33,972 nt of DNA, taken from contig JAUYIE010000018.1 in assembly GCA_030688365.1 (NCBI GenBank), positions 1 through 33,972 of the forward strand, given 5' to 3'. This document shows positions 1-33,972 of this stretch, in pieces; the stretch's first letter is position 1; every line of letters starts with the position of its first letter. The stretch is from a bacterium. Its GTDB lineage: Bacteria; Patescibacteriota; Patescibacteriia; JACQRZ01. The notes below the pieces were generated by a model. That model ran no database searches. It was not told where the DNA came from and was given only the letters and a program-made list of their open reading frames with translations. The translations under genes were made by a program, and so were the position numbers.

Positions 1-784
1 ATGGATGATTTTTTACCATGAAGTATAAAAGATGTGCCGCCTTTTCTTCCACAGAGGGGTATACCGATTTTCCACCAAATGACTGCATAACATTTCCCAC
101 AATACCATCAACATTTCCCACATTTCGTTCGTACCCAAACAAGTCAGTTGCTTCTCCTTTTTTCATCAGTGAGATTTTAAAATCGATCAGCGCTTTTGAT
201 AACTGCTCCGCCGTAAGCGCCACAGATTTTCTCGTCGCACCTTTATTGGCAAGTACATCTCTGTCATAGGCATCAAGCGAAAGCCATGTATCAGCAAAGG
301 CTGAAATTAATTCCAATACACTTGCATGATCAATGGGCGTGCCAGCAGGTAAAAGTTGCTTAATATTCTCAATCGCCTTCTGAAATTCTACATAATGATG
401 TTTGATAACCTTTGGGTTCAATGTATATCCTTTGGTAATATGCTGACGGAGTGTTTTTGTTGCCCACTGACGAAATTCAAGTGCTACTCTTGAGTTTGTC
501 CTATATCCAACGCTCAAGACAACATCAAGAGAGTACAAAGTGACGGGTTTATCAGAATTTGCATTATGCATTTTTTGCATATTGCTTTTTTCATCAATCT
601 CGCCGTCTTTGAATATATTCTTTATGTGACGGGAGACTACTGACTGATCAACATCAAAAAGATCAACGATCTGCGCCTGTGTAGCCCAAACAGTTTCTCG
701 ATTCAAATCACCGCGAAGCTCGATTGCTCCCGTCTTTGTCTGATAAACGATTATTTCATCTTTCTTTTTTATAATTTTTTTCAT
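1..784 (-). CDS. RhuM-like N-terminal domain + Fic/DOC family protein, partial (C-terminus off left edge)
   Basis: Minus-strand translation from ATG at 784 is open to position 1 (not in the ORF track because it is truncated): MKKIIKKKDEIIVYQTKTGAIELRGDLNRETVWATQAQIVDLFDVDQSVVSRHIKNIFKDGEI...AAHLLYFMVKNHP. The 'DVDQSVVSRHIKNIFKDGEI' segment is typical of RhuM proteins, and 'LLYFMVKNHP' leads directly into where a Fic HPFxDGNKR motif would be. Confidence 0.8.
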   Translation of the reverse strand, partial: MKKIIKKKDEIIVYQTKTGAIELRGDLNRETVWATQAQIVDLFDVDQSVVSRHIKNIFKDGEIDEKSNMQKMHNANSDKPVTLYSLDVVLSVGYRTNSRVALEFRQWATKTLRQHITKGYTLNPKVIKHHYVEFQKAIENIKQLLPAGTPIDHASVLELISAFADTWLSLDAYDRDVLANKGATRKSVALTAEQLSKALIDFKISLMKKGEATDLFGYERNVGNVDGIVGNVMQSFGGKSVYPSVEEKAAHLLYFMVKNHP

Positions 785-830
785 GGATATAATGCAAAGA
801 CTATATATCTAATATTAGCAAAAAATCACA

Positions 831-863
831 AAAAACTCCAGCGGACATTTCGGCTGGCTGGAG
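831..863 (-). terminator. Rho-independent terminator downstream of the SWIM-domain gene
   Basis: On the minus strand CTCCAGC...GCTGGAG stem (836-863) followed by TTTTTTG. Confidence 0.7.
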
Positions 864-950
864 CGTGTATGTCATTACTATACCATATATAAATATTCAA
901 TCAAGAATGTCGCCATGGATTCGTTTTTCATGTGCATTACTCTAAACTCG

Positions 951-1724
951 CTAGTATTTTTCCACCAACCCTTCATCCACTATCCTGACCAGTGATTCCT
1001 CCCAGCCAAAACACGTCTCTCTATCACATAATTTTTTAAATGCTTTAATACATGATTGATCCATTTTTGCGTATTCCTCAAGCATTACCACGACTTCGCC
1101 GATAAATCCCCCGACCGTGCCATCCGAATCATCAACACCACCCCGACACAACCTATCATCAAGCCGCAAAAGCATATCAACAAGCAATCCTGCCGTCTGT
1201 TCGCTTACTGGTAAATCGGATATAATCTTTGCCAAACGATTACATCCCTCCGAAAGCGAGTTTTGATATGAAAACCAAATTCGAGAAGGCCCCTCATACG
1301 ATTTTATATATCGCATGGCGCCACTGATAGATTTTTTTATCGCGGATAACTCGGTTTTCTTCAACGTTCCCAAGGTACCACTGAAAGATACCTGCACCGT
1401 TTGTCGTTTATCCTCACCAGAAAGAGGTCTGCCTTCTTTTACCGCATACAGAGACAAAGCAACCAGATGCTTGCACAGCGTATCATTTTTACCAAGATAA
1501 CATTCGCAATAACCATACCCATATCGTCGCGCTTCAATAGAGACACGATACGGTTTTGTGCCAATCACCAATGCTGCATATGCACCAATACCTTCTTTGA
1601 ATTGCGTCACTTTTCCGCTTTCATACAAATCAACCGCCTTTTCAAAAGTCGTCGCGTCAGTCGCGTATTTAATTTTTTCAAGATCAAATTTTGGTGGCGT
1701 CATAGTATTTTCGTCGGATGTCAT
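951..1724 (-). CDS. SWIM zinc finger domain-containing protein
   Basis: 257-aa ORF with CxC...CxH pattern 'YCECYLGKNDTLCKHLVALSLYA', typical of SWIM domains. Confidence 0.75.
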   Translation of the reverse strand: MTSDENTMTPPKFDLEKIKYATDATTFEKAVDLYESGKVTQFKEGIGAYAALVIGTKPYRVSIEARRYGYGYCECYLGKNDTLCKHLVALSLYAVKEGRPLSGEDKRQTVQVSFSGTLGTLKKTELSAIKKSISGAMRYIKSYEGPSRIWFSYQNSLSEGCNRLAKIISDLPVSEQTAGLLVDMLLRLDDRLCRGGVDDSDGTVGGFIGEVVVMLEEYAKMDQSCIKAFKKLCDRETCFGWEESLVRIVDEGLVEKY

Positions 1725-1733
1725 TGAGTATAT

Positions 1734-2045
1734 TTATCCATCCAATTCGCTATCCGAGAATTGACTCTCAATGAACGCTTCCTGATATTTCAACATCTGT
1801 AAATCTTTTTTCAGTTCACTATTCCTATTCTGTTCCTGTGCAAGCATATCCTTCAGTGCTTGTGCGGTGTATATGAAATAATTCTTTATATCCTCCGGAG
1901 TATCCTGCATACTCAAAATTTTATTCTCTACTTTGACCTTCGCGCCTAAAATAGAGAGTTCAAGATCGGACTCTTGAACTTCGCGTTCCTTATTGGTGAT
2001 GTTGCGTGAGACCTCCTCTATCAAATGTTGTTTTACGTTTGGCAT
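1734..2045 (-). CDS. Hypothetical protein (predicted alpha-helical/coiled coil)
   Basis: 103-aa ORF, 9 bp upstream of the SWIM gene on the same strand; heptad-like charged sequence. Confidence 0.55.
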   Translation of the reverse strand: MPNVKQHLIEEVSRNITNKEREVQESDLELSILGAKVKVENKILSMQDTPEDIKNYFIYTAQALKDMLAQEQNRNSELKKDLQMLKYQEAFIESQFSDSELDG

Positions 2046-2191
2046 ATATTTTGAATATTCGTACGCTAGATTAAGCGTAGCGGATTATGACAAGAAATTC
2101 AATGATTCTATTAAATTGGCGACGGTTGGGTTTGGGGAACCATGGGGAATTCTTTTTGAATTCAACACAAAATTGGATTTCGGGCAGGGGA

Positions 2192-2226
2192 ATTTTAAAA
2201 ACAGAAGCACCCCTTGTGGGGGTGCT
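2192..2226 (-). terminator. Rho-independent terminator after tRNA-Asn
   Basis: Minus strand AGCACCCCCACAAGGGGTGCT hairpin (2206-2226), then TCTGTTTTTAAAA. Confidence 0.75.
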
Positions 2227-2247
2227 AATCTAAAAACAGGTCGTATG

Positions 2248-2547
2248 CTCGGGAGGTGGGATTCGAACCCACGACCAATTGGTTACACGTGATCTATATA
2301 TTTCTATACGGCGTGGACTATATCTTCATCCATTTACATGGATGCGAGGCGCTTCCCCCTATTGCTAGAGGTACTCCTAAAAAGGATAGTCTCTGAACCT
2401 TCCCCTAATGGGGCTTGGCTGCGGATTACCATAGACATGCGCTGTCGTTAGGCTTCCCGCAATTCACCTCGAGATCATTCCGATGTTACCACCGGAAGCT
2501 GCGTTTATTATTCACAGCCAACTGCTCTACCACTGAGCTACTCCCGA
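2248..2547 (-). tRNA. tRNA-Asn(GUU), interrupted by a group I intron; exons 2514-2547 and 2248-2285
   Basis: Minus strand: 5' exon TCGGGAG-TA-GCTC-AGTGGTA-GAGC-A-GTTGG-CTGT; 3' exon TAA-CCAAT-TGGTC-GTGGG-TTCGAAT-CCCAC-CTCCCGA-G. Removing the intron gives a complete 72-nt cloverleaf with loop CTGTTAA, anticodon GTT. 3' CCA not encoded. Confidence 0.93.
2286..2513 (-). other. Group I self-splicing intron (no ORF), inserted between anticodon positions 35 and 36
   Basis: Conserved core segments read on the minus strand: P 'AATTGCGGGAAGCC', Q 'AATCCGCAGCCAAGCC', R 'GGTTCAGAGACTA', S 'AAGATATAGTCC'. P1: exon GCTGT pairs with intron GCAGC, giving the U.G at the 5' splice site. Intron ends with G. 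Confidence 0.93.
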
Positions 2548-2620
2548 ATATAATCCAAAAGAACGTACCACCAATAGTAGCACGTCCTTACTGTTTTGCA
2601 AGAGGTTAATCTGACCAACT

Positions 2621-3865
2621 CTACACGTAATCTCTCAACTTATCCATACCCACGAGCTTCTCAATCTTTTCAAGCGCCTTTGCTTCAATCTGACGGATAC
2701 GCTCGCGGGTCACACCAAACTCTTCGCCGACTTCTTCCAGTGTATGAGAAACGCCATCCAAAAGTCCAAATCGCATTTCCAATATTTTTTGTTCACGAGG
2801 GTGCAACGTGCTGATGATATCTTGCATACGTTCTTTCAAAAGTTGTAACGCTGCCGCCCGATCGGGTGTTATCGTTCGTTGATCCTCAATAAAATCCTCC
2901 AATGTACTATTTTCATCCTCATCTCCGATAGACGTATCAATAGAAATAGTATCTTGATTGATCTTGATAATATGACGCACCTTATCAACATTTTCACCCA
3001 TTTCCGCCGCAACTTCTTCAGGCAACGGTTCGCGCCCAAGATCTTGAATCAACTGACGCTGAATCTGTTGAAACTTATTGATAGTCTCCACCATATGAAC
3101 AGGGATACGGATCGTACGCGATTGATCAGCAAGAGCACGAGTGATCGCCTGGCGAATCCACCATGTCGCATATGTTGAAAACTTATATCCTTTCCTGTAG
3201 TCAAACTTCTCTACCGCTCGAAACAGTCCGATGTTTCCTTCCTGAATCAAATCCAAAAGTGAAAGACTTTTATCAACGAATTTTTTTGCGATAGACACTA
3301 CCAAACGCAAGTTTGCTTCAATCAACCGTTGTTCCGCTTCATTGTCACCACGTTCTTTCTTTTTGGCAAGCATGACCTCCTCTTCAGAATTAAGAAGTGG
3401 CACCTTACCGATCTCTCGCAAATACATCTGAATAGAATCAGCAGAAATATCAGAAAGATCAATCATCACGCGCTTCTTCTCTTTGCCTGTCATCGCCTTT
3501 TCACCTTCACCCGTGATCGGCGAAGATGTCCCGCCCAGTATTCCTCCTTTTCGTTCCAAAATCTGGATACTGTGATCATCAATTTCATCAAGAAAATCTT
3601 CATACTGTTCCAAAAACTCTTCAACATCTGAAAAATATAAAACAATCTCATCTTCAGTGAGAAATCCGCGCGATCGGCCTTTTTGTAATAATGAATCAAG
3701 TCTCTCCCGTGGAGGAAACACCGCCTTTGGAGCGATCGGTCGTACCGGGAGCTTTTGAGTTAGCTTCTTTTTTATGGTGGGCTTTGAGGCACGCGATCCC
3801 GCTTTTTTCGCGATCGGTTTCCTCTTTAGACCCGTTTTTTGCTTGGAAGGTTTCTTCTTTGTCAT
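2621..3865 (-). CDS. rpoD: RNA polymerase primary sigma factor (sigma-70 family, RpoD)
   Basis: Sigma-70 regions: '[74 protein letters not shown]' and '[27 protein letters not shown]'. Confidence 0.98.
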
Positions 3866-3913
3866 GAAAAATAAATAAACTCCTTCACTAAGGCATTGAA
3901 TAAATGTATGATA

Positions 3914-5689
3914 TCACATTTTCTGAATCTTTTGAAACTCCTCCATATATTGAGATACGGACTTTCCATCATGTTCTCGCTCCGCGTTTGCCATCAATGT
4001 CTGGAGTTCCTGTAGACGATGTTCACGATATCGCGAACGTATACGTGCGCACAAACCTTCAGTTTTACCGGGTTCCGATTCCTCAAACGCGACTGCAGCA
4101 TCAATACGTTGCGCCAAATCCGCATCAAAAGAAAGCGAAGCTACCAGTGTGCCAAAAGACGGTAATGAAGTACTATCACTATAATCCGAGCACAGCAGAT
4201 TGTAAAGAGCAGAAATGTCCGTATCCAAAACCATATCTGATCTGACAAGCCCTGATGCTGTACCTATGGACTCCGGAGACTGCAAAAGCGAGACAATAAA
4301 AGAAAATTCAAGCGAATCTATACGTGACCGACTTTTAGTAACACTCCCCGATGCAGGACTGACAGTTGCAGGACGAAATGGCATCCGCAAGCGCTTTTTG
4401 GCTGTATCGAGCTCCTCCCATAAAATCGTCTCTGATATGCTCATTTGTTGCGCTAAATACGTTACCCAATGATCTTGCATAATACGATCAGGAATACGAT
4501 TAATAAAAGCCAAAATCTTATGTGCTGACTGTGTTTTTGTGTGTGGATCACGTAAAACATTGTTGCGCAACTCATTTTTAGTCAGAAACTCAATAAATGG
4601 CATCGCATTTTTTACCGATACACCCCACCCTTCCGGATCTTTACGAATACACTCGTCCGGGTCTTTATAAAGGGCATTCCCGTCTGTATCACGAGGTAAC
4701 TGAATAATCTGTGCATCTATACCCTCCTTGAGTGCTATATCAACCCCCCGCTCTGTCGCTTGAACACCTGCAGCGTCCGAATCAAAACAGAATAAAAAAC
4801 GTTGAGTAAATCTTTTGATTAGCTTTATCTGATCAACAGTGAGTGCAGTACCGCAACTCGCCACTACATTTCGCACACCACCTTGTACCAATCCTATGAC
4901 ATCCATATATCCTTCCACGATGATTGCTTGATCATCTTGGCGTATTGCATGACGTGCACGATCCAAATTAAAAACAACACGACTTTTGTCATACAATGTT
5001 GTTTGTGGTGAGTTTAAATATTTTGGCGCGTTTTCTTTTTCATGCAAAATGCGTCCACCAAATCCCACCGTATGTCCATTGATATCGCGAATAGGGATCA
5101 TGATACGATCACGAAATCTATCCATTGCTCTTCCTCTTTCTTTGACCACCACAAGACCGACATCAATGATTTCTGGCGTGGTATATTTTTTACTAATCAA
5201 GTATTGATAGAGGCGGTCAAAATCCTGTAGCGCATATCCAAAAGAAAATTCGTCTTGGATGTCTATAGTGATTCCTCGATCCGTGAGGTATTCTCTTGCC
5301 TCCTGACCTTGAGGTGCGCGGGAAATGGCCTGACAAAAATAATCACTCGCCAGTCCCATGAGCTCATATAATCGTTCTTTCTTATCTTTTGGTTGTCCGG
5401 TAAAGCTTGTCTGTAAGGTAACACCTGTGCGTTTTGCCAGTATCTGTAATGCTTCTTTAAACTCTAGCCCTTCGATTTTTGTAAAAAACGTAAATATATC
5501 TCCTCCTTCACCGCAACCAAAACAATGCCAGATTTGCTTTGACGCACTTACCATAAATGACGGACTTTTTTCTTTATGAAAAGGACACGGTGCTTTAAAA
5601 TTACTTCCCGCTTGTTTGAGCGGAAAATATTCTTTTACTAACTCAACAATATCAAGTCTGTCTTTGATTTGTTGCACGGATGTATCCAT
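3914..5689 (-). CDS. dnaG: DNA primase
   Basis: Zinc-binding domain 'CPFHKEKSPSFMVSASKQIWHCFGCGEGGDIFTF', Toprim 'IIVEGYMDVIGLVQGGVRNVVASCGTALT'. Start set at MDTSVQQ (5689) rather than the track start 5719, which overlaps the upstream gene. Confidence 0.97.
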   Translation of the reverse strand: MDTSVQQIKDRLDIVELVKEYFPLKQAGSNFKAPCPFHKEKSPSFMVSASKQIWHCFGCGEGGDIFTFFTKIEGLEFKEALQILAKRTGVTLQTSFTGQPKDKKERLYELMGLASDYFCQAISRAPQGQEAREYLTDRGITIDIQDEFSFGYALQDFDRLYQYLISKKYTTPEIIDVGLVVVKERGRAMDRFRDRIMIPIRDINGHTVGFGGRILHEKENAPKYLNSPQTTLYDKSRVVFNLDRARHAIRQDDQAIIVEGYMDVIGLVQGGVRNVVASCGTALTVDQIKLIKRFTQRFLFCFDSDAAGVQATERGVDIALKEGIDAQIIQLPRDTDGNALYKDPDECIRKDPEGWGVSVKNAMPFIEFLTKNELRNNVLRDPHTKTQSAHKILAFINRIPDRIMQDHWVTYLAQQMSISETILWEELDTAKKRLRMPFRPATVSPASGSVTKSRSRIDSLEFSFIVSLLQSPESIGTASGLVRSDMVLDTDISALYNLLCSDYSDSTSLPSFGTLVASLSFDADLAQRIDAAVAFEESEPGKTEGLCARIRSRYREHRLQELQTLMANAEREHDGKSVSQYMEEFQKIQKM

Positions 5690-5696
5690 AAAAAAA

Positions 5697-6050
5697 TTAC
5701 ATTCCAAATAACATTGCACGCAAACTTTCTTCTACTCGCTCGGTATCCCATGCAGGTTCCCATACAACATTGACGATCACTTCATTCACATCATCAAGTA
5801 ACATCAGAGTTTCTTTTACTTGAGCGACCAACTCCTGCCCTGCGGGACATCCCATGCTGGTAAATGTCATATCAACTGTAGCAATACCGTTCTCAATTTC
5901 CACATTATAAATAAGTCCAAGGTCAACAATCCCAATGCCGATCTCAGGATCCTCAATCGTGTTGAGTAGATGCCACTCATCGCCGACTCGTTCTGCCGGT
6001 GATACGATACGTGTCGCGACTGTTTTTAATTGATTCATATTTGTGTTCAC
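5697..6050 (-). CDS. sufT: DUF59 / SufT-like iron-sulfur cluster assembly factor
   Basis: 'IEDPEIGIGIVDLGLIYNVEIENG...FTSMGCPAGQELV', typical of the MIP18/PaaD/SufT family; embedded in a suf cluster. Confidence 0.88.
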   Translation of the reverse strand: MNTNMNQLKTVATRIVSPAERVGDEWHLLNTIEDPEIGIGIVDLGLIYNVEIENGIATVDMTFTSMGCPAGQELVAQVKETLMLLDDVNEVIVNVVWEPAWDTERVEESLRAMLFGM

Positions 6051-6419
6051 TTACGCCTTGTGTTCCAATGAGCGTACGACTGCCTCCTGTCCGAGGATAG
6101 CACACTTGATACGGGAAGGACTCAATGTGACACCAAGCATACTCTGTATGTCTTCTGGTGTCATTTGTATAACATCTTCACATGTTTTCCCTATAATACG
6201 GTCGCTAAGCATTGACATAGTGGCAGTACTGATAGCACAACCTGTACTTTCAAACCCAACGTTCTCTATCCTATCATGCGGATCAGTCATAACCTCAATG
6301 GTTATAGTATCACCACAAAGAGGATTATGCACGGTTATGTGATCTTTGACATCAGAAAGCAAGCCATGATGATGGGGATGCTTATAATGATCAAGTATAA
6401 TCTCTGAATAAATATCCAT
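6051..6419 (-). CDS. sufU: Fe-S cluster scaffold / sulfur transfer protein SufU (IscU-like)
   Basis: 'YSEIILDHYKHPHHHGLL', 'NPLCGDTITIEV', 'GFESTGCAISTATMSML', 'RIKCAIL': three conserved Cys motifs. Confidence 0.93.
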   Translation of the reverse strand: MDIYSEIILDHYKHPHHHGLLSDVKDHITVHNPLCGDTITIEVMTDPHDRIENVGFESTGCAISTATMSMLSDRIIGKTCEDVIQMTPEDIQSMLGVTLSPSRIKCAILGQEAVVRSLEHKA

Positions 6420-6425
6420 ATAGTG

Positions 6426-7628
6426 TTATATAAACTTCTCTTGAACCGCATGTAGGGCAAGGATAAGTGCGTCAATATCTTCTTTTGTATTGTAGATACC
6501 AAAACTGATCCGAGCAGTCGCACTTACTCCCAGTCGTTTCATAAGTGGTTGTGCACAATGATGACCGGCACGTATAGCGATGTTTTGAGTATTACAAATA
6601 GCCGCGATGTCGTGCGGGTGTATGCCCTTCATTGAAAATGACAAAATACTAGATCCATTGATGACGGGGTGAAATAATGTAAGTCCGTCTATTTTTGAAA
6701 GTTTTTCATGAGCATAATCGCTGAGCATACGTTCATGGTTACAAATTTCTTGAATACCAATGGTTTCTATAAACTGTACGGCAGCACCCAACCCGATGAC
6801 TTGTGCAATGGGCGGTGTGCCTCCTTCAAATCGAGTCGGTACATCTCTATATGTAACTTCTTCAAGCGATACGAGGTCAACCATTCCACCGCCATAAAGA
6901 AAAGGATCCATTGATGCAAGTAATTCTGGCTTACCGTATAACACACCTACTCCAGTTGGTCCATACATTTTATGCCCGGAAAAGGCAAAGAAATCCATGT
7001 CATCTTTTTCAACATCACATGATCTGTGCGCAACACCCTGTGCACCATCCACCAAGACTTTTGCACCATATTCATGTGCCATGCGTGTGATGGTACTGAT
7101 ATCATTTGTCGTCCCCGTCACATTTGAAATCGCCGTCACACACACTAATTTCACTTTTTTAGAAAGCATACGTGCATAGGCGTCCATATCAAGGGTGAAA
7201 TCATCAGATAGCGAAATTATTTTCATTTGCGCTCCTGTTTTTTTACACACCTCATACCATGGCACGAAATTTGAATGATGCTCAAGTTCGCTCACCAATA
7301 TCTCATCGCCTTTCTGTACATGTGTTTCTGCCCAGCCATGCGCTACAAGATTGATACTTTCAGTTGTCCCCCGAGTAAAAATGATTTGCGATATATCGTC
7401 AGCACCAATAAACCGCGCGACTATTTCACGTACTTGTTCATATGCACCACTTGCATGTTCTGAAATATCATAGATACCCCGATGAATATTTGCGCGATAT
7501 TTCGTATAATACTTATATATCTCATCTAAGACCACTGATGGGGTTTGTGTTGTTGCCGCATTATCCAAATACACCAACTCATTGTCGGCTTGAAGCAGTG
7601 GAAATTGTGAACGTAAATTTTTTTTCAT
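6426..7628 (-). CDS. sufS: Cysteine desulfurase SufS
   Basis: 'YLDNAATTQTP', PLP lysine region 'DFFAFSGHKMYGPTGVGVLYG', active-site Cys region 'RAGHHCAQPLMKRLGV'. Confidence 0.97.
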   Translation of the reverse strand: MKKNLRSQFPLLQADNELVYLDNAATTQTPSVVLDEIYKYYTKYRANIHRGIYDISEHASGAYEQVREIVARFIGADDISQIIFTRGTTESINLVAHGWAETHVQKGDEILVSELEHHSNFVPWYEVCKKTGAQMKIISLSDDFTLDMDAYARMLSKKVKLVCVTAISNVTGTTNDISTITRMAHEYGAKVLVDGAQGVAHRSCDVEKDDMDFFAFSGHKMYGPTGVGVLYGKPELLASMDPFLYGGGMVDLVSLEEVTYRDVPTRFEGGTPPIAQVIGLGAAVQFIETIGIQEICNHERMLSDYAHEKLSKIDGLTLFHPVINGSSILSFSMKGIHPHDIAAICNTQNIAIRAGHHCAQPLMKRLGVSATARISFGIYNTKEDIDALILALHAVQEKFI

Positions 7629-7629
7629 A

Positions 7630-8244
7630 TTATGTTACTGTCATAAACGATGCAACAGTAGAAAGTGCGGGGGCAATGTCAACCGAAGTAGGTAATGCTT
7701 GCAGATCTTCAACCACAAATCCTTTGGCCATTTCAGTCATTATTGTACTTTTTGTTACTCCTCGTGTTTGGCCATACCATATCGCTTGTTGATTAAAATA
7801 TCCTACAGAAACTGCATGTTTAGCGTTAACATCTTCTGCTTTTATTTCCAATGAAGGTATGGTACGCGTCTGTACATCGTCGGATAGATGCAAGGCGTGA
7901 TGGGAAAATTGTGCGATACTTTTATCAGATCCTTTCAAACATTGTACTGTTCCGTTGATAAGAATACGACTGTGATCGCGTGCAACACTGCGTACCATTA
8001 TTTTTGACCGCGTACAAGGTGCAGTATGTCTAATGATAATGTCCAATGGTATATCTACTTGATCAGCAAGAAGAATGATAACACAATCAAGTGTCGCATC
8101 TCTCCCGTCCAACGACAATGTAAGTGTTGTTTTATCTATCGCGTGATCCAATACAATCACTTGCTGACGTGATTCTCCTTCTTTCACACTGATGTATAGC
8201 GTATCAAGACCGTACCATACTGTATTGTAATTAGTAGTATTCAT
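7630..8244 (-). CDS. sufD: SufD-like Fe-S assembly scaffold protein, short form
   Basis: 204-aa ORF between sufB and sufS; C-terminal part 'EIKAEDVNAKHAVSVGYFNQQAIWYGQTRGVTKSTIMTEMAKGFV' resembles SufB/SufD C-termini. Confidence 0.8.
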   Translation of the reverse strand: MNTTNYNTVWYGLDTLYISVKEGESRQQVIVLDHAIDKTTLTLSLDGRDATLDCVIILLADQVDIPLDIIIRHTAPCTRSKIMVRSVARDHSRILINGTVQCLKGSDKSIAQFSHHALHLSDDVQTRTIPSLEIKAEDVNAKHAVSVGYFNQQAIWYGQTRGVTKSTIMTEMAKGFVVEDLQALPTSVDIAPALSTVASFMTVT

Positions 8245-8246
8245 AT

Positions 8247-9665
8247 TTATGCAGTAAATCCTTCCATCTCTATTTCAATAAGGCGATGCAATTCAAGGGC
8301 GTATTCCATAGGTAAACGCTTTGCTATAGGATAGGCAAAACCGTTCACTAAAAGTGACGCCGATTCGTCTTGAGACAATCCGCGGCTCATGAGGTAAAAA
8401 AGTTGATCATCACGAATATTGCACACCGATGCCTCATGAGCAATACTGGCTGATTGCTCAGCAATGTCCATCGTCGGGTAGGTATCGGAACGGGATAAAG
8501 GATCCACCAAAAGTGCATCACACACAACACGGCTCTTTACATCTTTTGCTCCTTTGACCACTTTTACCAAACCACGATACGTAGATCGCCCGCCCTTCTT
8601 ACTAATAGAACGTGCCATGATTGTTGAACTCGTATTCGATGCCAAATGAATCGCCTTTGCACCTGCATCTTGATGTTGAGTCTCTCCTGCAAGCGCAAGG
8701 GAGTACATTTCACCCTTTGCACCAGGTTCTTTTAGCACCACTGATGGATATTTCATAGTTGCTTTAGATCCCAAATTACAATCTAACCAACACATTTCAC
8801 CATTACCATAAACCAATGCACGTTTCGTGACAAGATTGTAAACATTGTTTGACCAATTTTGTATCGTTGTATATTGCACTTTAGCGCCGCGTTTGACAAT
8901 CACCTCTACGACGGCGGAGTGAAGAGAATCAGTAGAATATGTCGGTGCTGTGCATCCTTCAATATAGTGTACGCTACTACCCTCATCTGCGATGATCAAC
9001 GTACGCTCAAACTGTCCCATTCGTTCAGCGTTTATACGAAAGTATGCTTGCAATGGTAATGCGACATGAACATTTTTTGGAATATAAATAAACGACCCGC
9101 CGGACCACACTGCAGAGTTTAGTGCGGAAAACTTATTATCCGCCATTGGCACCACCGTACCAAAATATTCTTTAAAAAGTTCAGGATGCTTCTGTAACGC
9201 TACATCTGTGGATTCAAAAATCACCCCTTGAGCTTTGAGGTTTTCATGCAACGAATGGTATACAACCTCTGATTCAAATTGTGCGCCAGTACCTGCCAAA
9301 AACGACCGTTCGGCCTGTGGAATGCCTAATTTTTCAAATGTGTCCTTGATTTCGGCGGGCACATCCTCCCATTTTTCCGTTCCCCCCTCTTTTGGCTCAA
9401 TATAATAATGAATACGGTCAAAATTCATGGAAGAAAGATCAGCTCCCCATGTCGGCATGCTTTTTGTATTGAAAATATCCAGTGCCTTTAGGCGAAAATC
9501 GAGCATCCATGACGGTTCATGCTTCCGATCTGAAATGTCTTGAACTACTTTGGTAGACAAACCCTCTCCTGATTCATATGCATTGTTGGTTGATGTACGG
9601 AAACCATATTCATATTCACTACGAATGGAGTTTGCTTTTTGTCGTGTAATATCAATCCGTCGCAT
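8247..9665 (-). CDS. sufB: Fe-S cluster assembly protein SufB
   Basis: 'SSVHYIEGCTAPTYSTDSLHSAVVEVIVKRGAKVQYTTIQNWSNNVYNLVTKRA', 'SRSDTYPTMDIAEQSASIAHEASV'. Confidence 0.98.
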   Translation of the reverse strand: MRRIDITRQKANSIRSEYEYGFRTSTNNAYESGEGLSTKVVQDISDRKHEPSWMLDFRLKALDIFNTKSMPTWGADLSSMNFDRIHYYIEPKEGGTEKWEDVPAEIKDTFEKLGIPQAERSFLAGTGAQFESEVVYHSLHENLKAQGVIFESTDVALQKHPELFKEYFGTVVPMADNKFSALNSAVWSGGSFIYIPKNVHVALPLQAYFRINAERMGQFERTLIIADEGSSVHYIEGCTAPTYSTDSLHSAVVEVIVKRGAKVQYTTIQNWSNNVYNLVTKRALVYGNGEMCWLDCNLGSKATMKYPSVVLKEPGAKGEMYSLALAGETQHQDAGAKAIHLASNTSSTIMARSISKKGGRSTYRGLVKVVKGAKDVKSRVVCDALLVDPLSRSDTYPTMDIAEQSASIAHEASVCNIRDDQLFYLMSRGLSQDESASLLVNGFAYPIAKRLPMEYALELHRLIEIEMEGFTA

Positions 9666-9667
9666 AT

Positions 9668-10423
9668 TTACAGTTCTAATGACTCGTATCCACTTGTAAG
9701 AATCTCTTTGATCAAATCTTTGTCACCTGATTTTATAATCTTACCTTTACTCATGATATGCACTGCTGTTGGTTCAAGTTTGTCAAGCAATGCTCCTTGG
9801 TGAGTTACCAAAAGGATACCGCATTGTGTTGTAGCGCGTAGTGTATTCAAAACATCTGCAATGATTGACAACGCATCAACATCCACACCTGAATCAATTT
9901 CATCAAGCATTGCAAACTGTGGCTGTAGTATCATCATTTGCAAGAGCTCTGATCGTTTTTTTTCTCCTCCTGAAAAACCTTCGTTAACACTGCGTCCAAT
10001 AAAACTGACAGGTAATCCCACTTCAGATATTGAAGTAGTCATTTGTTTGACAAAATCCGCAGGTCCAATCGGGACTGTAGATGGCTCACGCGCCTCTATT
10101 TGGCTATTTTTTGCTAATCTAGTGAAGTTTCCCAGCGTAACACCGGCAATATCAGGCGGATACTGAAATGCAAGAAATAGTCCCTTTCGTGCCCGCTCTT
10201 CGGTTGATACATTGGTGATATCATTGTCGTTCATTATCACCGAACCACTGGTGATTGTTGTAGAAGGATTTCCCATCGCTGCATTAAGTAGAGTACTTTT
10301 TCCTGAACCGTTTGGCCCCATCAAAATATGAAGCTCACCTGCGCCAATAGTCAAATCAATATTATCAACGACAGATGTTTTACCTGCAGATACTGATATT
10401 TTTTTTAGTTGCAATGCACTCAT
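9668..10423 (-). CDS. sufC: Fe-S cluster assembly ATPase SufC
   Basis: ABC ATPase: Walker A 'GPNGSGKSTLL', signature 'GFSGGEKKRSELLQ', 'MLDEIDSGVDVDAL'. Confidence 0.97.
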   Translation of the reverse strand: MSALQLKKISVSAGKTSVVDNIDLTIGAGELHILMGPNGSGKSTLLNAAMGNPSTTITSGSVIMNDNDITNVSTEERARKGLFLAFQYPPDIAGVTLGNFTRLAKNSQIEAREPSTVPIGPADFVKQMTTSISEVGLPVSFIGRSVNEGFSGGEKKRSELLQMMILQPQFAMLDEIDSGVDVDALSIIADVLNTLRATTQCGILLVTHQGALLDKLEPTAVHIMSKGKIIKSGDKDLIKEILTSGYESLEL

Positions 10424-10428
10424 TGTCT

Positions 10429-10884
10429 TTAGGACTTATCAATAAAATGAGAAATAGTTTTTGTATGCAAAACATCTTTGATTTCATCATTAATTTTTTT
10501 CATTTTTTTGCGCATGGTACAGGTAGTAGCTCGCGGACAGACATGACCAACATCGCTCGTACAGTCAACAACTGACACCGCACCCTCTAGTGCCTCTATT
10601 ACTTCTTTTATAGAGATCTCATCAGCAGATTTAGTAAGTCTATATCCACCGGATTTACCGCGCACGGACGTTAAAAGTCCGGCCTGACGTAATTGACGCG
10701 CAACTTGTTGCAAAAATGAAAACGAAAGATGATGCTCGTCCGCTACCACCTGAAGAGATTGTGGTACCTGATTTCCTTGTGTAGCAATAGCAGACAACAA
10801 AAACATCCCATAATCCACTTTTTGGGTCAGGTGCAAAGTGCCACTGCGCTTTTCATTTGTCGTTAAACAAACATCATTTTTCAT
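10429..10884 (-). CDS. Rrf2-family transcriptional regulator (IscR/SufR-like)
   Basis: 'LTQKVDYGMFLLSAIA...HHLSFSFLQQVARQLRQAGLLTSVRGKSGGYRL' and three Cys in CX7CX5C. Start set at MKNDVC (10884) because the track start (10932) lies upstream of the predicted -10 box. Confidence 0.9.
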   Translation of the reverse strand: MKNDVCLTTNEKRSGTLHLTQKVDYGMFLLSAIATQGNQVPQSLQVVADEHHLSFSFLQQVARQLRQAGLLTSVRGKSGGYRLTKSADEISIKEVIEALEGAVSVVDCTSDVGHVCPRATTCTMRKKMKKINDEIKDVLHTKTISHFIDKS

Positions 10885-10922
10885 AATATTCACACTAAAA
10901 GGGTATAAATAAAGATAGGGGC

Positions 10923-10951
10923 ACTGTATCACAGACCCAGCAACACGTCAA
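10923..10951 (-). promoter_or_regulatory. Predicted sigma-70 promoter of the Rrf2-suf operon
   Basis: Minus strand TTGACG (10946-10951), 17-bp spacer, TACAGT (10923-10928). Confidence 0.6.
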
Positions 10952-10957
10952 GGGTTT

Positions 10958-11683
10958 CTACTTTAAACCCATATAATGTATTTTTCTATCCGGGGGAAAC
11001 TTTTCTAGTGCATACCGTAACATCGTTCGTGGCATTGTCACAGCCCACTTATCAAGAAAAGATTCTTCAATGTTTTGACCACATCTATTGCCTATTTCTC
11101 GTAACATCCAACCCACTGCCTTTTGTATAAGATCATGCGCGTCGTCTTTCAAAATAGTTGCAATTTCTAACGCTAATTTTGATTCACCCTGCGCTATAAA
11201 ATGTGCACACGTAATCATCGCTACACGTCGCTCCCAGAAATTTTTTGACGTAGCAAGTTTGAGAAGAATATCAGTATTATTTTTTTTACAATACGGACCC
11301 AAAATCTTGTGAGCACTCAAATCTACTAAATCCCAATTGTTTACGTATTTCAATTTATTGAGATATAATTTTGCAATGTGTACTTTTTGAATGTCATCCA
11401 CTTTTTGGTATTGATATATGAGTATCAATAAGGCCAAAAATCTTTCTTCATGAATCGGTGACTGAAGTAAATCAACTGTCGCTTCCTTCCCAAGATCATA
11501 AAATACCTTAGCTACCTTTCGTGTGTTTGGCACCGTCACACCGATAAACATATCACCATCTCCATATTCACCTTTTCCTGTCTTAAAAAATCCAGCCAAA
11601 AATTTAGCTTTTTTTAAGTCGGCATATTTATGAAGCATTTTACGTGCTTCTGTGAGAGAATCATTCATACAGGATATATCCAC
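10958..11683 (-). CDS. DNA alkylation repair protein (AlkD-like HEAT repeat)
   Basis: 'FFKTGKGEYGDGDMFIGVTVPNTRKVAK', 'NNWDLVDLSAHKILG', 'AVGWMLREIGNR', typical of the DNA_alkylation family. Alternative start at M6 (11668). Confidence 0.93.
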   Translation of the reverse strand: MDISCMNDSLTEARKMLHKYADLKKAKFLAGFFKTGKGEYGDGDMFIGVTVPNTRKVAKVFYDLGKEATVDLLQSPIHEERFLALLILIYQYQKVDDIQKVHIAKLYLNKLKYVNNWDLVDLSAHKILGPYCKKNNTDILLKLATSKNFWERRVAMITCAHFIAQGESKLALEIATILKDDAHDLIQKAVGWMLREIGNRCGQNIEESFLDKWAVTMPRTMLRYALEKFPPDRKIHYMGLK

Positions 11684-11743
11684 GAACTTGAGTACTCTAC
11701 CACAGCCGAATACATCACTACAAGGATATATGAGGACTTATTT

Positions 11744-11772
11744 TTGACACAATATTGCCAGAACGTTATCAT
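11744..11772 (+). promoter_or_regulatory. Predicted sigma-70 promoter of tmk
   Basis: TTGACA (11744-11749), 17-bp spacer, TATCAT (11767-11772). Confidence 0.6.
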
Positions 11773-11809
11773 GTCAGGAGAAATGGATGTGATATACAAA
11801 AAAGTATTT

Positions 11810-12499
11810 ATGAAAAAAAGTATATTTATAGTCATCGACGGGACAGATGGGTCAGGTAAAACGTTACAAGCGGAGTTGTTACGAGAAGCAATGGAAAAAA
11901 GAGGGTTACGTGTGCACATGGCGGATTTTCCACGGTATCATGAACCATCATCTTATTTTGTAAAAGAAATGTTGAACGGTGCTTACGGTCCTATAGAAAA
12001 TATCCATCCGGAAGTGGCTTCCATGTTTTATGCACTTGATCGTTTTGCGGCAAAGCCCGAACTTGAGGATGCTCTTGCTGAGGGAAAAATGGTTATTGCC
12101 AATCGATATATTTCAGCAAACATGGGACATCAAATGGGAAAAATAAAAGATCCACAGCAACGTGAGGATTTTATTAAGTGGCTATATGAGTTGGAATATG
12201 AAAGACATGGTATTCCACGACCTGATCGAGTATTGTTTCTCCATGTTCCTCCGGAAATCGGTTCAAATTTGGTAGATAAAAAAGTAGAAAATCGCGAGTA
12301 TCTTCAAGGAGGTGAAAAAAAGGATATTGCGGAGAAAAATCTTGCCCACCAAAAGTGTGCAGAAGAGGCCTTTCTCTATTGTTGTGAACATCTTGATGAT
12401 TGGACGCATATCAAATGTACGGAAAATTCACAAATACTCCCCAAAGAAACTATACATAACATGATTTTAAACGAGATCAATAAAGTCCTGTCTCAATAA
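11810..12499 (+). CDS. tmk: Thymidylate kinase (dTMP kinase)
   Basis: 'IFIVIDGTDGSGKTLQAELL' P-loop, 'FPRY', 'ANRYISANMGHQ'. Start at MKKSIF; an alternative start is 11783 (MDVIYKK). Confidence 0.93.
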   Translation: MKKSIFIVIDGTDGSGKTLQAELLREAMEKRGLRVHMADFPRYHEPSSYFVKEMLNGAYGPIENIHPEVASMFYALDRFAAKPELEDALAEGKMVIANRYISANMGHQMGKIKDPQQREDFIKWLYELEYERHGIPRPDRVLFLHVPPEIGSNLVDKKVENREYLQGGEKKDIAEKNLAHQKCAEEAFLYCCEHLDDWTHIKCTENSQILPKETIHNMILNEINKVLSQ

Positions 12500-12516
12500 A
12501 TCGTAGCGTACTATCT

Positions 12517-13092
12517 TTAAACTTCTCCTCCTTCAACAAAGTTTTTCCACATTTGACTGGCTCGTGGTTTCATATCTCCAATATACTTACTGCCAATTTC
12601 CGTAGAGTACGGTACATCACATGGTGATGAAATTTTTTCAAATGCCATCTGCGCGATTGGCATTTTGTAATACAAAAGCATTGGCATTGTAGAAGTGTTA
12701 TATAATTCCAACGTCATTTTGAGAGAATTGCCGGGATCCAAAAAACCTGCAGTGACGTGAATCAAAAGACCCATGCGTCCTATAGAACTTTTACCTTCTA
12801 GTCTGCCAACATATTCTTTTGAGACACCGGTGATCTCAAATACCATTCCCAACGCAAACTCACCCGGATGTAACACAAATGGCTGGTCATCCGCAATCTC
12901 TATATCTGTCATCATATCATCAAGTCTTTTTTTGGGATCAATGACATAATGTTTTTGTCTATCAAACATCAAAAAATGTCGATCCAGATGCAAATCAATA
13001 GAAGCCGGCTGTATATACTTTTGGTCAAACGGATCCACAATGATATCACCTGCATCCAATGCACTTCGTATGTCTCTATCCGAAAGGATCAT
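12517..13092 (-). CDS. dcd: dCTP deaminase
   Basis: 'MILSDRDIRSALDAGDIIVDPFDQKYIQPASIDLHLD', 'LEGKSSIGRMGLLIHVTAGFLDPG', 'LYYKMPIAQMAFE'. Confidence 0.95.
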   Translation of the reverse strand: MILSDRDIRSALDAGDIIVDPFDQKYIQPASIDLHLDRHFLMFDRQKHYVIDPKKRLDDMMTDIEIADDQPFVLHPGEFALGMVFEITGVSKEYVGRLEGKSSIGRMGLLIHVTAGFLDPGNSLKMTLELYNTSTMPMLLYYKMPIAQMAFEKISSPCDVPYSTEIGSKYIGDMKPRASQMWKNFVEGGEV

Positions 13093-13111
13093 ATATGTAT
13101 GCTTTATCAAA

Positions 13112-14485
13112 TTATAACGTCCCAAGGCCTATTTGCTGCATAAAATGTACCACCCGTTGATCAATCCAGCAATAGGAGCCACGGATGGGCTTTCTTAACA
13201 CTAAACCATTCAATGATGTACACCGACTCAAGGCCACATATGTCTGCCCAGCAGAAAATGCACCCCGCTCCATATCAACAATCACGCGATGAAATGTTTT
13301 TCCCTGACTTTTGTGAATCGTGATAGCCCACGCCAGTTTCAAAGGATACTGTGTAAATGAAGCAACAGGCTCTGATATGATGTTTCCTGCCGATGTATCA
13401 TATGAAAATTTAAAAATATCCCAACGATGACGGGTTACATTGACGAGATGTCCGTTTTCAAGACGAACAATGATTTCAGTTTCAATTTCCCCATCACTCT
13501 CTTCTTCATCACCAAAAACTACATTTGTATTTGTGTTAGTGATATCTTCAATCACACCAATTGACCCATTGACCCACTGCCTATCCGGGTCATTATTGAG
13601 CATCATAATTTGCGCACCTTTTTTGACACGCAACACTGTATCAGTGGGCAAATCGCGATCTTCAATTGATCCCTTGATGGTGCCGTGCAGAGTATATTCA
13701 CGTCCGGGTCGTTTATCAAGTTCGGCTGTGTTGATTTGCGCCGCGTTTTTGTTTGTTGTCGTCAATGTGACATATCGCTCTTTTTGAGGCGGTTGGAAAT
13801 CATGATCTACGCGAGTATTTAACACGCTCAACATTTCTTGTCCGATGATGGTATCGCGTATTGCATTGAGAATAGAAATAAACTGCTCATCTTTTTGCCG
13901 ATAGATTGTCTCCAACGCGAATGCATCCATATCAAACACTGACGCAGAATTAAAAAGATTGTGGTCGTTGCTCCACCCCTTTGCCGAAAAAAAATACGGC
14001 GTTTCATAAAATCCCTCAAACATCTCCTTTTCATGTGTCGTCACGATAGGCGGTAGTTGATACAAATCACCAATCATGATCATCTGTACCCCGCCAAACG
14101 GCATATGTTTTGTTTTACCTTTGATCCGCATAAATGTATCCACACAATCCATCAAATCCGCCCGCACCATAGATATCTCATCAATCACTATCGCATCCAA
14201 ATTTTTGTAAATGTCGTCGTCATTTGATTGAGCGATTCTTTTTGCCTTGTTTACGGTGATATCGGGCTTGAATCCAAAAAATGAATGAATCGTCTGTCCC
14301 TTCACATTAATCGCCGCAACACCGGTTGGTGCCAGCACCACAATTTTTTTACGAGTATTATTGCGAAAATAATCCAGCAGTGTAGACTTTCCCGTCCCCG
14401 CACGGCCGGTTATAAAAATATTACGCGATGTGCTCTCCATTGCGTCAAGAGCTCGTTGAAATTGTTCAGTGAGGTCGATTGTCAT
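13112..14485 (-). CDS. PIF1-like / RecD-like ATP-dependent DNA helicase
   Basis: 'NIFITGRAGTGKSTLLDYFR', 'VVLAPTGVAAINVKGQTIHSFF', 'DAIVIDEISMVRADLMDCVD', 'AWAITIHKSQGKTFHRVIVD', 'YVALSRCTSL'. Confidence 0.94.
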   Translation of the reverse strand: MTIDLTEQFQRALDAMESTSRNIFITGRAGTGKSTLLDYFRNNTRKKIVVLAPTGVAAINVKGQTIHSFFGFKPDITVNKAKRIAQSNDDDIYKNLDAIVIDEISMVRADLMDCVDTFMRIKGKTKHMPFGGVQMIMIGDLYQLPPIVTTHEKEMFEGFYETPYFFSAKGWSNDHNLFNSASVFDMDAFALETIYRQKDEQFISILNAIRDTIIGQEMLSVLNTRVDHDFQPPQKERYVTLTTTNKNAAQINTAELDKRPGREYTLHGTIKGSIEDRDLPTDTVLRVKKGAQIMMLNNDPDRQWVNGSIGVIEDITNTNTNVVFGDEEESDGEIETEIIVRLENGHLVNVTRHRWDIFKFSYDTSAGNIISEPVASFTQYPLKLAWAITIHKSQGKTFHRVIVDMERGAFSAGQTYVALSRCTSLNGLVLRKPIRGSYCWIDQRVVHFMQQIGLGTL

Positions 14486-14498
14486 TATTTTTTATTCA

Positions 14499-14777
14499 TC
14501 ACTGCTTCTTCAACAAATATTTTTTCATCCACCATCGTTTTATCGCCGGCAGTGATTGAGTTGAGAGATAAAAACCTACGACCGGCACCAATGCGCTCAA
14601 TAAATAATTTTTCACGCCAATCGTGTACAACACAACCGACGCAACGATATACGTAATAATGACAATAGTTCCAATTCGCACGCTACTTGTCTCCCACGCC
14701 TTATCCGCTTCAACGCGATCATTGCGTTCCTTGATGATACGTATCTCATTTTCCAGTTGTTGAATTTTTTCTTCCAT
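14499..14777 (-). CDS. Small hypothetical membrane protein (coiled coil + two predicted TM segments)
   Basis: 'MEEKIQQLENEIRIIKERNDR' followed by two hydrophobic stretches 'IGTIVIITYIVASVVLY' and 'YLLSALVPVVGFYLS'. Confidence 0.65.
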   Translation of the reverse strand: MEEKIQQLENEIRIIKERNDRVEADKAWETSSVRIGTIVIITYIVASVVLYTIGVKNYLLSALVPVVGFYLSTQSLPAIKRWWMKKYLLKKQ

Positions 14778-14786
14778 AATTATATA

Positions 14787-15218
14787 TTATTTCCCTTCTT
14801 GAAAATATGCCCCCAATGCATCAAAGTAATCACTCTTGTCATCCACTTGAACATAATCACCCTGATCTACCCATGAAAAATTATCATGTTCATCACTCAA
14901 TGTAACATCGCCTGAAATATATCTACATTTGAAACCAACAAGATACACAACCTTTGGATAATTTCTGTGGCCCTTCGAAAATTCATAATACCAGACAACA
15001 AATGGGCTACCCACTTCTATTTCTAACCCCGTCTCCTCTAAAACTTCTCTTTGAAGTGAGCGTTTTAAACTGTCAGGATCCCCTTCTTTCGCCTCACCTT
15101 CTTGTATCTTGCCACCAGGAAAATCCAACCCGTCGGTTGGATCATACAGCACAAGGACTTTCCCGTCTCGATCTATAAATGCTTTTTGACCTACACAAAA
15201 CAATGCATCGTCTTTCAT
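14787..15218 (-). CDS. NUDIX hydrolase
   Basis: NUDIX box 'GGKIQEGEAKEGDPDSLKRSLQREVLEETGLEI'. Start set at MKDDALF (15218); the track start 15266 is possible. Confidence 0.9.
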   Translation of the reverse strand: MKDDALFCVGQKAFIDRDGKVLVLYDPTDGLDFPGGKIQEGEAKEGDPDSLKRSLQREVLEETGLEIEVGSPFVVWYYEFSKGHRNYPKVVYLVGFKCRYISGDVTLSDEHDNFSWVDQGDYVQVDDKSDYFDALGAYFQEGK

Positions 15219-15300
15219 ACTATTTATATAAAATCTATCGAATAAAATACCTCTACCAATACGCAATCAGTGTAAGCCTTTCTATCGTATTTGAAAAGGG

Positions 15301-16182
15301 TTAGCTTTGAGACATATTATCATCCATCTCTTTATTGAGCCTTTGTATAGCATCCGTCCACTTTTCTTTACTTTGTAAGTGATGAGCATGAAGCAGTAAG
15401 TCAAAGATATTTACATACCGATAAAACCATGCGCGTTGCCAAAACAGATCATTGCCTGCCTCGTTTGAATGTTCGCGCACAAACGCGCGCTCATCTTTTG
15501 ACAGTTCTCGAAGCAAATGATGAAACTCATATGCTGTGTCACCATAACTCATATCACTCCAGTCAATAATAGTCAGAATATCTGCCGTAGTATCATAATA
15601 AGCGTGTTCAAATGCTATGTCAGTGTGCAAAAGCGACATCTTCATACTTCTCTGATCATCTTCTTCTGGTAAGCTACCAAATAGCTCATCTACATACTCA
15701 CGCTGTTTTTGATTTAATTTGGTGAAAATTTGCTCTTGAATAGCTTTGTGACATTTGGTTGTCTCTTTGAGATAATCCCTATGATCCAGATCTATATCCG
15801 CACGAGGCTTGATAGAATGCAACTCGTTGATAAAGATACACAGTTTAGACAGTACACGCCCTCTTTGTTGTGGATCAATTATTTCATCAAATCGTCTACC
15901 TTTCACAAAAGGATATTCACTCACTACTAGCGATTTGAAAGTAATAATTTCAGGCATTAATATCTGGATTGATGGTAATTGTGATTGAATTTTTTTTAAA
16001 TTTTCTTGCTCTTTATAGATAGCATCCTGCGAGTCCTTATTTTTAGACACACGAAAAACAAACTCTCGATCCTTTTGAGTGTACACGACTCGATCCCAGC
16101 CTTCACTCAAATAGACAAGATCGTTTTCTAAAACAAATCTATCAATCAATTTTTGGTATTCCGTATCCATGTAATTCTTCAT
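15301..16182 (-). CDS. Aminoglycoside phosphotransferase (APH)-like kinase domain protein
   Basis: 'SLLHTDIAFEHAYYDTTADILTIIDWSDMSYGDTAYEFHHLL' matches APH catalytic loop (HxDxxxxN-like) and IDW. Confidence 0.83.
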   Translation of the reverse strand: MKNYMDTEYQKLIDRFVLENDLVYLSEGWDRVVYTQKDREFVFRVSKNKDSQDAIYKEQENLKKIQSQLPSIQILMPEIITFKSLVVSEYPFVKGRRFDEIIDPQQRGRVLSKLCIFINELHSIKPRADIDLDHRDYLKETTKCHKAIQEQIFTKLNQKQREYVDELFGSLPEEDDQRSMKMSLLHTDIAFEHAYYDTTADILTIIDWSDMSYGDTAYEFHHLLRELSKDERAFVREHSNEAGNDLFWQRAWFYRYVNIFDLLLHAHHLQSKEKWTDAIQRLNKEMDDNMSQS

Positions 16183-16688
16183 TAATTTGACATAACCCTA
16201 TCAGCAATTTCTGCTATTGATTGTGTCGCGTCAATCGGAAACACACCCTGATCAATCAATCGTTTCTCAAATCCTTCATACCAACTTAAAATGTGCTCCT
16301 GTTCCGACTTTTCCTTGCCAAAATCATTATCTATCCGCACATCGATTCGTTTTAGAAATACCTCTGGGGGACACTGTAGAAGATACACCGTATCAAACAA
16401 TTGAAAGTACTGTTTTTGATTTCCCGTCAAACCTAAAACCACCACTGTTTCTGCATTTCCTAGTAGATGTCGCAATTGTTCTTCATCAGCAATCCAATCA
16501 TGAGCCATAAGCCATTCTTTACCAATACCGTATTCGTAATCAGCTTTTTCTTTTGTTTCCTTGTTTCTCCAATGACAAAGCCCGGGCACTGAATCAACAT
16601 CATATGCAAGAATACCACGCTTGTTTAATTCACCCGCTAGGGTTGTTTTACCAACTCCCGACACGCCTGTGATATAAATCTTTGGCAT
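16182..16688 (-). CDS. P-loop NTPase / nucleoside-kinase-like AAA protein
   Basis: 'MPKIYITGVSGVGKTTLAGELNKRGI' Walker A. Start at 16688 (RBS-like AGAGGA upstream); overlaps the APH gene by 1 nt. Confidence 0.8.
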   Translation of the reverse strand: MPKIYITGVSGVGKTTLAGELNKRGILAYDVDSVPGLCHWRNKETKEKADYEYGIGKEWLMAHDWIADEEQLRHLLGNAETVVVLGLTGNQKQYFQLFDTVYLLQCPPEVFLKRIDVRIDNDFGKEKSEQEHILSWYEGFEKRLIDQGVFPIDATQSIAEIADRVMSN

Positions 16689-16711
16689 AAAATCCTCTTT
16701 TAAAATCACTT

Positions 16712-16799
16712 TGGCGGAGGGCGAGAGATTCGAACTCTCGGTACCTTGCGGTACGCCACCTTTCCAAGATGGTGCACTAGACCGCTATGCGAGCCCTCC
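16712..16799 (-). tRNA. tRNA-Ser(GGA)
   Basis: Minus strand GGAGGGC...CACCATCTTGGAAAGGTGG...long variable arm...GAGAGTTCGAATCTCTC GCCCTCC G CCA; anticodon GGA; CCA encoded. Confidence 0.95.
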
Positions 16800-16805
16800 A
16801 ATCCT

Positions 16806-17780
16806 TCAATGTTTGATCATATGAATAACCGACCCTTTCCCTTTAACAATCAGCTCCACCTCCCCGCCAATCGGAAATGTAATCATGGGCGTGGTATGAC
16901 CAAAATCAACATTAGCAAGGATAGGAATATTGTCTAGCTCTTTCTTTGTTTTAATAATTTTTTTCAACAGCATCTTCGTCATATTGCTGTCACTTTGGAA
17001 TCTGCCAAATATGATTCCGCTCACCTTGTGAAACATTTTTTGATTGATAAGAGACTGAAGATGATTCTCAACTGCACGGATATTCTCTTTTGCATTATCT
17101 TCAAGGAACACTATAGAACCAGAAAGATTCGGCATAAAATCACTCCCTTGCAACAAATTCAAAGTAATCAGATTTCCACCAATAGCCCTCCCTACCGCCC
17201 GACCGTTATGCATTGCCCAAAATCCATCGCTTTTAATCTCTTCTTTATCAAACCGTTTGTTGCAAAAAAAATCAGAGGCGTGCACACCAATGATCTCATC
17301 AGCAAATAGACATTGCTCAAAATAGCTCATCGTATAATCGGTTTGTTTTTCTGCACCAAAGATAGTAAAGCCAGGACCGGAATATGTCACCAGACCGGTT
17401 TTGGTATAAATGGCATTCGCAAGTGCAGTAATATCTGACATTCCACAGAGGATTTTCGGATTATTTTTAATCAAGTCGTAGTCGAGATATTTCAATAGCT
17501 GATTGGAAGTCGCACCACCATGAACCGCTAAAATCAATTGTACCTTTTTATCAGCAAAAGCATCATGCAAATCAACGAGTCGATGTTTGATAGTCGTAGA
17601 CTCAAATTCATCAATCTCATAAACATATTTTCCAAAACTCACCTGCAATCCGAGATCTTCCAGTCTCTGTATCGCCCGCAGTTTCTTTTCTTCAGTAAAA
17701 GTTGGCAAAAAACTCTTTGCAGGTGCGACAACTCTCACATGAACACCTCTCTTTAATTTTGGTGGAAAAATTACTTTCAT
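16806..17780 (-). CDS. S66 family peptidase / LD-carboxypeptidase (MccF-like)
   Basis: 'VRVVAPAKSF', 'AVHGGATSNQLLKYLDYDLIKNNPKILCGMSDITALANAIYTKTGLVTYSGP', 'GRAVGRAIGGNLITLNLLQGSDFMP'. Confidence 0.9.
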   Translation of the reverse strand: MKVIFPPKLKRGVHVRVVAPAKSFLPTFTEEKKLRAIQRLEDLGLQVSFGKYVYEIDEFESTTIKHRLVDLHDAFADKKVQLILAVHGGATSNQLLKYLDYDLIKNNPKILCGMSDITALANAIYTKTGLVTYSGPGFTIFGAEKQTDYTMSYFEQCLFADEIIGVHASDFFCNKRFDKEEIKSDGFWAMHNGRAVGRAIGGNLITLNLLQGSDFMPNLSGSIVFLEDNAKENIRAVENHLQSLINQKMFHKVSGIIFGRFQSDSNMTKMLLKKIIKTKKELDNIPILANVDFGHTTPMITFPIGGEVELIVKGKGSVIHMIKH

Positions 17781-17787
17781 AAAAAAT

Positions 17788-18921
17788 TTACTCAATCAAC
17801 TTCACTTCCGCATTTTCCGGCAAAACATCCTCCCGTTTGATCTGATCCATAATTTTGTTCAGCTTCTTATTGCGAGTACTGGCAACCGCCTCATACTGTT
17901 TTACCGCTGAACCCAGCCGATCTCCCAATACATCCACTGCCTCGCTGAATTTCCCATATTCTACCTCAAAGGTTTGGATAAGTCCAATGACATGATGGAG
18001 GTTTTCTTGATAGCGGAAATTGGTATACGCCTGCTTGACCATGCGCAAGATCGCAGTGAAAGTAAACGGCCCTGCCATGACTACCTTTTTTGACATAGAC
18101 TCTTCCCACAGTTCGTTGCACTGATCATAAATAAAACTAAAAATCATCTCGTTGGGAATAAACATGATGACAAAATCCACCGTCTTATCTTCGGCATTGA
18201 TATAGTCGCGCGTCGTAACTTGTTTGATCTTTGCTTTAACATCTTGCGTAAACTGTTTGAGATGCTGTTGCTTCTCCTGTTCTGTGGTCGCACTGCCCGC
18301 TTTCAATAAAGATGCATAGGGAAACTTCACATCTATATTGATCTTCGTCTTATCAGGCATAAACACCGTGAAATCAGGTCGCGTATCCACTGACTCTAGC
18401 TGTTTATTGACAACATAATCTTGCCCCAATACAAAACCTGCCATTTTCAGGAGATTTTCTGCAATCTGCTCACCAAACTGTCCGCGAAGTTGATTGTTTG
18501 AAAGAATGTTCTTCAAATCATCAGTACTGCCTTTCAGCTCTGATGTCGCTTTTTGCTGTTGTTCCAGTTCTTGTTTCAAAGCAGAAAAAGATGCGACATG
18601 TGCAGTATCAAACTTTGCCAACCGCTCTTGCTGTTGGACGATATCTTTACGTAACTCGTTAATCATTTTCTCAATCCCATCCTTCCGATTATCAAGATCA
18701 GTCCGTGCGGCGGTCTGTGAGGCGTTAAACGTCTCTTTTGCCAATGAAAAAAATTGTTCTTGTGCACCACGAAGCGCTTCTTGCGTCACAGACGTAAGGT
18801 GTGTCCGTAATTCATCTGCATTAGCATTATTATTTACAATGGGACGACGTGTACTGATAACAAAATATACAACAAATGCGCCTACCAATAAACCGATAAT
18901 AACGGCGATAAGTATCTCCAT
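17788..18921 (-). CDS. rmuC: DNA recombination protein RmuC
   Basis: N-terminal TM, coiled coil, then 'LSNNQLRGQFGEQIAENLLKMAGF', 'PDFTVFMPDKTKINIDVKFPY', 'DFVIMFIPNEMIFSFI'. Confidence 0.95.
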   Translation of the reverse strand: MEILIAVIIGLLVGAFVVYFVISTRRPIVNNNANADELRTHLTSVTQEALRGAQEQFFSLAKETFNASQTAARTDLDNRKDGIEKMINELRKDIVQQQERLAKFDTAHVASFSALKQELEQQQKATSELKGSTDDLKNILSNNQLRGQFGEQIAENLLKMAGFVLGQDYVVNKQLESVDTRPDFTVFMPDKTKINIDVKFPYASLLKAGSATTEQEKQQHLKQFTQDVKAKIKQVTTRDYINAEDKTVDFVIMFIPNEMIFSFIYDQCNELWEESMSKKVVMAGPFTFTAILRMVKQAYTNFRYQENLHHVIGLIQTFEVEYGKFSEAVDVLGDRLGSAVKQYEAVASTRNKKLNKIMDQIKREDVLPENAEVKLIE

Positions 18922-18991
18922 ACATTGAGTAAAATACTAAACATTGATAGACTTACCCTATCACACACTGAAGAAAAATCAACGCAACCCC

Positions 18992-21691
18992 ATGCTCTCT
19001 CGTCCTTGGCACACTCTTTCAACGCGAACCTGCGCACAGGAGTTACAAACTCATCCCAAAAAGGGTCTTTCTGAAAAAGAAATAGAAGCACGCGTCCGTG
19101 CCTATGGAATCAACGAACTTCCCGCACCAAAGAAAGATACTCTTATTACCATTATACTGCGACAATTTCGCAGTCCTTTAGTATTTCTACTTTTAACTGC
19201 CGGTGCGATTGCATATGGTACAGGACACACGATTGACGCGATCTTTATTACAGTAGTATTATTTTTAAATTCCATTATTGGCAGTATTCAAGAAGGCCGA
19301 GCAAATAATGCATTAGATGCACTTACTCGTTTTGTCAAAACGCAAGCGACAGTCCTTCGCGACGAGAAGGAAATTATCATACCCGATACACAACTGGTAC
19401 CTGGTGATATTATTTTACTAAAAGAAGGAGAGAAGATAGGTGCGGATGTGCGAATTATCTCTACACAAGGATTACATGTAGATCAATCATCGTTGACGGG
19501 TGAATCTATACCCGTTACAAAAACGGCGCATACCTTGCGAGGAAAAAAGATGCCATACCCCGATCAGACAAACATGGCGTTTAAAGGTACATTAATCGTT
19601 GCCGGGTCTGCATTGGGTATTGTGGTAGAAACTGGCGTCCATACCGCCATCGGACACATAGGAAAATCGCTTGAACATATTTCGCAAGAAATTCCACTTC
19701 AAAAAAATCTGCGACGCCTTTCCTTTTTCATTTTACTCACCACCATTGGCATAGGGATCGTAGTGTTGGGAATAGGTCTATTGCGAGGCATCGCTATCGC
19801 TGACATGTTATTGATATCTATTTCTCTGGCAGTGTCAGTCATCCCCGAAGGATTGCCAGTTGTACTGACGATTGTGTTGGCAAGTGGTGTATGGCGGATG
19901 GCGCGACGCAACGCCTTGGTCAAACGGCTCCAAGCTGTGGAAGCACTGGGGCAGGCAGATGTCATTGCAGTAGATAAAACGGGTACTATCACAAAAAACC
20001 AACTAGTAGTACGTAGTATTTTTGCCGGTGGTGCATTATTTCGTGTAACTGGTAATGGATATGATACGCAAGGTGAGGTCATTCCCGTCAACCATAGCGC
20101 GCCGTATGATGCACTAGATCGAACCCTGATGTTAGCCGCGCTATCAGCAAATGCAAGTGTGGCATGGGATGAAGATACGAGTCAATGGAAAATCAGTGGT
20201 GACCCGACCGAAGCAGCGATGCTTGTCGCATTTCACAAACGGAAACTTTCTCTAGTAGATTATAAAAAGATGTTCCCCCGTATTTCTGATTTGCCCTTTG
20301 ATTATCGCACACGGATACGAGCCACCCTACATGAAGATAAAACACATGTACGTGCTATCATCTCGGGCGCACCTGAAAGTATACTTGATAGAGTAACAAA
20401 CATACGTACAAAAGAAGGAACCATCACATTAACAAAAGAAGGACGCATCACCCTTGAACAGCGGATACACATGTCCATATCAAAAGGACTACGCGTGATC
20501 GCTTTAGCAACTTCACAATATAATAAACGGTCAGCATTACCGACGTCACATGACTCATTAACAGGTCTCACGCTTGAAGGTCTTTTCGCTATGGAAGATA
20601 CATTACGGGAAGGAGTCAAAGATGCGGTTGCACAGGCATTACGCGCAGGTATACGTGTGGTCATGCTTACTGGTGATCACGCATTGACAGCCAAAGCAAT
20701 AGCACGCGAGGCAGGCATCTACGCGTCTCATCATACAATACTGACAGGTGAAGAAATTGAGCATTTTTCATCTGGCGAACTTGCACGACACCTTGCGACG
20801 ACAACCGTCATAGCTCGCGTACTTCCTGAACAAAAATTACGTATCATACAGAGTTATCACACAAATAACGAAATCGTTGCTATGACAGGTGATGGTGTGA
20901 ATGACGCACCGGCATTGGTCGCTGCTGATTTGGGAATAGCTATGGGAACGATCGGCAGTGATGTTGCCAAAGAAGCGGCGGATATTGTGTTAGTGGATGA
21001 CAACTTTCGCAGTATTGTCTCTGCAGTACGCGAAGGACGACTCATGTATCGCACACTTCAACGCGTCCTGTTATATCTCTTCTCAACCAACGCGGGAGAA
21101 GTCCTTACCTTGCTTGGTGCATTGATCTTGGGTCTTCCCGTGCCTCTGTTTGCTACGCAAATCTTATGGCTCAATTTGGTCACTGACGGCTTTCTTGATG
21201 TCACGCTTGCACGTGAACCAGCACATACCCAAGAAGTACCAAAAAAACGATCCAATCACGGCTTCTTACTGATCGGTAAAGCATCTATTTTTCGCTTAAT
21301 CCTTATGGCAAGCGTCATGGCAATTGGCACCCTCATTCTCTATCATCAACACCTTACGGATGATTTTACAAAAGCATCTACCCTTGTACTGACCACATTG
21401 GCAATATTTCAGTGGATCAATGTATGGAATTGTCGATCACATACCAGGTCAGTCTTTTTACTCAATCCCTTTAAAAATCCATGGCTGATTTTGGCTACCA
21501 TCATCGTATTTGCACTTCATCTATTTGCGATATACAATCCTTTGATGAATCGCATATTACACACCACTCCACTTTCATTATCTGATTGGTGTGTGGCGGG
21601 AAGTGTTGCTCTCTCTATACTCGTTGTAGAAGAACTACGAAAACTTATTACAAACATTATGAAAAAAAATAACAAATCTTCTTATGTTTGA
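18992..21691 (+). CDS. Cation-translocating P-type ATPase (calcium/cation type)
   Basis: 'VPGDIILLKEGEKIGADVRII', 'SLTGES', 'PEGLPVVLTIVLASGVWRMARRNALVKRLQAVEALGQADVIAVDKTGTITKNQL', 'MTGDGVNDAPALVAADLGIAMG'. Start at MLSRPW (18992). Confidence 0.95.
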   Translation: MLSRPWHTLSTRTCAQELQTHPKKGLSEKEIEARVRAYGINELPAPKKDTLITIILRQFRSPLVFLLLTAGAIAYGTGHTIDAIFITVVLFLNSIIGSIQEGRANNALDALTRFVKTQATVLRDEKEIIIPDTQLVPGDIILLKEGEKIGADVRIISTQGLHVDQSSLTGESIPVTKTAHTLRGKKMPYPDQTNMAFKGTLIVAGSALGIVVETGVHTAIGHIGKSLEHISQEIPLQKNLRRLSFFILLTTIGIGIVVLGIGLLRGIAIADMLLISISLAVSVIPEGLPVVLTIVLASGVWRMARRNALVKRLQAVEALGQADVIAVDKTGTITKNQLVVRSIFAGGALFRVTGNGYDTQGEVIPVNHSAPYDALDRTLMLAALSANASVAWDEDTSQWKISGDPTEAAMLVAFHKRKLSLVDYKKMFPRISDLPFDYRTRIRATLHEDKTHVRAIISGAPESILDRVTNIRTKEGTITLTKEGRITLEQRIHMSISKGLRVIALATSQYNKRSALPTSHDSLTGLTLEGLFAMEDTLREGVKDAVAQALRAGIRVVMLTGDHALTAKAIAREAGIYASHHTILTGEEIEHFSSGELARHLATTTVIARVLPEQKLRIIQSYHTNNEIVAMTGDGVNDAPALVAADLGIAMGTIGSDVAKEAADIVLVDDNFRSIVSAVREGRLMYRTLQRVLLYLFSTNAGEVLTLLGALILGLPVPLFATQILWLNLVTDGFLDVTLAREPAHTQEVPKKRSNHGFLLIGKASIFRLILMASVMAIGTLILYHQHLTDDFTKASTLVLTTLAIFQWINVWNCRSHTRSVFLLNPFKNPWLILATIIVFALHLFAIYNPLMNRILHTTPLSLSDWCVAGSVALSILVVEELRKLITNIMKKNNKSSYV

Positions 21692-22331
21692 TCTCCCTAC
21701 GTTCCTCACACATGCAGGGTATGTGGGGCTCTTCCTTATTGTGTTTAGCGAATCAGGATTGTTTATCGGTTTTTTATTTCCTGGTGATAGTCTTCTCTTT
21801 ACTGCGGGGTTCCTAGCATCACAAGGTCATCTCAATATCGCTATTGTTGTATTTTTGACAATGATCGGTGCGATTGCCGGTGATACAGTTGGCTATGCAT
21901 TTGGTCATCATGTAGGACGCAAACTATTCAAAAGAAAAAACTCAATTTTTTTTCACCAAGACCATCTCAAAAAAGCACAACGATTTTATGAACGACATGG
22001 TGGCAAAACAATTATCCTTGCGCGCTTCATCCCTGTCATACGTACATTTGCGCCGATAGTGGCGGGTATGGGTTCAATGAAATATTCCCGCTTTCTTACA
22101 TACAATATCATAGGTGGCACCTTGTGGGCGGCAGGGCTATCGTTACTTGGATATTTTCTTGGTAGTCTCATTCCCAATGTTGATAGGTATCTCTTACCCA
22201 TCATCTTTTTCATTATTGTCATTTCAATCCTACCTGGCATCATTCATCTTTTTCGCGATCCGGCCTCTCGTTCGCTTATATTTGAACTGTCACGCCGTGA
22301 TATAAGAAATCTATTTAAACAAAATAAATAA
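21684..22331 (+). CDS. DedA family membrane protein
   Basis: 'GLFLIVFSESGLFIGFLFPGDSLLFTAGFLA', 'ARFIPVIRTFAPIVAGMGSMKYSRFLTYNIIGGTLWA'. Confidence 0.94.
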   Translation: MFDLPTFLTHAGYVGLFLIVFSESGLFIGFLFPGDSLLFTAGFLASQGHLNIAIVVFLTMIGAIAGDTVGYAFGHHVGRKLFKRKNSIFFHQDHLKKAQRFYERHGGKTIILARFIPVIRTFAPIVAGMGSMKYSRFLTYNIIGGTLWAAGLSLLGYFLGSLIPNVDRYLLPIIFFIIVISILPGIIHLFRDPASRSLIFELSRRDIRNLFKQNK

Positions 22332-22365
22332 GACTGCCAAGACGGTGCGTGGCAATCTTATTTAT
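22324..22365. terminator. Bidirectional terminator between convergent dedA and trxB
   Basis: ATAAATAAGACTGCCA (22324-22339) / TGGCAATCTTATTTAT (22350-22365), 16-bp inverted repeat with one non-Watson-Crick pair, A/T-rich base. Confidence 0.65.
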
Positions 22366-22373
22366 CCAAGAAA

Positions 22374-23321
22374 CTACTCCTCATGCCCCTTACATCCGTC
22401 ACTGTGACGCTTGAAATATTCATACGCACCGGTAGTGGCAACAGAACCGGTAGCGGCGGCTGTGATTGATTGTTTAAAATGTCCAAACATATCAGCAATG
22501 TCTCCCGCTGCATAGACTCCTGATACGCTTGTTTCCATCATTTCTGCCACTGTAACATATCCAAATTGGTTCAACGTGCACCCCAACTGTGTTGCTAACG
22601 CGTTATTGGGATCCGCACCTACTTCAATAAACAATCCTTGCGCTTGAATCTCATCCGATCCATTGTATGGCTTTGATATTTTTATTTTTTCCAAACGATC
22701 ACTCCCAATGATCTCCGTCACCGTCGTACCAAACAGAACTTCCACCTTATCACCCAACTTTTTTAAATGTTCCTGATTGATCGGTTCTGCCTTAATGCGA
22801 TCTCCGCGAATGATAAAATATATTTTACTTGCATATTGTGCGGCCAAGTTGATACCTTTTACCGATGCGTCGCCCCCTCCCACAACAGCAATCACCTTAT
22901 CGCGATACAGTGGCCCGTCGCAGGTAATACAATAATGCACCCCTTTTTGAGACAATGCATCTTCATTTGGCAATCCAAGTGTGCGCCGTTTGGTTCCCTG
23001 CCCCAAAAGTAAGGTATGTCCGTGGAATGTCTTTCCTTTTTGTGTAGTTACCTCAATACATCCATCATCTAGTTTTTTAGCTGACACCACACTATCATCC
23101 ATAAAATGCACGCCGACTTTCTCTGCCTGACCTTTCATCTTCATCATAAGCTCAAAACCATCAATTTCCGGCGCGCCGGGATAATTTTCAATAATACCGG
23201 CAATTGAGTTGTATCCACCAAATTCTGCACCAACCACCAACACATTCATGCGGTATCGTCCTGCATAAATGGCACCAGCGAGACCGGCTGCGCCGTTTCC
23301 CACGATTATCAAATCGTACAT
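22374..23321 (-). CDS. trxB: Thioredoxin-disulfide reductase (FAD/NAD(P)-dependent)
   Basis: 'IVGNGAAGLAGAIYAGRY', 'CITCDGPLYRDKVIAVVGGGDASVKGI', 'GVYAAGDIAD'. Confidence 0.92.
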   Translation of the reverse strand: MYDLIIVGNGAAGLAGAIYAGRYRMNVLVVGAEFGGYNSIAGIIENYPGAPEIDGFELMMKMKGQAEKVGVHFMDDSVVSAKKLDDGCIEVTTQKGKTFHGHTLLLGQGTKRRTLGLPNEDALSQKGVHYCITCDGPLYRDKVIAVVGGGDASVKGINLAAQYASKIYFIIRGDRIKAEPINQEHLKKLGDKVEVLFGTTVTEIIGSDRLEKIKISKPYNGSDEIQAQGLFIEVGADPNNALATQLGCTLNQFGYVTVAEMMETSVSGVYAAGDIADMFGHFKQSITAAATGSVATTGAYEYFKRHSDGCKGHEE

Positions 23322-23326
23322 AGTTA

Positions 23327-23584
23327 TTATTTTCTAATGTCTAGCAGTGTTGCCAAACGGTCTTGATCAAAACCCACAACGATTTCACCGTTTACATCAA
23401 TCACCGGCACCCCCATTTGATTGGATTTTGCGATCATCTCCTCTTGCGCTTTGATGTCTTGGCTCACATCTTTTTCAGTATATGCGACCTTGTACTCATT
23501 GAAAAAAGACTTGGCGAGTTTGCAGTACCCGCAGGTTGGCGTGGAATAAATAGTCACTGTTGGACGTGTGGTCTCCTGGTCCAT
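23327..23584 (-). CDS. Glutaredoxin / NrdH-like redoxin
   Basis: 'TIYSTPTCGYCKLAKSFFNEYKVAYTEKDVSQD...GVPVIDVNGEIVVGFD': CxxC and TVPV-like cis-Pro region. Confidence 0.92.
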   Translation of the reverse strand: MDQETTRPTVTIYSTPTCGYCKLAKSFFNEYKVAYTEKDVSQDIKAQEEMIAKSNQMGVPVIDVNGEIVVGFDQDRLATLLDIRK

Positions 23585-23681
23585 AAAGATTGAGATTATG
23601 AATAGATATCAAATGTATCCACAGTATAGCGAGCTATGGAAAGAAGAGCAAACGTTTGACCAAAAAATCTTCACAAAGTTG

Positions 23682-23710
23682 TTGAATTTTCTTTTGTTTT
23701 CATGTAAAAT
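23682..23710 (+). promoter_or_regulatory. Predicted promoter of the VanW gene
   Basis: TTGAAT (23682-23687), 17-bp spacer, TAAAAT (23705-23710). Confidence 0.5.
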
Positions 23711-23796
23711 CCAGTACAATACTACAGTATATTATCCGCAACACTATAAAACAACTATTTCAAAAAATCTTTCATCGTCCTTCCCCCCGCGTCCTG

Positions 23797-25665
23797 ATGA
23801 TCGGTATCGCATCAGTAGTGGGTGTATTCTTGTTAGCCGGTGCAAGCTATGCTGCCTTTTTTATGCCCACTATGCGACTCAATGTGCTTATAGACGGCAT
23901 TGAAGTAGGTAACCTATCACGCGAGGAAGCGCTCGTACGTGTCCAAGAAGAAATACACCCCCTGTTATCAAAAGGGTTCACAGTGGTGATTGACGGTCGT
24001 CAATATCTCATCACTGCTCAAGCAATCAATCTTTCCTATGATGTACCCAGCGCTATCAACACTGCCTGGGGTATTGGACGTAGTGGTGATGTATGGATGC
24101 AAGCACAACAACGTGTTACGACTTTGGTGCAGGACTCTTCTATCACCATACCCGTATATTATGATGAGAACGCTCTTCAGAGCGAAATAGAGCGTATTGC
24201 CAGTATGACAGAAATTGTCCCCAAGGATGTACGCCTTGTGTTTGAGGGCACCACGGTCAGCGTCGCTGATGATATCGCTTCAGGCAGAACATTTGACCAT
24301 ATTGCACTACATGACACGCTAGTGCTTGCATTTTCTACGCGTAATCCCGGCCCTTTTTCTGTAACACTCGCAGAACAAACCCCTAGCGGAACAGTAGAAA
24401 GTGCACAAGAAGCGCAAGCGCAAGCAAAAAATGTCCTCAAATCTCCTTTGGTGTTGGCTCATGATAAAGATAATTTTCTTGTGAGTACCACTACACTGGC
24501 TTCATGGTTGGAAAGTACGACATACCAGGATCAGGTAGACCTTACATTCAAAACTGACCTGATCAAGCAATATATTGCCGAACTTGACGCAAAACTCAAC
24601 ATTGCACCCCGCGAGCCAGTGCTCACTGTAGAAAATGGTCATGTTGTTTCCTTTACTCCTCCCCGCAACGGGAAAGCGCTAAATCAGACAGATGCGCTTG
24701 ATGCAATCATTACCGAGCTCACTAACCGATTTGAAAAGGGTGCAAAAATTCACGATATCACTCTACAAGCGACTGTCACTAAACCTGTCATGACGGATCC
24801 GGTAGCAAAAGAATACGGCATACAAGAGCTTATCGGCACTGGTACGACAACATTTAACGGTAGTCCGTCTAATCGCATTTGGAATATAAAAACAGGAGCC
24901 GGGTACCTCAATAATCACTTACTCGCACCTGGGCAAGAATTTTCAACTACGAGCACATTGGGCGATATTGATGCAAGTACCGGATACAAACAAGAACTGG
25001 TGATTAAAGATAATCGGACCATTCCTGAATATGGTGGCGGACTATGCCAAGTATCTACGACATTATTTCGTGCAATCTTGGATACCGGACTTCCTGTCAC
25101 AGCGCGCACTGCACATGCCTACCGTGTGTCATATTATGAAAAAGACGGTAATGGTCTGTATATCGGTCCTGGTCTGGATGCAACGATTTATTCTCCAAAC
25201 CCGGATTTTCGCTTCAAAAACGATACACCCGGATACATCTTGATCACCAGCAACGTAGTTGGATCAAAAATAACGTTTTCCTTGTATGGCACTGATGACG
25301 GACGCACAGCTAATGTTGATGGACCATACATACTTTCCACCACTCCGGCGGGAAAACCTGTGTATATTGAAACCGACACTCTCAAACCCGGTGAAGAAAA
25401 ACAAGTGGAGTATCCTCATGGAGGTGGTACAGCAACCGCTACATATACAGTGAGATATGCTGATGGGACCGTGCAAAAAAAAGTATTTAACAGCAAGTAT
25501 AAAAACTGGCCCGCGACATTTTTAGTCGGAAAAGAACCTGACACAACAACAGATACTACGACACCCACACCCGATAGCACAACTCCTGCAAATGAAAACG
25601 TACTATCACAAGACGATACGATCATAGACCCAAACTCTATATTGTTTAGCGCTCCGATTGACTAA
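23797..25665 (+). CDS. VanW family protein (membrane-anchored, with peptidoglycan-binding-like domain)
   Basis: N-terminal TM, 'FNGSPSNRIWNIKTGAGYLNNHLLAPGQEFSTTSTLGDIDASTGYKQELVIKDNRTIPEYGGGLCQVSTTLFRAILDTGLPVTARTAHAYRVSYYE', the canonical VanW signature; Thr/Pro-rich C-terminal tail. True start may be upstream. Confidence 0.93.
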   Translation: MIGIASVVGVFLLAGASYAAFFMPTMRLNVLIDGIEVGNLSREEALVRVQEEIHPLLSKGFTVVIDGRQYLITAQAINLSYDVPSAINTAWGIGRSGDVWMQAQQRVTTLVQDSSITIPVYYDENALQSEIERIASMTEIVPKDVRLVFEGTTVSVADDIASGRTFDHIALHDTLVLAFSTRNPGPFSVTLAEQTPSGTVESAQEAQAQAKNVLKSPLVLAHDKDNFLVSTTTLASWLESTTYQDQVDLTFKTDLIKQYIAELDAKLNIAPREPVLTVENGHVVSFTPPRNGKALNQTDALDAIITELTNRFEKGAKIHDITLQATVTKPVMTDPVAKEYGIQELIGTGTTTFNGSPSNRIWNIKTGAGYLNNHLLAPGQEFSTTSTLGDIDASTGYKQELVIKDNRTIPEYGGGLCQVSTTLFRAILDTGLPVTARTAHAYRVSYYEKDGNGLYIGPGLDATIYSPNPDFRFKNDTPGYILITSNVVGSKITFSLYGTDDGRTANVDGPYILSTTPAGKPVYIETDTLKPGEEKQVEYPHGGGTATATYTVRYADGTVQKKVFNSKYKNWPATFLVGKEPDTTTDTTTPTPDSTTPANENVLSQDDTIIDPNSILFSAPID

Positions 25666-26020
25666 GTGAATCTTGACGAAGCAAGCTTGTATCAAACCAC
25701 ACTTCGTCTTTTTTTGGTGTCCATAGAAAACGCCAACCTGGCGCAAGTCCGAGATATTTCACCAGTGCAGGCGCTGTTTCGTGAAGATGGCGTACATGCA
25801 GTGGCTGAAAAAAATTGACATCGTCTTTCCATTCACCAGTCCACAAAAACCATCCTGCCATACTATCTTTGTACATGTACCGCAATCCATGAATAGGTAA
25901 AATACCTTTCCTCACACCTTCTGACACACCAACAATCAAATCATCAGACACTTCAAGGCACTGCGCGCCGTAGAGGAGGCATACTTGATGCTGTTCATAG
26001 TATATATCGTTTATTTTCAT
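25646..26020 (-). CDS. DUF2185 / Imm33-like protein
   Basis: 124-aa ORF; 'LRYMYKDSMAGWFLWTGEWKDDVNFFQPLHVRHLHETAPALVKYLGLAPGWRFLW' resembles the DUF2185 (immunity Imm33) layout. Overlaps the VanW 3' end by 20 bp (convergent). Confidence 0.6.
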   Translation of the reverse strand: MKINDIYYEQHQVCLLYGAQCLEVSDDLIVGVSEGVRKGILPIHGLRYMYKDSMAGWFLWTGEWKDDVNFFQPLHVRHLHETAPALVKYLGLAPGWRFLWTPKKDEVWFDTSLLRQDSLSQSER

Positions 26021-26062
26021 AGTTTTAGCGTAGCAAAGACGCTGAAAAATTCAACCTGTGGG

Positions 26063-26089
26063 TAAAAAAAAGCAGTTACAAGTAACTGC
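26063..26089 (-). terminator. Strong Rho-independent terminator (leader or ncRNA end)
   Basis: Minus strand GCAGTTACTTGTAACTGC followed by TTTTTTTT. Confidence 0.85.
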
Positions 26090-26324
26090 CGTTTATAAAA
26101 TTATATCCACTCCTTTAAGGGGGATATATTGAGATGAAAAAACTTTAATGCCCCACGCTTGGCGCGGGGATAAACAAGAAAGGTATTATCCGATAAAAAT
26201 CGGATTAGATATTTATGATCACCTTACCTTTCATGAAAAAATATTTTTGATCAAAAAATTTTTTATTGATCATAACAAATCCTCTCTTTCTTGTTTACAA
26301 TAATAATATATAAAGAACTATCAT
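26063..26324 (-). ncRNA. Candidate structured ncRNA or attenuator leader (family unknown)
   Basis: Sigma-70-like promoter (TTGACA 26354-26359, 17-bp spacer, TACGGT 26331-26336), 12-bp long-range perfect inverted repeat (26171-26182 with 26286-26297), hairpins at 26102-26128, 26151-26169, 26188-26205, and the terminator at 26063-26089. Confidence 0.45.
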
Positions 26325-26383
26325 GGTCATACCGTAACAAACTCGACGTGCACTGTCAAGCAAAAAGTTATGGGATCAATTGT

Positions 26384-27601
26384 TTATAAGAAAAACAATG
26401 TTACTTCCGACAAACGATCAGGCACCAAGATAGTGCGTTCTATTTTTTGTTTGATAATATCCACTATACGAATCCGATCATTGGCTACATAATACACCTT
26501 ACCCGCATTAACATAGAGAAAATTAGCATACACTCCTACATCAGGCAAAAAAGTTGACTTGATGATTTGGTGGTTATCATCAAATGTTAGTAACACAATA
26601 TAATTAGCCCCCCCGACAGCAAATGTGTGCGTTGCTCTATCAAAAACTATAGAATAAGGAGATAAGTCATTGAGCATGTCAGCAACGCCAGTCGTTGCTG
26701 TAAATGTCTCTTGTGATAGATTCTTATCTCGTGGATCAACAATCATGATCTGAAAATCCTTACCATGTCGGCTGATCAGGAAAAGTCCGGCTTCATAATC
26801 TACTCGTGCCCAATCATCTGGATTCAACCCTATATCAGACGCCGTGACGACCTCTATTTGTTTTTTTTCAGTCAAATCAGACATATCCCTCACAGACAGT
26901 GGTGTGGCAGACCCGACACCTTCTCCACACACCCATGAAAATAAGCGTTGATTGAGTGAATCATATTTTGTACATGGTTCAAATCTCTTGTTTTTGATCT
27001 TGACCACAGTCTCACTACTCGCGTCATACGTATACATACGCGTACCCAACACCTCTGGTAATCCGTACATGTGATCAACTATCTCGTCTCCCATTGCATC
27101 AATCTGTATCAAAAATTTGTCTTTTTCAGTCATTGATGGATATATCAAAGGCCATTCATTTTCCTTTAATTTCAAATCAGGTGATGATTTAAAAATATTT
27201 ACCATTACCTTGCTTTCCACATTATATGAATACAAACCATCATCTTTTTGTACGATCAGATATGGCGCAAACATTTTATAATCCATCTTGTTTAAAATTG
27301 TATACCCAGTCGGTAAAAAATCTTTTTCCTTGCCTGTCCGCACATCAACAAGTGAAGATTTGCCTTGTGACTCTGTCCCAAAATATAATACCTTTCCGTT
27401 TGATGATGTATGTGATTCTGGTTGAAAAACTGACGTCATCATGGGCATATCATCCCACCAATCAACATCTCTAGATGAAGACATATACAAAAAACATACC
27501 CACACCAGGAGCGCAAGTAAAATCACGATTACCGAAATAATCGCAAGTTTACATCTGAAACCACAAGGACATTTAATTTTCTTTTGAGCGCTGGAGATCA
27601 T
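26384..27601 (-). CDS. Hypothetical membrane-anchored protein, probable beta-propeller-like extracellular domain
   Basis: Start at MISSAQKK (27601): short Cys-rich cytoplasmic tail 'KKIKCPCGFRCK', one TM 'LAIISVIVILLALLVWVCFLY', then repeated beta-rich segments (e.g. 'KVLYFGTESQGKSSLVDVRTGKEKD', 'GKVYYVANDRIRIVDI'). Confidence 0.65.
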   Translation of the reverse strand: MISSAQKKIKCPCGFRCKLAIISVIVILLALLVWVCFLYMSSSRDVDWWDDMPMMTSVFQPESHTSSNGKVLYFGTESQGKSSLVDVRTGKEKDFLPTGYTILNKMDYKMFAPYLIVQKDDGLYSYNVESKVMVNIFKSSPDLKLKENEWPLIYPSMTEKDKFLIQIDAMGDEIVDHMYGLPEVLGTRMYTYDASSETVVKIKNKRFEPCTKYDSLNQRLFSWVCGEGVGSATPLSVRDMSDLTEKKQIEVVTASDIGLNPDDWARVDYEAGLFLISRHGKDFQIMIVDPRDKNLSQETFTATTGVADMLNDLSPYSIVFDRATHTFAVGGANYIVLLTFDDNHQIIKSTFLPDVGVYANFLYVNAGKVYYVANDRIRIVDIIKQKIERTILVPDRLSEVTLFFL

Positions 27602-27650
27602 AGTAAGAAAAAATACTATAGATAGTATAGCATTGTTTATAAAACAATAA

Positions 27651-28913
27651 TTATACACTCTCCCCCGCGACAAACCCCGTCGTCCAGCACAACTGCAAAC
27701 TATATCCGCCTGACGGACGATCAATATCCAAAACATCCCCCACAAGATACAATCGTGGCACTATGCGTGATTCCAGAGTCTTAAAATTGACCTCAGAGGG
27801 CACAATCCCTCCGGACGACACAATCGCCTTATCCACCCCCAAAAGCCCTTGTACATGCAGCGGGATGGCTTTGAGTAAAGTTATCAATGCTGTGCGGTCT
27901 TCCTTTCGTACGCTATGGCTAGGTGTCTCGCCGTCTATCTTTGCTAAAGCAAGCACCTCCGTTACTAGCGCCGTCGGTATTAACGTCGCCAGCACTGTTT
28001 TCAGTCGCTTGTTACTTCCTTCCAGCAATAGTATCTGGAGTTCTTTTTTAAGCGCGCCATGATCACGGGCGGGAAACAAATCAAGATATATCACCAACGT
28101 ACCATTTCGCATCATTTCACCAACCTGCTTACTCATATTGAGCACTGTCGGTCCACTGATCCCGACATGAGTAAATAGTATTTTACCTTTGTGAGCTTTT
28201 TGTTTCACACCGTCACAATATATCGTGAGCTTTATATCATCCAAAGAAATACCGCTCAATCTTTTTACCCATGTATCTTTTAGCGCAATAGGCACTAGTG
28301 ACGGATCGGGAGTGTTGATCGTGTGTCCAAGTTTTTTGAGCCACTTAAATCCTTCACCTGTGGAACCTGTCTCTGGATGAGACGTACCACCGGTAGCCAC
28401 GATGCATGATTTGGCACGTACACAGTCTGCACCTTTGAGGTTGATGACAAAATCACCCGTCGTCTCGTCGATAGTGATATCGGACACATGCGCGCTGGTC
28501 TGTACGTTCACGTCATGTTCGCGGATGTATCCAACCATGACATCGTATACTGACTTGGCAGAATCAGAAACAGGAAAGATACGCCCTTCCGCTTCCACTT
28601 TTGTCGCCATCCCTCGCATATGAAAAAACCCCAACGTCTCATCGATCGCACATTGTGAAAAAGCAGAAAAAAGAAACGTGCTGTTTCCTTTGTATTTTGA
28701 TGTCAGCACGCGCACATCAGAAAGATTGTTGGTCACATTACATCGCCCACCACCGGTGATTAACAGTTTGACTCCCAGCGTCGGATTTTTCTCAAGCAAC
28801 AAAACAGAGCGACCGCGTTCTCCTGCCCTGCCGGCTGACATCATACCAGCCGGCCCGCCACCGATCACAACGATATCCCAGATTTTTTGTGTTGTTGAAG
28901 ATTTTGTAGGCAT
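27651..28913 (-). CDS. NAD(P)/FAD-dependent oxidoreductase, HI0933/YhiN family
   Basis: 'DIVVIGGGPAGMMSAGRAGERGRSVLLLEKNPTLGVKLLITGGGRCNVTNN', 'ATGGTSHPETGSTGEGFKWLKKLGHTI', 'GDVLDIDRPSGGYSLQLCWTTGFVAG'. Confidence 0.96.
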   Translation of the reverse strand: MPTKSSTTQKIWDIVVIGGGPAGMMSAGRAGERGRSVLLLEKNPTLGVKLLITGGGRCNVTNNLSDVRVLTSKYKGNSTFLFSAFSQCAIDETLGFFHMRGMATKVEAEGRIFPVSDSAKSVYDVMVGYIREHDVNVQTSAHVSDITIDETTGDFVINLKGADCVRAKSCIVATGGTSHPETGSTGEGFKWLKKLGHTINTPDPSLVPIALKDTWVKRLSGISLDDIKLTIYCDGVKQKAHKGKILFTHVGISGPTVLNMSKQVGEMMRNGTLVIYLDLFPARDHGALKKELQILLLEGSNKRLKTVLATLIPTALVTEVLALAKIDGETPSHSVRKEDRTALITLLKAIPLHVQGLLGVDKAIVSSGGIVPSEVNFKTLESRIVPRLYLVGDVLDIDRPSGGYSLQLCWTTGFVAGESV

Positions 28914-28917
28914 AGCA

Positions 28918-30294
28918 TTACTTCACCCTCTCCCTCACCACATCCAAAATTCTTACCATAGCATACACGTCCAGCTGGCAATATTGAATCATATCGTTGT
29001 ACAGCTTTTCACGCTTAACCTCGGGCACACTCGGATCAGTCACCATCGCCCAACTCGCGGACGCTGTGCCTCCTTCTTGGATCGCGAGATTTTTGTATGA
29101 TAATTCCGGTGCCAACACCGGCATGACTTTTTTGAGCGAATTACTTCCCCCAAATGCCGGGTCGGTGTAGAACCCTTTTTTGAAAATATCCATGAGGTCG
29201 TATGTACGACTATTCACGTCGGCAAGCAGATCAGCATACTCGGGGTGTGTCAAAGCCATCTCGTCATTGCGCGCTTTTTCAAACGGCGCGTACCACGAAA
29301 TCACGCTCCCCTCCCTGCCCATCACATGCGCAAAAAATTCCAACAACGCGGGCACCGGATCTTCAAATGTCTTCATGAGAAAATCATGTATCATCGGCGT
29401 GCCATCAGGAGATGGGATGATGTACAACGAAAACTGAAACGGGATCTGCTGATACGGACGATAACCGTCAAAGGACGGTATTGGCGAGGAGTGCGTTTCA
29501 TAGTCAAAAAAGTACAGCGGATATTGTAACCCCGCGAGCTCTGTCGCAATCCCTTCCTTGTCTATATACAACGGCGGTAATTCCTTTGCCGCGGCCACTG
29601 ACGCATCCGCCAAAAGCGCATCGCGCACATCCCCAGACATGCTATCTGTCCAGAGTTTTATCCATTCACACGAGCGCGGATCAGCACAGCTGGCAATATG
29701 TTCCTTACGTAACACACCACCCCACGTAAACACTTCCTTCGCTTTTGGAATCAACGCTTCAATCGACGCGTATCGCTTCGCCACCTGCGATGAGACATCT
29801 TCGTCTATAAAAAGCTGGGTGACGTCAATGTCTCCCGCCCTCACATATTTGTTGTTTATATACGTCACAAATGTTTTGTTGATCTTGACCCCGGCGCGTC
29901 GAAACAAAATCGTCTGAAACGTCGCGTCATTGTAATGACCATCCGTGACGCCCGCCGACATCTTCACCTCGTGCAGATCCCAGCCATCACCGGAGCGCAC
30001 CAATATATCGGCACGACACGAAAGATCGTCCACCACGATCGTTGGCTGATACAAAACAGTAGCCGTACTTGCCAACAGTCGTTGTGTGTTTCTATGCCCA
30101 TCAAAATTGTAACCCTGCACTTCCACACCACCAGGAAATAATTCACGCGCCTTGTCGTCCACCATGTGCCCTTGCGCAAACAACCGCTCCACTTCTGCGG
30201 TAAAGGGTGGCACAAGCTCTTTGTGGATCTTCTCCAACCACAAATGAACCGGACAATCCAGATACGACATGAAATTTGTTTTGGTGAGGAGCAT
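28918..30294 (-). CDS. DUF2779 domain-containing protein (RecB/Cas4-like PD-(D/E)XK nuclease-like N-terminus)
   Basis: 'CRADILVRSGDGWDLHEVKMS' (D...ExK), 'YFFDYETHSSPIPSFDGYRPYQQIPFQFSLYII' and 'QYCQLDVYAMVRIL' typical of DUF2779. Confidence 0.88.
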   Translation of the reverse strand: MLLTKTNFMSYLDCPVHLWLEKIHKELVPPFTAEVERLFAQGHMVDDKARELFPGGVEVQGYNFDGHRNTQRLLASTATVLYQPTIVVDDLSCRADILVRSGDGWDLHEVKMSAGVTDGHYNDATFQTILFRRAGVKINKTFVTYINNKYVRAGDIDVTQLFIDEDVSSQVAKRYASIEALIPKAKEVFTWGGVLRKEHIASCADPRSCEWIKLWTDSMSGDVRDALLADASVAAAKELPPLYIDKEGIATELAGLQYPLYFFDYETHSSPIPSFDGYRPYQQIPFQFSLYIIPSPDGTPMIHDFLMKTFEDPVPALLEFFAHVMGREGSVISWYAPFEKARNDEMALTHPEYADLLADVNSRTYDLMDIFKKGFYTDPAFGGSNSLKKVMPVLAPELSYKNLAIQEGGTASASWAMVTDPSVPEVKREKLYNDMIQYCQLDVYAMVRILDVVRERVK

Positions 30295-30327
30295 AGAGAT
30301 TCTTATAATTCAAAAATGACATCGTAC

Positions 30328-31011
30328 TTAGTAAACTTCATGAGGATCTTCTTGAGTGATAAGCGCGTAGGAAACAATCTCTTCATCATCCGCCATCAGA
30401 TACGGCAATTGGTTGTGGGTAAAATTCACTATTTCAGCAGTCTTTTTGTCTTTCCATTTTTTATGAATGTCCTTCATCAAGACTGATTCATCACTCGATA
30501 TAGAATCTAACTGTTGATTTTTATTACTGTCAGATTCACTAATAATAATCATCTCTTTCCCGTCTGCATTTTTGCGATCGATTACTATCTTGCCTTCCTC
30601 TTCCAGCTCATCAAGGGCTCGGAAATATGAGTCAGGTACAGGCCCATATTTTATCTTTCGATATTGCATACCACTCATACTATGAAAGTGATTATAAAAC
30701 CACGCAAAGTCAGAAAGATACACTAGCTTTGCTAGTTTCGTTTTTTTGACACTGCCACCCAATCGAAGGAATGTTAAAATCATCTGTTTGTACTTCTCGT
30801 AATCAGAGACTTCTCCATTCTCCACTTCAGCAAAAGAGATACCAAGAGTGCGGGATAGTTTCTCAAACTCGCTGATGGTGAGCTCTTTTTTCCCTTGCTC
30901 TATCGCAATATACGAAGGACGGGAAATATCGAGCTTGCAAGCCATGTCACGCTGAGATATCCCTTTTCGCAGTCGAGCATCTTTAATGAGTTTTGCGTAT
31001 TTTGTAATCAT
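30328..31011 (-). CDS. XRE-family HTH + Panacea (SocA-like) domain protein, putative antitoxin/regulator
   Basis: HTH 'IKDARLRKGISQRDMACKLDISRPSYIAIEQGKKELTISEFEKLSRTLGI' followed by 'KLAKLVYLSDFAWFYNHFHSMSGMQYRKIKYGPVPDSYFRALDELEEEGKI', the Panacea signature. Start at MITKYAK (31011). Confidence 0.88.
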   Translation of the reverse strand: MITKYAKLIKDARLRKGISQRDMACKLDISRPSYIAIEQGKKELTISEFEKLSRTLGISFAEVENGEVSDYEKYKQMILTFLRLGGSVKKTKLAKLVYLSDFAWFYNHFHSMSGMQYRKIKYGPVPDSYFRALDELEEEGKIVIDRKNADGKEMIIISESDSNKNQQLDSISSDESVLMKDIHKKWKDKKTAEIVNFTHNQLPYLMADDEEIVSYALITQEDPHEVY

Positions 31012-31018
31012 ATACCTA

Positions 31019-31047
31019 TAGTATACTAAACTATGTAAAAATGTCAA
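31019..31047 (-). promoter_or_regulatory. Predicted promoter with palindromic operator for the HTH-Panacea gene
   Basis: Minus strand TTGACA (31042-31047), TATACT-type -10 overlapping the perfect palindrome TAGTATACTA (31019-31028). Confidence 0.6.
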
Positions 31048-31081
31048 ACATAGGTGTCAATAATCTTTACTTCAACATCTC

Positions 31082-32041
31082 CTATCTCTCCCACAAAAAC
31101 CCATGTCCAAAATGTCCCCACATCGCTGTCTGTTCAAATTGGGGTTTACGTAATTCAAGAAAATCTATAATCCCCTTCGGAGTCAAATCATATCCTTCCA
31201 CTACTTCAGACACCCCATCTACCACCGCAATAGCTTGCACCGGTTCTGCCACCCCTATCGCGTATGCGAGTTTTACGATGACCGCTTTTGCATTATTTTT
31301 TTTCAAACAGTCTACTGCGATTTTGCGTGCCATATACGCACCGCTCCGATCTACCTTGGTCGCGTCTTTACCAGAAAATGCGCCTCCCCCGATAGGAATC
31401 TGCGGACCATAGTTATCAACTGCCAACTTCCTTCCCGTCACACCCGTGTCTGCTTCAAACCCTCCTTGCGACCAATCACCTGCCGGATTTGCATGCATCG
31501 TGATACCACTGACATCTCTATTACTTTTTTTCAGCCAATCTTCTATTTCTTTCACCACATCCGCACGCGACACATTTTGAAAACTTGCAATAATAGTATT
31601 AATGCTTCCGTCATGGTTTAGTGTTGTCTGTGTCTTGCCATCAAACGGATATTTATCATAGATCGCTTTGCATAATGATCGAGCAAGAAACAGTTCTTGA
31701 GGAATCATCGCTTCATTATCGTTACACGCATAGCCGACCATGATGCCTTGATCACCCGCACCTCCCATGTCTACTCCGCCCGCGATCTCCGGACTTTGAG
31801 AAACAATATTTGTTTGAACGCCATATTGTGTACCGACGATTTTGTGTACGATGTCTCTGGCATTGATATATGCACTGGTCGTGAGTTCGCCCGTGATGGT
31901 AATGATACCATGACCACCCATCGTTTCTACCGCCACTCTACTCGTGGGGTCTTGTCTCAAACATGCATCCAAAATAGCGTCTGATATCCTATCGCACAGT
32001 TTATCGGGGTGCATGGGGGTAACACTTTCAGCTGTTTTCAT
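31082..32041 (-). CDS. metK: S-adenosylmethionine synthetase, compact form
   Basis: 'ESVTPMHPDKLCDRISDAILDA', 'GAGDQGIMVGYACN', 'GGGAFSGKDATKVDRSGAYMARKIA', 'KLAYAIGVAEPV'. Confidence 0.96.
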   Translation of the reverse strand: MKTAESVTPMHPDKLCDRISDAILDACLRQDPTSRVAVETMGGHGIITITGELTTSAYINARDIVHKIVGTQYGVQTNIVSQSPEIAGGVDMGGAGDQGIMVGYACNDNEAMIPQELFLARSLCKAIYDKYPFDGKTQTTLNHDGSINTIIASFQNVSRADVVKEIEDWLKKSNRDVSGITMHANPAGDWSQGGFEADTGVTGRKLAVDNYGPQIPIGGGAFSGKDATKVDRSGAYMARKIAVDCLKKNNAKAVIVKLAYAIGVAEPVQAIAVVDGVSEVVEGYDLTPKGIIDFLELRKPQFEQTAMWGHFGHGFLWER

Positions 32042-32065
32042 AGAGGTTTGAATAAAATAAAAAAA

Positions 32066-32617
32066 CTACATCCTGGCTTTGAGATACGCTTTGAGTGTGG
32101 CAAAGGGTTTGATCTGCAAATAGGTATGTTGATAATCCTCATCGTTTAATGATGCACGCGTGACGGTGTATCCATGTGGAATAAAAAACGTATCCCAACC
32201 AAATCCATTTTCACCCGACGGAGCGTGTGCGATCTCGCCTGCCAGACTGCTTTCAAACACTTCCACATTGCGTCCGTCAAAATATCCAAAACCACATCGT
32301 GCAGTGGCGTTGCGTGTATGCCCATCCACCAACGCGCATATTGTCTCAAATGGCACGAACTCTACGAAAAATTTTATAAACGGCCCCGGTAGTCCTTTCA
32401 AATGTTCAAACTCCAACGAAACATCTTCAACAATGACCGGTGTCTGTATTTTTTCATACGCCTGACGAACTTTGTGCTCAACAATCTCTTTCAAATCAAG
32501 AGATTGGATTTCATCCAAATCAAGTTTGACATGCTTCACCGGTACACCAAGATACTTAGCTAAATAATCTGCCTTGTTCTGATTACCGGTGATAAACGTG
32601 AGTTCTTGGTTGATCAT
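32066..32617 (-). CDS. Non-canonical purine NTP pyrophosphatase (RdgB/HAM1 family)
   Basis: 'LTFITGNQNKADYLAKYLG', 'VIVEDVSLEFEHLKGLPGPFIKFF', 'GENGFGWDTFFIPHGY'. Start at MINQELTF (32617); longer track ORF runs back into the tRNA. Confidence 0.92.
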   Translation of the reverse strand: MINQELTFITGNQNKADYLAKYLGVPVKHVKLDLDEIQSLDLKEIVEHKVRQAYEKIQTPVIVEDVSLEFEHLKGLPGPFIKFFVEFVPFETICALVDGHTRNATARCGFGYFDGRNVEVFESSLAGEIAHAPSGENGFGWDTFFIPHGYTVTRASLNDEDYQHTYLQIKPFATLKAYLKARM

Positions 32618-32637
32618 AATAGTATAAAAACTCCAAA

Positions 32638-32722
32638 CGGAGAGGGAGGGATTCGAACCCTCGGGCCCTTGCGGGTCTCCTGTTTTCAAGACAGGTGCAC
32701 TCGACCACTATGCGACCTCTCC
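32638..32722 (-). tRNA. tRNA-Ser(UGA)
   Basis: Minus strand GGAGAGG...CCTGT-CTTGAAA-ACAGG...long variable arm...GAGGGTTCGAATCCCTC-CCTCTCC-G; anticodon TGA; CCA not encoded. Confidence 0.95.
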
Positions 32723-32791
32723 AAAGGTCTTCAGGTATGATGCCTGATTGCTGTAGTATGCGAAAAAAATGTACTTTTGGCAAGGCCTCAC

Positions 32792-33430
32792 CTACTCTGC
32801 TATTTTTTCCAGCTGATCCAACTGCTGTGCATCTATGCCAGTATTGAGTTGGAGCCACGCTTTGGTCATTGCCCTTTTTTCTCGTTCATCATTGACGGGA
32901 TCGTATGTACGCCTATCAGCTATCGTTACCTGCACAGTAAGTCCCACACCCTCACAGAGATACTGTGCACGTGGCATGTGGAAACCCTGTGTCACCAAGA
33001 TGACATCATGTGCACCAAAATCATTCTTTGCGTGCAAACAAGTAGTGTACGTATCAACCCCTTGCGGATCAACAGAGAGCTTGTCTTCCGGTATTCCCTT
33101 TTTAATCAAATATGCTTTCATCACTCCTACTTCATCATGGGATGAAAGTGTGCTATCACCAGAAAGCAAAAGTGTATCCACTTTCTCATCCGTGTACAAA
33201 TCATACGCAGTATCAAGACGATCTTGCAGTACCAGACTGGGTGTTGCTGATGATGCAAGACCCGCACCAAACACAAGAGCGATGGGTTTTGATGACGGCA
33301 GAGTGTCAGAAGATATATCGATATTAACCGGAGGCGCAGGGGGAGGTGGAGTATCAGAAGCGGGTATGGTGGAGGCATAAAACCATACCGCAAGCCCCGC
33401 GAGAAAAAGTGAAGCGATGAGTCTAATCAT
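32792..33430 (-). CDS. YdcF/SanA family (DUF218) protein
   Basis: N-terminal TM, 'ALVFGAGLASSATPSLVLQDRLDTAYDLYTDEKVDTLLLSGD', 'GVDTYTTCLHAKNDFGAHDVILVTQGFHMPRAQYLCEGVGL'. Confidence 0.93.
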   Translation of the reverse strand: MIRLIASLFLAGLAVWFYASTIPASDTPPPPAPPVNIDISSDTLPSSKPIALVFGAGLASSATPSLVLQDRLDTAYDLYTDEKVDTLLLSGDSTLSSHDEVGVMKAYLIKKGIPEDKLSVDPQGVDTYTTCLHAKNDFGAHDVILVTQGFHMPRAQYLCEGVGLTVQVTIADRRTYDPVNDEREKRAMTKAWLQLNTGIDAQQLDQLEKIAE

Positions 33431-33864
33431 TACAATACGTTCATTTGCTTAAGCGCGTTTTTATATTGCCCGACTGCGCGACGAGCACTATCAGGACGAA
33501 GACTAAACTGTGCATCATGCACCATCTTGTTGCGCAAGATGTGCGCCTGCCACGCATCCTGCATCTTGGGAAACTTGTATCCCGCCACTTTCATGCGTTC
33601 CCCCATCGTATCACCGCTAAACATCATCATCTTTAACGCAAGATCAAAGAACTTATCCGCCTCCATCAACGCCATCTTACCGCTCATCTCATCGTTTTGC
33701 ATCGCAAGTTGTTCTATCTTTGCCCAACGCGCAGTCAGCTCTTGTCTGCTCGTTCCCGCAATCTCACTTCCACGCATTGCATGCATCAATTTTTTTGCAA
33801 GGACAACCACAACAATCGCCCCAACGGCAATGCCGACAATCGTAATGATAAGTGCGCTAGACAT
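33430..33864 (-). CDS. Hypothetical protein with N-terminal TM segment
   Basis: 144-aa ORF, 'IITIVGIAVGAIVVVVLAKKL' TM; overlaps the YdcF gene by 1 nt. Confidence 0.65.
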   Translation of the reverse strand: MSSALIITIVGIAVGAIVVVVLAKKLMHAMRGSEIAGTSRQELTARWAKIEQLAMQNDEMSGKMALMEADKFFDLALKMMMFSGDTMGERMKVAGYKFPKMQDAWQAHILRNKMVHDAQFSLRPDSARRAVGQYKNALKQMNVL

Positions 33865-33871
33865 AGTATTA

Positions 33872-33972
33872 TTAAATATCAGGATGGCGTGTATGCCAAT
33901 CCGTTAATGTTTGGTAGGCATACCCGACAGAAAGAATAGTTTGCTCATCAAAATGTTTACCAAAAATTTGCA
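33872..33972 (-). CDS. gatA: Asp-tRNA(Asn)/Glu-tRNA(Gln) amidotransferase subunit A, C-terminal end (partial)
   Basis: Minus-strand translation into the right edge: QIFGKHFDEQTILSVGYAYQTLTDWHTRHPDI*, a typical GatA C-terminus; too short for the ORF track. Confidence 0.85.
   Translation of the reverse strand, partial: QIFGKHFDEQTILSVGYAYQTLTDWHTRHPDI

Follow-up and report, generated by a model that had tools for sequence, protein, structure and literature searches.

A group I intron in the anticodon of the apparently sole tRNA-Asn(GUU) gene of a Patescibacteria genome

The split tRNA-Asn gene and its neighbourhood

The DNA analysed here, termed the window, is a stretch of 33,972 nt from a member of the Patescibacteriota, a bacterium with a small genome of the candidate phyla radiation (CPR) type, and includes on its minus strand a tRNA-Asn(GUU) gene that is divided by an insert of 228 nt. 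The 5' exon (2514..2547, minus; sequence TCGGGAGTAGCTCAGTGGTAGAGCAGTTGGCTGT) supplies tRNA positions 1-35, ends in ...GGCUGU35 and agrees with an intron-free orthologue found in a genome of the same family (G008). The 3' exon (2248..2285, minus; sequence TAACCAATTGGTCGTGGGTTCGAATCCCACCTCCCGAG) resumes with U36 A37 A38 and extends to position 73, the CCA not being encoded. The intervening element (2286..2513, minus) is recognizable as a group I intron with a P1-P9 core from its match to RF00028, from covariation and from its conserved columns, and it contains no ORF of note, the longest open sense stretch being shorter than 40 codons. Just 3' of the tRNA, a hairpin read from the sequence (AGCACCCCCACAAGGGGTGCT, 2206..2226, minus) is followed by a T-rich stretch, and the two together are likely to form an intrinsic terminator. 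The upstream neighbour, identified by Pfam and tblastn, is rpoD (2621..3865, minus), which encodes the primary sigma factor.

The limits of the gene (2248-2547) and the length of the insert given in the initial annotation proved exact to the base, and its assignment of the insert to group I is borne out by Rfam, with RF00028 covering 2523-2294 of the minus strand over the full length of the model (positions 1-253) at 89.6 bits (gathering threshold 50 bits; E 7.2e-22). ARAGORN returned no tRNA at 2248-2547, and with its intron option the same program labels the unspliced gene tRNA-Thr(tgt). The joined exons are called tRNA-Asn(gtt) by ARAGORN, with a full cloverleaf and a GUU anticodon, and the predicted spliced product is identical at 71 of 72 positions to the intron-free tRNA-Asn that lies beside rpoD in G008, both of which support the isotype originally proposed. 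Exon/intron arrangements were called stem by stem, with a procedure that replaced an ARAGORN scan of joined flanks found to be too permissive and to yield many false isotypes; its P1 search window was widened because a shorter one missed introns with long P1 loops. As this procedure made no call among 447 shuffled loci, the arrangement is not attributable to chance.

Conserved structure of the intron and its splice sites

The splice site can be placed from 24 aligned tRNA-Asn introns of the class, the window copy included. In P1 the 5' exon GGCUGU pairs with the intron segment GCAGCU, placing U35 opposite G; within this helix the internal guide sequence GCAGC (2498..2502, minus) pairs with GCUGU of the exon, and the P1 loop of the window intron measures 11 nt. 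The U.G pair is invariant across the alignment (24/24), as are the CTGT before the intron and the TGTAA across the 3' junction, and P1 is 97% paired. The position of the U.G on U35 supports the insertion between anticodon positions 35 and 36 put forward at the outset, and the P, Q, R and S elements, the P1 helix with its U.G and the terminal G of the intron are all present as then described.

The proposed P1-P9 structure, in which P3 and P7 form a pseudoknot, leaves 91.1% of the cells of this alignment paired, as against 35-47% when partners are slid by one to three columns; because the window copy served as the template for the structure, the comparison is biased somewhat in its favour, although two-sided changes in the other rows are independent of this choice. 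Such changes affect 45 of the 67 pairs versus 31.7 in shuffles, a contrast whose significance the shuffles overstate since the aligned introns are related. Helices P3, P4, P6 and P7 are 100% paired, with two-sided changes in P3 and P4 and an invariant P7, and at all 92 columns that are conserved among the other 23 introns the window copy conforms. Between the P7 and P3 strands a hairpin in the position of P7.1 covaries and is 93.5% paired, and a second hairpin in the same interval is poorly aligned and 52% paired. Hairpins at this place are a mark of subgroup IA rather than of IC3, the subgroup of the known bacterial tRNA introns, and one or more extra hairpins between the 5' strand of P7 and the 3' strand of P3 are not a familiar feature of IC3. 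Taken together, these structural features confirm the element as a group I intron of predicted catalytic type, and judging from its sequence it almost certainly removes itself.

The host genome

Intact tRNA genes are present in this genome for every amino acid except Asn and Phe. The initial annotation had tied the importance of splicing to this being the only tRNA-Asn(GUU) gene, and a search with the Rfam tRNA model, with ARAGORN and with a loose pattern found no second tRNA-Asn in the 844-kb assembly, which comprises 30 contigs and is 91% complete, so that another copy could be missing from it. The apparently sole tRNA-Phe(GAA) gene is itself split after U33 (33|34) by a group I intron of 252 nt (G000:C28, L040 1891-2211, minus). 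On the same contig the 3' end of the 16S rRNA gene is interrupted by a further group I intron, which is accompanied by a LAGLIDADG_2 protein (PF03161, E 4e-41; L040 116-804, plus). An Rfam match to group-II-D1D4-1 at 51 bits was also noted near the 16S gene (L003 100-182). The tRNA complement additionally includes a tRNA-Ile with a UAU anticodon (L010), which we read as standing in for the modified CAU tRNA that normally decodes AUA.

Phyletic distribution and filled and empty sites

Group I matches occur in 168 of the 381 genomes of the class. Examination of 149 loci, which were the best matches among these genomes and hence give no measure of prevalence, identified 43 introns at position 35|36 of tRNA-Asn, 30 at 33|34 of tRNA-Phe and four at 35|36 of tRNA-Tyr, with one weaker case each in tRNA-Thr(GGU) and tRNA-fMet; of the remaining, unassigned introns many lie in rRNA. 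One locus at first called tRNA-Cys was judged a misread tRNA-Thr(GGU) of G006 split at 36|37, a weaker case than the rest, and two calls of tRNA-Thr(UGU) (L071, L086) are in fact tRNA-Asn. A strict pattern run over species genomes gave 67 hits, of which 53 are confirmed tRNA-Asn introns, nearly all in Patescibacteria, and some of the others (in actinobacteria, Prevotellaceae and elsewhere) were not recognized as tRNA introns by the caller. The confirmed cases span Saccharibacteria, Uhr-, Magasanik-, Kaiser-, Doudna-, Peregrini- and Pacebacteria, among others, and the same split arrangement of tRNA-Asn is common across this bacterial group. One of them, at tRNA-Asn 35|36, is from a metagenome-assembled genome labelled Chloroflexi (L224), for which transfer and misbinning are both possible.

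An exact pattern for the intact tRNA-Asn gene matched 161 of the 381 genomes, a figure too low to be read as prevalence because the pattern misses other T-loop sequences. A pattern for an intact gene matched 13 of the 44 genomes with a tRNA-Asn intron; a few of these matches are not tRNA-like, leaving about ten genomes with another intact tRNA-Asn-like gene. In four genomes (G305, G353, G155, G245) the split tRNA-Asn is accompanied by a second intact tRNA-Asn-like gene with a different, GATGTC-like type of variable loop.

The order rpoD-tRNA-Asn is retained, according to tblastn, in four other genomes of the family, G004, G005, G006 and G008. Filled and empty versions of this locus occur within a single genus: G004 has the intron and G005 an intact tRNA-Asn that is identical at 71 of 72 positions to the spliced product of G004.

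Intron lineages and probable mobility

In a tree of 79 tRNA introns there is strong clustering by host tRNA, with eight host changes versus 29 in shuffles. The exceptions include a clade with 100/100 support that unites the tRNA-Asn introns of G004 and G006 with two tRNA-Tyr introns. The window intron clusters with introns from other families rather than with those of G004 and G006, and a tree constrained to unite the family's three tRNA-Asn introns is rejected (p-AU 0.009), in a test whose group was chosen after the tree had been seen and on a tree whose inner branches are mostly weak. Because this grouping is rejected, the tRNA-Asn 35|36 site was most likely colonized at least twice within the family, by two intron lineages. 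The tRNA-Asn and tRNA-Tyr genes of the G004/G006 clade share GACUGU as the end of their 5' exons, and given this common sequence a single guide could serve both hosts. G006 displays about ten group I matches (L041, L057, L052, L048, L050, L053, L054). Several of these are in rRNA, one splits tRNA-Asn, and others split a tRNA-Thr and a tRNA-Tyr gene that are neighbours.

An ORF that starts 23-42 nt into the intron, in the P1 loop, is present in six tRNA-Asn introns with lengths of 547-579 nt (L060, L061, L073, L078, L079, L081). In five of the six the ORF overlaps the guide sequence, which is translated as ...TQLP or similar. Five of the proteins can be aligned with invariant CxxC, HH and CxNCH..H residues typical of HNH nucleases. 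Pfam gives weak matches to HNH, the best of which (E 3e-4) falls slightly below the cut-off. The presence of these ORFs in six relatives suggests that the tRNA-Asn intron family was probably mobile at some time. The original statement that the intron encodes no homing endonuclease thus holds for the window copy, which represents the endonuclease-free form, but does not extend to its family. A broader proposal, on which we consider the evidence evenly balanced, is that tRNA introns of Patescibacteria home chiefly to two sites, tRNA-Asn 35|36 and tRNA-Phe 33|34, that two unrelated lineages occupy the former within one family, that part of these introns is spread by a new family of small HNH homing endonucleases whose reading frames lie in the P1 loop and overlap the guide, and that whole codon boxes would depend on ribozymes in many genomes.

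Predicted splicing and alternative explanations

The above observations suggest that the tRNA-Asn transcript would fold into a group I ribozyme, in which a guanosine, presumably supplied as GTP, would attack at the conserved U.G, just 3' of U35, and the released U35 would then attack after the terminal G, joining the exons into a normal tRNA-Asn. As splicing would yield what is apparently the only tRNA-Asn of the genome, the decoding of AAU and AAC would most likely depend on this ribozyme, making it probably essential. The window intron itself would belong to a site-specific lineage that is widespread in Patescibacteria tRNA-Asn genes and has some members with an HNH protein that may act in homing, and it would have reached 35|36 separately from the tRNA-Asn introns of G004 and G006. 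We assign this overall reading a probability of about 0.94.

A degenerate intron that has lost catalysis, leaving the gene a pseudogene and decoding to a tRNA-Asn outside the assembly, would be compatible with the 91% completeness noted above and with the second intact tRNA-Asn-like gene of some relatives. This appears very unlikely in view of the complete core with all 92 conserved columns kept, the intact exons with their acceptor, D, T and anticodon stems, the use of Asn codons (as in rpoD, dnaG and sufS) and the recurrence of the same state in dozens of genomes, most of them lacking another match. A regulatory role, such as coupling Asn decoding to the level of guanosine nucleotides, is a speculation drawn from the apparently sole tRNA and the requirement of group I introns for G; we regard it as a shade less probable still, given that the intron is patchy within one genus (present in G004 and absent from G005), and that this patchiness and the signs of mobility better fit a tolerated element.

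The intron option of ARAGORN implies splicing at 33|34 instead, giving tRNA-Thr(UGU), and the shifted cut would likewise have U before the intron and G at its end. It would however pair U33 with A, whereas the invariant U.G of the guide helix sits at U35 in all 24 introns, and on this pair we reject it as scarcely credible; moreover, tRNA-Thr genes with UGU, GGU and CGU anticodons are already present in the genome, and it is the 35|36 product that matches the intact tRNA-Asn orthologues.

Relationship to known introns and implications

The known bacterial tRNA introns (PMC3984707, PMC4033280) are likewise short, usually ORF-less group I elements of the anticodon loop, from which the window intron differs in its tRNA-Asn host and its site at 35|36. 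Group I introns have been described in the 16S and 23S rRNA genes of CPR bacteria in a study that does not mention tRNA (PMC11270868); these share the host group of the window intron and differ in host gene, and the present genome has one of this kind too, the 16S intron with a LAGLIDADG protein. A review and a genome paper (PMC8172020, PMC9698310) state in passing that some CPR tRNAs contain group I introns or insertions, mentions which, unlike the present description, give no isotype, site or structure. The title of a 2025 preprint (Nakagawa et al.), cited in PMC12641178, refers to a new site of group I intron insertion in the tRNA genes of Patescibacteria. Going by that title, introns in such genes have already been reported, and with the same host group, intron type and kind of host gene it very probably concerns the same phenomenon. 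A literature search over an incomplete collection found no paper on HNH ORFs in tRNA-Asn introns.

Split genes of this kind are overlooked or mislabelled by standard annotation, with the result that the genomes seem to lack tRNA-Asn and tRNA-Phe. The system allows tests of how a ribozyme in the anticodon is tolerated by an essential tRNA present in single copy, and, with a filled and an empty locus in one genus and two lineages in one family, of how introns colonize tRNA genes.
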